DNA of 64,000 nucleotides from Sulfuricurvum sp. (GCA_030692765.1 JAUYUB010000019.1:1-64000); one strand, 5' to 3'. Positions 1 to 64,000 are shown, counted from the first letter of the stretch. Made by a program: numbers and translations. The notes: generated by a model not told the origin, from the sequence alone.

Positions 1-1
1 T

Positions 2-190
2 ATTGAATCTGAGGTTGATGAGATTATCGCCCGTTATCCACTTACCTCTGTCTATTGTATGCCTTTAGGTGGGGATAAAGCCCATATCGAAGCCAACTGT
101 GAAGCGGTAATCGAGTTTTGTAAACGTCGTGGCTTTATCTACAGTGACCGTTTGCATATTCGCATATGGGATCAAAAATTTGGGGTCTAA
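2..190 (+). CDS. queE: 7-carboxy-7-deazaguanine synthase QueE, 3' end only
   Basis: The window opens inside this gene; the last 62 codons are read in frame from base 2 to the TAA at 188-190. QueE is the radical SAM enzyme that converts 6-carboxytetrahydropterin to 7-carboxy-7-deazaguanine in queuosine/7-deazaguanine synthesis. The visible tail has the QueE-like ending with residues RLHIRIWDQKFGV and an upstream PLGGDKAHIEANCEAV segment. The SAM cluster-binding cysteines lie outside the window. QueD, which makes its substrate, is encoded 8 kb downstream at 8259 on the same strand, so the two genes are probably an operon interrupted by the material in between. Assignment rests on the C-terminal tail plus that context. 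Confidence 0.75.
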   Translation: MESEVDEIIARYPLTSVYCMPLGGDKAHIEANCEAVIEFCKRRGFIYSDRLHIRIWDQKFGV

Positions 191-492
191 TCTTCAAAAG
201 TCCTAAATGTAGGACAAACCCTCATAAAATAGGCACTTTCAAGACCTTAAAAATTTAAGAAAAATCAATTTAATTAGTCAAATTTAGTCATTTTTATCCA
301 TCTGAAGTGTCAAAAAAGTGTCATTTTATTAAAATTCTTTTAATAAGTATGAGCTAAAGATATCATAAAAATTTATAATATAGATGCAGTAATAATTGAT
401 ATCTAAAACAACCAATTTGTAGAGACAGTAGATTTAATCGGTTGAGAACATTTTTTGCTATATAATATTTAAAATTTAACTAGGATAATATT
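191..492. other. A+T-rich intergenic region with hairpin and TGTCA repeats
   Basis: No gene is visible in these 302 bases. A perfect 6-bp hairpin (GTCCTA 200-205, TAGGAC 210-215) lies just after queE, without a T-run. A segment CTCATAAAATAGGCACT (221-237) is followed at 308-312 and 319-323 by two TGTCA repeats 11 bp apart with A-runs between them. Both elements recur in diverged form at 4485-4580, on the other side of the accessory genes. A promoter-like TATAAT lies at 461-466. Confidence 0.7.
461..466 (+). promoter_or_regulatory. Putative -10 box of the accessory gene set
   Basis: TATAAT is 27 bases before the ATG at 493. The best -35 candidate (TTGAGA, 442-447) is only 13 bases away, so only the -10 is persuasive. 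A ribosome site AGGA (482-485) sits 7 bases before the ATG. Confidence 0.45.
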
Positions 493-1704
493 ATGGCGCG
501 ATCTTCTGGAATAGCGATATGGAGTGAAACTATCCAAGCTGATATGTATATTCATGTTAATCTTTGGAAAATTGATAAAGAAGATCAAAAAAATTGCCAT
601 TTTATTGATATAGGACTGTTATTTAAAAAAGCAAACAATAAAGGTTGTAATAAAACAATTGAAGAAAAAAACTCTTCGATTGACGATATAGAAAACAATA
701 AAACAGTTGAAGAAAAAGACTCTTCGACTGATGATAAAACTCCTTGTACATCTCTACCAGCTGAATCTAATCAAATAAAAATATATTTACCATTTGCCAT
801 TAAAAAAGATTCCGTGATTGATCTCTATGATAAGATCATTACGAAGAATTCTATTGTTGATATTTTCAATAAATCAACTCTTAAACTTAAAATTGATGAA
901 AAACAAAGTTATACTGAAATAGAGGGTTATTTAAAAGAAGAAGAAGGGTCTTTATTTGTTTCTTCATCAAAAATAAAGATAGATTCTATTGAAGACAATG
1001 TTGTACATATCACACCTATCCATTCAATGGAAGATAACTTTTATATTAGAATGAGAGTTAATTTAGACACAATTACAGTAGAACAATTTTCTCAAATACA
1101 TCATCCTAAAACAAGTTTCCTCCTGCCATCATTCAAAGAAATAGAACATGTGTCATTTTCAATTAATGAACGGAGAGGATTACCGCCAACACCAAGTTAT
1201 GGAATTGCGAATAGTGGCTTAACAATAAAAAGAGTAGACTTTTTTCTTGTCCGAGAATCTGCAGCAGAAATTTTGTCCCAACATTCTCCATTCAAAAGAT
1301 GTCGAGAACTCGAGCATAATTTATGGCATTCTTATTTGCCTGATAAAGCAAAAGATTTTGATAGAAAATTAGCATATCATTGGCAAGAAGGCAATGGTGA
1401 AAAAACGATAGAGCATTTTGGGGCTTTTGCTAAATTTTCTTATAATGCAGATGGGATTAAAGTTATAATCATTTATACAATAACAGTTATACTATTAGGT
1501 GCTATAGCTGGAAGCGTTGGAAATTTAATAAGTGTGAGTTCAGATGTTGGACAAATTATAGATGGTAATTTTTCTTCAATAATAAAGAATAAAGTAGCAG
1601 GTATAATTTTAGCAATGATCGCTTTGGCAATAGTTGTGATGCCATTGACCCAAATAAATAGGTTGAAAGACTTTGCAAAAAAGATGTGTAGAAGATTGAA
1701 ATGA
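493..1704 (+). CDS. Uncharacterised protein with two C-terminal membrane segments
   Basis: I do not recognise a family for this 403-residue protein. The first ~325 residues are hydrophilic and rich in Lys, Glu and Ile. Two hydrophobic segments follow, at about residues 326-348 and 367-385, and a short basic tail (NRLKDFAKKMCRRLK), so it is probably anchored in the inner membrane with a large soluble N-terminal domain. Residues ~53-84 contain a 16-residue tandem duplication (NKTIEEKNSSIDD, then NKTVEEKDSSTDD). AGGA at 482-485 supports the ATG start. The stop overlaps the next start as ATGA (1701-1704), so it is the first gene of a tightly coupled set with two acetyltransferases and a kinase. 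Its base composition is more A+T rich than the housekeeping genes. No function can be inferred. Confidence 0.75.
   Translation: MARSSGIAIWSETIQADMYIHVNLWKIDKEDQKNCHFIDIGLLFKKANNKGCNKTIEEKNSSIDDIENNKTVEEKDSSTDDKTPCTSLPAESNQIKIYLPFAIKKDSVIDLYDKIITKNSIVDIFNKSTLKLKIDEKQSYTEIEGYLKEEEGSLFVSSSKIKIDSIEDNVVHITPIHSMEDNFYIRMRVNLDTITVEQFSQIHHPKTSFLLPSFKEIEHVSFSINERRGLPPTPSYGIANSGLTIKRVDFFLVRESAAEILSQHSPFKRCRELEHNLWHSYLPDKAKDFDRKLAYHWQEGNGEKTIEHFGAFAKFSYNADGIKVIIIYTITVILLGAIAGSVGNLISVSSDVGQIIDGNFSSIIKNKVAGIILAMIALAIVVMPLTQINRLKDFAKKMCRRLK
649..744 (+). repeat. 48-bp in-frame tandem duplication
   Basis: Two copies with a 48-bp period (starting 649 and 697) differ at a few bases and encode 16-residue units NKTIEEKNSSIDD... 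and NKTVEEKDSSTDD... The period is a multiple of three, so the reading frame is kept. Confidence 0.8.
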
Positions 1705-2186
1705 TCAGTAGTCATATACCTACAACCATCATTATTCAAGAAGCTCAACAATATCACAGTCAATTAGATATTTTTTTATTTCTTGTAGAGGCTAGCGAAT
1801 ATTATCCCTCATTTCATGAATGGTATTTTAATAAAGTAGTGCCAGATATTCAAGATGGCAATCGAAAGATTATTTCTGAAATCCGTGATGGTAAAATTGC
1901 AGGAATCGCCATTTTGAAAGACAGTATAGAAGAAAAAAAGATATGTACTTTACGCATTTCACCGGATTTTCAGAATCGTGGAATTGGAGTGAGGCTATTT
2001 AAAAAATCATTTGAAATTCTTCAAACAAATAAACCTTTTTTGACTGTTAGTGAAGAGAAATTACCAGAGTTTCAGAAAATTTTTGACTACTTTAATTTCG
2101 AGTTAACATCTATAGCAGATGGGATGTATCGACATGGAAAAAAAGAGTACGTCTTTAATAATTCGTCTAATATGGAATTGTTATGA
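1701..2186 (+). CDS. GNAT-family N-acetyltransferase
   Basis: A 161-residue protein of the length and layout of a single-domain GNAT acetyltransferase. Beta-strand 4 plus the acetyl-CoA pyrophosphate loop is the segment LRISPDFQNRGIGVRLFKK at about residues 75-95 (Q/R-x-x-G-x-G type motif). A preceding strand, GKIAGIAIL, fits motif D/A. The substrate cannot be told from sequence; GNAT enzymes acetylate amines on proteins, small molecules, aminoacyl-tRNA or antibiotics. The start codon overlaps the stop of the gene before (ATGA at 1701) and its own stop overlaps the next start (ATGA at 2183), so translation of all three genes is probably coupled. The neighbour at 2183 carries a second GNAT domain. 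Confidence 0.8.
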   Translation: MISSHIPTTIIIQEAQQYHSQLDIFLFLVEASEYYPSFHEWYFNKVVPDIQDGNRKIISEIRDGKIAGIAILKDSIEEKKICTLRISPDFQNRGIGVRLFKKSFEILQTNKPFLTVSEEKLPEFQKIFDYFNFELTSIADGMYRHGKKEYVFNNSSNMELL

Positions 2187-3226
2187 GTTTTGGACCAATA
2201 CAAAAACTATTTTTTCAAGATATTAATTTCGATAATCCTTTCTTTAATAGTCTGAAAGAAGATTATCCCGGATTTGAAGTATGGGTTGAAAGAAAAAAAA
2301 GAGATGGTGATAAAGCCTATTATCTTGAAGATGATAATGGGGCTATTGATGCTTTTCTTTATTTAAAAATTGAAGAAGGTCCGATTAGTGATATCACTCC
2401 AGCACTTTTAGTCCCAAGTGCACTTAAAATAGGAACTTTAAAAGTAAATCCTCATGGAACAAGGCTTGGTGAGCGGTTCATAAAAATTATCATCAATCAT
2501 GCAATTGAAAATAATATTGATTTAATTTATGTCACTGTATTCGCTCATCATGTTGCGCTTATATCCTTATTCGAAGAATTCGGATTCATAGAATATGGTA
2601 GTAAAGCGGGAGAGAAAGTCTATATTAAAAATATTGGACAAAAAACAGGTGACATTGTAAAAGACTATCCAGTAGTACCTATTGTGAATAATCACAAATA
2701 TCTAATTTCAATTTATCCTGATTATCATACACAACTTTTTCCTGATTCTATTCTCTTTGGCGAAGATGGTGATGAAATCATACATGACCTCTCTCATACA
2801 AATAGCATCCATAAGATTTATTTATCTGGGTCTTCGGATTCAAACAGAATTGAGTATGGTGATCTAATCGTATTTTACAGAACTTCTGATATTCCAGGGC
2901 GTGCATATTATCGTGCGGTAGCAACATCACTATGTGTAGTTGAAGAAGTTCGACCATCTAGTTCATTTAGTAATGAAGATGATTTTGTAGAGTTCTGCCG
3001 TTCTTATAGTTTATTTGATGAAGGACAGTTACGATATCACTATCGAAAAAATGTGACTGCAATTAAATTTTTATATATTACCGCCTTTAAATATAAAGTA
3101 ATTCGAAAAAAACTCTTAGAAGATATAAAAATTCCAGATGGACGTTGGATTATTGTTCCGCTTGATGATAGTAAGTTTAATCAACTCATATCTATGTCAG
3201 GCATAAGTAATACATATACAAGTTAA
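2183..3226 (+). CDS. GNAT acetyltransferase fused to a PUA/EVE-like C-terminal domain
   Basis: This 347-residue protein has two parts. Residues ~1-150 form a GNAT domain with the motif LKVNPHGTRLGERFIKI (strand 4 and acetyl-CoA loop) and a C-terminal GNAT signature LFEEFGFIEYGS. Residues ~165-345 look like a PUA-fold (EVE/ASCH-like) domain: the segment IEYGDLIVFYRTS followed by a strand YYRAVATSLCVVEEV, then later RWIIVPL, is the pattern of such RNA- or modified-base-binding barrels. The fold call for the second part is by pattern and is less certain than the GNAT call. It overlaps the previous gene (ATGA) and is followed 9 bases later by the kinase gene. The pairing suggests a nucleic-acid or nucleotide substrate; this is inference. 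Confidence 0.7.
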   Translation: MSFGPIQKLFFQDINFDNPFFNSLKEDYPGFEVWVERKKRDGDKAYYLEDDNGAIDAFLYLKIEEGPISDITPALLVPSALKIGTLKVNPHGTRLGERFIKIIINHAIENNIDLIYVTVFAHHVALISLFEEFGFIEYGSKAGEKVYIKNIGQKTGDIVKDYPVVPIVNNHKYLISIYPDYHTQLFPDSILFGEDGDEIIHDLSHTNSIHKIYLSGSSDSNRIEYGDLIVFYRTSDIPGRAYYRAVATSLCVVEEVRPSSSFSNEDDFVEFCRSYSLFDEGQLRYHYRKNVTAIKFLYITAFKYKVIRKKLLEDIKIPDGRWIIVPLDDSKFNQLISMSGISNTYTS

Positions 3227-3235
3227 TAGTCTGCA

Positions 3236-3778
3236 ATGTATAAAGGTACTATCTTTATCGCTGGAATACATGGTGTAGGGAAAAGTACTTTATGTAAAGA
3301 AATCGCAAACCAACTCTCAATTAAACATCTTACTGCAAGTCAGATTATTCAAAAATATACAGATACCTCGTTGGAAATTTCAACTAAGTATGTTTCTAAC
3401 ATACCAACTAATCAAATAATATTGTCGGAAGGACTAAAAAATGAGATAATCGGTCAGCGGGTAATACTGCTTGATGGACATTTTGTCTTACTTAATGATG
3501 AAGGTACCCCTTCAATGATAGATATTTCAACGTTTGAGAGGTTATTACTTAGTGTCATTATTACAATTGTAGATGACCCAATAGCAATATCAAGAAGATT
3601 GTTTTTACGAGATAATGTTTATTATGAGGTTGATCTTCTCTCAAAGATGCAGACTACTGAATTGCAACAAGCAAATGCAATCGCTTTGAATTTAAATATT
3701 AAAACAATCACATTAGATTTACGACTTCATAAAGATCCCATAAGTATTTTTTCTAGTTTATTATCCACATACATATAA
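3236..3778 (+). CDS. P-loop nucleotide kinase-like ATPase
   Basis: The 180-residue protein begins with a Walker A motif, GIHGVGKST (residues 10-18), directly after the first beta strand, as in adenylate kinase-like enzymes. An LLDGHFVLL segment at about residue 80 fits the second strand, and RRLFLRDN (about residue 120) resembles the lid arginines of small-molecule kinases. The length is typical of nucleoside/nucleotide kinases. The substrate is unknown. The ATG at 3236 follows the previous stop by 9 bases with no good ribosome site, so it may rely on coupling. Its last 52 bases overlap the convergent ASCH gene (3727-4170), which is unusual. Confidence 0.7.
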   Translation: MYKGTIFIAGIHGVGKSTLCKEIANQLSIKHLTASQIIQKYTDTSLEISTKYVSNIPTNQIILSEGLKNEIIGQRVILLDGHFVLLNDEGTPSMIDISTFERLLLSVIITIVDDPIAISRRLFLRDNVYYEVDLLSKMQTTELQQANAIALNLNIKTITLDLRLHKDPISIFSSLLSTYI

Positions 3779-4170
3779 GATTGTGGCGGTCTAAAATTTG
3801 GAATATGATTAGAAGGTCGAATAGGTCTTTTTAAAATTTTAAGATTTTTTATTTTTATAGAGTAGGCACTCTCTTTTCCGTCAAAATAATTAAAATATGC
3901 ATCTTCAGCAATTCCGGCATGCTCTTTACAGTTTTCCCATACTCTTTCTGGTGTTCCTGAAACTATTCCATCGAATTCGAATGATGCGACGATGCATTGT
4001 ACTGGCGCAGATGCATATACAAAAATTTTGCGGACAGGTCTTGTTTTAAAAATAGCCTTTCTGAACTCGAATTTTTTTTCTCCACTCAAAATTTTTTCTA
4101 CAAATTTGGGTCTGATTGATATAAGGACATCAGACATTTCAGAACTTATCAACCCAATTGGTGCATTCAT
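3727..4170 (-). CDS. ASCH-domain protein
   Basis: A 147-residue protein with the ASCH signature near its start: LISIRPKFVEKILSGEKKFEFRK (about residues 16-38), followed by KIFVYASAPVQCIVASFEF. ASCH domains share the PUA fold; E. coli YqfB is a small ASCH protein that hydrolyses N4-acetylcytidine, while others are thought to bind RNA. The ATG at 4170 has AAGGA seven bases upstream, so it is preferred over the internal ATG at 4137. It faces the acetyltransferase/kinase set tail to tail and overlaps the kinase gene by 52 bases. Placing an ASCH protein next to two GNAT proteins suggests a linked acetyl-nucleoside or RNA function, which is inference. Confidence 0.75.
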   Translation of the reverse strand: MNAPIGLISSEMSDVLISIRPKFVEKILSGEKKFEFRKAIFKTRPVRKIFVYASAPVQCIVASFEFDGIVSGTPERVWENCKEHAGIAEDAYFNYFDGKESAYSIKIKNLKILKRPIRPSNHIPNFRPPQSYMYVDNKLEKILMGSL

Positions 4171-4711
4171 CTATCATTCCTTTTCAATAGCGATAATTTA
4201 GATATTAGCAAATAATGAGCCAATTAAAAAAAATATAACAATTTGTATGATTTTACTTCAAATATCCTCAAAGAATTGCCTGTAATTTTATGGGTGTATA
4301 TCATTGAAGTAAAAAAAGATGATTATATATGAAATGAATCTATGTCAAAGGAAGAAGCTATTAAACTTCTGTTTTAAATACCAGTATTTGGAATACAGAT
4401 GTGGGTATACATAATTTAATGTTGTTAGGCTGTATTTAAGTAGCTTAAAAAGTGTCATAAAATTTAAACAATATTGCTTGAAAGCTCATAAGATAGGCGC
4501 TGTATGACTAATATCCGTATTTGGGTTATGTAATACCAGTATTTGCACCCAAATAAGCTGTCAAAAAAGGTGTCATTTTTGATAAATGTATTATACAAAA
4601 TCCCTAAAAATAGGGGTTTCAATGGTGAAGTGCCTATCAGGGATCAAAATCACGGCGTGTAACTTTATCTATTTATGTTAATTACGATACAAACATAATG
4701 ATTTTTTCAGT
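4171..4711. other. Repeat-rich intergenic region without a gene
   Basis: These 541 A+T-rich bases encode no convincing protein. They contain a 13-bp direct repeat (ataccagtatttg at 4378-4390 and 4533-4545), a perfect 8-bp inverted repeat (ATTTGGGT 4519-4526, ACCCAAAT 4547-4554) and a hairpin of CCCTA/TAGGG near 4600. TGTCA elements lie at 4453-4457, 4559-4563 and 4571-4575, and GATAGGCGCT (4492-4501) has an inverted counterpart AGTGCCTATC (4629-4638). Several are diverged copies of elements at 221-323. The region probably also carries the promoter of the two-component genes. Confidence 0.7.
4485..4580 (+). repeat. Diverged direct copy of the 221-327 intergenic module
   Basis: CTCATAAGATAGGCGCT (4485-4501) and CTGTCAAAAAAGG followed by TGTCATTTTT (4558-4580) repeat, in the same order and orientation, CTCATAAAATAGGCACT (221-237) and GTGTCAAAAAAG followed by TGTCATTTTA (307-328). 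Spacing between the two parts differs (about 70 against 85 bases). The two copies bracket the accessory set 493-4170. Confidence 0.6.
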
Positions 4712-4732
4712 ATGCCTAAGGAGATTAAGACT

Positions 4733-5413
4733 TTGCGAGTGTTGTTGGTTGAAGATGATAAAAAAATTTCTGACTATCTTGCTCAAGGTCTGAAAGAATC
4801 GGGCTATATCGTTGATCCTTGCTTGGATGGTGAAGATGGCTTTTATTTTTTATCAACTTATACTTATGATCTCGTTATTTTGGATCTTATGCTTCCTAAA
4901 ATGGATGGCTTTACTCTTATTCAAAAAATTCGTGATATTGATTTAAAGGTTCCAATACTTATTTTGAGCGCCAAGCGAAGCGTATCTGATCGAATAAAAG
5001 GTTTGCAACTTGGAGGTGATGATTACCTTACTAAGCCATTTTCGTTTGGAGAACTTTTGGCCAGAGTTCAAGCTCTTTTGAGACGTTCAACGACAAATAT
5101 AATTCCTTCTCAGAACTCTATACAATTAGGCAATATAACTATTGATCTAATTACAAAAAAAGTAAGCCGAGAAGGAGAAACAATTGAGCTTCAAAAAAAA
5201 GAATTTTTGCTGTTAGAGTATTTTATGAGGCATCCTGGATGTGTACTATCTAAAACCCAAATACTAGAAGGAGTGTGGGATAGTCAGTTTGATCCTCAGA
5301 CGAATGTTGTTGATGTTCTTGTATTCCGATTGAGAAATAAAATAGATAAAAATTTTGAAAAAAAGACAATATCTACACTAAGAGGAGTTGGTTATATTTT
5401 TGAGCCGAATTAG
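4733..5413 (+). CDS. OmpR/PhoB-type response regulator
   Basis: Receiver domain plus winged-helix DNA-binding domain. Counting from the proposed start, the acidic pocket is VEDD near residue 7, the phospho-acceptor is Asp51 in the segment VILDLMLPKMDG, Ser/Thr is in LILSAK and the conserved Lys101 is in YLTKPF. The C-terminal half (from about residue 125) has the winged-helix pattern ending TLRGVGYIFEPN. A TTG at 4733 preceded nine bases earlier by TAAGGAG (4717-4723) gives the family-typical N-terminus MRVLLVEDD; the upstream ATG at 4712 (seven residues longer) has no ribosome site. The gene overlaps the histidine kinase downstream. It probably controls the outer membrane protein gene at 6914. 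Confidence 0.88.
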   Translation: MRVLLVEDDKKISDYLAQGLKESGYIVDPCLDGEDGFYFLSTYTYDLVILDLMLPKMDGFTLIQKIRDIDLKVPILILSAKRSVSDRIKGLQLGGDDYLTKPFSFGELLARVQALLRRSTTNIIPSQNSIQLGNITIDLITKKVSREGETIELQKKEFLLLEYFMRHPGCVLSKTQILEGVWDSQFDPQTNVVDVLVFRLRNKIDKNFEKKTISTLRGVGYIFEPN

Positions 5414-6791
5414 TACTAAAATCACCATTTTTTATGTTTTGTCCTTTATGATAGGAGCTTTGCTTCTTTTTTTTCTAACGGGTTACATTCTAGACACGTT
5501 GCTAAAAAGCAAAGATAAAGACCTTTTAGAAATCAAATTTCAAGAGTATGCATTATTACTGGAGAAAGATGGGGTAGCAGGTTTACAATTTAGAATTTTA
5601 AATCACAATATCCTCGATAGAAACCATTTTCTCATTCGCTATCAGTCTGATGCAGGAAAAACATTGTTTCTTCATGCTCCAGAATCTATGGAAATCATTG
5701 GGCGAACAAATACGTTAGCAGAGCTTGATGAGTTTTTGAAGGTAAATGCAGATAAAGGACAATGGCTTGAACTACCTAGCCCTGGCTTTGGAGATGATAT
5801 TGAAATTTTGTCTAAAAAGCTTCCTAATGGAGATATATTACAAATAGGAAAGGACACGGAGGACAGAGAAGCATTCTTGTGGCAATTTATAGAGTCATTT
5901 TTTATTGGCTTAATCCCTTTTGTATTTATTTCATTCTTCATGGGACACTTATTTTCCAAAAAAATACTTAGCCCTATACGATGGCTTACTGATACGATTT
6001 TAGAAATTCGTTCGGGCTTTTCAGGCTCAAGAGTTCCATTAATGGGTAATAAAGACGAACTTGATAATTTAGGAGCCCTGTTTAATCAAATGCAGGATCA
6101 GAATGAAAAGTTGGTAGAAGGGATGAAAGAAACACTAGACAATGTTGCCCATGACCTTCGAACCCCCGTGATGAGAATGCAAAATGCTGTCCACGTTGTA
6201 TTAAAGGATGTAGCAAGCGACAAGCATCTTTCTACATTCCAAAATGCACTAATCGAATGTCAAGAAACGTCGGACACCATCTTAAAAATGCTTGATACCA
6301 TAATGGATATATCAGAAGCTGAGACAGGGATAATGTCTCTGAATGAAGAAGAGTTATCCCTTTATGAGCTTGTAGAAAATGTGCTAAATATTTATAGGTT
6401 TATTGGTGAAGATAAATACATTGAGATTAAAAATGAAATCCCTCCAAATTTATTAATAAATGGAGATAAAGGACGATTACTACAAGCATTTGCAAATATT
6501 GTTGATAATGCTATTAAATTTTCTCCTGATCACTCTTGTATCATGATAAGAGGATTGAAGCAAGATAAAAGTGTCATTTTGGAAATCACAGACGAGGGAT
6601 TGGGTATCCCAGAGCATGACATGCCTAAAATATGGGATCGACTGTATCGTGGCGATAGTAGTAGATCAACGCAAGGGCTTGGACTTGGTCTAAGCTTTGT
6701 AAAGGCAATCATGAATGCTCATAAAGCTCACATTGAAGTAGAAAATAATCAGATCAAAGGATGCACATTTCGAATTCTTTTCCCCGCTTAG
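5400..6791 (+). CDS. Membrane sensor histidine kinase
   Basis: The partner of the response regulator. The order is: transmembrane segment 1 (about residues 8-30), a periplasmic sensor region of ~130 residues, transmembrane segment 2 (about 165-187), HAMP linker, HisKA dimerisation domain with His251 in NVAHDLRTPVMRM, then the ATPase domain with N box NIVDNAIKF, G1 box DEGLGIP and G2 box GLGLGLSFV. The start is uncertain: TTG at 5400 or TTG at 5388. AGGAG at 5383-5387 abuts the latter and is 12 bases before the former, so 5400 is preferred. Either start lies inside the regulator gene (stop 5413), giving translational coupling. The periplasmic domain gives no clue to the signal. Confidence 0.88.
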   Translation: MSRISTKITIFYVLSFMIGALLLFFLTGYILDTLLKSKDKDLLEIKFQEYALLLEKDGVAGLQFRILNHNILDRNHFLIRYQSDAGKTLFLHAPESMEIIGRTNTLAELDEFLKVNADKGQWLELPSPGFGDDIEILSKKLPNGDILQIGKDTEDREAFLWQFIESFFIGLIPFVFISFFMGHLFSKKILSPIRWLTDTILEIRSGFSGSRVPLMGNKDELDNLGALFNQMQDQNEKLVEGMKETLDNVAHDLRTPVMRMQNAVHVVLKDVASDKHLSTFQNALIECQETSDTILKMLDTIMDISEAETGIMSLNEEELSLYELVENVLNIYRFIGEDKYIEIKNEIPPNLLINGDKGRLLQAFANIVDNAIKFSPDHSCIMIRGLKQDKSVILEITDEGLGIPEHDMPKIWDRLYRGDSSRSTQGLGLGLSFVKAIMNAHKAHIEVENNQIKGCTFRILFPA

Positions 6792-6798
6792 CTTCTAT

Positions 6799-6816
6799 CA
6801 TTACAAAAATGTAATG
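6799..6816. repeat. Inverted repeat after the histidine kinase
   Basis: CATTACA and TGTAATG flank four A residues, a perfect 7-bp stem eight bases after the kinase stop codon. It lacks a following T-run, so it may be an operator half or a processing hairpin rather than a terminator. Confidence 0.5.
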
Positions 6817-6820
6817 ATTC

Positions 6821-6853
6821 TGACATATTCATGTCATCTTCATTATCTATAAT
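6821..6853 (+). promoter_or_regulatory. Operator-like palindrome and -10 box of the Omp85-like gene
   Basis: TGACAT and ATGTCA (6821-6836, 4-base spacer) form a perfect palindrome that ends 11 bases before a TATAAT (6848-6853). It therefore covers the place of the -35 box, where an activator or repressor would act. The adjacent response regulator is the obvious candidate. Confidence 0.55.
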
Positions 6854-6913
6854 TTTAGCATTAACTGCTGTTAGAGTAACAGAGGTAATAATAAAATTAT
6901 TAGAAGGTCAAGT

Positions 6914-8158
6914 ATGATTTTAAAAGTATTTTTTGTTGTCGTTAGTCTGTTTTTATCAAGTGAAGTTTTTTCTCAGTCTGACTACGATGAACGATTTGAA
7001 GTAAACAGTATTGAAATTCAAGGAAATGGTTCAACAAAAAAAGAAGCTCTCATAGAGATACTCCCAAGACAGCTCCCCACTACAATGACTAATGCTGAAA
7101 TAGCAGAGTATAGCCGTAGAATTAAAAATCTTGGGATATTTGATCTTGTTAAAGTAAGTAAGATTGAAAATAAATTGCTTCTTGAAGTACGTCGTAAGAG
7201 AACACTTTCACCTATTATCGGTCTCTCTACCGGAAAAACGATTCAGGATACCTCTGCCGTGTTAGGTTTAAATGAACATGATTTTTTAGGGGATGGAACA
7301 AAGCTTGGCGGGAAAGTTGGTTACAATGATCGAAACTTAAATTTTATGGCATGGATTGATGAGCATAGCTATCGTAACAATAGATGGTCAAGAGAGCTTG
7401 AAGTTTATAGATTGAGTTCCTCTTTTCGTTTTAAAGATGATGAAAATGATGCTTGGACAAGAAACCGCTTGGGCGCTTTCTTTGAACTGGTCAGCCCATT
7501 TAAGTATGATTCACCTTTATTGTATGAATTCCAGGTACAGGTTTATCGTGAAGATTTTTCAAATGTTAATATAGACAAGAATCTAGAAAGTGCAACTTAT
7601 TTTGGAAGCTTATTTGAAGTGGTCTACGACCGATATAATTGGGATGACCTTCACCCGCATGGTTTTAAAGGTGCTATTGAAATGCGACCTGGAGTGATGA
7701 CAAATGGGAAATTTCGAGGAGAAGCGGTGGGCAAGTTTATTGCAGCAACTCCATTAGCAGAAAAAACAAGCTTGGTTGCGAATGGAAAAGTAGCCACAGT
7801 TAATTCTGGCAATGTGAATCACAGCTTACTCATCGGTAGCCAGTCTGGAGTAAGAGGCCTTGATGATTCATTCTATAGAAATTCAGCGCTTAGTTATCTT
7901 AACCTCGAAATAAGACATTCAATGGAAGTATGGGAAAGAACGTTTATACAGCCAATTATCTTCCTAGATATGGCACGATTTCGTCCTATGGACTCAGAGG
8001 GAAATAATCAAGGATGGGTAAATGCATTAAGCACAGGAGCTGGTGTTAGACTCATTCCAACTGGTTATACAAATCTTTTACTTAGGGCTGATATAGCAAG
8101 ATTACATACACCATCCGAAGATTGGCTTTTTCAAATAGGGATCACTCAGTATTTTTAA
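6914..8158 (+). CDS. Small Omp85/BamA-like outer membrane protein
   Basis: A 414-residue protein with a signal peptide (about residues 1-20, ending SEVFS), a single POTRA-like domain (about 28-100: FEVNSIEIQGNGSTKKEALI ... GIFDLVKVSKIENKLLLEVRRKR) and a beta-barrel of ~310 residues that ends in aromatic Phe (FQIGITQYF), the usual recognition signal for outer membrane assembly. Only one POTRA repeat separates it from true BamA, which is about twice as long; it is closer in size to minimal Omp85 or two-partner secretion-type proteins. AGAAGG lies about seven bases before the ATG. It lies 122 bases after the sensor kinase behind its own promoter and palindrome, suggesting an envelope-stress or export role under that system. 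No secreted partner gene is next to it. Confidence 0.7.
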   Translation: MILKVFFVVVSLFLSSEVFSQSDYDERFEVNSIEIQGNGSTKKEALIEILPRQLPTTMTNAEIAEYSRRIKNLGIFDLVKVSKIENKLLLEVRRKRTLSPIIGLSTGKTIQDTSAVLGLNEHDFLGDGTKLGGKVGYNDRNLNFMAWIDEHSYRNNRWSRELEVYRLSSSFRFKDDENDAWTRNRLGAFFELVSPFKYDSPLLYEFQVQVYREDFSNVNIDKNLESATYFGSLFEVVYDRYNWDDLHPHGFKGAIEMRPGVMTNGKFRGEAVGKFIAATPLAEKTSLVANGKVATVNSGNVNHSLLIGSQSGVRGLDDSFYRNSALSYLNLEIRHSMEVWERTFIQPIIFLDMARFRPMDSEGNNQGWVNALSTGAGVRLIPTGYTNLLLRADIARLHTPSEDWLFQIGITQYF

Positions 8159-8258
8159 ACGAGGTTATTTGGTATTATTGTATGATGAAAAAAATCAAAG
8201 TATGTAATTTATTCAAGAATGCTACAATGTCATACAGGCATCGTAAAGAGGTATATTG

Positions 8259-8840
8259 ATGATAATCCGCAAACTTTTTAAATTTGAAAACGCCCATATT
8301 GTTCGTGGATGTTCCAGTGAGCGTTGTCGTGCGTCGGTGCATGGGCACTCCTATAAAATAGAAGTCCTATTTGAATCGGATTATTTGGATAATGGACAGA
8401 TGGTGTACGATTTTGGATTGATGAAACAGGGGATGAAAGCACTCATTGACAGTTTTGACCACTCTATAGCTTTGTGGGAAGGTGATGATGCTCAGTATCT
8501 TGAAGATATGAAACGCCATTCACAGCGTTGGGTTCAGCTTCCTGTTTCACCTTCTGCAGAACAGTTTAGCCGTATTATTTTCGTGATGATTGATAAGCTG
8601 CTGGGATGTACACAATCGATCAATGGTGAGCGTGAAGTGAAATTACACAGCATTATCGTGCATGAAACCGATACGGGGTATGCCCAAGGTTTCCGTGAGG
8701 ATGCCTATTCCAAAAAAATGGGCTTGATTGAGTTAGAGAAAATAATCTTTAGCGATGGTGTGCGAGAAGAGTGGGGTGATCCCAAGCTTTGGGATAAGAT
8801 GATGGCGGATGAGGTTTTTATTAACCCAGATACCGTTTAA
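8259..8840 (+). CDS. queD: 6-carboxy-5,6,7,8-tetrahydropterin synthase QueD
   Basis: QueD converts 7,8-dihydroneopterin triphosphate to 6-carboxytetrahydropterin, the step before QueE in queuosine synthesis. The zinc ligands are visible: His13 (FENAHIV) and His28/His30 (VHGHSY). The putative catalytic cysteine is Cys23, giving a C-x4-HGH spacing, one residue longer than the C-x3-HGH of E. coli QueD. Later FDHS and HETDTGYA segments are normal for the family. The ATG at 8259 has AAAGAGG seven bases upstream (8245-8251) and is preferred over the in-frame TTG at 8256. Its stop overlaps the convergent moeA stop by four bases. Length (193 residues) is somewhat above the ~120-residue minimum. Confidence 0.88.
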   Translation: MIIRKLFKFENAHIVRGCSSERCRASVHGHSYKIEVLFESDYLDNGQMVYDFGLMKQGMKALIDSFDHSIALWEGDDAQYLEDMKRHSQRWVQLPVSPSAEQFSRIIFVMIDKLLGCTQSINGEREVKLHSIIVHETDTGYAQGFREDAYSKKMGLIELEKIIFSDGVREEWGDPKLWDKMMADEVFINPDTV

Positions 8841-10054
8841 AGCGTTACCAGAGATACTTGAACCTCCGAGTTCATACACCATCGTGTTGGGATGATTTTC
8901 ACTTCTGACCCTTGCTCGAATTTTTCCACACTTTCATCCACCATCATGTAGCTATTTGCGCGCGAAAGTGGCAATACCATTCCGGGACCAAAATTAGAAC
9001 TAGGGGTAAAGCCAGATCCATCGAACCACCCTGGAATTAACGAACGGCGTCCTTTCTTCATCACAAACGGTTGCGCCATGCGTGTGGTGATTGTTGAGAG
9101 GTATTTATCATTGCGACCACTAAGGGAGTGAATGATACTTTGACCAAACAGTTCGAAACATAATGCTGAGGCCAGTGGATTTCCCGGTAAATTGAGAATA
9201 AGCGTATCCTTGATTCGTCCAAAAGTAGTTGGTTTCCCCGGTTTGATTTCGACCGATTCAAAAGCGCTTTCAAAACCAAGTCCCTGAAACGCTTTTTTAG
9301 TGTAATCCGCATCTCCGACACTTACTCCTCCAGAGGTAATGATCAAATCAGCGTCCAGCGAACTCACAATGTGATTTTGGATCGACTCGATAGTATCTTC
9401 GGCAGTTCCCGTAAAGATCACCTCACATCCTAACTCCGTAGCACGAGCAGTAAATGTTGGGGTGTTGGTGTTATACAATTGATTGTTACCTAGTGTTTCA
9501 AAATGCATTTTGAGTTCATTTCCCGATGAGAAAAAGGCAACGCGAGGACGTCGATACAGCTTTATATGTGTAATCCCTTGTGATGCAAGCAGTGTAATAT
9601 GATGGGCATTTAGAAAAGTCCCTTTTTCGAGTAAGGTCATATCGCACTGTATGTCTTCGCCTTTAAGTCGAATATGCTGTCCTGCTTTGATGTTGGAACT
9701 AAAAGTGATTTTGTCTCCATCGATCACTACATTTTCAATCGGGACAATGGCTTCACACCCTTGCGGAATTTTTGCACCAGTCATGATTCGGATGCATTGG
9801 TCTTCGGTTAATCGAACATCATTGGTGTCTCCTGCGAAGACAACGCACGATTGTGGCAGTGTTTTGCCGCTATCACAGGTACGGATGGCGTATCCATCCA
9901 TGGCTGAGTTATCAAAAGCAGGGAGCGAATGCGTAGCGGTAATGGTTTGGGCTAAAACACGATTGATTGCGTTTTCAATAGGGGTAATTTCGATACTCAG
10001 CGGTAAAGCTGTGGTATAAATATGATGAAGTGCCTCTTCGACGTTGATTGCCAT
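8837..10054 (-). CDS. moeA: Molybdopterin molybdenumtransferase MoeA
   Basis: MoeA inserts molybdenum (or tungsten) into adenylylated molybdopterin, the last step of Mo-cofactor synthesis. The 405-residue length fits the family. Signatures in order: N-terminal PAFDNSAMDGYAIR (domain III, about residues 43-56), the central MoCF-binding segment ITSGGVSVGDADY (about 240-252), then KPGKPTTFG and LPGNPLASALCFE (about 275-300), and a C-terminal beta domain. AAGGAG six bases before the ATG supports the start. It is transcribed divergently from the gene at 10133 and converges on queD. Confidence 0.95.
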   Translation of the reverse strand: MAINVEEALHHIYTTALPLSIEITPIENAINRVLAQTITATHSLPAFDNSAMDGYAIRTCDSGKTLPQSCVVFAGDTNDVRLTEDQCIRIMTGAKIPQGCEAIVPIENVVIDGDKITFSSNIKAGQHIRLKGEDIQCDMTLLEKGTFLNAHHITLLASQGITHIKLYRRPRVAFFSSGNELKMHFETLGNNQLYNTNTPTFTARATELGCEVIFTGTAEDTIESIQNHIVSSLDADLIITSGGVSVGDADYTKKAFQGLGFESAFESVEIKPGKPTTFGRIKDTLILNLPGNPLASALCFELFGQSIIHSLSGRNDKYLSTITTRMAQPFVMKKGRRSLIPGWFDGSGFTPSSNFGPGMVLPLSRANSYMMVDESVEKFEQGSEVKIIPTRWCMNSEVQVSLVTL

Positions 10055-10132
10055 TATGTCTCCTTGAGGTCGTTCCCTGATGGTATGGGAATGGTTAGAT
10101 GATTATAAGCAAACTAAGGTAAAATCCCCTTT

Positions 10133-10543
10133 ATGGAAGCATTATACACAGCAGGATTAGAGATCCATTTTGTCGGAATTATTGTTTTGTTGGCTGTCGT
10201 GATCTTTAATATCATTATGCTCGGCCTCTCACATCAGATTATTCGCTATGCAAAACGATTGCGTATCGTTATGCCCATATCATCATTACTCATAAGTATC
10301 ACTATTTTTACAGGAATCGTCATGATGGCAGGAAAGCATTTGAATTTTTCGTTTGCCAATATTACGATGATTGTGTTGAGTATTCTTTTTATTGTTTTAG
10401 AAGTGAAACGGTATAAGATACTTAAACACGAAACTGATATTAAACAAGACAATGCATTTAACCAGTACAAGAAAAAAGCGTTACGTATCTTAGGAATTGA
10501 ATTGGCTTTATTGGTAGTGATGAGTGCTTGGATGCTGGTATGA
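10133..10543 (+). CDS. Conserved hypothetical four-helix membrane protein
   Basis: A 136-residue, very hydrophobic protein with four predicted membrane spans (about residues 10-30, 48-66, 73-90 and 115-135) and a cytoplasmic basic stretch between spans 3 and 4. I do not recognise a named family. Its stop codon overlaps the ATG of rsmE (ATGA at 10540), so the two are co-translated. No strong ribosome site precedes the ATG. The divergent moeA start is 78 bases upstream. Confidence 0.75.
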   Translation: MEALYTAGLEIHFVGIIVLLAVVIFNIIMLGLSHQIIRYAKRLRIVMPISSLLISITIFTGIVMMAGKHLNFSFANITMIVLSILFIVLEVKRYKILKHETDIKQDNAFNQYKKKALRILGIELALLVVMSAWMLV

Positions 10544-11208
10544 AGTTTATTCTCAGTAGCGATGCCGGAAAACCGCACTTACGTTTGAGCGGGGATGATT
10601 ACAAGTACGTGATCAAAGTACGTCGTCATGTCGTTGGAGACACTCTTACATTTCGTAATCGTATGAATCTAAGCCAAGAGTATCGCTATATACTCGAAAA
10701 TACAGATGGACGTCAGGCTACTTTTATGCTAGAGAGCCAAAGCGATCTTCCTTGTGAATCTACCAAGAAACTGCACATCGGATGGTGTGTGATTGACCCT
10801 AAAACGGTTGAAAAAGTTTTACCGATGCTCACAGAGATGGGCGTTACAAAAATCACTTTTATACAGTGTCACCGTTCCCAACGAAATTTTCGTTTTGATT
10901 ATGAACGCTTTGAGCGGATTATGGAAAGTTCGATTATGCAGTGCGGACGCACATCGTTTATCGAATTTAGCGAATCGGCTTCGTTGAGTGATTTTTTGAG
11001 CACGCATATGGATTGTGTCATTTTAGACTTTGGCGGAGAAGTATTGAATACTGATGAGGTGTATGAAACCGTTATTATCGGATGCGAGGGTGGATTTCAT
11101 GAGAGCGAACGCTCCCTCTTTACAAATCATCGCGTTCGTCACTTTAGTTCACCGATGATTTTGCGCTCAGAGAGCGCCGCAATTGCGGTTGCAGCAAGCC
11201 ATTTGTAA
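10540..11208 (+). CDS. rsmE: 16S rRNA m3U1498 methyltransferase RsmE
   Basis: RsmE methylates N3 of U1498 in 16S rRNA using S-adenosylmethionine. The 222-residue protein has the N-terminal PUA-like domain (about residues 1-65) and a SPOUT methyltransferase domain whose knot signatures are visible: EMGVTKITFIQCHRSQ, then IIGCEGGFHESE and the final LRSESAAIAVAASHL. The ATG at 10540 overlaps the upstream stop and is preferred over an in-frame TTG at 10528. The same gene order next to rpmE and rsmI is common in Campylobacterota. Confidence 0.9.
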   Translation: MKFILSSDAGKPHLRLSGDDYKYVIKVRRHVVGDTLTFRNRMNLSQEYRYILENTDGRQATFMLESQSDLPCESTKKLHIGWCVIDPKTVEKVLPMLTEMGVTKITFIQCHRSQRNFRFDYERFERIMESSIMQCGRTSFIEFSESASLSDFLSTHMDCVILDFGGEVLNTDEVYETVIIGCEGGFHESERSLFTNHRVRHFSSPMILRSESAAIAVAASHL

Positions 11209-11225
11209 AAATAGAAATCTTTGGA

Positions 11226-11231
11226 TATAAT
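11226..11231 (+). promoter_or_regulatory. -10 box of rpmE
   Basis: TATAAT 84 bases before the rpmE start, in the ATATAATTCGCG context seen at several promoters in this window (22667, 57646, 59441). It implies a leader of about 76 nt with two hairpins. Confidence 0.65.
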
Positions 11232-11243
11232 TCGCGTCCAACA

Positions 11244-11298
11244 ATCCGTCCCCAGGTACGGATGTAAAACTCAAACCGATTGACGTACAACGCCGTCA
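11244..11298 (+). promoter_or_regulatory. Two-hairpin leader of rpmE (possible L31 control element)
   Basis: Within the predicted 5' untranslated region, ATCCGT (11244-11249) pairs perfectly with ACGGAT (11258-11263), and TGACG (11281-11285) pairs with CGTCA (11294-11298). Both have 8-nt loops. Autoregulatory leader RNAs for L31 genes are known in other phyla; whether this is one is inference. Confidence 0.45.
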
Positions 11299-11314
11299 TT
11301 CACAAGGTAATATT

Positions 11315-11518
11315 ATGAAAAAAGAACTTCACCCAAATACAGTTGAATGTACTGTTAGCTGCGCATGCGGTAACACATTTACAACAAAAAGCACAAAAGA
11401 TGCCTTTCGTGTTGATATCTGCAGCGAATGTCACCCGTTTTACACAGGTTCTGAGCGTCAAGTAGATACAGCTGGCCGTATCGATAAATTCAAAAAACGT
11501 TACGCACTTAACGCATAA
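11315..11518 (+). CDS. rpmE: 50S ribosomal protein L31
   Basis: A 67-residue protein with the zinc-binding form of L31: Cys16 and Cys18 (SCACGNTF) and a [10 protein letters not shown] segment with Cys36 and Cys39, then the conserved [10 protein letters not shown] tail. AAGG in the preceding bases is about nine from the ATG. L31 sits on the central protuberance of the 50S subunit and bridges to the small subunit. It is followed by rsmI after a short hairpin-containing spacer. Confidence 0.96.
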
Positions 11519-11605
11519 TTGAAACGCTAAAGGAATTTATCCCTTTAGCTACGCTTGCCGCTAAGGCACTAAAGCTTGCTTCTGCGAAGCAGATTAAGAG
11601 GCATT

Positions 11606-12415
11606 GTGTTATCCCTTGTACCAACTCCAATCGGAAATATTTCCGATATCTCTCTTCGTTCCCTAGAAATACTTTCCACTGCTGACATCATCCTTTGCGA
11701 AGACACACGTGTTACCAAAAAGCTGATCCATTTGCTCAAAGAACGTCATAGTCTTATTACAAGTGAACCTCAATTTCTGAGTTTGCATTCGCACAATGAG
11801 GCCGATTTTGTTGCCAAATTAACCCCTGAGTTTTTTAATGCCAATGTTTTGTATGTCAGTGATGCTGGTATGCCTGGTATTAGTGATCCGGGACAGTTGT
11901 TAGTACGCTATTGTTTGGACAATGGGATCAAATACGATATTTTACCGGGTGCCAATGCGGTGCTTAGTGCATTTGTTGCAAGTGGTTTTTGCGAGACCAA
12001 AATGCTGTTTTTTGGCTTTTTACCTCACAAAGGACACGATAGAGCAGCAGCACTGCAGGAGGCTCTTTTTAACGGCTACACAACGGTTTTGTATGAATCG
12101 CCAAAACGTTTAGAAAAGCTGTTGCAGGAAATCGTCATTGCTGCACCGCAGCGTCAGGTGTTTTTAGCCAAAGAGATCAGTAAAAAATATCAACGTTTTT
12201 ACCGAGGAACTTCAGCAGAGCTTTTGAGCCAATTAACAGAAGAAATTCGAGGGGAATGGGTTGTTGTAATCGAAGCTTCAGCACATCAGGGCGGTAATTT
12301 GAGCGAACAGGATATCCTCGATTTGGATATTCCTAAAAAAGCAGCGTCAAAATTGATCGCTAAAATCACCGGCGAAAATCCTAAAGAGTGTTATCAGCGA
12401 CTCTTAAACACTTAG
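11606..12415 (+). CDS. rsmI: 16S rRNA 2'-O-ribose C1402 methyltransferase RsmI
   Basis: RsmI methylates the ribose of C1402 in the decoding centre of 16S rRNA. The tetrapyrrole-methylase-like fold is clear: N-terminal LVPTPIGNISDISLRSLEIL, EDTRVTKKL, then YVSDAGMPGISDPG and the central PGANAVLSAFVASGF, followed by FGFLPHKG and LYESPKR. GTG at 11606 with AAGAGG just upstream gives the normal N-terminus (269 residues); a longer in-frame reading from 11576 adds ten residues that do not match the family. The gene follows rpmE and precedes rlmB. Confidence 0.93.
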   Translation: MLSLVPTPIGNISDISLRSLEILSTADIILCEDTRVTKKLIHLLKERHSLITSEPQFLSLHSHNEADFVAKLTPEFFNANVLYVSDAGMPGISDPGQLLVRYCLDNGIKYDILPGANAVLSAFVASGFCETKMLFFGFLPHKGHDRAAALQEALFNGYTTVLYESPKRLEKLLQEIVIAAPQRQVFLAKEISKKYQRFYRGTSAELLSQLTEEIRGEWVVVIEASAHQGGNLSEQDILDLDIPKKAASKLIAKITGENPKECYQRLLNT

Positions 12416-12418
12416 CGA

Positions 12419-12424
12419 TATAAT
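12419..12424 (+). promoter_or_regulatory. Putative -10 box of rlmB
   Basis: TATAAT 57 bases before the rlmB ATG, directly after the rsmI stop codon. No clear -35 box. Confidence 0.45.
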
Positions 12425-12480
12425 AACTTCAAAATATTTTTTAATCACATAAAATAATTTACATAATAAAAGAGAGTAAA

Positions 12481-13158
12481 ATGCTAATTTATGGTAAACA
12501 ACCTGTATTCTACGCCCTAGAGCGCCATCTTGATCGTGTTAAGACGCTTTATTTGGCAAAAGAAGTGGATAAAAAAGAGTACTCAGTTCTTATGAAAATG
12601 GGAATTGAAGTAAAACGTATTCCTGAAAATGCAGCACAATCCATGGTAAAAGGCGGTAATCATCAAGGTTACATCGCAGAAATGTCAGCATTGGTTCCCT
12701 ATGCCTCTCCCTTTTTGAAAAAATGTGAATTTATTGTTATTTTGAGTTCTATTACTGATATGGGGAATATTGGTTCATTGGTACGAAGTGCTTATGCCCT
12801 TGGCGTAGATGCAATGGTGATTTCTGGGATTAAAGAACCAAACTTTGAATCGATTATTCGTACCAGCAGCGGTGCTGCCCTTGATTTACCCTTTGTCATA
12901 ATTCATAATATTCACGATGTCATGCATGAATTAAAACAGTCCGGATTTACACTCTATGGGGCGATGGCTGATGGAGTAAGTGTTCGCGAGATGAGCTTTA
13001 CTTCCAAGCGTGCACTGATTTTGGGGAGCGAGGGCGAAGGGCTTAGCGGTAGAATCCAAAAAGGGATCGATCATGGTGTTTCAATCCCTATGGCACATGA
13101 TTTTGATTCACTGAACGTTGGCGTTGCCGGTGCAATTTTAATGGAGAGAATGCGATGA
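12481..13158 (+). CDS. rlmB: SpoU/TrmH-family 23S rRNA ribose methyltransferase (RlmB-like)
   Basis: RlmB methylates the 2'-OH of G2251 in 23S rRNA. The 225-residue protein has an N-terminal substrate-binding domain (LIYGKQPVFYALER) and the SPOUT domain with motif 1 ITDMGNIGSLVRSAYALG, motif 2 LILGSEGEGLS and motif 3 IPMAHDFDSLNVGVAGAILM. The exact target base is inferred from family resemblance. Its stop overlaps the next start (ATGA at 13155). A second SpoU-type gene lies at 26281. Confidence 0.85.
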   Translation: MLIYGKQPVFYALERHLDRVKTLYLAKEVDKKEYSVLMKMGIEVKRIPENAAQSMVKGGNHQGYIAEMSALVPYASPFLKKCEFIVILSSITDMGNIGSLVRSAYALGVDAMVISGIKEPNFESIIRTSSGAALDLPFVIIHNIHDVMHELKQSGFTLYGAMADGVSVREMSFTSKRALILGSEGEGLSGRIQKGIDHGVSIPMAHDFDSLNVGVAGAILMERMR

Positions 13159-13961
13159 AAACTTTTGAAGATTTACAAATCTTGGGCGCCAATGTTATTC
13201 ACGAACAGACACATATTGCACGTTTAAAGCTTGAATTACTGTTAAATAAATCCTTTGGTGATTTGACACGTGTTCAATTTATGGGATTCATTTCTATATT
13301 AGAGCGTGAATACGGTATTGATCTCTCCGGTATCCGCCAAGAATTCGATGAGTTTGTGCAAACGCATCCGGATGTTGTTATCTCAAAAGAATCGGTTATT
13401 TTACAAGCTCAATCTCGTTCCAGACAAAAATGGGTACTTGGAGGAGTGGTGGCTATCATCTTATTGATCGCTATGGGATCGATGATACAGGGTCGCTTGA
13501 GTGCTGCTCCCTCAGAGGAGGTTATACAGCTTAGCAGCGGTAGCGTAGAGGTGGTAGATGTAAATACGGATACAGCTCCTGTTGAGATCAATACAACTAT
13601 TGTATCATCAATTGTAGAAGCCAATATTACAGCACCTAATCAGGAGTTAAATGTAACTTCTAAATCTGTTACCACTATTGAGAATGCTACAAGTATCAAA
13701 CCAAAGATGAAAGTATGGATTGGGATTCTTGATTTGACTACAGGGGTTAAATCGCAAAAAACAACCAGGGATCCTATCACTTTAAATAAAAGCAAAAACA
13801 CTTTATATATGTTTGGGCACGGTCAATTAGAAATTGTAACTCCGGACGGAACGAAAATAATAAAAGATAGAAATGCAGTTTGGTTCACTTATGAAAACGG
13901 TCAGTTAAAACAAATCAATGAAACAGAATTTGCAGCCAAGAACAATGGAACCGTTTGGTAA
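13155..13961 (+). CDS. Conserved single-span membrane protein, RodZ-like layout
   Basis: A 268-residue protein: an N-terminal helical region (residues ~1-85, EDLQILGANVIHEQTHIARLK...), a transmembrane helix at about 92-112 (WVLGGVVAIILLIAMGSM), a Ser/Thr/Val-rich linker and a C-terminal domain (about 185-268) with short beta strands (MKVWIGILDLTTG ... NTLYMFGHGQLEIV). The layout resembles RodZ, but I do not see its helix-turn-helix clearly, so this is only a comparison. It starts within rlmB's stop (ATGA) and ends overlapping the next start (TAATG), placing it in a conserved rRNA-methyltransferase/envelope operon. Confidence 0.75.
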   Translation: MKTFEDLQILGANVIHEQTHIARLKLELLLNKSFGDLTRVQFMGFISILEREYGIDLSGIRQEFDEFVQTHPDVVISKESVILQAQSRSRQKWVLGGVVAIILLIAMGSMIQGRLSAAPSEEVIQLSSGSVEVVDVNTDTAPVEINTTIVSSIVEANITAPNQELNVTSKSVTTIENATSIKPKMKVWIGILDLTTGVKSQKTTRDPITLNKSKNTLYMFGHGQLEIVTPDGTKIIKDRNAVWFTYENGQLKQINETEFAAKNNGTVW

Positions 13962-14596
13962 TGAAGTTTTTCTTTTTGCTGCTGATGGTTGTCCTGTCAG
14001 TCGCTGCAAAAGAGATAAAAAGTAACATTCATTTAAACGTAAATCATGGTGGATTGCTTTCAACCATCATTGTTCAACACGTTCTAGAATCCATGGGGTA
14101 CAAAGCCAATATACACCGTTTGAGCAGTGCTGATGAAACTGTTGAGATGGATATCATACTGCATGCAAAAAAGCAATTTGATCCAAAATCATTTGCCGAA
14201 GAATTGAGTCTTCATCAGATTACAGTGAGTAATGGACGGATAAAAAATCAACAGGGGACGATGGAGTTGGATGCTTCGGAAGCCTTGTGGAATCTCCCTG
14301 CGATAACCCAAGATGAGGGAGCGCAGATTGAGCGTACCAGTGTTGCTTCTTGGTTTAGAGTCAATAATACTTCTGCTATTACAGTTGAAGCGCCCTATGG
14401 CCATAAATGGTATCCTGAAATCGCAATCCTTGATAATACGATGCAGCCTTTGATTTCTATTAGAGAATCTATCTCTCAAGAGAGGATGACCTTTCAATTG
14501 CCAGAACACGCCATGTATTTAAAGGTTTCAAATAGCAACGGTATGAAAATGCTTAAAGAAGGAATGTGGATAGAGTCTGCGAATGATGAACAATGA
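13961..14596 (+). CDS. Putative periplasmic protein of unknown function
   Basis: A 211-residue protein with a signal peptide at residues 1-16 (MKFFFLLLMVVLSVAAKE) and no further membrane segment. The mature part is mixed alpha/beta with no motif I recognise. The ATG at 13961 overlaps the upstream stop (TAATG); an in-frame TTG two codons earlier is less likely. The same position, between a membrane protein and the aminotransferase, is held by a periplasmic protein in Campylobacter as I recall. Confidence 0.7.
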   Translation: MKFFFLLLMVVLSVAAKEIKSNIHLNVNHGGLLSTIIVQHVLESMGYKANIHRLSSADETVEMDIILHAKKQFDPKSFAEELSLHQITVSNGRIKNQQGTMELDASEALWNLPAITQDEGAQIERTSVASWFRVNNTSAITVEAPYGHKWYPEIAILDNTMQPLISIRESISQERMTFQLPEHAMYLKVSNSNGMKMLKEGMWIESANDEQ

Positions 14597-14623
14597 CAAC
14601 TATAAGCTTTTTTCGAGTCCCGC

Positions 14624-14650
14624 TGTGCTAGAATTGCACAATTTTTTTTT
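14624..14650 (+). terminator. Short intrinsic terminator or attenuator before the aminotransferase
   Basis: TGTGC (14624-14628) and GCACA (14636-14640) form a 5-bp stem followed by a run of nine T. The TAGAAT within the loop (14629-14634) could alternatively be a -10 box; the two readings cannot be separated by eye. Confidence 0.45.
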
Positions 14651-14664
14651 GACAGGTTGCAATA

Positions 14665-15888
14665 ATGTTTGATGAAATACAGTTTGATCGTATCAAACGC
14701 CTCCCTAAATACGTCTTTGCTGAGGTTGGTGAACTTAAAATGGCTCGCAGACGTGCAGGTGCAGACGTTATAGACTTTAGTATGGGAAATCCTGACGGGG
14801 ATACACCTGAGCACATTCGTGAAAAACTGATTGAATCAGCGAAAAAAACAAGAGTTCACGGATATTCTGCATCTAAAGGTATCCCAAAATTGCGCGGGGC
14901 TATTTGTGATTGGTATAAGCGTCGTTATGATGTTGATCTTGACCCTGAGACAGAAGCTGTAGCAACAATGGGCTCCAAAGAGGGATATGCACATTTGGCT
15001 TACGCGATTACGAATCCAGGTGATGTCGTCGTTGTCCCTGATCCAACGTATCCAATCCATTCTTATGCCTTTATTCTCGCAGGTGGAAATGTTCAGAAAA
15101 TGGAGCTACCATTTGATGAAGATTATAAAGTAGATGAAAATCTCTTCTTTGAGCGTTTGGAGACTGCATTTCATATTTCATTTCCAAAGCCAAAATACGT
15201 CGTTGTGAATTTTCCGCATAACCCAACAACAGCAACGGTAACGCCGGAGTTTTATACCCGTATCGTTGAGATGGCAAAGAAAGAGCGTTTTTATATTATT
15301 AGCGATATTGCGTATGGTGATTTGACGTTTGATGGGTACAAGACACCGTCCATTATGTCGGTTCCTGGGGCAAAAGATGTGGCAGTTGAGAGTTTTACCC
15401 TTTCAAAAAGCTATAACATGGCAGGTTGGCGTGTTGGATTCTTTGTGGGAAATGCGAAGCTTATCGGTGCATTGCAAAAAATTAAAAGCTGGTTGGATTA
15501 TGGGATGTTTACCCCTATCCAGGTAGCTGCAACCATTGCGCTTCAAGGGGATCAAGCGTGTGTGCAAGAGATTACTGATAAATACGATCATCGACAAACC
15601 ATATTGCTCGAAGCATTTAATCGTGCAGGATGGCCGATGCGACGTAATCAAGCGTCGATGTTTGTTTGGGCTCGTATTCCAGAATGTGCGCGACATTTGG
15701 GAAGTTTGGAATTTTCAAAGCGTTTGCTTGTTGAAGCGAATGTCGCGGTCTCTCCAGGTATCGGATTTGGTGAGTACGGCGATGAATATGTTCGTATCGC
15801 TTTGATTGAAAATGACAAGCGTATCCGTCAAGCTGCTAAAAACATTAAAAACTTTTTACAGCAGTTTGAGTGTAAGGCTCACGAGTGA
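14665..15888 (+). CDS. Class I/II PLP-dependent aminotransferase
   Basis: A 407-residue fold-type I aminotransferase. The pyridoxal lysine lies in TLSKSYNMAGWRVGF (about residue 248), with the Asp-x-Ala-Tyr pair in IISDIAYGDL and the substrate carboxylate arginine near YVRIALIEN. The sequence is of the type annotated as LL-diaminopimelate or alanine aminotransferase (FSMGNPDGDTPEHI start, GYSASKGIPKLR). Because hom follows directly, an amino-acid biosynthetic role in the aspartate family is plausible, but the substrate is not fixed by sequence. Its stop overlaps the hom start (GTGA). Confidence 0.88.
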   Translation: MFDEIQFDRIKRLPKYVFAEVGELKMARRRAGADVIDFSMGNPDGDTPEHIREKLIESAKKTRVHGYSASKGIPKLRGAICDWYKRRYDVDLDPETEAVATMGSKEGYAHLAYAITNPGDVVVVPDPTYPIHSYAFILAGGNVQKMELPFDEDYKVDENLFFERLETAFHISFPKPKYVVVNFPHNPTTATVTPEFYTRIVEMAKKERFYIISDIAYGDLTFDGYKTPSIMSVPGAKDVAVESFTLSKSYNMAGWRVGFFVGNAKLIGALQKIKSWLDYGMFTPIQVAATIALQGDQACVQEITDKYDHRQTILLEAFNRAGWPMRRNQASMFVWARIPECARHLGSLEFSKRLLVEANVAVSPGIGFGEYGDEYVRIALIENDKRIRQAAKNIKNFLQQFECKAHE

Positions 15889-17144
15889 TTCGTGTCGGTG
15901 TTATCGGTGTCGGAACAGTTGGACGTTCTGTTGTTAAAATCCTAGAAGAAAATGCTGCGATCATTACTGCTCGTGCAGGAGATGCTATTTGCGTAAAACG
16001 TGGTGTCGTCCGCAATTTGGAAAAAGTACGAGATCTCAAAATTGAGCTTTCTCAAAATCCAGATGACATTATTAATGACCCTGAAATTGATATCGTTGTT
16101 GAATTAATGGGTGGAGTTGAAGAACCTTTTCGCATTCTTAAATCAGCACTGGCAAGCGGAAAATCAGTCGTAACGGCTAACAAAGCACTTTTAGCGTATC
16201 ACCGGTATGAGCTTCAAGAGATCGCGGGAGATATCCCTTTTGAGTTTGAAGCAAGTGTCGCAGGGGGGATTCCGATTATTAGTGCATTGCGTGAGGGTTT
16301 ATCAGCCAATCATATTCTTTCTATTATGGGTATTATGAACGGTACGTGTAACTACATGTTGACCAAGATGATGAATGAAGGTATCGATTTTGATTCTATC
16401 TTGGCGGAAGCACAACGTCTTGGGTATGCTGAGGCTGATCCCACTTTTGATATTGGCGGTTTTGATGCAGCGCATAAATTGCTTATTCTTGCTTCCATTG
16501 CTTATGGAATAGATGCCAAACCCGAAGAGATTTTGATCGAGGGGATTGAAGGGGTAACCCAAGCAGACATCGCTTTTGCCAAAGAGTTCGGCTATACGAT
16601 CAAATTGTTAGGGATTGCAAAACGTGACGGGACAGAAGTAGAACTGCGAGTACATGCGGCATTGGTCAAGCAAGATGCCATGATCGGTAAGATTGATGGC
16701 GTAATGAACGGTATCAGCGTTGTCGGCGATCGTGTAGGAGAAACACTTTATTATGGACCGGGTGCGGGCGGTGATGCAACTGCCAGCGCAGTAGTAGCCA
16801 ATATCATTGACATTGTCCGTTCAGGAAAGCGTTCCCCAATGCTTGGGTTCAATCATCCTTTGGAAGAAGGCTTGACGCTCAAAAATCCAGGTGACATACG
16901 TTCCAAGTATTATTTGCGCCTTCGCATCAGTGATAAGCCGGGTATGCTGGCACAGATAACGCAGCTGTTTGCAGATCACAGTATTTCCGTGGAAGCGATG
17001 CTGCAGCGTCCTTATGAAGAGCAATGCGCTCATTTGTTATTCTCAACACATGAAGCTCTAGAAAGTGATGTGTCTGCAATGATAAAAAATCTTGAATTGC
17101 TTGAAGCGGTTTTAGAAAAACCGTTTATGATACGCATGATTTAG
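15885..17144 (+). CDS. hom: Homoserine dehydrogenase
   Basis: Hom reduces aspartate semialdehyde to homoserine for threonine and methionine. A Rossmann motif GVIGVGTVGRSV is at residues 5-16. The signature AEADPTFDIGGFDAAHKL (about 185-202) includes the catalytic aspartate and lysine region, and a C-terminal ACT domain (about 345-419: YLRLRISDKPGMLAQITQLF) suggests feedback control by threonine. The GTG start at 15885 overlaps the upstream stop. Length 419 fits monofunctional homoserine dehydrogenases. Confidence 0.95.
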   Translation: MIRVGVIGVGTVGRSVVKILEENAAIITARAGDAICVKRGVVRNLEKVRDLKIELSQNPDDIINDPEIDIVVELMGGVEEPFRILKSALASGKSVVTANKALLAYHRYELQEIAGDIPFEFEASVAGGIPIISALREGLSANHILSIMGIMNGTCNYMLTKMMNEGIDFDSILAEAQRLGYAEADPTFDIGGFDAAHKLLILASIAYGIDAKPEEILIEGIEGVTQADIAFAKEFGYTIKLLGIAKRDGTEVELRVHAALVKQDAMIGKIDGVMNGISVVGDRVGETLYYGPGAGGDATASAVVANIIDIVRSGKRSPMLGFNHPLEEGLTLKNPGDIRSKYYLRLRISDKPGMLAQITQLFADHSISVEAMLQRPYEEQCAHLLFSTHEALESDVSAMIKNLELLEAVLEKPFMIRMI

Positions 17145-17218
17145 TTTTAAAATTTGTCTCTTAGGAGGCAAGTATCTTCTCTTCTTTCAACTTAATAAAA
17201 CTTTAACTTAATCTTATG

Positions 17219-17224
17219 TAAAAT
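17219..17224 (+). promoter_or_regulatory. Putative -10 box of the alpha operon
   Basis: TAAAAT within TTATGTAAAATACGCG. The implied transcription start near 17231 is a few bases before a folded leader. No strong -35 box. Confidence 0.5.
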
Positions 17225-17234
17225 ACGCGTCCAC

Positions 17235-17352
17235 TTTGCCCTCTCAGACAAGCGTGATTGAATGTTTGTAACTGCTTTCAAAAGTAGTAACAAGTATTGG
17301 TATACGTTCGCGTGTACCTAAGAGAGGTCAAAGAAGCTATATAACGGAGCTT
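17235..17352 (+). promoter_or_regulatory. Structured leader RNA of the alpha ribosomal operon
   Basis: A closing stem pairs 17235-17245 with 17322-17332 (10 pairs, one mismatch). Inside it are two hairpins: 17266-17278 with 17281-17293 (a TTGTAAC arm, one mismatch), and GGTATACG 17299-17306 with CGTGTACC 17311-17318 around a TTCG loop. A third hairpin, AAGCT 17334-17338 with AGCTT 17348-17352, overlaps the GGAG ribosome site of rpmJ (17346-17349). This is the layout of a translation-control element; the ligand (perhaps S4, S13 or L36) is inference. Confidence 0.6.
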
Positions 17353-17356
17353 ACCG

Positions 17357-17470
17357 ATGAAAGTACGTTCTTCAGTGAAGAAAATGTGCGACGATTGTAA
17401 AATCATCAAGCGCAAAGGGGTGGTTCGCGTAATATGCAAAACCCCTAAACATAAACAAAGACAAGGATAA
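17357..17470 (+). CDS. rpmJ: 50S ribosomal protein L36
   Basis: A 37-residue protein, [20 protein letters not shown]... with the zinc-binding Cys11 and Cys14 and a later Cys27 and His32, the standard zinc form of L36. It opens the alpha operon two bases before rpsM. In most relatives infA precedes rpmJ; here no infA is present, and hom lies upstream. GGAG (17346-17349) is seven bases before the ATG. Confidence 0.96.
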
Positions 17471-17472
17471 GC

Positions 17473-17841
17473 ATGGCACGTATCGCCGGTGTGGACTTAC
17501 CTAAGAAAAAACGTCTAGAGTACGCATTAACTTATATCTATGGTATTGGTTTGCATACATCTCGTAAAATTTTGGATGCTACAGGTCTCGATTACAACAA
17601 GCGTGTATTCGAATTGACTGAAGATGACGCAGCTACAATCGCGAAAGAAATTCGCGCGAGTGCCGTTGTTGAAGGTGACCTTCGTAAGCAAGTTGCTATG
17701 GATATCAAAGCGTTGATGGATCTCGGTTCTTACCGTGGTCTTCGTCACCGTAAGGGTCTCCCATGCCGTGGTCAAAAAACCAAAACCAATGCACGTACAC
17801 GCAAAGGTAAGAAGAAAACTGTCGGTTCAGTCACAAGATAA
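17473..17841 (+). CDS. rpsM: 30S ribosomal protein S13
   Basis: A 122-residue protein with the S13 start [26 protein letters not shown] and the conserved tail [28 protein letters not shown]13 sits on the 30S head and contacts the P-site tRNA and the 50S subunit. It follows rpmJ by two bases and precedes rpsK. Confidence 0.98.
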
Positions 17842-17852
17842 GGGATTAGAGT

Positions 17853-18245
17853 ATGGCAAAAAGAAAAGCAACTCGTAAAAAAGTCGTCAAAAAGAATATT
17901 GCAAGAGGTATAGTACATATCCTTGCAACATTCAATAACACTCTTGTAACAGTAACAGATGAGATGGGTAATATGATCGCATGGAGCTCAGCCGGTGCGC
18001 TTGGTTTCAAAGGTTCAAAAAAATCTACTCCATTTGCTGCTCAACAAGCAGTAGAATCGGCTTTAGAAAAAGCAATGGTCCACGGAATTAAAGAAGTGGG
18101 AATTAAAGTTCAAGGACCAGGTTCTGGTCGTGAAACTGCAGTTAAAAGTGTTGGTGCTATTGAGGGACTACGTATTTCGTTTATGAAAGACGTTACTCCA
18201 TTGCCACACAATGGATGTCGTGCGCCTAAGCGCCGACGCGTCTAA
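17853..18245 (+). CDS. rpsK: 30S ribosomal protein S11
   Basis: A 130-residue protein with a basic N-terminus and the S11 core ([22 protein letters not shown] ... [21 protein letters not shown]) ending with [16 protein letters not shown]11 forms part of the platform of the 30S subunit. The asparagine-glycine pair NG in the tail is the site that is isomerised to isoaspartate in some bacteria. It lies between rpsM and rpsD. Confidence 0.98.
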
Positions 18246-18256
18246 GGAGCGAAGCT

Positions 18257-18883
18257 ATGGCAAGATATAGAGGACCCGTAGAAAAAATCGAAAGAAGATT
18301 CGGTGTTAGCCTTGGTCTAAAAGGTGAGCGTCGTCTTGCAGGTAAAAGTGCACTTGACAAGCGTCCTTATGGACCAGGTCAGCATGGTCAACGTCGTACT
18401 AAAATTTCTGAATACGGTACACAGCTTCGTGAAAAACAAAAAGCGAAGTTCATGTACGGTTTGAGCGAAAAGCAAATGCATTCATTGTTTGATGAAGCAA
18501 AGCGTCGCCAAGGAAATACTGGTACAAACTTAGTATTACTTCTTGAGCAGCGTCTTGACAATGTTGTTTACCGTATGGGCTTTGCAACGACACGTCGTTT
18601 TGCTCGCCAATTGGTAAATCATGGTCATATCATGGTTGATGGTCATCGTGTTGATATTCCATCATACCGTGTTAAGCCTGGTCAAAAAATCGAAATTATT
18701 GAGCGTAGCAAAAAGAATAACCAAATTATTCGTGCAGGTGAGCTTACAAATCAAACCGGTCTTGCGGCATGGGTTGATATTGATCAAGCTAAATTATTTG
18801 GTATCTTTACACGTCTTCCAGAGCGTGAAGAGATTGTTATTCCTGTAGAAGAACGTCTAATCGTCGAGCTTTACTCGAAATAA
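18257..18883 (+). CDS. rpsD: 30S ribosomal protein S4
   Basis: A 208-residue protein: N-terminal domain ([19 protein letters not shown]) and the S4 RNA-binding domain at about 97-160 ([33 protein letters not shown]). S4 nucleates 30S assembly. In gamma-proteobacteria S4 represses its own alpha operon by binding the leader; here a different-looking leader (17235-17352) is present. The N-terminal zinc cysteines seen in some S4 proteins are absent. Confidence 0.98.
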
Positions 18884-18907
18884 TCACTAAATAAAAGGGC
18901 ACTCAGC

Positions 18908-19903
18908 ATGAAAAAAATTAAAACATCTCCGCTTCTTCCGAAAGAGTTTGTCGTTGAGCAAATTAGTCCGAATGAAGCGAACATTATTGCCTATCCTTTT
19001 GAAACAGGGTATGCGGTTTCAATTGCCCACCCAATCCGTCGCTTCTTATTGAGCAGCTCGGTTGGATATGCACCTATCGGAATTAAAATAGAGGGTGCTA
19101 AGCATGAGTTTGACTCTGTGCGCGGTATGCTTGAAGATATTTCTGATTTTATCATCAACTTAAAGGGTATTCGTTTCAAATTGAAGAATGGCCTTAAAGA
19201 AAAAGAGATCAATTATACTTTTGCAGGCCCTTGTGAAATTAATGGTAGTGATCTGGAAGATGATGATGTCGAAGTCGTTACTCCAAATGGATTTTTGGCA
19301 ACGTTAAATGAAGATGCAACTCTTAATTTTTCAATCAAAATCCATCAGGGGATCGGCTATACGCCAAGTGAAGACATTCGTGACATGTTGAGTGAGGGTT
19401 ATATCGCACTAGATGCGTATTTTACTCCTGTTCGTCGTGCAACGTATGCTATTGAAAATATCTTGGTTGAAGACAATCCAAACTTTGAAAAAGTGATTAT
19501 TAACATCGTAACGGATGGTCAGATTTCACCTGTGGATGCATTTAAAAATTCACTTGAAGTTATGTATGCTCAAATGGCCGTATTTAACAGTGAAGTGAGC
19601 ATTAAAACAGCAAACGCTGTAGTTGAAAGTTCAGATGAACATCCTGAACTTAAGCGTTTGGGTGCACGTATTGAAGAACTTGGGCTTAGTGCTCGCAGTT
19701 TTAACTGTCTAGACCGTTCAAATATCAAACATATTGGCGAAATCGTTATGATGAGTCAAAATGATTTGAAAGAAGTTAAAAACCTTGGTAAAAAATCGTT
19801 TGAAGAGATTTTAGAAAAAATCAATGAATTCGGTTATGCAGTAGGGCAAGATCTCGCAGATGATTTAATCACTGCAATCAAAAAGAAAATCGAAGCTGAA
19901 TAA
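18908..19903 (+). CDS. rpoA: RNA polymerase alpha subunit
   Basis: A 331-residue alpha subunit. The N-terminal domain (residues ~1-230) carries the dimerisation and beta/beta-prime contacts ([33 protein letters not shown]). The C-terminal domain (about 255-320) has [19 protein letters not shown] and [15 protein letters not shown], the DNA UP-element and activator contact surface. It lies between rpsD and rplQ as usual. The motif SVGYAPIG is a little different from the SSMPGCAV of E. coli. Confidence 0.98.
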
Positions 19904-19928
19904 GCTTTAATATAATAGAGGAAGTATC

Positions 19929-20279
19929 ATGAGACATCGTCACGGATACCGCAAATTAGGTCGAACAAGCTCACACCGTGCTGCTTTGTTGAAAAACCTT
20001 AGCATTGCGTTGATTGAACACGGCAAAATCGAAACTACGTTGATTAAAGCAAAAGAAGTTCGTTCATTTGCTGAAAAATTAATTACTACTGCACGTGTAG
20101 GTGATGCGAATGCTCACCGTGCTATTTTTGCAGCTCTTCAAAATAAAGAAGCAACTAAAAAACTTCTTAATGAAGTAGCTCCAAAATACACAGAACGTGA
20201 CGGTGGTTACACCCGTATCGTTAAAACTCGTATTCGTCGTGGAGACGCTACAGTTATGGCATACATTGAACTCGTTTAA
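19929..20279 (+). CDS. rplQ: 50S ribosomal protein L17
   Basis: A 116-residue protein beginning [24 protein letters not shown], with [18 protein letters not shown] and the tail [23 protein letters not shown]17 lies at the peptide exit of the 50S subunit. It ends the alpha operon. Its stop codon is inside the loop of the terminator hairpin at 20265-20289. Confidence 0.98.
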
Positions 20280-20303
20280 CGAGTTCAATACCTTCTTCTT
20301 TTC
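20265..20303 (+). terminator. Terminator overlapping the rplQ stop codon
   Basis: A perfect 10-bp stem (ATTGAACTCG 20265-20274 with CGAGTTCAAT 20280-20289) has the loop TTTAA that contains the TAA stop, followed by a pyrimidine-rich stretch with T-runs. It would end the alpha operon. Confidence 0.7.
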
Positions 20304-20416
20304 CAATCTTCTTAAAAAAAACTTCGCTTAGAAATTATTGAGTTCCTATTAGTACATGTTTAGTACAATTGCTCTATATTGTCATATTCATTTCCCATAT
20401 ACAAGGTAATACACTT

Positions 20417-20692
20417 ATGCTTCCATTTACAGATGAAGAGTTAATGCAACCAGTTCGTAACGTTATCGATAAAGTTCGCCCTAGTTTAGCACTTGATGGT
20501 GGAGATATCGCATTTTTGACTGTCAAAAATGGAACGGTTTATGTCCAGCTTCAAGGAGCATGTGTTGGCTGCGGAAGTAGCGGCAATACATTAAAATATG
20601 GAGTTGAGCGGCAGCTTCGCATGGATATTCATCCAGAAATTACAGTAATTAATGTACCGCATGGGATGGAAAATCAAATCGATACATTATAA
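20417..20692 (+). CDS. NifU C-terminal-domain Fe-S scaffold protein
   Basis: A 91-residue protein consisting of one NifU-like C-terminal (Nfu) domain. The Fe-S cluster cysteines are in GACVGCGSSGNTLKYG. Such proteins carry and deliver [4Fe-4S] clusters. The ATG at 20417 has AAGG ten bases upstream and gives the family N-terminus; the open frame begins further upstream without a good site. It precedes a TPR protein and murE, an order also known from Campylobacter and Helicobacter. Confidence 0.88.
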   Translation: MLPFTDEELMQPVRNVIDKVRPSLALDGGDIAFLTVKNGTVYVQLQGACVGCGSSGNTLKYGVERQLRMDIHPEITVINVPHGMENQIDTL

Positions 20693-20740
20693 TTTAGATA
20701 TTATGTCGATATAGATTTAATAAATTATTGGAGGGAAACC

Positions 20741-21334
20741 GTGAAATCAAATAAATTATCAAAAACCCTCATTCAGGCAAACAACTTTTTTCTTGCTGGT
20801 CAGTACGCGGATGCCATTCGTGAATATTCATTTGCACTGGAATTAAATCCTTTGTCTAAAGAAGCGTATAACGGAGCAATACTTGCTGACATGGCAATGG
20901 GCGGGGAGAATGGCGCTGAAGCACTTTTTGATTACTATACGATATTGAGAGGTGAGGATACTCAGCAGGCAGACACCATCATTTCCGAGATTTTAGAAAC
21001 GATGGATGGTACACTGGATCAGCTGGGATCACTTTTTGATGATAGTATGAAGCAACGTCTTGCGTATGAAGACGGTATTATGTACAATGAATTCAAAGAG
21101 CTTGTTGCAGATGAAAACGATTTTAACCGCATTTTTGAAAACATCATGTTTTCAACACGTGTCATCATCACTGAAAAAGAAGATTTTGTTGATTTTTTAG
21201 ATAACCTAATTGACCATGGCTATAAAGAGATGGCATTAGGGTATTTGGAAAATGCTTTAGGTATCTATCCAAATGACAAGCAATTGCGTAATTTGTTACG
21301 CAGATTGGCCAAAGGAAACACACTTGAAAATTGA
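20741..21334 (+). CDS. TPR-containing conserved hypothetical protein
   Basis: A 197-residue acidic protein with a tetratricopeptide-like helix pair near the N-terminus (residues ~8-42: IQANNFFLAGQYADAIREYSFALELNPLSKEAYNG) and a possible second at the C-terminus (MALGYLENALGIYPNDKQLRNLL). No catalytic motif is seen, so it is probably a protein-interaction factor. GTG start with GGAGGG five bases upstream. Its 3' end overlaps the murE start by 11 bases. Confidence 0.8.
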   Translation: MKSNKLSKTLIQANNFFLAGQYADAIREYSFALELNPLSKEAYNGAILADMAMGGENGAEALFDYYTILRGEDTQQADTIISEILETMDGTLDQLGSLFDDSMKQRLAYEDGIMYNEFKELVADENDFNRIFENIMFSTRVIITEKEDFVDFLDNLIDHGYKEMALGYLENALGIYPNDKQLRNLLRRLAKGNTLEN

Positions 21335-22619
21335 GCTTTCAGGTCAACCGTATCGCTATATATCCGAAAATTCTGCAGATTGTTCAAATGAATGTGCTTT
21401 TCTAATCACGAAACAAAATGAGAAATACAAAGAGGATGCAATCGGGCGAGGTGCACAGTGCATTGTAACGCCTGATGAGTGCTGGAAACTCTTTGGACTA
21501 GAGCGCATCAAGGTAATCGGCATAACGGGTACCAATGGGAAAACTACAACTGCAAGTGCTATTTATTCGATTCTTTTAGACTTGGATCATAAAGTAGCTA
21601 TGCAAGGGACACGCGGTTTCTTTATGAATGATACCATTGTTGAGGGAAAGACACTTACTACCCCTACAGTTATGAATACCTATCGACATATGGCACAAGC
21701 TATACAAGCAGGGTGTGAATATTTTGTCATGGAAGTAAGCTCTCATGCAATCGAGCAAGAGCGTATTGCCGGTATACAGTTTGCGTTGAAGATACTGACA
21801 AATATTACACAGGATCATCTTGATTATCATAATACAATCGAAGAGTATGTCCGTGTCAAGAACCTCTTTTTCCAAGATGAGAGTAAAAAGCTGATTAATA
21901 AAGATGAACCACGAGCAGAATTTAACTTTAAAAACGCATACAGCTACGGTGTTGAAAACCCTGCAACCTACAAGATTTTAGCTTATTCGCTCAATGATGG
22001 AATTAGTGGAGTATTGAAATATTTTGAAGAAATGGTCACTTTTGAAACATCATTGCATGGTTTTTTCAATCTCTATAACATCACTGCTGCGATGGCGGCA
22101 GTCCATTTGGTGAGTGGCGATACTTTTGAAAAAATTACGGAAGCGGTAGAAAATTTTGGTGGTGTAAGCGGACGGATGGAAGTAGTGAGTGAATCACCTC
22201 TTGTGATCGTTGATTTCGCACACACTCCTGATGGTATGCAGCAAGTGCTAAATGCGCTTAAAGAAAAAGAGGTGTTGGTCGTTTTTGGAGCAGGCGGAGA
22301 TCGTGATCGTTCTAAGCGTCCTATGATGGGTAAAGTGGCCGCATCTTTCGCAAAAAAAATATACGTCACAAGTGATAACCCACGTTTTGAAGATCCGGAT
22401 GCAATCATCGAAGACATCTTGGCAGGCATAGAAGATCAAAGTAAGGTTCATGTTGATGTAAATCGGCGTAATGCTATTGCACAAGCTCTTACTGATCGAG
22501 TGGATGATGAAGTTGTACTCATTTTAGGAAAAGGGGATGAAACGATGCAAATCATATACGATAAGGAATTCCCATTTGATGATCGTGTTGTTGCGAAAGA
22601 GATTTTAGCGCAACTTTAA
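21324..22619 (+). CDS. murE: UDP-MurNAc-L-Ala-D-Glu meso-DAP ligase MurE
   Basis: MurE adds the third residue to the peptidoglycan stem peptide. The ATP loop GITGTNGKTTT (about residues 64-74) and HDHLDYH-type motif (TQDHLDYHNTIEEY) are present, and DNPRFEDP (about residue 350) is the DNPR motif that marks the meso-diaminopimelate-adding form. The TTG at 21324 with AAAGGA (21311-21316) seven bases upstream gives the best N-terminus (431 residues, slightly short). It overlaps the TPR gene. Confidence 0.94.
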   Translation: MKIELSGQPYRYISENSADCSNECAFLITKQNEKYKEDAIGRGAQCIVTPDECWKLFGLERIKVIGITGTNGKTTTASAIYSILLDLDHKVAMQGTRGFFMNDTIVEGKTLTTPTVMNTYRHMAQAIQAGCEYFVMEVSSHAIEQERIAGIQFALKILTNITQDHLDYHNTIEEYVRVKNLFFQDESKKLINKDEPRAEFNFKNAYSYGVENPATYKILAYSLNDGISGVLKYFEEMVTFETSLHGFFNLYNITAAMAAVHLVSGDTFEKITEAVENFGGVSGRMEVVSESPLVIVDFAHTPDGMQQVLNALKEKEVLVVFGAGGDRDRSKRPMMGKVAASFAKKIYVTSDNPRFEDPDAIIEDILAGIEDQSKVHVDVNRRNAIAQALTDRVDDEVVLILGKGDETMQIIYDKEFPFDDRVVAKEILAQL

Positions 22620-22666
22620 ATATATACTAAATACAGGGAGCTTAAGTTCTCTCCATTTAATTTCGA

Positions 22667-22672
22667 TATAAT
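22667..22672 (+). promoter_or_regulatory. -10 box before the ferredoxin gene
   Basis: TATAAT in GATATAATTGCG, 53 bases before the ATG at 22725. Confidence 0.6.
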
Positions 22673-22724
22673 TGCGCCATTATTTTCAGGGGTGATATTC
22701 ACCTCTATTTTCAAGGAGTCTACG

Positions 22725-23099
22725 ATGGGTGTTCCACAACCAGCGTTCTATATTTTCAAATGTGAGCAAAGTGCACCTCCTGGGATGCCAAAACCAAGTT
22801 GTGTTACTCCAGAGAGTCAAGATCTTCTTCAGCACCTTATGATGACGTTGATGCAAAAAGGGATTATCGGTACAGTTCAGCCAATTAAAACATCGTGTTT
22901 AAATCGTTGTAGCTCGGGTCCAGTGATGCTTGTAGAGCCAGGACATGTTATGTATGCAGGATTAACAAAAGAAAAAATTACCGAAATTATTGATCGTCAT
23001 ATTATTGGCGGTGAAGTGGTACAAGAGTATGTGATTGCTGCTGAGCTTTGGGATGCACCGATTACTCCGGAAGCCATGATGAAGCAGATGGGGCGCTAA
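22725..23099 (+). CDS. Thioredoxin-like [2Fe-2S] ferredoxin
   Basis: A 124-residue protein with the pattern of the thioredoxin-fold 2Fe-2S ferredoxins (NuoE-like): Cys11 in IFKCEQSAPPGMPKPSC, then CLNRCSSGPVMLVEPG. It would carry electrons in the cytoplasm; no partner can be named. AAGGAG at 22712-22717 is seven bases before the ATG at 22725, so the twelve-residue longer reading is rejected. panD follows after three bases. Confidence 0.85.
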   Translation: MGVPQPAFYIFKCEQSAPPGMPKPSCVTPESQDLLQHLMMTLMQKGIIGTVQPIKTSCLNRCSSGPVMLVEPGHVMYAGLTKEKITEIIDRHIIGGEVVQEYVIAAELWDAPITPEAMMKQMGR

Positions 23100-23102
23100 A
23101 CC

Positions 23103-23468
23103 ATGTTAATGGAAATGTTATACAGCAAAATTCACCGCGCGACGGTGACGGATGCGAACCTAAACTATGTTGGATCTATCACCATCGATGAGGAGCTTAT
23201 GGAAGCTTCCAAGATGCGTGTTGGGCAAAAAGTTGAAATTTTAAATATTAATAATGGCGAGCGTTTTTCTACGTACGTTATTTTGGGTGAACGCGGTCAG
23301 CGTGATATTTGTCTCAACGGTGCTGCTGCTCGTAAGGTGCACAAAGGGGATAAAGTCATTATTGTTGCGTATGCGACATATAATGATGCAGAACTCGAAA
23401 CCTATAAGCCGACGGTTGTTCTTGTAGATGACAATAATGATATTACTGAGATAATCGAAAAGATATAA
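23103..23468 (+). CDS. panD: Aspartate 1-decarboxylase (pyruvoyl enzyme precursor)
   Basis: PanD makes beta-alanine for pantothenate. The pro-enzyme cleaves itself between Gly24 and Ser25 (NYVGSITID), and Ser25 becomes the pyruvoyl group; having this serine at position 25 confirms the start at 23103. Other conserved segments are [19 protein letters not shown] and LNGAAARKV. The length (121 residues) is normal. The product is condensed with pantoate by PanC, encoded at 50850. Confidence 0.97.
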
Positions 23469-23510
23469 GCCTCAATATGTTAAAATTCCGCTAAAACAAA
23501 GTGGGGAAGA

Positions 23511-24365
23511 ATGGAACAGTTTGAAGCGTATTTGTTAGCACATTTACCTGTTTCCCATAGTCCTCATCCTCACTATGAAACTTCATTGCGTCAAATGCTT
23601 ATTGGCGGAGGAAAGCGGTTTCGCCCCGCTTTATTGCTAGATGTGGTACGTGCCTACAATCCTTTGCTTCTTGAGAGTGCGTACAGTGTTGCGTTATCCA
23701 TTGAACTTCTCCATACTTATTCTTTAATACATGATGATTTACCTGCGATGGACAATGCTGATTTACGTCGTGGTATTGAGACATTGCATAAAACATACGA
23801 TGATATGACGGCTATATTAGCAGGTGATGCACTTAATACCTATGCATTTGAAGTTTTGAGTAATGCCCCTTTGAGTGCAACGGTGGTGGTCAAGCTTATT
23901 CGGGAACTTTCACATAATGGCGGACTCAATGGAATGGTATTGGGTCAAGCCATTGATTGCCATTTTGAGAATCAGCGACTCGAGTTAGATCAAGTCAAGA
24001 TGCTGCATATTCATAAAACAGGGATGCTTATTGCGGCATCGCTGAAGATGGGGGCAATTATTGTCGGGCGTGATGATATTGCCGATGCCCTTTATGATTT
24101 TGGAATTGATCTTGGATTGCTTTTTCAAATTCAAGATGACATCTTGGATGTTACGCAAGATTCGGTAAGCGCAGGAAAAACAACCAATAATGATGAGGCC
24201 AAAAACAGTTTTGTTACGTTATTGGGATTCGAGGAAGCGATGAGGGAAGCCAATACTCTAGGAGATAAACTTTTAGAGCAGATGGAAAGTTTTGATGAGA
24301 ATTTATATCGTGAATTGTCACCAACACTTACGAAATACATTAACCGACACAAGGAAAACAAATGA
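23511..24365 (+). CDS. ispA: Polyprenyl (farnesyl/geranyl) diphosphate synthase
   Basis: A 284-residue short-chain prenyltransferase. The first aspartate-rich motif is DDLPAMDNADLRRG (about residues 80-93) and the second QIQDDILDVTQD (about 208-220). The two bulky residues before the first motif (SLIHDD) fit a C15 product. The enzyme condenses isopentenyl diphosphate onto allylic substrates to feed quinone and undecaprenyl synthesis. It overlaps tkt by four bases (ATGA). Confidence 0.92.
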   Translation: MEQFEAYLLAHLPVSHSPHPHYETSLRQMLIGGGKRFRPALLLDVVRAYNPLLLESAYSVALSIELLHTYSLIHDDLPAMDNADLRRGIETLHKTYDDMTAILAGDALNTYAFEVLSNAPLSATVVVKLIRELSHNGGLNGMVLGQAIDCHFENQRLELDQVKMLHIHKTGMLIAASLKMGAIIVGRDDIADALYDFGIDLGLLFQIQDDILDVTQDSVSAGKTTNNDEAKNSFVTLLGFEEAMREANTLGDKLLEQMESFDENLYRELSPTLTKYINRHKENK

Positions 24366-26278
24366 GTAATGCAATGCGTCAAAAAATGGCGGATACGATC
24401 CGATTTTTAGCGGCTGATATGGTTCAACAAGCAAATTCTGGTCACCCGGGTGCTCCAATGGGGCTTGCAGATATCGCCGTTGTTTTATCGGAACACATGT
24501 CTCATAATCCAAAAGATCCGACATGGCTTAATCGTGATCGTATCGTTTTTTCAGGTGGACATGGAACGGGGCTTATTTATTCATTGAATCATCTTTGGGG
24601 ATACGGATTAGAGATCGATGATCTGAAGCAATTTCGTCAATTAGACTCTAAAACGCCTGGACATCCTGAATATCGCCACACTCCTGGCATTGAAATCACT
24701 ACAGGGCCTTTGGGTCAGGGAATTGCGAATGCAGTTGGCTTTTCGATGGCGTCTAAATATGTGGGACATAAGGTTAACTCTGAAACGGCACCATTGATTG
24801 ATCACCGTGTCTATTGTTTATGCGGCGATGGGGATTTGGAAGAGGGGATCAGTTATGAAGCATGTTCGATTGCCGGACATATGGGATTGGATAATTTAGT
24901 ACTGATTTATGATTCTAACCGTATCACTATTGAGGGTTCGACGGAACTTAGTTTAAGTGAAAACATTCGCGATCGTTTTGAATCACAGAAATGGGCTGTT
25001 CTAGAAATCGATGGTCATAATTTTGATGAAATTGATGGGGCATTAACGCAGGCAAAAACCATGACACGACCTGTTTTGATTATTGCTAACACGGTCATCG
25101 CAAAAGGTGCCGGAAAACTTGAGGGTTCTCACCATGCGCATGGTGCACCGTTGGGCCATGATGTGATCAAAGCGGCAAAAGAAGCTGCTGGATTTGATCC
25201 GGAAGCGACGTTTGCTGTTGATGCTGATGTGCTAGAGCGTTTTCGTTGTGCAATCGAAAAAGGGGAGTTGGCACAGCGTGAATGGAACCATCGACTCAAA
25301 GAGCTTCCACTTATGGAACAAAATGAAGCGTATGAGCAATTTATCAATCCAGATTTTAGCCGAATACAATGGCCAACATTTGAAAAAGCAGATGCTACGC
25401 GCAATACGAATGGGATTATTCTCAATGCAATTGCCAAAGCGATTCCCGGCTTTTTGGGAGGATCTGCTGATCTTGCTCCTTCGAATAAAACAGAGCTTAG
25501 TAACATGGGTGAATTTCCTAAAGGAAAAAATATCCATTTTGGTATCCGTGAGCATGCGATGGCATCCATCACCAATGCAATGGCGTTATATGGTCCGCTC
25601 TTGCCATTTAGTGCTACCTTCTTTGTCTTCAGTGATTATCTGAAACCTGCAGCACGTATCGCAGCACTTGCCGGTATCCAACAGTTCTTCATCTGGACAC
25701 ATGACAGTATTGGTGTGGGTGAAGATGGTCCAACGCATCAGCCCATAGAGCATTTAAGCCAATTTAGAGCACTTCCAAACTTTTACGTTTACCGTCCTGC
25801 GGATGGTACTGAAAATATGAAAGCATGGAAGAAAGCCCTTTCGATGAAAAGCTCTCCAAGTGCCTTTGTCTGTTCGCGTCAGAATCTTCCAGTATTGTCT
25901 ACACCACTTAAGGGTGATGTTGAAAACGGCGGATATTTGTTGAGTGAAGTGGCTAATGCAACAGTTACCTTGATGGCTTCTGGATCGGAAGTTTCTTTGG
26001 CATTAGAAACTGCTAAAGAACTAGCGGCACGCGGCGTGATGGCAAATGTGGTGAGTGTACCATGTTACGATTTGTTAATCGAACAACCTCTAAGTTACAT
26101 TGACTCGATTATTAAACCCGATACAAAAAAAGTGGCGATTGAAGCGGCTCGTGGATTGGAGTGGTACCGTTTTGCGGATACGGTTATTGCAATGGATACA
26201 TTTGGTGCGAGTGCTCCTGCAGATCAGTTATTTAAACATTTTGGATTCAGTGCGCAAGCTATCGCTGAACGCGTCTAA
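24362..26278 (+). CDS. tkt: Transketolase
   Basis: Transketolase moves two-carbon units in the pentose phosphate and Calvin cycles. The 638-residue protein has the thiamine-diphosphate motif CGDGDLEEGISYEACSIAGHMGLDNLVLIYDSN (about 155-187), the pyrimidine-domain glutamate in HFGIREHAM (about 393) and QFFIWTHDSIGVGEDGPTHQPIEHL (about 438-462). It is directly followed by the TrmH-family gene (2-base gap). Overlap with ispA suggests one transcript. Confidence 0.97.
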   Translation: MSNAMRQKMADTIRFLAADMVQQANSGHPGAPMGLADIAVVLSEHMSHNPKDPTWLNRDRIVFSGGHGTGLIYSLNHLWGYGLEIDDLKQFRQLDSKTPGHPEYRHTPGIEITTGPLGQGIANAVGFSMASKYVGHKVNSETAPLIDHRVYCLCGDGDLEEGISYEACSIAGHMGLDNLVLIYDSNRITIEGSTELSLSENIRDRFESQKWAVLEIDGHNFDEIDGALTQAKTMTRPVLIIANTVIAKGAGKLEGSHHAHGAPLGHDVIKAAKEAAGFDPEATFAVDADVLERFRCAIEKGELAQREWNHRLKELPLMEQNEAYEQFINPDFSRIQWPTFEKADATRNTNGIILNAIAKAIPGFLGGSADLAPSNKTELSNMGEFPKGKNIHFGIREHAMASITNAMALYGPLLPFSATFFVFSDYLKPAARIAALAGIQQFFIWTHDSIGVGEDGPTHQPIEHLSQFRALPNFYVYRPADGTENMKAWKKALSMKSSPSAFVCSRQNLPVLSTPLKGDVENGGYLLSEVANATVTLMASGSEVSLALETAKELAARGVMANVVSVPCYDLLIEQPLSYIDSIIKPDTKKVAIEAARGLEWYRFADTVIAMDTFGASAPADQLFKHFGFSAQAIAERV

Positions 26279-26280
26279 TA

Positions 26281-27033
26281 ATGACCGATTCACCTGAATA
26301 TCTTGAAAAAAAAGTTTTTTTTGATTCCCTGATAACTCTCTATGGGCGCAATGTCGCCGTAGAAGTTTTACGTGATGACACGATTCAAATACACAAACTT
26401 CATCTTTCAAAGAGCAATCGCAGCGATGAGACGATCGAAGAGATTCTTTCGCTTGCCGATATGCGCGGTGTGGAGATAAAATATCATTCCAAAGACTCTT
26501 TATCCCGTATCTCAAAAAACAGCGCACAAGACCAAGGTGTAGCGATCGATGTTCACTCCTCAAATTATCGTCATGCCAACTCCATTACACATGACTTTCC
26601 TAATGATTTTCGTTTTTTAGCACTGGATGGAATCAATAACCCTCAAAATCTTGGGATGATTGTCCGATCGGCTGCTGCGAGTAAAATTGATGGGATTATC
26701 TTGCCTCGTAAAAACAGTACGAAACTCTCCCCTCTGGTGATGAAAGCAAGCGCAGGAACGCTTTTTAAGATTCCTATTTATTATTGCAACGATTTGGAAG
26801 AAATTTTGACCCTGAGAGATACTGCTATCATAACGCTCTCATCACATGCGTCAGCGGACATTCATTCGCTGAAAATCCCACCTCGTTCTATTTTCGTTTT
26901 GGGAAATGAGAGTGAAGGTGTGAGTGAGAAAGTAGCAGCATCTTCTACACACAGTGTCTCTATTACGATGCATCGTGGAGTTGAATCGCTCAATGTCGCG
27001 GTGACAGCAGGGATAGTTAGCTTCCTACCATAA
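26281..27033 (+). CDS. TrmH/SpoU-family RNA 2'-O-ribose methyltransferase
   Basis: A 250-residue SPOUT enzyme with an N-terminal substrate-binding domain (about 1-95: YGRNVAVEVLRDDTIQIHKLHLS). Motif 1 is FLALDGINNPQNLGMIVRSAAAS (about 115-137), motif 2 FVLGNESEGVS (about 205-215) and motif 3 SITMHRGVESLNVAVTAGIVSFL (about 225-247). The target RNA is unknown. Its last 17 bases overlap the convergent thioredoxin-like gene. It is distinct from rlmB at 12481. Confidence 0.88.
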   Translation: MTDSPEYLEKKVFFDSLITLYGRNVAVEVLRDDTIQIHKLHLSKSNRSDETIEEILSLADMRGVEIKYHSKDSLSRISKNSAQDQGVAIDVHSSNYRHANSITHDFPNDFRFLALDGINNPQNLGMIVRSAAASKIDGIILPRKNSTKLSPLVMKASAGTLFKIPIYYCNDLEEILTLRDTAIITLSSHASADIHSLKIPPRSIFVLGNESEGVSEKVAASSTHSVSITMHRGVESLNVAVTAGIVSFLP

Positions 27034-27340
27034 GGTTATAGGGTCGGCGGATGGCATCCGTTATTTCTACAACACTCATATTGCGGCTTTTACGCAAAAA
27101 CTCCCGCCCTTCAAAAAAGATGAGAACGGTCGGGACAGTAAAGACGCTGTAATAAGAACTGATATCAGGTGTTTCAGAGATATCGATGCTCTCAATCTTA
27201 AAGGACAAGAATTCACCCATAATGGCGTCAGAGAGTTTGGGTTTAAGAACATGGCAAACACCGCATGATGGAGCACTGAAATAGAGCATCACGGCATCGT
27301 TGGCTTGAAGGGTGTTTTGTATTTTTTCTAGTTTCTGCAT
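27017..27340 (-). CDS. Thioredoxin-like protein
   Basis: A 107-residue thioredoxin-fold protein with the active site SAPSCGVCHVLKP (CGVC instead of the usual CGPC) at about residues 26-29 and the cis-proline in FTVPTVLIFFEG. No signal peptide, so cytoplasmic. The altered dipeptide between the cysteines would change its redox potential; its partners are unknown. It converges with the methyltransferase gene and is divergent from the radical SAM gene at 27368. Confidence 0.85.
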   Translation of the reverse strand: MQKLEKIQNTLQANDAVMLYFSAPSCGVCHVLKPKLSDAIMGEFLSFKIESIDISETPDISSYYSVFTVPTVLIFFEGREFLRKSRNMSVVEITDAIRRPYNLMVGS

Positions 27341-27367
27341 TCGGTATTATAACGTAAGGAAGTGATT

Positions 27368-28252
27368 GTGAAGTTTCATCGTGCCTACATCGAAATTACG
27401 AATGTATGCGGTTTAGCATGCAGTTTTTGTCCTCCAAAGGATCAGCCGACCCAGACAATGAGTCTTTCTTTCTTTGAATCCATTTTACTACAACTTCAAG
27501 AGTATACTCGGGATATAGCCCTGCATGTGATGGGCGATCCTATGGTTTTGTCTAATTTAAGTGATTATTTGGATGTTGCGCATGCATTAGGCTTTTCAGT
27601 CATGATTACGACAAGCGGTTTTTATTTGGATGAACCTCGTCGCACAATGCTGTTTCACCCGTGTATCAAACAAGTCAATGTCTCATTGAACAGTTTTAAT
27701 AAAAACAGTGTTTCTCGCAGCTTTGATGCATATATGGAAAATGTTTTAGCACTATGCGATGAAAAACTGCATCAGACACGTGAATTCTTTATCAATTTGC
27801 GATTATGGAATTTGGATGAAGTATGTAGTGAAGAAGACTTTAATGAAAAGCTTTTTCTCCTCTTAGAAAAACATTTTGCTCTAGGGGCAGGATTTATACG
27901 GACTCAGATAAGTGGTGAGCGGCAATCTTTGCGTGTAGCGTCAAAAATATTGCTCCATTTTGATCGATATTTTCAATGGCCCAGTTTGAATAATGAAATC
28001 TCTGGTGATGGATATTGTCACGGATTGAGTAAGCAAATCGCAGTATTGGCGGATGGTCGTGTGGTGCCGTGTTGCTTGGATGGTGAGGGAGTTATTGAAT
28101 TAGGTAACCTACATGTGACAAATTTGGGTAAAATTCTAACATCCGAGCGTGCTTGCACAATGCTTAATGGTTTTAAAAATGGTCATGCAGTTGAAGAACT
28201 ATGCCAAAAATGCAGTTATAAAGAACGTTTTGAGAAAGGGGAACTATCATGA
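27368..28252 (+). CDS. Radical SAM/SPASM-domain protein
   Basis: A 294-residue radical SAM enzyme. The [4Fe-4S] SAM-binding cysteines are Cys14, Cys18 and Cys21 (TNVCGLACSFCPP), with GDP near residue 57. A SPASM-like C-terminal region holds VVPCCLDGEGVIELGNL and LCQKCSYKERF, which would bind an additional cluster. The substrate is unknown; many SPASM proteins modify peptides or act in cofactor synthesis, but no precursor peptide gene is seen next to it. The GTG at 27368 has AAGGA seven bases upstream and is preferred over GTG 27362. It overlaps corA (ATGA). Confidence 0.85.
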   Translation: MKFHRAYIEITNVCGLACSFCPPKDQPTQTMSLSFFESILLQLQEYTRDIALHVMGDPMVLSNLSDYLDVAHALGFSVMITTSGFYLDEPRRTMLFHPCIKQVNVSLNSFNKNSVSRSFDAYMENVLALCDEKLHQTREFFINLRLWNLDEVCSEEDFNEKLFLLLEKHFALGAGFIRTQISGERQSLRVASKILLHFDRYFQWPSLNNEISGDGYCHGLSKQIAVLADGRVVPCCLDGEGVIELGNLHVTNLGKILTSERACTMLNGFKNGHAVEELCQKCSYKERFEKGELS

Positions 28253-29202
28253 TTAAATGTTTTGTGAAAAATGAAAACGCTATTGCACTCATTGACACCA
28301 TGTCTGAACTCGATGGAGATGTTATTGATCGGGTTATCTGGATTGATATGCTCATGCCAACCCATGATGAAATTATTTTTATTGAAAATACTTTTGGGAT
28401 TAAATTTCCGACGAAGCAAGAAACTGAAGAGATTGAGATCAGTTCACGTTATTGGGAAGAAAATGATAAGATTGAAATCAACAGCTATTTTTTGATCAGC
28501 TCAAATCAGAACTCTTTTAATGAAACCGTCTCTTTTATCCTTTATCGAGGGCTTCTGATTTCGATTCGATACGCTTCCCTGTACACCTTTGAAGAGTTCA
28601 ATCGTAAAGTCTACGCGACACCGCAGCAATTTGATACCGGTTATGACGTATTTTGTAATCTACTGGATATCCGTATTGATGCGGATGCAGATATTATCGA
28701 GAAACTTTCACGGGACATTGCAAGAATCCGTAAACATGTCTTTACGGATTATAAAAATGATGATGAAGAGATCTTGGAAAAAATCTCTTCATTTGAAGAT
28801 TTGAACATGCAAATCCGAGAAAGTTTAACGGATAAACAGCGTATCCTGAGCTCATTTTTAAAATCAGACAAATACAAACCATCGTTGAAACATGATGTTA
28901 CCGTCATGTTAAAAGATATAAAATCGCTGGTTGATTATACGGATTTTAATTTCCAAAGATTGGATTACTTACAGAATGTATTCGTAGGACTTTTGAGTAT
29001 TCAGCAAAATAAAGTTATCAAAATCTTTACTATTGTGAATGTTATTTTCTTGCCTCCGACGCTTATCGCGAGTATCTATGGGATGAATTTTCAGATTATG
29101 CCGGAGTTGAATTGGGAATATGGTTATGCAGTATCGGTAGTACTGATGATATTTTCATCGATCTTGCCGATTTATATTTTCAAACGAAAAGGATTGATTT
29201 AA
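28249..29202 (+). CDS. corA: CorA-type magnesium transporter
   Basis: A 317-residue CorA-family channel. A soluble cytoplasmic domain (residues ~1-250) is followed by two C-terminal membrane helices (about 258-282 and 290-310). The signature GMN is in YGMNFQIMPEL, between them. CorA pentamers admit Mg2+ or other divalent cations. It overlaps the radical SAM gene and precedes chaA, so it may be part of an ion-homeostasis run. Confidence 0.92.
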   Translation: MIKCFVKNENAIALIDTMSELDGDVIDRVIWIDMLMPTHDEIIFIENTFGIKFPTKQETEEIEISSRYWEENDKIEINSYFLISSNQNSFNETVSFILYRGLLISIRYASLYTFEEFNRKVYATPQQFDTGYDVFCNLLDIRIDADADIIEKLSRDIARIRKHVFTDYKNDDEEILEKISSFEDLNMQIRESLTDKQRILSSFLKSDKYKPSLKHDVTVMLKDIKSLVDYTDFNFQRLDYLQNVFVGLLSIQQNKVIKIFTIVNVIFLPPTLIASIYGMNFQIMPELNWEYGYAVSVVLMIFSSILPIYIFKRKGLI

Positions 29203-29262
29203 CAATCGTTCTTTGGGTACACGTATGGTACTATTATATCTAATACATTAAAGGATACACTT

Positions 29263-30408
29263 TTGGACAGGCGGATACGCTATTTTATAGAAGACTATTG
29301 GGACATATTTTTAGGAATATTTTCCATGTTACTCGCTTTTTTCTTTCATGCACAAGGTGATGGTATCATGGCTACTATTTTTGCAGCCATAGGCATTGCC
29401 GCCCTCTCCTTGACAGTTGCTGAAGTTGCCGACATCCTTTCAGAACGGCTACATGAACCTTATGGCAGTTTTGTTTTAACTTTTAGCGCGGTTGTCGTTG
29501 AGATTGTATTGCTCTATATGATTTTATTGGAAGCACGGCATTCACCAGGAGTACTAGAGACGGTTAAGGGGGGAATTATCTCTGCTGTGATTGTCGACCT
29601 GAATGTCCTTCTGGGCCTTTCAGTATTTTTGGGAGGACTTGCCTTTACACAGCAGCAACACAACAAAGAGACCTCTAGTGCTTACAGTACCGTTTTATTT
29701 GTGGCATCTTCTGCTCTATTAGTACCCGGGCTTTTAAGTCATACCGATCATGGATCGCTGGTTTTGACGCAAGTGAGTCATCTGATCGCTGGTTTGCTCA
29801 TGTTCTTCTATCTTATAATTTTTATTTTTCAAACCCAAACGCACACCCATTTCTTCAAAGCAACGGCGCGAAGCCGTTTCTTTCGTTTAAAACGTAAGAT
29901 CGAAGAAGAGGGTGAAGTAGACGAAAATGATTCAAGTGATTACATTTTTGAACATTTTCATACTGCAGTCAATTTTGCAGTTATTCTTGTGTTGATCGGT
30001 ATTATTGCGATTGGCGCAGAAATTTTTGCAAAAGATGGGATTAAGCTTGCGTATCAATACGGGATTTCAGCGGGACTCTCAGGATTGCTTATTGCAATTA
30101 TTAGCGTTTCACCTGAAATTTTCACGGCGGTACGTGCGGCGCGAAATGATCAAATACAGCGTGTTGTTAACATTGCGATGGGAGCTTCAACGGTTTCTAT
30201 TATTTTGACGGTCCCAATTTTGATGCTTTTAGCGTTTTACTCAGGCATCAATTTAACACTTGATTTTAATCCACTACAAATCGGAGCGCTTTTGCTAACG
30301 ATTTTATTGGTATCGAGAACAACAGAAGATGGAGAAACAAATTATTTTGAAGGTGCTTCTCATCTTATGTTTTTTCTTAGTTATGCGATTGTTGCAACCT
30401 ATTACTGA
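29263..30408 (+). CDS. chaA: ChaA-type calcium (sodium)/proton antiporter
   Basis: A 381-residue, ten- or eleven-span inner membrane protein of the Ca2+/cation antiporter family. The two inverted-repeat motifs are around AALSLTVAEVADILSERL (about 46-63) and ISVSPEIFTAVRAARND (about 285-301), with a hydrophilic acidic loop (KIEEEGEVDENDSSD) near the middle. TTG start at 29263 with AAAGGA about seven bases upstream. It exports Ca2+ or Na+ in exchange for protons. Overlaps yaaA by one base. Confidence 0.88.
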   Translation: MDRRIRYFIEDYWDIFLGIFSMLLAFFFHAQGDGIMATIFAAIGIAALSLTVAEVADILSERLHEPYGSFVLTFSAVVVEIVLLYMILLEARHSPGVLETVKGGIISAVIVDLNVLLGLSVFLGGLAFTQQQHNKETSSAYSTVLFVASSALLVPGLLSHTDHGSLVLTQVSHLIAGLLMFFYLIIFIFQTQTHTHFFKATARSRFFRLKRKIEEEGEVDENDSSDYIFEHFHTAVNFAVILVLIGIIAIGAEIFAKDGIKLAYQYGISAGLSGLLIAIISVSPEIFTAVRAARNDQIQRVVNIAMGASTVSIILTVPILMLLAFYSGINLTLDFNPLQIGALLLTILLVSRTTEDGETNYFEGASHLMFFLSYAIVATYY

Positions 30409-31145
30409 TGATTATTCTTTTTGCACCCAGTGAAGGAAAGCGCAGTGGAGGAGAATCCGCTAGCATAAAGCCTTTATCCTTCATTTTCACCGAACTGTAT
30501 GAAAAACGCCTTGAAGTCATTTCAAAATATGAAAAAGCAGTACAAGCGGGAAGCTATGATGATTTAAAAGAACTCTTTGGTATCAAAGACGAAAAAGAGT
30601 TTGCACGGTATAAAATACCATTTGATTGTGCACCTACTATGAAGGCGATAGAGCGCTACGATGGCGTCGCATACGATTATCTCTCATATGGCGATCTTGA
30701 TGCGTCACAACAAGCTTATATCGATCACAATGTCATCCTCTTCTCTAATTTATTTGGACCAATACAAGCCTGTGATTGTATCCCTGAGTATAAACTCAAA
30801 CAGGGTTCAATGATTGACTCAATGGCGCCGGAAAAATTCTATAAAAAATATTTCACAGACTCTCTGAATGCATATATTGGAAATCAAGAAGTATTGGATT
30901 TACGGGCAGGATTTTACGATAAGTTTTATACGCCAAAAAATACAGCGATGACATTGAAGTTTTTAAAAGAGGGAAAAGTAGTGAGTCATTGGGCAAAAGC
31001 TTATAGAGGATTGGTCCTTAGGGCTATTGCACAGAATAACATACTATCCTTTGAAGATTTTAAGCGGTTAAACATCGATGGGCTTACGCTTAGTGAGATG
31101 ATTAAAACAGAGAAAAAAAATGAGATTATCTATACAATCGGGTGA
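30408..31145 (+). CDS. yaaA: YaaA-family peroxide-stress protein
   Basis: A 245-residue YaaA (DUF328) protein, starting MIILFAPSEGKRSG with later VLDLRAGFYDKFYT and SHWAKAYRGLVLRAIAQNN. In E. coli YaaA lowers intracellular iron and DNA damage under peroxide stress. The usual family start ILLSPAK is here ILFAPSEGK, a divergent form. The ATG overlaps the chaA stop. Confidence 0.85.
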   Translation: MIILFAPSEGKRSGGESASIKPLSFIFTELYEKRLEVISKYEKAVQAGSYDDLKELFGIKDEKEFARYKIPFDCAPTMKAIERYDGVAYDYLSYGDLDASQQAYIDHNVILFSNLFGPIQACDCIPEYKLKQGSMIDSMAPEKFYKKYFTDSLNAYIGNQEVLDLRAGFYDKFYTPKNTAMTLKFLKEGKVVSHWAKAYRGLVLRAIAQNNILSFEDFKRLNIDGLTLSEMIKTEKKNEIIYTIG

Positions 31146-31159
31146 ATTTTAAATAGCTC

Positions 31160-31188
31160 TTGACTTTTAAAGAAAATGTATATATAAT
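31160..31188 (+). promoter_or_regulatory. Strong sigma-70-type promoter of the tRNA-tuf operon
   Basis: TTGACT (31160-31165) and TATAAT (31183-31188) are separated by 17 bases, the best consensus promoter in the window. It is 20 bases before the first tRNA. Confidence 0.85.
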
Positions 31189-31208
31189 TTCGGCTCCATT
31201 TCGTACAC

Positions 31209-31285
31209 GCCGGCATAGCTCAGTTGGCTAGAGCAGCTGATTTGTAATCAGCAGGCCCGGGGTTCAAGTCCTCGTGCCGGCACCA
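31209..31285 (+). tRNA. tRNA-Thr (anticodon TGT)
   Basis: Complete cloverleaf: acceptor GCCGGCA with TGCCGGC, anticodon stem GCTGA/TCAGC around loop TTTGTAA, T-loop TTCAAGT, encoded CCA. It is the first gene of the tRNA-tuf transcript. Confidence 0.97.
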
Positions 31286-31338
31286 TGAACGAAATCGGAA
31301 TGCATTACAATTATCAGTGTTAGACCAGATTAGGCCGT

Positions 31339-31424
<86 letters not shown>

Positions 31425-31427
31425 TCT

Positions 31428-31504
<77 letters not shown>

Positions 31505-31602
31505 CTGGGAGCTGAAGTACAATTCATAAAACTACTTCATAATTACCTAAAACCGTAAAATAGTTTTTAAGCTTCCAAAATACAAATATATTTATTGTTT
31601 AT

Positions 31603-31677
<75 letters not shown>

Positions 31678-31731
31678 GTAACCAGTTTGTAATTTTTTGA
31701 AAGCTTGAAAGCTATTTCAGCTGTTTTTTGG

Positions 31732-31737
31732 TATAAT
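31732..31737 (+). promoter_or_regulatory. Possible additional tuf promoter (-10 box)
   Basis: TATAAT 37 bases before the tuf ATG. The nearest -35 candidate (TTGAAA, 31705-31710) is 21 bases away, so this may be a weak or internal promoter within the tRNA-tuf operon. Confidence 0.45.
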
Positions 31738-31773
31738 TCCAAATTCATTTTAAATATTCAGTCGGAGGACACT

Positions 31774-32973
31774 ATGGCAAAAGAAAAGTTTACACGTACT
31801 AAACCACACTGTAACATCGGTACTATCGGTCACGTTGACCACGGTAAAACTACGTTGACAGCAGCAATTACAGCAGTTCTTGCTACTAAAACTGGTGCGA
31901 AATTTATGGACTACGATCAAATCGATAACGCTCCAGAAGAGCGCGAGCGCGGAATCACGATCGCTACTTCACACGTTGAGTACGAAACAGATGCGCGTCA
32001 CTATGCACACGTTGACTGTCCTGGTCACGCGGACTATGTCAAGAACATGATTACTGGTGCTGCACAAATGGACGGTGCTATTCTTGTTGTTTCTGCAGCA
32101 GATGGCCCAATGCCACAAACACGTGAGCATATCTTGCTTTCACGTCAAGTTGGTGTTCCATACATCGTTGTTTTCATGAACAAAGAAGACTTGGTTGATG
32201 ACGAAGAACTTCTTGAGCTAGTTGAGATGGAAATTCGTGAACTTCTTGATATGTATGATTTCCCAGGTGACGATACTCCAATCGTAGCTGGATCTGCATA
32301 CCAAGCGCTTGAAGAAGCGAAAAAAGGTATCATCGGTGACTGGGCTGCTAAAATCATTAAATTGATGGACGAAGTAGACCGTTATATTCCTCAGCCAGTT
32401 CGTGAAATGGATAAAGATTTCTTGATGCCAGTAGAGGACGTTTTCTCAATCTCTGGTCGTGGAACTGTTGTTACTGGTCGTATCGAGCGTGGTACTATCA
32501 AAATCGGTGAAACTATCGAAATCGTTGGTATCCGTGATACACAAACAACAACTGTAACAGGTGTTGAAATGTTCCGTAAAGAAATGGAAATGGGTGAAGC
32601 AGGCGATAACTGCGGAATCTTGCTTCGTGGTACTAAGAAAGAAGATGTTGAGCGTGGACAAGTTCTTTGTAAGCCTAAATCAATTACTCCTCACACAAAA
32701 TTTGAGGCAGAGATTTATGTATTGAGCAAAGAAGAGGGTGGACGTCATACTCCATTCTTCACTAACTATCGCCCACAATTCTATGTTCGTACAACGGACT
32801 GTACTGGTGCAATCACTTTGCAAGAAGGTACTGAAATGGTTATGCCTGGTGATAACGTAAAAATTATTGCTGAATTAATTCACCCAATCGCTATGGAAGA
32901 TGGAACTCGTTTCGCTATCCGTGAGGGTGGACGTACTGTCGGTGCAGGTGTTGTTTCTAAAATCCTTGCATAA
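31774..32973 (+). CDS. tuf: Elongation factor Tu
   Basis: EF-Tu brings aminoacyl-tRNA to the ribosome. The 399-residue protein has the G1 motif GHVDHGKTT (residues 19-27), G2 in [15 protein letters not shown]3 DCPGHADY, G4 NKED and G5 SAYQ-like segment, followed by the two beta domains ending [11 protein letters not shown]. The ATG at 31774 with CGGAGG about seven bases upstream is the true start; the frame is open 23 codons further upstream without support. It is the only tuf in this window. Confidence 0.98.
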
Positions 32974-32979
32974 TTTTAC

Positions 32980-32995
32980 CCGACCTTAGGGTCGG
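32980..32995 (+). other. Hairpin between tuf and rpmG
   Basis: CCGACC and GGTCGG form a perfect 6-bp stem with loop TTAG, seven bases after the tuf stop. There is no T-run, so it is more likely a processing or partial attenuation site than a terminator. Confidence 0.5.
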
Positions 32996-33010
32996 AACAT
33001 AAGGCCTAAA

Positions 33011-33163
33011 ATGCGCGAAAATATACATTTAGCTTGTGAAAAGTGTACACGTCGTAACTATCACATTACTAAGAATAAAAAAACTCATACTGAGAAATTC
33101 TCAGCAAACAAATTTTGTAAATTCTGTCGTGAGCATACTGTTCACAAAGAAGCAAAACTTTAA
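33011..33163 (+). CDS. rpmG: 50S ribosomal protein L33
   Basis: A 50-residue protein with the zinc-binding form of L33: MRENIHLACEKCTRRNY with Cys9 and Cys12, and KFCKFCREHTVHKE with Cys35 and Cys38. It lies between tuf and tRNA-Trp, as in many bacteria. Confidence 0.97.
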   Translation: MRENIHLACEKCTRRNYHITKNKKTHTEKFSANKFCKFCREHTVHKEAKL

Positions 33164-33167
33164 GTTG

Positions 33168-33180
33168 TCCCCTTCGGGGA
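33168..33180 (+). other. TTCG-loop hairpin between rpmG and tRNA-Trp
   Basis: A C-rich/G-rich stem (TCCCC with GGGGA) around TTC(G) lies between L33 and tRNA-Trp. It could mark RNA processing to free the tRNA 5' leader. Confidence 0.4.
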
Positions 33181-33186
33181 TTTAAT

Positions 33187-33262
33187 AGGTCAGTAGCTCC
33201 AATGGTAGAGCGCCGGATTCCAAATCCGATGGTTGCGGGTTCGAATCCCCCCTGGCCTGCCA
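33187..33262 (+). tRNA. tRNA-Trp (anticodon CCA)
   Basis: Acceptor AGGTCAG with CTGGCCT (one G-T pair), anticodon loop TTCCAAA, T-loop TTCGAAT, encoded CCA. The first anticodon-stem pair (C27-A43) appears mismatched. It sits between rpmG and secE. Confidence 0.95.
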
Positions 33263-33326
33263 CAAGCATTTTAAACTAATGATGCTTTCGGGCTTTATTC
33301 GTTGGAAATGTCCTAAGGATCATGGT

Positions 33327-33512
33327 ATGAAAAACAGTATTAACAATTATTTCAGATCTGCGAAGTTGGAACTGGCAAAAGTTATTTTTCCAACAAAACC
33401 ACAAGTAAAGCAAGCGTTTATTGCTGTTTTAGTGGTTGTGACTTTTGTGGTTCTTTTCTTGGCACTGGTTGACTTTACTATGTCATCACTATTATCGGCA
33501 ATTTTGGGTTAA
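33327..33512 (+). CDS. secE: Preprotein translocase subunit SecE
   Basis: A 61-residue single-span SecE: an amphipathic N-terminal helix (YFRSAKLELAKVIFPTKPQVKQ) and one membrane helix (AFIAVLVVVTFVVLFLALVDF). The ATG at 33327 with AAGGA seven bases upstream is preferred over a longer reading. SecE clamps the SecYEG channel. It precedes nusG as usual. Confidence 0.93.
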   Translation: MKNSINNYFRSAKLELAKVIFPTKPQVKQAFIAVLVVVTFVVLFLALVDFTMSSLLSAILG

Positions 33513-33521
33513 GGAAAAAAT

Positions 33522-34052
33522 ATGGCACATCTTTGGTACTCAATTCAAACCTATGCAGGCAGCGAGCGCAGCGTAAAAGCAGCGATTGAAAACATTATTG
33601 CTGAAAATCATCTTGAAGAAGTGATAACGGAAGTTATTGTCCCAACAGAAGATGTAATCGAAGTTAAAAATGGTAAGAAAAAGATCACAGAGCGTTCACT
33701 CTATTCAGGGTATGTATTTGCTAACATTGATCTCAGTGTTGATTTGCAGCATAAAATACAATCGCTTCCACGTGTTGCAGGATTTATTGGTGAGGGTAGT
33801 AAGCCAACACCTCTAAGTGATAATGACATTAGTGTTATCTTGGATCGTGTCACTAACCGTGCTGCTCCTAAACCAAAAGTTTATTTTGATAATGGAGAAA
33901 TGGTTCGTATTGTTGACGGTCCATTTGCAAACTTTACGGGTACCGTTGATGAGTATGATCTTGAGCATGGAACATTGAAGCTTAATGTTTCAATCTTCGG
34001 TCGTAGTACACCGGTTGACATATCGTATACGCAAGTCGAAAAAATAATTTAA
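33522..34052 (+). CDS. nusG: Transcription termination/antitermination factor NusG
   Basis: A 176-residue NusG. The NGN domain starts with HLWYSIQTYAGSERSVKAAIEN and contains the YPGYV-like segment LYSGYVFANI. The C-terminal KOW domain (about 120-176) has GEMVRIVDGPFANFTGTVDEYD. NusG couples RNA polymerase to Rho, NusE and the ribosome. It lies between secE and rplK. Confidence 0.97.
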   Translation: MAHLWYSIQTYAGSERSVKAAIENIIAENHLEEVITEVIVPTEDVIEVKNGKKKITERSLYSGYVFANIDLSVDLQHKIQSLPRVAGFIGEGSKPTPLSDNDISVILDRVTNRAAPKPKVYFDNGEMVRIVDGPFANFTGTVDEYDLEHGTLKLNVSIFGRSTPVDISYTQVEKII

Positions 34053-34073
34053 TCTCAAAAAAAGGAAGCACAA

Positions 34074-34499
34074 ATGGCAAAGAAAATCACTGGTTACATT
34101 AAGTTACAAGTTCAAGCTGGCGCGGCTAATCCGGCTCCACCGGTTGGTCCTGCCCTTGGTCAACGTGGTGTTAACATCATGGAATTTTGTAAAGCGTTTA
34201 ATGAGCGTACAAAAGATAAGGCAGGATTTAAACTCCCTGTAGTTATCACTGTATATGCAGACAAAACGTTTTCATTCATCACCAAACAGCCCCCGGCATC
34301 TGCTCTTATCATGAAAGCAGCTGGTCTTAAAAAAGGGACTGATAATCCGATGAAAAACAAAGTGGGTAAAATCACTAAAGCTCAATTGATGGAAATCGTT
34401 AAGCAAAAGATTCAAGACATGAATACAGATAATGTTGATTCTGCTATTGCAACAATTACAGGTTCTGCACGTTCAATGGGTGTTGAAATCGTCGACTAA
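34074..34499 (+). CDS. rplK: 50S ribosomal protein L11
   Basis: A 141-residue L11: [43 protein letters not shown], with the proline-rich switch, and the C-terminal rRNA-binding domain ending [15 protein letters not shown]11 forms the GTPase-associated centre and is needed for stringent response by RelA. Confidence 0.98.
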
Positions 34500-34515
34500 A
34501 CCTATAACTCTTCGA

Positions 34516-34560
34516 CCGCAAAGAGCCTAAATTATGCGGCAGATTCTATTAACGGAGAAT
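34516..34560 (+). promoter_or_regulatory. Hairpins before rplA that include its ribosome site
   Basis: CCGCA (34516-34520) pairs with TGCGG (34535-34539); ATTCT (34543-34547) pairs with AGAAT (34556-34560) and encloses the GGAG ribosome site of rplA. L1 autoregulation at such a site is known in other bacteria; here it is inferred. Confidence 0.4.
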
Positions 34561-34564
34561 TACC

Positions 34565-35260
34565 ATGGCTGGAAAACGCTATAAATTATTGAGTGAAAAA
34601 ATTGATTTGACAAAAAGCTACAGCGTAGCGGATGCATCAGTATTTTTACAAGAACTAAAGTCTGCAAAATTTGACGAAACTGTTGAAATTGCTTTAAACC
34701 TAAATGTTGATCCTCGTCACGCTGACCAGATGATCCGTGGCGCTGTTGTGCTTCCTCACGGTACGGGTAAAGTGGTTCGCGTTGCTGTATTTGCAAAAGG
34801 TGCTAAAGCGGATGAAGCTAAAGCTGCGGGTGCTGACATTGTTGGTGCTGAAGAACTTGTTGATATGATTAAAGCTGGCAATATGCCATTTGATATTGTT
34901 GTTGCTGCACCTGATTGTATGGGACTTGTTGGTCAAGTTGGTCGTATTCTTGGGCCAAAAGGTATGATGCCTAATCCTAAGACAGGTACAGTTACTGCTG
35001 ATATCGCAAAAGCTGTTTCCAATGTTAAAGGCGGACAAGTAAATTTCCGTGTTGACAAAAAAGGGAACATCCATGCTGGTGTTGGTAAAGTAAGTTTTGA
35101 CGCGGTTAAAATTGAAGAAAATATCAAAGCCTTTGTTGGTGCTATCAACCGTGCGAAACCTTCAACTGCAAAGGGTCGTTATATGAAAAATGCGGCACTT
35201 TCATTGACTATGAGCCCTGCTATTAAATTTGATATTCAAGAGCTTCTTGATATCCGTTAA
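34565..35260 (+). CDS. rplA: 50S ribosomal protein L1
   Basis: A 231-residue L1 with the N-terminal [34 protein letters not shown], the central lid domain ([32 protein letters not shown]) and the conserved C-terminal [24 protein letters not shown]1 forms the stalk at the tRNA exit site. The hairpin before it may serve self-regulation. Confidence 0.98.
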
Positions 35261-35290
35261 TAATTAAACTATATTTATCTTATGGACTTA

Positions 35291-35348
35291 AGACAGTAGG
35301 GGGCGTGAGCCTTAATCAGAGTATTCTGCCCCGCTTGAAGTTGTGTCT
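35291..35348 (+). ncRNA. Ribosomal protein L10-type leader
   Basis: AGACA (35291-35295) pairs with TGTCT (35344-35348) as an outer stem, and GGGGC (35300-35304) pairs with GCCCC (35328-35332) as an inner one, just before the rplJ ribosome site AAAGGAG. Position and architecture match the known L10 leader, at which the L10-L7/L12 complex represses rplJL. Confidence 0.65.
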
Positions 35349-35362
35349 GGAAAGGAGAAACT

Positions 35363-35842
35363 ATGACTAAAACACAAAAATCTGACATCGTTAGTGCATT
35401 GAGCGAAGAGTTCAAGAGTGCTAAAGCGGTTGTTATGTGTGATTATCGTGGATTGACAGTATCCCAATTGGAAGTTCTTCGTAAAGATGCACGTTCAAAA
35501 GATACAAAAGTGCAAGTTATCAAAAACACATTAGCAACTATCGCATTGAAAAATGCAGATATGACTGGTGTTGATATCGTTGATACTAACATCTTTATCT
35601 GGGGCGAAGACGCTATTGCTGCATCAAAAACAGCAGTTGACTTTGCAAAAGGTAATGATAAGTTTGTTATTCGTACGGCATACATTGATGGACAAGCTGC
35701 TGATGAGAAAAAAGTACGTGCATTTGCAACCCTTCCAGGTCGCGAAGAATTGTTGGGTATGTTGGCATCTGTTTGGATGGGCCCAGTACGCAATTTCACA
35801 ATCGGTCTCGATGCGCTTAAGCGTCAAAAAGAAGCAGCTTAA
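35363..35842 (+). CDS. rplJ: 50S ribosomal protein L10
   Basis: A 159-residue L10: MTKTQKSDIVSALSEEFKSAKAVVMCDYRGLTVSQLEVLR, the rRNA-binding domain, and a C-terminal helix that anchors L7/L12 dimers. AAAGGAG precedes the ATG. It is the first gene after the L10-type leader and is followed by rplL. Confidence 0.97.
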   Translation: MTKTQKSDIVSALSEEFKSAKAVVMCDYRGLTVSQLEVLRKDARSKDTKVQVIKNTLATIALKNADMTGVDIVDTNIFIWGEDAIAASKTAVDFAKGNDKFVIRTAYIDGQAADEKKVRAFATLPGREELLGMLASVWMGPVRNFTIGLDALKRQKEAA

Positions 35843-35905
35843 TCGCTGTTTTAAAACAACGCCGAATTTAATGTCGGCATAAATAAAAAAAATTAGGAGA
35901 ATACA

Positions 35906-36277
35906 ATGGCTGTTACAAAACAAGACGTTCTTGAGTTTATCTCAAACCTTTCTGTATTAGAGCTTTCTGAGCTTGTTAAAGAATTCGAAGAAAAATTCGG
36001 AGTATCTGCTCAACCGGTAGCGGTTGCTGGTGGTGCTGTTGCTGCAGCTTCTGCTGAAGAAGAAAAAACTGAGTTCGATGTTATCCTTAAAGACGCTGGT
36101 GAAAAGAAAATCAACGTTATTAAAGTAGTACGTGCACTTACTGGTCTTGGTCTTAAAGAGGCAAAAGATGCAGTTGATGGCGCTCCTACAACAATCAAAG
36201 AAGGCATCAACAAAGAAGATGCTGAAGCCGCTAAAAAAGAGCTTGAAGAAGCTGGCGCAGTAGTAGAAATCAAATAA
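35906..36277 (+). CDS. rplL: 50S ribosomal protein L7/L12
   Basis: A 123-residue L7/L12: N-terminal dimerisation helices ([26 protein letters not shown]), an Ala-rich hinge and the C-terminal factor-binding domain [40 protein letters not shown]. Its multiple copies recruit the translational GTPases. AGGAG lies before the ATG. Confidence 0.98.
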
Positions 36278-36290
36278 TCATATTCTGATT

Positions 36291-36360
36291 GGAGGGTTTT
36301 CCCTCCGTTGTATTTCAGGGCACTTTTTCGAGTTGATTTTTTCAATTTGAGAAAGTGCCC
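36291..36360 (+). other. Two hairpins in the rplL-rpoB spacer
   Basis: First GGAGGG (36291-36296) with CCCTCC (36301-36306); then a perfect 9-bp stem GGGCACTTT (36318-36326) with AAAGTGCCC (36352-36360), whose interior contains a further TTGA/TCAA pairing. This is where E. coli has an attenuator and RNase III site that reduce rpoBC relative to rplJL expression. Confidence 0.6.
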
Positions 36361-36443
36361 ATACGTCGTTATACGGTTAAGGTCACTTAGCTAGACATGC
36401 ATTTATATTCATCCCTCTGGGATAACAAACTTGATTGAGGTAG

Positions 36444-45093
<8,650 letters not shown>

Positions 45094-45094
45094 C

Positions 45095-45114
45095 TTTTTG
45101 GCTTCGGCCAAAAG
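45095..45114 (+). other. TTCG hairpin after rpoC
   Basis: TTTTGGC (45096-45102) and GCCAAAA (45107-45113) pair around a TTCG loop two bases after the rpoC stop. No T-run follows on the plus strand, so termination is uncertain. Confidence 0.45.
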
Positions 45115-45188
45115 ATCCACGCATAACTCTCATTTCTTCCTCAATTTAAACCTTCCTTAAAATAAGCTATATTTAATTAAAAATCAGG

Positions 45189-45194
45189 TATTAT
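45189..45194 (+). promoter_or_regulatory. Putative -10 box of the rpsL operon
   Basis: TATTAT in GGTATTATTGCGCG, 69 bases before the rpsL ATG. Confidence 0.5.
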
Positions 45195-45262
45195 TGCGCG
45201 TTTATTAGTCCCCTATGGGTGGGCTAAAATTCTACTGGAACATTTCAAAACAAGGAGATTGT

Positions 45263-45643
45263 ATGCCAACAATCAACCAGCTTATTCGTAAAGAGCGACA
45301 AGCGGTAGTGAAAAAATCAAAATCACCCGCTTTGGTGTCATGCCCACAACGTCGTGGTGTATGTACTCGTGTATATACTACAACCCCAAAGAAACCTAAC
45401 TCGGCGCTTCGTAAAGTTGCTAAAGTTCGTTTGACTTCAGGGTTTGAAGTTATTAGTTATATCGGTGGTGAGGGTCACAACTTGCAGGAGCACTCGATTG
45501 TTCTTGTTCGTGGTGGTCGTGTTAAAGACTTACCAGGGGTAAAATACCATATCGTTCGTGGTGCTCTTGATGCTGCGGGTGTTAAAGACCGTAAAGTATC
45601 TCGTTCTAAATACGGAACGAAAAAAGCTAAGGTTAAAAAATAA
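45263..45643 (+). CDS. rpsL: 30S ribosomal protein S12
   Basis: A 126-residue S12: [24 protein letters not shown], the decoding-loop [19 protein letters not shown] (the streptomycin-related lysine is in PKKPNS) and [23 protein letters not shown]. The ATG at 45263 has AAGGAG before it; the frame is open 16 codons further upstream but is unsupported. S12 controls decoding accuracy. Confidence 0.97.
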
Positions 45644-45691
45644 TCATTTAACCCGACAAGATTCGGTTCTTGATAGCCGTTTTTTGAGTAA

Positions 45692-46183
<492 letters not shown>

Positions 46184-46201
46184 GCTTTTTCATAACCTTT
46201 C

Positions 46202-46221
46202 GGTAACCTTTTTTGGTTACC
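46202..46221 (+). other. Palindromic hairpin between rpsG and fusA
   Basis: GGTAACC (46202-46208) and GGTTACC (46215-46221) pair perfectly around a T6 loop. There is no T-run after it. It may mark RNA processing or partial attenuation in the str operon. Confidence 0.45.
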
Positions 46222-46258
46222 ATTCTCCCAATAAAAACTACTTTTTAAGGCTATTATC

Positions 46259-48343
46259 ATGGCAAGATCCCATAAACTAGAAGACGTTAGAAATATCGGT
46301 ATTGCTGCACACATTGATGCAGGTAAAACGACTACAACTGAACGTATTTTGTTCTATACAGGTGTTTCACACAAAATCGGTGAAGTACATGAAGGTGCTG
46401 CAACTATGGACTGGATGGAGCAAGAGCAAGAGCGTGGTATTACGATCACTTCTGCTGCTACTACCTGTGAATGGAACGGCAAACAAATCAATATTATTGA
46501 TACTCCGGGCCACGTTGACTTCACCATTGAAGTTGAGCGTTCTATGCGTGTACTTGATGGTGCAGTAGCCGTTTTCTGTGCGGTTGGTGGTGTTCAGCCA
46601 CAATCTGAAACGGTATGGCGTCAAGCAAACCGTTACGGTGTGCCACGTATGGTTTTTGTTAACAAAATGGACCGTACGGGAGCTGATTTCTACAATGTAG
46701 AAGAGCAAATACGTTTGCGTCTTAAAGCCAATCCTATTGCAATTCAGTTGCCAATCGGTGCTGAAGACGGTTTTAAAGGTATTGTTGACCTTGTTAAGAT
46801 GAAAGCTATCCTTTGGGATGATGATGCTGCAATGGGTTCAAACTATCATGAAGCAGAAATTCCTGCGGATATGGTGGAAATTTCTAATAAATACCGTGCA
46901 CAAATGATGGAAGCGGCTGCTGAGGGCGACGATACTTTGATGGAGAAATTCTTCGAAGAGGGTGAGCTTAGCAACGAAGAGATCATGCGTGGGATTAAAG
47001 CTGGATGTCTTAAGATGGAAATCATTCCTATGACATGTGGTACTGCGTTTAAAAACAAAGGGGTTCAGACTCTTTTGGATGCGGTTGTTGATTATCTTCC
47101 ATCTCCACTTGAAGTTGCTGCGATTACAGGAACAAAAGAAGACGATGAAGAGATCGAAGTGGCAGTTGAATCACGTGATGATGCTCCATTCGCCGGTCTT
47201 GCATTTAAAATTATGACAGATCCATTTGTTGGTCAGTTGACATTTGTACGTGTATATCGTGGTGTTCTTGAATCTGGTACATACGCTTATAATACTATCA
47301 AAGGTAAAAAAGAGCGTATTGGACGTATCGTAAAAATGCACGCTAACAAGCGTGAAGAGATTAAATCTCTTTATGCAGGTGAAATTGGTGCGGTTGTTGG
47401 TCTTAAAGACACAACAACAGGGGATACATTATGTTCAGAAGACGATCGTCTAATTTTGGAGCGTATGCACTTTCCTGAGCCGGTTATCTCGGTTGCGGTT
47501 GAGCCTAAAACAAAACCAGACCAAGAAAAGATGGGTATCGCTTTAGCTAAACTTGCAGCAGAAGATCCATCTTTCCGTGTTCACACAGACGAAGAAACAG
47601 GACAAACGATCATCTCAGGTATGGGTGAGCTTCACCTAGAGATTCTTGTTGACCGTATGTTCCGTGAGTTTAAAGTTGAAGCAGAGGTTGGTGCACCACA
47701 AGTTGCCTACCGTGAGTCAATTCGTGCGGAAGTAAAACAAGAGTACAAATACGCTAAGCAATCAGGTGGACGTGGACAATTTGGTCACGTTTATCTCATC
47801 GTTAAGCCGGGCGAGCCTGGTACCGGTTATACTTTCCACAACGAAATCAAAGGTGGGGTTATTCCAAAAGAATACGTTCCTGCAGTTGAAAAAGGGTGTA
47901 AAGAAGCTATGGCTAAAGGTGTTCTTGCGGGCTACCCTATCGAAGACATCGAAGTTACATTGTATGATGGTTCGTACCACGAGGTTGACTCATCTGAGAT
48001 GGCGTTTAAACTCGCGGCTTCTATGGGATTCAAAGAGGCTTGTCGTAAGGCAAACCCTGCGATCCTTGAGCCTATGATGAAAGTTGAAGTAGAAGTACCT
48101 GAAAACTTCATGGGTGACGTCATCGGTGACCTTAACCGTCGTCGTGGACAAGTCAACAACATGGGTGACCGTTCAGGTAACAAAATTGTTGATGCGTTCG
48201 TACCATTGTCTGAAATGTTTGGTTACTCAACTGACCTTCGTTCTGCGACACAAGGACGTGCAAGTTATTCTATGGAATTTGATCACTATGCTGAAGTTCC
48301 ACGTAACGTTGCTGAAGAGATTATCAAAAAGCGTAACAGCTAA
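46259..48343 (+). CDS. fusA: Elongation factor G
   Basis: A 694-residue EF-G, the translocation GTPase. G1 is [10 protein letters not shown] (residues 17-26), G2 [12 protein letters not shown]3 DTPGHVDF, G4 NKMD. The domain II-V segments include [14 protein letters not shown] and [13 protein letters not shown]-like and [26 protein letters not shown] at the C-terminus. It ends the str operon before a terminator. Confidence 0.98.
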
Positions 48344-48356
48344 GGTAAACTCTCTT

Positions 48357-48386
48357 TCCCCTCTTTTGGGGATTCTTCTTTCTTCT
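48357..48386 (+). terminator. Terminator of the rpsL-rpsG-fusA operon
   Basis: TCCCC (48357-48361) and GGGGA (48368-48372) pair around a 6-base loop, 14 bases after the fusA stop, followed by a T/C-rich tail. Confidence 0.65.
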
Positions 48387-48467
48387 ACTTTCATCCATTT
48401 CTATTAATCTTTCTCTTAGCATCCATCATCTAGAATAAAAAATATTAAATTTTGTTCGGAGATTATC

Positions 48468-48923
48468 ATGGAAAAAATCTTAGCATTACGCGGCCGTGTC
48501 TATCCGACAGATTTGAACCATATGGGTGGTGTCTTTGGCGGCTGGATTATGGGAAAAATGGATAAATCTGCATCGATTACCGTCGAAGGACTGGTGATCG
48601 GGCAGGCAGCTACTGTTTTTGTAACCGATTTGCATTTTAAAGAGCCTGTTAAAAATGGAGATATTTTTACAATTTATACTACAGTAGACTCAATTGGCCG
48701 CACGTCCATACGTATTCATGTGGATTTTCATGTAAGACGTCGCGATACGAATTGCGAATGCAGCGTTGTCGATGCTATATTTACTTTTGTGACGGTGGAT
48801 GAGGCTCATAATAAAATTCCAGTTTTGGATGTACTGCGTCATGATGTAGAGCAAGAAATCCGTGCAATGGCGCAGGAAGGTGCTAAAAATCCTCGCTACG
48901 CTAAAAATAGTGAGAAGTACTAA
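48468..48923 (+). CDS. Hot-dog-fold acyl-CoA thioesterase
   Basis: A 151-residue protein of the YciA/acyl-CoA hydrolase type: the region NHMGGVFGGWIMGKMDKSASI (about 19-39) is the helix and active-site segment of the hot-dog fold, followed by VFVTDLHFKEPVKNGDIFTIYTTV. It would hydrolyse acyl-CoA in the cytoplasm; chain-length preference is unknown. GGAG lies before the ATG. It converges with bpt (stop codons five bases apart). Confidence 0.85.
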   Translation: MEKILALRGRVYPTDLNHMGGVFGGWIMGKMDKSASITVEGLVIGQAATVFVTDLHFKEPVKNGDIFTIYTTVDSIGRTSIRIHVDFHVRRRDTNCECSVVDAIFTFVTVDEAHNKIPVLDVLRHDVEQEIRAMAQEGAKNPRYAKNSEKY

Positions 48924-48927
48924 ATTA

Positions 48928-49695
48928 TTATTGATTATCTTGAATTGAGACCGAAGTGTCAAGTGTTTTCCATAGTGGGACTTCATTTTCTTCAGGTCTG
49001 TCTTGCAGTTGCAGAGATGGGGTGTAATTGGCCTTATAGGATAGGCTGAGGCATTCTTTTACATAATAGCCAAGATAAATCCATTTAAGACCCAAACGCT
49101 TTGCCAGGGCTATTTGTTCCAAGAGGGTATATTTCCCCAAAGAGAGGGCATTGTGATGGGGATCATAGTAGCAGTATAGGGAAGAAATACCATCGTCAAG
49201 GATATCGATGAGATCTACAGCGATGAGTTTATCATCTTGAAAATAGAGTACTTCATAACCAAAGTCGCCGTGACCATACACAAAAGAGGAGTGATAATTT
49301 TTTGGATCAATTTTTGGGGAATCCCAATCACGTGTGTGGTGTTTGTAGGCGTGGTAGCGGTAGAAAAGTTCTAAGTGTTCGGTAGTCATAGTAGGATGGC
49401 GTACGATGGTATGCAGATGAGTGTTTTTGCGCAAAATACGTCGTTCGGATTTGCTAAACGTATAGTTTTCTACGTCTATTTTAAGGCTTTCACAGGAGTG
49501 GCAATTTTGACAGATTGGACGAAAATACATCGCACCAAATCGTCGCCAGCCTCGTAAAATTAGGGCTTCACACTGACTCTTGGTACACTCTTGGATAACT
49601 TTATAATGGATTGTTTGGGTGTTGCCGGGTATGTAAGAACACGCCTCATTTAAAGCACATTCTCTGAGAATGGTATTAGGGTTACTCGTTGTCAT
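48928..49695 (-). CDS. bpt: Aspartate/glutamate leucyltransferase Bpt
   Basis: A 255-residue protein of the arginyl/leucyltransferase family. Conserved parts are the N-terminal [15 protein letters not shown], the [28 protein letters not shown] cysteine region and the GNAT-like core [44 protein letters not shown]. Bpt transfers Leu from leucyl-tRNA to N-terminal Asp or Glu, marking proteins for ClpAP. Its ATG lies inside the end of prfB (14-base overlap), so the two are coupled. Confidence 0.9.
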
Positions 49696-50791
49696 CTTTT
49701 CGGTTCAATGCGATGAGAACACCCTCGACGAGTTCGTCGATATCACCATCTAAGATGGTGCTGATGTTTGAATAAGGGATTCCTGAACGGGTGTCCTTTA
49801 CTTGCTGATACGGGGCAAGAACATAGGAACGGATTTGATGTCCCCATCCATTTTCACTTTTTTCAATACCGTCAACCGCCGCTTTTTGTTTGGCGAGTTC
49901 GAGATCATAGATGCGAGACTTTAGCATTTTGAACGCAGTTGCTTTGTTCTTATGCTGACTTCGGTCATTTTGACACTGTACTACGATACCTGTTGGGATA
50001 TGGGTGATACGAATAGCGGATTCGGTTTTATTAACGTGCTGACCTCCTGCACCGGATGCACGATAGGTGTCAATACGGATATCTCGGTCTTCAATCTCAA
50101 CGTCAATATCATCGTCAAGTTCAGGAGAAACAAGAACAGAAGTAAAGCTAGTGTGGCGTTTTGCTGCAGAATCATAGGGGCTGATACGCACTAATCGGTG
50201 AATACCGTTTTCATTTTTGAGATAACCGTAAACGTTCACCCCTTTGATTAGGATTGCGGCATCTTTGATTCCTGCTTCTTCCCCTGACTGGTAGTCGAGC
50301 ATCTCAACGGAAAAATCATGGCGTTCTGCCCAACGGGTGTACATACGCAGGAGCATCGAAGCCCAGTCCTGGGACTCTGTTCCTCCCGCTCCTGGGTGGA
50401 TAGTGACAATGGCGTTATGGCCATCATGCTCACCGCTCAACAAGACATCAACTTCCATGAGTTTGACTTCATTTTCAAGCTTTGCGGCATCGTCAAAAAG
50501 AGATTGGATGGTTTCTTCATCGTTTTCATCTTTTGCCATTTCGTACAAATCGACAGCATCACCTAGGATATTATAGGTTTTAGTGTATTTGTTAAGGCGA
50601 CGCTCTAGTTGTGTTTTTTCTTTTTGGACAATCCCTGCATTGGTTGCATCATTCCAAAAACCATCAGAGTTTTCAAGCGCAGTGATCTCACTGAGACGTC
50701 CATTTATCTCTTTTGGACGGACAACATCGGTGACGTTTTGCATTTTAATCGTCAAAGTTTTTAATAATTCGGTGTATTCGTAGTGATCCAT
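49682..50791 (-). CDS. prfB: Peptide chain release factor 2
   Basis: A 369-residue RF2 in one frame: no programmed +1 frameshift near codon 26, unlike E. coli. The GGQ peptidyl-tRNA hydrolysis motif is in [16 protein letters not shown] (about residue 250). The stop-codon recognition tripeptide, SPF in E. coli RF2, reads SPY here ([19 protein letters not shown], about residue 205). AGAGGA nine bases before the ATG at 50791 sets the start; the upstream extension is not conserved. It is divergent from panC. Confidence 0.93.
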
Positions 50792-50849
50792 AAAGGAATA
50801 TCCTCTAACTGTATTATAATTGTGATTATATTGTATAGAGGCTAAAACG

Positions 50850-51671
50850 ATGATTATCGCACGTACGGCAGTGGAATTAAGAGCTGCTTTGGATTCAAAA
50901 ATGGGATCGGTTGGATTTGTGCCGACGATGGGGGCACTGCATATTGGGCATCGCACGCTCATAGAGAGGGCAAGAGTAGAAAATGATGTGGTTGTGGTGT
51001 CGATTTTTGTGAATCCGACACAGTTTTTACCGGGCGAAGATTTGAGTAAATATCCACGTCGTGAAGATGCGGATTTTAAAATTTGCAAACTAAGTGGTGT
51101 GGATGTGCTGTTTTATCCTGATGTCAATACGATGTACGGGAAGGATGAAGTAAGTATCAAAGCTCCAGACATACGTGGATATATTTTGGAAGGAGCTTCG
51201 AGACCAGGTCATTTTGACGGAGTCTTGACGGTTGTGATGAAGCTTTTTAATTTGGTACGAGCCTCGCGTGTTTATTTTGGAAAAAAAGATGCACAGCAGC
51301 TTTCCCTGATCACACAAATGGTTGAAAACCTTTTTATGCAGGTTGAGATTGTTGCGGTGGATACGGTTCGTGAAAGTGATGGTCTGGCATTATCGAGCCG
51401 TAATGTTTATTTGAGTCAGGAAGATCGGGTCGAAGCACTCAAACTCTCGGCATCTCTTAAGCGAGCCACTCATCTCGTTATGCAAGAGGTGAGAGAAACC
51501 AAGGCAATACGTAATGCCATGATGGATATTTTGCAACCTTTGAATGTGGAATATGTGGCAATCGTCAATCGTCGTTTTGAAGCGATATCTGAGGTGATAA
51601 TCGGGGATACGATTGTATTGGTAGCAGCACGTGCGGGATCAACACGCTTAATTGATAATGTATGGATGTAA
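50850..51671 (+). CDS. panC: Pantoate-beta-alanine ligase
   Basis: A 273-residue pantothenate synthetase. The nucleotide-binding HIGH-like motif is in [18 protein letters not shown] (about residues 24-41), then [49 protein letters not shown] and [14 protein letters not shown]. It joins pantoate and the beta-alanine made by PanD (23103) using ATP. It is divergent from prfB and followed one base later by a lipoprotein gene. Confidence 0.97.
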
Positions 51672-51672
51672 G

Positions 51673-52200
51673 ATGAAAAACTTTTTAGCGTTAATGGTGG
51701 TCTTCGTTGTTTTGAGCGGGTGTGTTCCTAAAATGGGCAAAGATGTTTTAATCGAACCCTCTGGTCATTTACGGTGGGAAAATACGAAAAGTGAGGTGGC
51801 GTTAGGAATATTGTCCCTGTTAGGCGTTCCAGCAGATACAGAGGCAATACGTATCGGTACGGATGTCACGATCACCAATCGCTGGCACAGTGAGATGAAA
51901 CTGAAATCATTTACTTATGTTTTAACAGAAGGGAAGCAAAAATTGGCACATGGCTTGGCATCTATCAATGGAGCAGGTGGATTTAGTGTCGCTCCCAATA
52001 CGCAGCGTGTACTTCCACTCACTATAGAAATAGATACTAAGTACATCACATTTAATCGTGTTATTGGGATCATACAGGAAAAAAATAAACTGACAATCAG
52101 CGGAGAAGCAGTTGTTGAGGTATGGGGTATCGAGTATCGTTATGCGTTTACTAAAGATGCGACTTTGTTAATCCATAAAGCGCTTAACGGAAAAAAATAA
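51673..52200 (+). CDS. Lipoprotein with LEA14-like domain
   Basis: A 175-residue lipoprotein: a signal peptide ending in the lipobox LSGC (Cys about residue 17), then a ~140-residue domain resembling the LEA14/WHy beta-sandwich (IRIGTDVTITNRWHSEMKLKSFTYVL ... RVLPLTIEIDTKYI). Such domains are found in periplasmic and desiccation-related proteins; the role here is unknown. The ATG at 51673 is one base after panC, and an in-frame TTG upstream is not needed. It ends eight bases from the convergent ftsI stop. Confidence 0.75.
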   Translation: MKNFLALMVVFVVLSGCVPKMGKDVLIEPSGHLRWENTKSEVALGILSLLGVPADTEAIRIGTDVTITNRWHSEMKLKSFTYVLTEGKQKLAHGLASINGAGGFSVAPNTQRVLPLTIEIDTKYITFNRVIGIIQEKNKLTISGEAVVEVWGIEYRYAFTKDATLLIHKALNGKK

Positions 52201-52208
52201 AAGGGCCT

Positions 52209-54005
52209 CTAATGATGCTCGATTTTAGGAACATTTTGAGCAGCGGCAACAGCTCTTGAATCAAGCATAAGATATTTTTCTTCCACCATAATATCCACGA
52301 TGGCTTTGAAAACAGGAACAGCGGTAATAGAGGCAAAATAGACTGTTTTTGGATTGATGACAGTGATTCCAATGGTGTAGTGATGCTTGCCATCATTGGC
52401 AAATCCAATAAATGAAGTGTGATAGCTGTTGCTGTATCCACCGTGTTTTGCAATATGGGCGGTTCCTGTTTTTCCGCCTACTTCCAATCCAGGAGTCTTG
52501 GCTAAGGCCCCTGTCCCTTCATTGACGGTCTTGATTAAAATCAATTTCATTCGCTCAGCAGTTGCAGGAGCGATTATTTGAATCGGAGCTTGAACCTGCA
52601 TAGGTTTGGAGACTCCTTTTTCATCAATGAGCGAATCCACAATCATTGGATTGATAATGCGCCCGCCGTTGTTAAAAACATTGTAAGCCTTGACCATTTG
52701 CATGGCATTTGAGCGCATTCCATAACCATAGGAAGTAATCGCTTTATAAAGGTAATTATTGAGTTGTGCACTGCTTGGAATCGAGCCTCTTTTTTCATAT
52801 GGGAGATCGGTTCCACTGAAATGGGTAAAGCCAAAACGCTTTAACCCTTCGGTAAATTCAGTACCATTGAGTTTTTGTCCTAATTGGGCAATACCGATAT
52901 TGGAAGAGTGAACGATAACATCTTCGGCACTGATCATTTGAAATGCATGTTCATCGACGATGGTTTTTCTTCCCAGCTGGTAGCGGCCATTGTGACCATT
53001 GACCATATCGTATGGATTGATCAGGTGGCGATCCAGTAATAGGGCAAAAATGATCGGTTTGATAACGGAACCCGGTTCAAAACTGTATTCAATTGCGTTG
53101 GCATTGAGGGAGGGGTAGTCTTGTGTTTGAATATGACTGGGATCAAACCGGTTGGAACTAGCCAGTGCAATGACTTTTCCGCTCTTGGATTCCATAACGG
53201 TTGCGATAATCTCATCGGCTTGAAGGTTTTCTTTAATCCGATCGGTGACAGCTTCTGTGCGGGCTTGCAAAGCAATAGGGATATTGAGCTTGACATCAAA
53301 TCCATTAATCTGCGATTTAATGGAACTTTGTTTGTTTAAAATTAAATAGCCATTGACATCCCTCATCGCTTTTTGGCTTTTGTTTTGTTGGGGATTGAGT
53401 TCCTCATCAAAATATTTTTCCAACCCTTTTATCCCATAGATACGAGTATAGCCGTCTTCCTCCATTTTTCTAGGATAGCCGATGAGAGGGGACAGTAATT
53501 TTTTATAGGGATATTCACGTGCTTCACCGCTTTCGATGATGTTCAATCCTTGAAGAACACGTTGTCCGTTTGGCAGTTCATATTCAATAAATACTTTGAG
53601 TTTGCGCAGTTCAAACGCTAATGTTTTAAGGTACATCGCCTCTTTTGGACCGATATGATAGCTCAATGTGACCGAGCCTTTACGTGTATTAAGACGTTGT
53701 CGGATCTCATCAGGGTCAATACCGCTGTAGATACTGAAAAGCTGAACAAAAAGTTCTCTTTTATCGGGATCAATATTTTTGGTATTTACGACTGCTTTGT
53801 AGAGTTTTTGGGTTGCGGTAATATGAAAGCCATCGGCACTGATGATGTTTCCGCGTTGTGCTTTAGCGGTTTCTTCAGAGTAAATGGAGGGAATGTCACG
53901 CTCATGAACGGCTGTGTAAAACATGACAGCTAAAAAGATGCCAAAGCCCATTAATAGGACGAGGAAAAGTGCTAATATTTTTTTTGATTTATTGGAATTG
54001 CGCAT
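52209..54005 (-). CDS. ftsI: Class B penicillin-binding protein FtsI (septal transpeptidase)
   Basis: A 598-residue bitopic protein: one N-terminal membrane helix (about residues 9-31, ILALFLVLLMGFGIFLAVMF), a dimerisation domain and a C-terminal transpeptidase domain with SVIK (Ser313), the SSN motif (HSSNIGIAQ) and KTGT (VGGKTGTAHI). The ATG at 54005 is preferred over a 26-residue longer reading that enters fliE. Order flgB-flgC-fliE-ftsI on one strand, from a sigma-54 promoter, links it to the flagellar genes. ftsW lies divergently. Confidence 0.94.
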   Translation of the reverse strand: MRNSNKSKKILALFLVLLMGFGIFLAVMFYTAVHERDIPSIYSEETAKAQRGNIISADGFHITATQKLYKAVVNTKNIDPDKRELFVQLFSIYSGIDPDEIRQRLNTRKGSVTLSYHIGPKEAMYLKTLAFELRKLKVFIEYELPNGQRVLQGLNIIESGEAREYPYKKLLSPLIGYPRKMEEDGYTRIYGIKGLEKYFDEELNPQQNKSQKAMRDVNGYLILNKQSSIKSQINGFDVKLNIPIALQARTEAVTDRIKENLQADEIIATVMESKSGKVIALASSNRFDPSHIQTQDYPSLNANAIEYSFEPGSVIKPIIFALLLDRHLINPYDMVNGHNGRYQLGRKTIVDEHAFQMISAEDVIVHSSNIGIAQLGQKLNGTEFTEGLKRFGFTHFSGTDLPYEKRGSIPSSAQLNNYLYKAITSYGYGMRSNAMQMVKAYNVFNNGGRIINPMIVDSLIDEKGVSKPMQVQAPIQIIAPATAERMKLILIKTVNEGTGALAKTPGLEVGGKTGTAHIAKHGGYSNSYHTSFIGFANDGKHHYTIGITVINPKTVYFASITAVPVFKAIVDIMVEEKYLMLDSRAVAAAQNVPKIEHH

Positions 54006-54024
54006 GACTTTTGAATTCAGCGCA

Positions 54025-54327
54025 TTACATTTGGGTTCGAGTGATCTCTTTGTATGCATTGAGTGCTTTATTACGCACTTCAAGCATCAATTTCATACTG
54101 ATTTCGGCTTTATCAATGGCAATTGCCGCTTGATGCAGATCTTTGACGGAACCCGTAGCGATGTCACTCATCGCTTTCTCGCCTTGAACTTGCATTTCAT
54201 TAACATTGCCAAGCGCATTTTTGAGCTCTTGGGCAAAGTCAGTTGTGCTTTCTTGAGCGGGAGTAGTCCCTTTTACCTTGAATAAGTCGGCAGTAGAAAG
54301 AGATTTAATAGAGTTTAAATCTTGCAT
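54025..54327 (-). CDS. fliE: Flagellar hook-basal body protein FliE
   Basis: A 100-residue FliE: DFAQELKNALGNVNEMQVQGEKAMSDIATGSVKDLHQAAIAIDKAEISMKLMLEVRNKALNAYKEI. FliE joins the MS ring to the rod. It lies 17 bases after flgC and 19 bases before ftsI, in one operon. Confidence 0.96.
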   Translation of the reverse strand: MQDLNSIKSLSTADLFKVKGTTPAQESTTDFAQELKNALGNVNEMQVQGEKAMSDIATGSVKDLHQAAIAIDKAEISMKLMLEVRNKALNAYKEITRTQM

Positions 54328-54344
54328 AATTGTTCGTCCTTAGG

Positions 54345-54839
54345 TTATGCTTGCAGGATGCTAATCGCACCGCTAGCCATATTTTTGGCGCTTTCAAAAG
54401 CTGCTACGTTTGCTTGATATGAGCGTGTTGCTTCTACTAAATCGGCCATTTCGATGACGGGATTAATATTTGGATAGGCAACGTACCCTTTTGCATCGGC
54501 ATCAGGATGAGAAGGATCGTATTTCATGTTTGGGGCTTTGTCATCACGAGCAATCTTATCGACGATCACACTCATAATAGCAGGGTTTGGTTTTAGCCCT
54601 TGAAGTCCTTCTTTAAGCGGGTCTGAATAGCCCAGAGAAGAAGTCTGACGCTCAAGTGCCTCATTGTAAACACTGTTAAAATCCATGGCTTTAAAAATAA
54701 CTTCTTGACGGCGGTAAGGACCGCCCTCAGCTGTACGGGTTGTCTGAGCATTGGCGATGTTGGAAGAGATGGTATTAACGCGGACACGCTGAGCCGATAG
54801 GCCGTAACCACTGATGTCAAAGCTGTCTAAAAATGCCAT
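54345..54839 (-). CDS. flgC: Flagellar basal-body rod protein FlgC
   Basis: A 164-residue rod protein: N-terminal helix with SAQRVRVNTISSNIANAQTTRTAEGGPYRRQEV and the C-terminal MADLVEATRSYQANVAAFESAKNMASGAISIL that forms the coiled-coil part of the axial rod. It lies between flgB and fliE, with ten bases after flgB. Confidence 0.97.
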   Translation of the reverse strand: MAFLDSFDISGYGLSAQRVRVNTISSNIANAQTTRTAEGGPYRRQEVIFKAMDFNSVYNEALERQTSSLGYSDPLKEGLQGLKPNPAIMSVIVDKIARDDKAPNMKYDPSHPDADAKGYVAYPNINPVIEMADLVEATRSYQANVAAFESAKNMASGAISILQA

Positions 54840-54849
54840 TGTCTAGTCC

Positions 54850-55281
54850 TTACGCTGTCTTGCTCGAAGCATCTATGACGCTTTTGAACAACATGGAATC
54901 TTTTTTAAGTGCAGCGGTGAGGGCATTAAACATCGTAGAATTTTTAGCCATTTCTGAACTCTCAACATCCAGATCTACACTGTTACCATCATTGCGCGCC
55001 ATATGACCGTCACGAAAAAAGGTAGTAGCTTTGTTATCACTTGAGGTGCTAAATCCATGCAAGTGTGCACCATTGGTATGGGTCATTTGAAGCTCTTGCC
55101 CTTTTTGAGCGAAGATAGCGGCACTTTCTTTGGCAAGTGCTTCCTCAAAACGAATGTCTCTTGGTCGATAGAAAGGGGTATCGGCATTGGCAATGTTACT
55201 GGCGATCATGTCTTGACGTGCGGCACGATAATCCATCGCACTTTTCATCAGTTCATGTGCCCGTGAGATATTAACGCCCAT
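54850..55281 (-). CDS. flgB: Flagellar basal-body rod protein FlgB
   Basis: A 143-residue FlgB: MGVNISRAHELMKSAMDYRAARQDMIASNIANADTPFYRPRDIRFEEAL. The ATG at 55281 has AAAGGG about eight bases upstream, and the longer in-frame reading to 55317 would enter the promoter. FlgB is the proximal rod protein. It is the first gene downstream of the sigma-54 site. Confidence 0.95.
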   Translation of the reverse strand: MGVNISRAHELMKSAMDYRAARQDMIASNIANADTPFYRPRDIRFEEALAKESAAIFAQKGQELQMTHTNGAHLHGFSTSSDNKATTFFRDGHMARNDGNSVDLDVESSEMAKNSTMFNALTAALKKDSMLFKSVIDASSKTA

Positions 55282-55317
55282 CTGAATAACCCTTTCATTT
55301 GTGTTATTGTTCTTCAA

Positions 55318-55331
55318 GCAAAATACATTCC
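55318..55331 (-). promoter_or_regulatory. Sigma-54 promoter of the flgB-flgC-fliE-ftsI operon
   Basis: On the minus strand the sequence TGGAATGTATTTTGCTT carries GG (55331-55330) and GC (55319-55318) with exactly ten bases between them, the sigma-54 (-24/-12) pattern. The expected start is about 25 bases before flgB. In Campylobacterota, sigma-54 drives the middle flagellar genes. Confidence 0.8.
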
Positions 55332-55366
55332 ACTTTTGCTTTATAGCCTCTTTAATCTGAGCAAGC

Positions 55367-55372
55367 TATACT
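55367..55372 (+). promoter_or_regulatory. Putative -10 box of ftsW
   Basis: TATACT 33 bases before the ftsW ATG, with weak -35 context, on the strand opposite to the sigma-54 site. Confidence 0.4.
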
Positions 55373-55404
55373 TATACAAAATTATACACCAAACAAGTCA
55401 AAAG

Positions 55405-56583
55405 ATGCCCGATAAAAAATTATTTATTTTAACTACCATTCTTATTACAGTTGGAATTATTTGTTCCTATACCCTTTCGGCATATGCCGTTATCTTGTTT
55501 GATTACAATGCATTTCACTTTGTTTTCCGTGAGCTCTTGATGGCCATTATTTCCATTCTTTTAATGTGGATGATTGCTCAACTTGACCCCGATATTTGGC
55601 TTCATCCGCTTGGATTAACCTTGTTTTGGGGAGGAATAGCCTTGATGGTCGCGATGCCTTTTCTTCCTTCTTTTTTGGTGAGTGAAGTCGGGGGTGCAAA
55701 ACGCTGGATTAAGATTTTTGGGATGTCAATCGCACCTGTAGAATTTTTTAAGATAGGGTTTGTCTATTTTCTGGCTTGGAGTTTTTCACGCAAGCTTGGT
55801 CACCATGGAGGTATGGGGATTAAAGAAGAATTCAAACGTTTTTTCCCGTATGCAGCACTTTTTATCTTAGTTATGTTTTTGATTGCCATTATTCAAAATG
55901 ATTTGGGACAAGTGGTAGTTCTCTCTTTGACATTGGCATTTATGCTCTTTTTTGCAGGGAGCAGTTTTCGTTTCTTTTTGAGTCTGATTGGAGGGGCAGT
56001 GATGTTTTTCCTTTTATTTATTGCTATGGCACCACACCGTATTAATCGGATTCTTTCGTGGTGGGCATCGGCACAAAGTACGATTCTTGCCTTTTTCCCT
56101 GAATCGATAGCAAAGCATTTACGTATTGCTAACGGGGAAGAGGCCTATCAAATTGGTCACTCGCTTAATGCCATACACAATGGCGGGCTGTTAGGAACAG
56201 GCTTAGGGAATGGAACGTTTAAACTTGGGTTTTTGAGTGAAGTCCATACCGATTTTGTTCTTGCCGGGATTGCGGAAGAGTTTGGATTTATAGGGGTGTT
56301 CGCGGTGACAATGCTCTTTATCATGATTTTACACCGTCTCTTTAAGATTGCCAATCGCTCAAAAGCGGATACCGATTATCTCTTTAGTTTGGGAGTGGGA
56401 TTACTAATCACCTTTGCCTTTATGATCAATGCGTATGGAATCAGTGGATTGACTCCGATTAAAGGGATTTCGGTACCATTACTCAGTTACGGAGGGTCCG
56501 CGATGTTGGCCTCTAGTGTGGGGATTGGGATGGTGTTGATGATCTCTAAAAAAATCAAATCCCAATTCGGGGAGAAGGCATGA
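55405..56583 (+). CDS. ftsW: FtsW/RodA-family peptidoglycan glycosyltransferase
   Basis: A 392-residue SEDS protein with about ten membrane spans. Signature segments are APVEFFKIGFVYFLAW, IQNDLGQVVVLSLTLAFM (with the catalytic aspartate), GNGTFKLGFLSEVHTDFVLAGIAEEFGFIG and NAYGISGLTPIKGISVPLLSYGGSAM. FtsW polymerises glycan for the septum with FtsI; here the two genes face each other. The ATG at 55405 gives the normal N-terminus (MPDKK...). It overlaps murG (ATGA). Confidence 0.9.
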   Translation: MPDKKLFILTTILITVGIICSYTLSAYAVILFDYNAFHFVFRELLMAIISILLMWMIAQLDPDIWLHPLGLTLFWGGIALMVAMPFLPSFLVSEVGGAKRWIKIFGMSIAPVEFFKIGFVYFLAWSFSRKLGHHGGMGIKEEFKRFFPYAALFILVMFLIAIIQNDLGQVVVLSLTLAFMLFFAGSSFRFFLSLIGGAVMFFLLFIAMAPHRINRILSWWASAQSTILAFFPESIAKHLRIANGEEAYQIGHSLNAIHNGGLLGTGLGNGTFKLGFLSEVHTDFVLAGIAEEFGFIGVFAVTMLFIMILHRLFKIANRSKADTDYLFSLGVGLLITFAFMINAYGISGLTPIKGISVPLLSYGGSAMLASSVGIGMVLMISKKIKSQFGEKA

Positions 56584-57602
56584 CACTAATTTTTACGGGT
56601 GGCGGTACGGGTGGTCATTTGGTGATCGCACTCTCACTTGCACAAGCGGCGAAGGCGCGTGGCCATAAAGTCATCTTTATTGGTTCTATGAGCGGGCAGG
56701 ACCGACAATGGTTTGCTCAAAGTGCGGTGTTTGAAAAGACTTATTTTTTAGAAACGACAGGTGTTGTTAATAAAAAAGGGTTCTCAAAATTGGGTGCGAT
56801 GTGGAAAATATTTAAAGCAGTTTTAGAGTCACGACATATCATTAAGACTTTACAAGCCGATGCTATTGTGAGTGTCGGAGGATTTTCAGCAGCGCCTGCA
56901 GCGATTGCTTCTATTACAATGAAGAGACCATTGTATATACATGAACAAAATGCGATTACGGGAAAACTTAATACGCTTTTACGTCCCTATGCAGCGGGTT
57001 TCTTTAGCTCGTATGAAACAGGAAGTGGGCATTGCGACTATCCGGTAAACGAGCTTTATTTTCAACAGGGGCGAACACGTACTGAGGTAAAAACCATTAT
57101 CTTTTTAGGCGGCTCTCAGGGGGCGAAATTTATCAATGATCTGGCCCTTGAAATAGCCCCATGGCTAATTAAACAAGGGATTTCGATACTGCATCAATGC
57201 GGCGCTTCGGAAGAAGAACGTGTCCGTCATGCCTATCATGAGCTTGAGATTGATGCTGAGGTCTATGGATTCACAACGCAAATTGCCCAATTGATCGAGA
57301 GAAGCGATTTCGCGGTAAGCAGATCAGGAGCGAGTACTTTATGGGAATTGTGTGCGGCACGGGTGCCGGCCTTTTTTATCCCTTTCCCACATGCAGCGGC
57401 AGACCATCAGTTTCATAATGCGCGCTACATTCTAGAACACAATGTAGGATGGTGCGAGCGTCAGGGTGAGGGAATCTTATCCAAGCTTCAAGAGGCGATT
57501 AGTAGCGACATGCAGCCAAAAAGCGAAGCATTGGGCCATCTGATCGCTGGAAATGGTGCACAGCACATTATAGAAATGGTTGAAAAAAACTGTAACCTTT
57601 AA
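56580..57602 (+). CDS. murG: UDP-GlcNAc:lipid I transferase MurG
   Basis: A 340-residue MurG: the glycine loop GGGTGGH (residues 6-12), second loop IFLGGSQGAKFINDLA (about 175-190) and the UDP-binding SRSGASTLWELCAARVPAFFIPFPHAAADHQFHNARY. MurG adds GlcNAc to lipid I at the inner face of the membrane. It overlaps ftsW (ATGA) and completes the ftsW-murG pair. Confidence 0.96.
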   Translation: MTLIFTGGGTGGHLVIALSLAQAAKARGHKVIFIGSMSGQDRQWFAQSAVFEKTYFLETTGVVNKKGFSKLGAMWKIFKAVLESRHIIKTLQADAIVSVGGFSAAPAAIASITMKRPLYIHEQNAITGKLNTLLRPYAAGFFSSYETGSGHCDYPVNELYFQQGRTRTEVKTIIFLGGSQGAKFINDLALEIAPWLIKQGISILHQCGASEEERVRHAYHELEIDAEVYGFTTQIAQLIERSDFAVSRSGASTLWELCAARVPAFFIPFPHAAADHQFHNARYILEHNVGWCERQGEGILSKLQEAISSDMQPKSEALGHLIAGNGAQHIIEMVEKNCNL

Positions 57603-57645
57603 GATTAAATAAATAGACTCCAATGGCCTTAAAAGCGCTTTTTGC

Positions 57646-57651
57646 TATAAT
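57646..57651 (+). promoter_or_regulatory. -10 box of leuA
   Basis: TATAAT 59 bases before the leuA ATG in TTTGCTATAATCCC, similar to the alaS promoter at 59441. Confidence 0.6.
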
Positions 57652-57709
57652 CCCATTACTTATTGTCACTAGCAAGAGACAGTGAGAAGAGAAATTCAAG
57701 GAAACCAGC

Positions 57710-59377
57710 ATGAAAAACATGTCTACGGGCAAGTATCGCCCTTATCCTCAAGTTGATTTGCCAAATCGTATTTGGCCGACCAAAACCATCACGCACGCCC
57801 CTATTTGGTGCAGTGTTGATCTTCGCGACGGAAACCAAGCGTTGATTACCCCGATGAACTTGGAACAAAAACTTTCTCTTTTCAATCTCTTGCTGAAACT
57901 CGGATTTAAACACATTGAGGTGGGATTTCCATCGGCGTCTAAAGTCGAGTTTGATTTTTTACGCACCCTTGTAGAACAAAATTTGATTCCTGATGATGTT
58001 ACGGTGCAGGTTTTGGTACAGGCACGTGAGCATTTGATCGACAAAACATTTGAAGCATTAGCAGGCGTTAAAAAAGCGACGGTGCATCTTTATAACTCCA
58101 CATCAACGGCACAGCGTAAAATCGTTTTTGGTAAAGAACAAGATGAGATCATTGCATTGGCGCTCGAGGGTGTTGAGATGGTCAAGTCTAGAGCGGCTAA
58201 ACACGATGGAGAGATCTTTTTGGAGTATTCTCCTGAGAGTTTTACCGGAACAGAGTTGGAATATGCGGCACGTATTTGTAATGCGGTAACCGATGCCTGG
58301 GGAATCAGTGCGACACGTAAAGTGGTGATCAATCTTCCTGCAACCGTAGAGATGGCAACACCAAACGTCTATGCTGATCAGATCGAATGGATGGGACGTC
58401 ATTTGACGAATCGCGAGCATGTATTGATCTCAACGCATACACACAACGACCGTGGAACCTCGATTGCCGCAACCGAATTGGCGCTTTTGGCAGGAGCTGA
58501 TCGTGTTGAGGGGACGTTGCTTAGTAATGGTGAGCGTACCGGAAATGTTGATATTATCACTTTGGCACTGAATATGTACACTCAAGGTGTTGACCCCCAG
58601 CTTGATTTTAGTGATTTAGAAACCGTGGTTCGTATCGTGGAAGAGTGCACGGACATGAAGACACATGAGCGCCATCCGTATGTGGGCGAGCTTGTTTATA
58701 CAGCGTTTTCAGGATCACATCAAGACGCGATTAAAAAAGGGATGGAGTATCAGCGCGCAAAAGAAGACGCGTTTTGGGAAGTTCCCTATTTGCCGATCGA
58801 TCCAGCGGATGTAGGGCGCAATTATGAGGGGATAATCCGTATTAACTCTCAATCGGGCAAGGGGGGTGTTGCTTATGTCCTAGAGGACAAATTCGACTAT
58901 TCACTTCCGAAAAAAATGCACCCTGAGATTGGAGCAATCGTTCAAAAAACAACCGATGAGATGGGTCGAGAGCTGACAGCCGAAGAGATTTTGCACATTT
59001 TTGAAACAACGTATTTCGGAGAACCTCATGACATCGAGTTTGTCGATTATTCGGTAATTTCAGAGAGCGCAAAAGAACACTCGGCAAAGTGCATTTTGGA
59101 ATATACTCATAACGGTAAAACAATTCGCTCAGAGGGTCAAGGAAATGGTCCTATCGATGCGTGTAAGAATGCACTGATGGTGGAGTATTCCCACAGCTTT
59201 AAAATCCTTTCGTACAGTGAACATTCACGCGGTGAACTTTCCAGTGCCGAGGCCGTAGCCTACATAGAGATACAAACAGAGACCCAAGAAAAATTCTTCG
59301 GTGTCGGATGCGATAACGACATCACAGTAGCCTCGATCAAAGCGATGTTTAGTGCTCTTAATCGAGCGTTTTCATAA
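57710..59377 (+). CDS. leuA: 2-isopropylmalate synthase (long form)
   Basis: A 555-residue LeuA that condenses acetyl-CoA with 2-ketoisovalerate, the first step of leucine synthesis. The signature LRDGNQAL (in WCSVDLRDGNQALITPMN) is near residue 43, HTHNDRGTS (metal ligands) near residue 245, GNGPIDACKNAL near residue 480, and the C-terminal regulatory domain (about 425-555) is complete. The start resembles the longer, actinobacterial-type enzyme. An inverted repeat (59391-59408) follows. Confidence 0.95.
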   Translation: MKNMSTGKYRPYPQVDLPNRIWPTKTITHAPIWCSVDLRDGNQALITPMNLEQKLSLFNLLLKLGFKHIEVGFPSASKVEFDFLRTLVEQNLIPDDVTVQVLVQAREHLIDKTFEALAGVKKATVHLYNSTSTAQRKIVFGKEQDEIIALALEGVEMVKSRAAKHDGEIFLEYSPESFTGTELEYAARICNAVTDAWGISATRKVVINLPATVEMATPNVYADQIEWMGRHLTNREHVLISTHTHNDRGTSIAATELALLAGADRVEGTLLSNGERTGNVDIITLALNMYTQGVDPQLDFSDLETVVRIVEECTDMKTHERHPYVGELVYTAFSGSHQDAIKKGMEYQRAKEDAFWEVPYLPIDPADVGRNYEGIIRINSQSGKGGVAYVLEDKFDYSLPKKMHPEIGAIVQKTTDEMGRELTAEEILHIFETTYFGEPHDIEFVDYSVISESAKEHSAKCILEYTHNGKTIRSEGQGNGPIDACKNALMVEYSHSFKILSYSEHSRGELSSAEAVAYIEIQTETQEKFFGVGCDNDITVASIKAMFSALNRAFS

Positions 59378-59390
59378 GTATTTATTGATA

Positions 59391-59408
59391 TTCCCGCGCT
59401 AGCGGGAA
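59391..59408 (+). terminator. Hairpin after leuA
   Basis: TTCCCGC (59391-59397) and GCGGGAA (59402-59408) pair perfectly around GCTA, 13 bases after the leuA stop. The following tail is only moderately T-rich. Confidence 0.55.
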
Positions 59409-59440
59409 GCCTTCTAATTCCTCTTTAACCCCATCTTTGC

Positions 59441-59446
59441 TATAAT
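59441..59446 (+). promoter_or_regulatory. -10 box of alaS
   Basis: TATAAT 31 bases before the alaS ATG, in TTTGCTATAATCGCG, the same context as the leuA box. Confidence 0.6.
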
Positions 59447-59477
59447 CGCGACAATTTTACCCAAATGAGAGTAACCC

Positions 59478-62030
59478 ATGATGGATGTCCGCGAAGCTTT
59501 TTTAGCCTTTTTTGAATCAAAACAACACGACCGCGTAGCAAGTTCCCCGCTGGTTCCTGACGATGCAACACTACTTTTTACCAATGCCGGTATGGTCCCG
59601 TTTAAGTCCGTTTTTACGGGCGACATTCCAGCGCCCACAAACCCGCGTGCGACCAGTTCCCAAACGTGTCTGCGTGCGGGCGGAAAACACAATGATCTCG
59701 AAAATGTTGGTCATACAGCGCGTCATCATACTTTTTTTGAGATGCTTGGGAACTTCAGTTTTGGGGATTATTTCAAAGAAGAAGCGATAGCACATGCATG
59801 GGAGTTTATTACGCAAGTGATGAAATTACCGGTTGATAAGCTGTGGGTAACGGTTCACGAGAGTGATGATGAAGCCGAAGAGATGTGGAAAAAACACATT
59901 TCGGCTGATCGTATCATGCGTTTGGGCGACAAAGACAACTTCTGGCAAATGGGCGATACAGGTCCGTGTGGTCCGTGTTCGGAGATCTTTGTGGATCAGG
60001 GTGCGGAATACTTTAACGGACCAGAGGACTATATGGGAGGCGATGGGGATCGTTTCTTGGAGATCTGGAATCTTGTATTCATGCAATATGAGCGCAATAG
60101 CGCAGGTGAACTCAAGCCATTGCCAAAACCATCAATCGATACAGGTATGGGGCTGGAGCGTGCAGTTGCTGTTTTAGAAGGGGTTCGCAGTAACTACGAT
60201 TCGACTCTTTTTATGCCGATTATTCGTAAAGTAGAAGCGCTGATTGGTAAGCCATATGATTACGCTAGTGGTGCCTCGTACCGTGTTATCGCGGATCATA
60301 TTCGTACCGTGACCTTTTTGCTTGCACAAGGGACCAATTTTAGTAATGAAGGGCGCGGGTATGTCCTTCGCCGTATATTGCGCCGTGCGGTTCGTCATGG
60401 ATACCTTCTTGGATTTACAAAACCATTTATGTTTGAAATCGCTGATGTAGTAGCACAGCTAATGGGGAAACAATATCCGTACATCGTGGAAAAACTCAGC
60501 GTTTTGAAAGAGCAGATCATGCTCGAAGAAGAGCGTTTCTTCAAAACCATCGCATCGGGTATCGAACTGTTTAGCGAAGAGCTCAAAAACACCAAAGCAA
60601 CCTTTAGCGGTGAAGTGGCCTTTAAACTCTACGATACATTTGGATTCCCGCTTGATTTGACCGAAGACATGCTCCGTGAGAAAAACCTCGCACTCGATAC
60701 GGCTACGTTTGATGCGCTTATGAAAGAGCAGCGAACCCGTGCAAAAGCGGCATGGAAAGGTTCAGGAGATGCGGCAGTCGAGGGTGATTTTAAAGCGCTT
60801 TTGGAAACCTTTGGGGTGAATGCCTTTATTGGTTATGCGTACACGAAAGCACCGGTTAAAATCCAAGCACTGTTAAGTGAAAGTTTCCAACGTGTCGAAT
60901 CCCTGCATGCCTGCCAAAAAGGGTGGGTACTTTTAGAAGAGACCCCTTTTTATGCACTAAGCGGTGGTCAAGCGGGTGATAAAGGTCTTTTGGGTGATAA
61001 AGCAGCCGTATTGGATACCCAAAAGTTTCATGGGCTCAATCTCTCTCATATTGAAACAACGGCTACGATCAGCGTGGGTGAAATGGTGGAAGCGATCGTT
61101 GATCTGTCTCGTAATGAGATAGCCAAGCATCACTCTGCTACGCATTTATTGCATGCGGCATTGTATGAAGCATTGGGTGAACATATTTCTCAAGCAGGTT
61201 CCCTGGTAGAGCACAACCGTTTACGTTTTGACTTTTCTCACCCCAAAGCGATGAGCCACGAAGAGATTGCCCTTGTAGAAGAGCGTGTGAATCAGCATAT
61301 TTTTCATGCCCTAACCGGATTAACCAAAGAGATGAGTATCGATGAAGCCAAAAAGAGCGGTGCCAAAGCGCAGTTTGGTGAAAAGTACGGCGATCGCGTC
61401 CGTGTCGTTGATTTTGGCGGAGCATCGGTCGAGTTTTGCGGCGGTACGCACGTCGAGAACACCTCGGTGATCGGTACGTTTATTATTACCAAAGAAAGCG
61501 GTGTGAGCGCAGGGGTTCGCCGTATTGAAGCCGTGTGTGGCAATGCGGCGTACAATGTGTTTAAATCACAGCGTCACTTACTCGAAGAGGTAGAGGGCTC
61601 GGTCAAAAACCGTGATGTCCTCGCGGGAGTCGAGCGTCTTAAAGAACAAGTCAAAACGCTCAAGCATGAAATCACGAGCTTAGCGTCCGCATCCAAAGAG
61701 GAAATCAGCATCACGATGATGGGCTCTACTGCGGTTGTTGTGGCAGAACTGGGCGTTGGAGATATCAAGGAACGTATTGATGAGCTTAAGAACGAGCATG
61801 AATCGGTTGCCGTAATGTTATTCCAAGTCAAAGACGATAAAGTGTTGCTCGCAAGCGGTGTCAAAAATGCAAATGCAAAAGCAGGAGACTGGATCAAAGC
61901 TATCGCACCGATATTGGGTGGCGGCGGCGGCGGGCGTCCTGATTTTGCACAAGCAGGCGGAAAAGACCCTAGTAAAATAGGCGAAGGCAAAGAGGCTGCA
62001 ATGATCTATATCACAAAGGAATTAGGATGA
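59478..62030 (+). CDS. alaS: Alanyl-tRNA synthetase
   Basis: An 850-residue AlaRS. The class II core starts [16 protein letters not shown] and includes [45 protein letters not shown] and [14 protein letters not shown]. The editing domain has the [12 protein letters not shown] zinc motif and CGGTHVENT, and the C-Ala domain ends [15 protein letters not shown]. Start 59478 or 59481 (ATGATG) cannot be separated. It overlaps the next gene (ATGA). Confidence 0.97.
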
Positions 62031-62563
62031 AAGCTTTTTTAGTACAAACATTTGCAGATTATCGTACAACGATTATCTTTTTACACATTATCAGTGCCGT
62101 TTTATGGGTTGGTGGAATGATCACGATGCGCTTTGCCGCACATGCGTCATGCAGTCTGATCGAAGATCCAAAAATGAGAATGCAGCGTGCAGCACATGCT
62201 CTTAACCGTCTTTTTAACATAGCGTGGCCTGCAGCTACGGTGTTAATCATTACCGCTATTTTGATGGCGGTTGGTCTTGCGTTTCGTGAAGCAGCGGTAG
62301 ATGCGAACGGTAATGTTATCGATGCCTATGCTATGAGTTTGTATCAAATGGTTCATATCAAAGAAGCGATTTGGATCGTTATGGTGATCAATTTGGGTGC
62401 CATGATGTATCGACGTTCTCAGGCAGAAAAAGCATTGAAAGTTGATAATTTATCACGCGCAAAAGCGATGTTGACTCCAATCGCTCAATACATGGTCCCT
62501 GTGAACATCGCATTGGGTGTTATCGCAATTTATATGGGTGTAGTTTTACGTAACGCATATTAA
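62027..62563 (+). CDS. CopD-like four-helix membrane protein
   Basis: A 178-residue inner membrane protein with four spans (about residues 15-35, 65-85, 110-130 and 150-172). The segment [15 protein letters not shown] (His then Trp-Val-Gly-Gly-Met) resembles CopD/HemJ-like membrane proteins, in which histidines may bind copper or heme. No function can be fixed. The start overlaps the alaS stop and its own stop overlaps the Maf gene (TAATG). Confidence 0.75.
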
Positions 62564-63111
62564 TGCTACGACTTTGTTCTTCTTCAATCACTCGCGCGCA
62601 ACTTCTAGATGCGGCGGGTATCCCCTTTTTTCAAGAGTCTGTCGATTTTGATGAAGACTCTATTATCGCATCCACACCTAAAAATTTTGTTTATCAAGCG
62701 ACACTGGGTAAATACCGTGTTAATCTTGCAAAATTTGGCTGTACCGATTATCCGCTTTTGGTAGCTGATACGGTGGTAACGGCACATGGCAAGATTTTAC
62801 GTAAAGCCAAAGATGAAAGTGATGCCAGAGCTATTTTGGCGACCCAAAGCGGCAGTGAAGTCTCTATCATCACCTGTATGATTTACAAAACACCCCGACT
62901 TGAACTTCTCGATATTTCCTCAACCCGTTATTTTTTCAATCCTTTCGATTCCCAGGCACTGGAAGCCTATATCCAAAGCAATGAGTGGCATGGAAAAGCG
63001 GGAGCGTGCATGGTAGAGGGATTTTGTAAATCGTACATACGAGAGAGCAGAGGCTATGAAAGTACGGCAATGGGTCTGAGCGTAGAAGTTTTAAAGCCGT
63101 TTCTAACATGA
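62563..63111 (+). CDS. Maf-family nucleotide pyrophosphatase
   Basis: A 182-residue protein of the Maf/HAM1 fold: the N-terminal LCSSSITRAQLLDAAGIPF (motif SSSxxR) and the catalytic aspartate segment LVADTVVTAHG, then SDARAILATQSG and HGKAGACMVEGF. Maf proteins hydrolyse dTTP, UTP or modified nucleotides and delay septum formation when overproduced. The GAYGIQG motif is altered to GACMVEG. It overlaps the bioF-like gene (ATGA at 63108). Confidence 0.88.
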   Translation: MLRLCSSSITRAQLLDAAGIPFFQESVDFDEDSIIASTPKNFVYQATLGKYRVNLAKFGCTDYPLLVADTVVTAHGKILRKAKDESDARAILATQSGSEVSIITCMIYKTPRLELLDISSTRYFFNPFDSQALEAYIQSNEWHGKAGACMVEGFCKSYIRESRGYESTAMGLSVEVLKPFLT

Positions 63112-64000
63112 AAAATCCTTATGAGAACGAACTTAAAGCGCTAAAACGCTCAGGGCGTTATCGAGAACGTCATCTGAGTGACGAGACATTGTTAGACGCT
63201 GCTTCCAATGATTATTTGGGTTTGGCACATTTAAAAGAGCTCCATACCAAAGCGTGTGAAACACTCAATTCTTTCTCATTTCATGCCCCTAAATCTTCCA
63301 TGCTGGTTAACGGTTATCACCCTATCCACCAAAACTTTGAACGTGCGTTGTGTGAAGCAAACGGTTTTGAAGCGGGTATCGTGATGGGAAGCGGGTTTAA
63401 TGCCAATATCGGGATGATCGAGTCTCTTGTGCGAAAAGGGGATCTGCTCTTGATGGATGAGTCCTATCATGCCAGCGGAGTCATGGCGACGCGTATGTGC
63501 GATGCCAGAGTGGAATTTTTTCCTCACAATGACGCGGCAGCATTAGAGTATGCCCTGCAAAAAGCGACTGAAAAACGCATTGTTGTAGCCGTTGAGGGTA
63601 TCTATTCCATGAGCGGGGATAAGCTCGCGCGCGAGATTTTAGAGGTATGTGAACGCCATAATGTTCTGATCATTTTGGATGAAGCACACAGCAGCGGAGT
63701 GATTGGGGAGAATCTGATGGGTATTCTCGATCTTTATCGTATCAAACCAACTGCCAATATGATCAAAATGGGGACGCTGGGCAAAGCCTACGGGAGCTTT
63801 GGGGCGTATGTGCTCTCGTCACAACACATTAGCGATTACCTTATTAATCGGGCTAAAAATGTGATCTACGCAACAGCCCCTTCGCTGTACGATACGGCAT
63901 TAGCACATCATGCCCTCAACTACATACAAACCAATACGAGAAAGCTAAAAGAAGCTATTAGTGCACGTCAAAAGATTCTCAAAGAGATACTTGGATTGGA
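63108..64000 (+). CDS. bioF: 8-amino-7-oxononanoate synthase-like alpha-oxoamine synthase, 5' part
   Basis: The window ends inside this gene; 297 codons are visible without a stop. It is a PLP alpha-oxoamine synthase: SNDYLGLAHLKEL near residue 31, GSGFNANIGMI, YHASGVMATRM, LIILDEAHSSGVIG with the PLP aspartate and the PLP lysine in KMGTLGKAYGSFGAYV (about residue 228). BioF condenses pimeloyl-ACP and alanine for biotin; 2-amino-3-ketobutyrate ligase is a close relative and cannot be excluded. The ATG overlaps the Maf stop. Confidence 0.85.
   Translation, partial: MKNPYENELKALKRSGRYRERHLSDETLLDAASNDYLGLAHLKELHTKACETLNSFSFHAPKSSMLVNGYHPIHQNFERALCEANGFEAGIVMGSGFNANIGMIESLVRKGDLLLMDESYHASGVMATRMCDARVEFFPHNDAAALEYALQKATEKRIVVAVEGIYSMSGDKLAREILEVCERHNVLIILDEAHSSGVIGENLMGILDLYRIKPTANMIKMGTLGKAYGSFGAYVLSSQHISDYLINRAKNVIYATAPSLYDTALAHHALNYIQTNTRKLKEAISARQKILKEILGL

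Follow-up and report, generated by a model that had tools for sequence, protein, structure and literature searches.

GNAT acetyltransferase domains fused to an EVE domain are known from operons in which the GNAT-EVE protein is accompanied by an ASCH protein and often by an AAA_17 protein as well; Bell et al. 2020 (PMC7641849) predicted such operons to be toxin–antitoxin systems, noted their frequency in prophages, and included PIN-GNAT-EVE fusions among them. The GNAT-EVE and ASCH proteins are also listed in PADLOC as PDC-M11 (components PDC-M11A and PDC-M11B), PDCs being putative defence candidates from guilt-by-embedding, most of them without experimental test (PMC12988326). In the record of the lambda-like Escherichia phage PhiR47_2 (PV340567), the two proteins are annotated as GevT (toxin) and GevA (antitoxin), and the pair is located beside cI. 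Near-identical copies of this pair were found in 274 of 5,426 complete E. coli genomes. A search of the open-access literature for GevAT or PDC-M11 returned no text.

The window, a stretch of 64,000 nucleotides from Sulfuricurvum sp. (GCA_030692765.1 JAUYUB010000019.1:1-64000), carries the following set of five genes.

493–1704, + strand: MEM, C-terminally anchored membrane protein (ORF of 403 aa)
1701–2186, + strand: GNAT2, standalone GNAT acetyltransferase (161 aa; Pfam Acetyltransf_1, 2e-5)
2183–3226, + strand: GevT-like GNAT-EVE/PUA protein (PDC-M11A), putative toxin (347 aa; PDLC04419, 3e-121)
3236–3778, + strand: AAA_17 P-loop kinase, adenylate-kinase-like (180 aa; PF13207, 9e-13)
3727–4170, − strand: GevA-like ASCH protein (PDC-M11B), putative antitoxin (147 aa; PDLC04425, 2e-46)

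All five ORFs were recovered intact by ORF calling where the original prediction had placed them. The domains claimed for them were also recovered, the Pfam match of the ASCH protein being weak (0.017) and the PADLOC matches of the GNAT-PUA (GevT-like) and ASCH proteins strong. The MEM, GNAT2, and GNAT-PUA genes are connected, as had been described, by two ATGA overlaps (1701–1704 and 2183–2186). The kinase gene starts 10 bases past the end of the GevT gene, and the ASCH gene is convergent with the kinase gene, its 3′ end overlapping that gene by 52 bases; the ASCH protein probably starts at an internal Met near 4137, as judged from its homologues. The set lies between queE and queD and has a G+C content of about 30–33% versus 42–45% further downstream, in agreement with its description as an A+T-rich insert within a queuosine locus.

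The PDC-M11A profile covers residues 6–343 of the GNAT-PUA protein, i.e. its full length, and in full-length comparison with GevT and GevA of PhiR47_2, the GNAT-PUA and ASCH proteins are 42% and 45% identical, respectively. Given the PADLOC candidate, the labels in the phage record, and the prediction by Bell et al. (2020), the GevT/GevA core is already known, and the term “uncharacterised” in the original prediction does not hold for the core genes. The locus differs from GevAT of PhiR47_2 and PDC-M11, where two genes lie on the same strand with ASCH immediately after GevT, in that it comprises five genes with a convergent ASCH gene beyond the kinase gene. The operons of Bell et al. (2020) share with it the combination of GNAT-EVE, ASCH, and AAA_17 kinase, but a membrane protein and a standalone GNAT were not found described in the accessible part of that paper (PMC7641849). 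The aminoacyl-tRNA-acetylating GNAT toxins of the TacT, AtaT, and ItaT type likewise carry a GNAT domain in a toxin–antitoxin setting, but GevT has in addition the EVE fusion and an atypical acetyl-CoA loop, and ASCH replaces the usual DNA-binding antitoxin. The Q/RxxGxG loop typical of these toxins is absent from the GevT family, which has G-T-K/R-L-G (GTKLG-like) throughout; the first Gly of the usual GxG is missing, and acetyl transfer by GevT is therefore not certain. The EVE domain itself scores in four of the 24 aligned GevT-family members, and the GNAT-PUA protein of the window gives no EVE score.

The surroundings of the five genes were then read for the borders of the insert, which are as follows.

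167–190, + strand: current queE 3′ end (WDQKFGV*), at the left cassette junction
191–400: cassette left end, non-coding, with the TCCTA-N4-TAGGA palindrome and conserved AAATAGGCA; ends of this kind also in four sister cassettes
4334–4638: cassette right end, non-coding, with the CCTAAAAATAGGG palindrome and GTGCCTAT; 73% identity to G007 over 335 bases, also in G035 and G005
4639–4662, + strand: right cassette junction, with what remains of the original queE 3′ end (RDQNHGV*)

The target 3′ end is thus duplicated on both sides of the insert, and empty sites were found in 17 of the relatives read (queE–queD spacing of 3–77 bases), as for a site-specific integrative element. A double queE end with related palindromic non-coding termini is also present in four other genomes (G010, G007, G035, and G005; loci L076, L083, L181, and L187), the cargo being AbiD plus SIR2 (ThsA-like), PDC-S60, a DUF2326/PDC-M68B protein, and LeoA/LeoBC; therefore the cargo of all five cassettes, including that of the window, matches PADLOC families. 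Judged from its termini and these comparisons, the segment 167–4662 is an integrase-less cassette inserted at the queE 3′ end with interchangeable defence-type cargo, the five-gene set being the cargo in this case. An integrase (PF00589) was sought inside all five cassettes and none was found, the nearest on the contig of the window being a fragment at 71.8 kb; since the cassettes hold no integrase, their mobilisation would depend on homologous recombination or on an integrase acting in trans. Beyond the cassette, at 4712–8158, lie two-component and outer-membrane-type genes. Other insertions between queE and queD, with a single queE end, were observed in G033 (L080) and G019 (L081); both encode a GGDEF-EAL-like protein together with a small protein and an outer-membrane protein of receptor-like type, and L081 has a BrnT toxin gene in addition.

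The same set was found in other genomes, as the original prediction of a single recurring set requires. In Nitrosophilus labii, homologues of all five genes (identities of 24%, 53%, 44%, 41%, and 54%) are in the same order and orientations as in the window, indicating that the set is not due to chance. Both the plasmid and the chromosome of N. labii carry the set (L046 and L045) within an 11.7 kb stretch that is 98.4% identical between the replicons, and the plasmid copy lies beside Tn7-like genes, which suggests recent transfer. The full set is also present, in other orders, in Pseudomonas sp. CIP-10, Methylobacterium bullatum, and Paenibacillus cellulosilyticus, giving overall three phyla and four gene orders.

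Among the 397 genomes of Campylobacterota, the only phylum counted genome by genome, GevT was found in 18 and MEM in nine, and all nine MEM genomes have GevT at the same locus (the chance of all nine falling within the 18 is 8e-14, assuming independence and ignoring relatedness). With two MEM queries, seven of 72,556 plasmid records were identified, all seven being GevT records as well. A MEM query identified five viral contigs, each with GevT, and MEM is directly upstream in nine of the 80 viral GevT contigs (MEM-GevT-ASCH); viral scans begun from single MEM proteins (L057, L042) or from GNAT2 of the window found nothing. The MEM-GevT-ASCH arrangement was also identified in seven E. coli genomes, and in the one examined (strain C2, NZ_CP010117; L169, 8924–11438) it lies in a P2-like prophage, with cI on one side and the integrase gene on the other. 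Every MEM homologue found with a complete neighbourhood adjoins a GevT gene, and in G438 a fragment of MEM accompanies kinase and ASCH at the edge of a contig, a position at which GevT would fall beyond the break. A chance neighbourhood is ruled out by this co-occurrence (nine of nine genomes and seven of seven plasmids). Most GevT loci are without MEM and GNAT2, indicating that both are accessory.

Taking together the known core, the recurrent new accessories, and the position as cargo, the best explanation is that the five genes probably form one unit, an enlarged GevAT-type (PDC-M11) toxin–antitoxin or abortive defence module carried by the queE cassette. A defence or toxin-control role, one of those originally proposed, is the likeliest class in view of the PADLOC candidate, the GevT/GevA record, the prophage and plasmid locations, and the cargo of the sister cassettes. 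Counted against the module is the convergent ASCH gene outside the toxin operon, which is unusual for a toxin–antitoxin pair; this arrangement recurs in N. labii and in some viral loci.

The same counts bear on the reading that the GevT–GevA pair, with or without the kinase, is by itself the system and that MEM and GNAT2 are a separate small system travelling along. The many GevT loci lacking both genes fit this reading, as does the absence of a deep correlation of distances between MEM and GevT: r is 0.72 overall and 0.02 (p=0.43) after removal of close relatives, for which reason co-evolution is not used here as proof. Two independent blocks lying side by side are unlikely, however, since MEM was not found away from GevT wherever the neighbourhood was complete, and since the gene orders are shuffled around GevT.

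As to the accessory members of the proposed five-gene module, GNAT2 has a canonical acetyl-CoA loop (QNRGIG), and its alignment by hhalign with the GNAT domain of the GevT family gave 97% probability (5.8e-11); by this profile comparison GNAT2 is a paralogue of the GNAT domain of GevT itself. Relatives of GNAT2 were also found away from GevT, in Variovorax and R. leguminosarum. On a plasmid of Variovorax sp. SRS16 (L061), a short GNAT2 relative adjoins a Wadjet JetD-domain gene and not GevT. In the kinase family the motifs GxxGxGK and DxH are invariant, and among natural proteins of solved structure the archaeal adenylate kinases are closest to its profile (1e-14). In a genome of the same genus as the window (G026; L053, 1091–2032), kinase and ASCH are fused into a protein of 313 aa, the gene for which adjoins the GevT gene.

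The MEM family gave no match in Pfam, NCBIfam, PADLOC, or PHROG. The original prediction described a two-span membrane protein; the number of C-terminal spans is one or two and is not conserved among MEM homologues, and “C-terminally anchored” therefore fits better. In the model of a viral homologue (L130; pLDDT 82, pTM 0.80), an N-terminal beta-sandwich domain precedes the anchor. The fold of this beta domain, and nothing else of MEM, is suggestive of ribophorin I/OST1 (Z 11–12; for L130, Z 12.1 and rmsd 3.2 Å over 186 residues) and of the M1 aminopeptidase N-domain (Z 9), with rmsd of 3–4 Å; MEM differs from both in that sequence similarity was not detected and a peptidase domain is lacking. 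Foldseek with the better MEM model against PDB and BFVD gave no significant match (best E 4e-3), and the likeness is therefore only suggestive and says nothing about function. A likeness to pentameric ligand-gated channels in a first model (pLDDT 60, E at least 0.1, TM-score about 0.15) was not supported by the better model, and a DpdG match of one MEM relative (0.005) was dropped as too weak. Within the MEM gene of the window, two 40-base direct repeats with 90% identity are present at 649–736, in a stretch missing from the homologues.

The ASCH protein was compared by profile with solved structures, and ZmASCH of Zymomonas mobilis (PDB 5guq) was the closest (2e-28). ZmASCH binds ssRNA and has a weak Mg-dependent RNase activity that needs Tyr47, Lys53, and Ser128 (PMC5615036). 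In the RNA-binding cleft, Tyr47 and Ser128 are invariant in all 19 ASCH relatives, but Lys53 is not conserved, the protein of the window having Gln at this position; ZmASCH is not known as an antitoxin. The N4-acetylcytidine amidohydrolase YqfB uses Lys21, Thr24 (nucleophile), and Glu74 for catalysis (PMC6972931), and of these the ASCH relatives keep Lys21 (19 of 19), have Glu in place of Thr24 (19 of 19), and keep Glu74 in one of 19. Lacking the catalytic Thr, they are unlikely to deacetylate, and the YqfB-like deacetylase was rejected as a candidate.

A rival reading is the view of Iyer et al. 2013, as reported by Bell et al. 2020 (PMC7641849), namely that a modified DNA base is the substrate of acetylation by the GNAT-EVE protein, helped by the kinase, so that the cell's own DNA is marked or restriction is blocked, and that ASCH reads the mark. 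In its favour, EVE and ASCH are domains that recognise modified bases, and HTH-ASCH fusions and associations with type I R-M systems have been described (PMC7641849); long ASCH forms with an N-terminal HTH-like extension were likewise found in this analysis (L058 and L059). Nevertheless, none of the five genes encodes a DNA methylase, glycosylase, or nuclease, the fusions to PIN RNase domains and the cleavage of ssRNA by ZmASCH (PMC5615036) favour RNA, and the phage record names the pair toxin and antitoxin, so that a role on DNA bases is improbable. The weakest alternative, the cycle of acetylation and deacetylation on a nucleoside or nucleotide that the original prediction had considered, in which ASCH is a YqfB-like amidohydrolase and the kinase serves salvage, finds support in the joint presence of two GNATs with an ASCH fold and a protein resembling nucleotide kinases and in the retention of YqfB Lys21 and Arg26, but is very improbable given the replaced nucleophile, the loss of Glu74, the closer relation to ZmASCH, and a mobile, prophage-borne distribution that does not fit salvage, to which nothing in the analysis points.

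For the extended GevAT-type module, a mechanism is proposed in six steps, given here in the order of falling confidence. The module would protect against phages or stabilise its carrier through release of the toxin. GevT would be a toxin acting on RNA, most likely by acetylating tRNA or aminoacyl-tRNA chosen by the EVE domain, leading to a block of translation; RNA, notably tRNA, is suggested as the target by the known GNAT toxins, the PIN fusions within the family, and the relationship to ZmASCH. The ASCH protein would neutralise GevT by binding either GevT or its RNA target, and not by deacetylation. GNAT2 would work together with GevT, for example as heterodimer partner, and MEM would use its beta-sandwich, which is probably cytosolic, to tether, sense for, or gate GevT at the inner membrane. 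The kinase would modify a nucleotide or RNA end, or control the toxin. A bolder reading, offered tentatively as possible and yet somewhat doubtful, is that of a membrane-linked, five-component acetyltransferase defence, in which two paralogous GNATs, one of them EVE-guided, and MEM, as a tail-anchored protein with a ribophorin/M1-N-like beta-sandwich, would couple sensing of phage at the membrane to RNA acetylation; this defence would be spread by a family of integrase-less cassettes for which the queE 3′ end is a hotspot of defence genes.

What is new relative to the known core, as far as the open-access literature shows, is the standalone GNAT2 and MEM as recurrent accessories, neither of which was found in the accessible part of Bell et al. 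(2020; PMC7641849). With them, a candidate system of two or three genes becomes a module with named accessory parts that can be tested, and the E. coli prophages carrying MEM beside GevT and GevA are a convenient model. The queE cassette is a place to seek more defence genes in the genus of the window. If MEM is needed, this toxin–antitoxin family would gain a link to the cell envelope.
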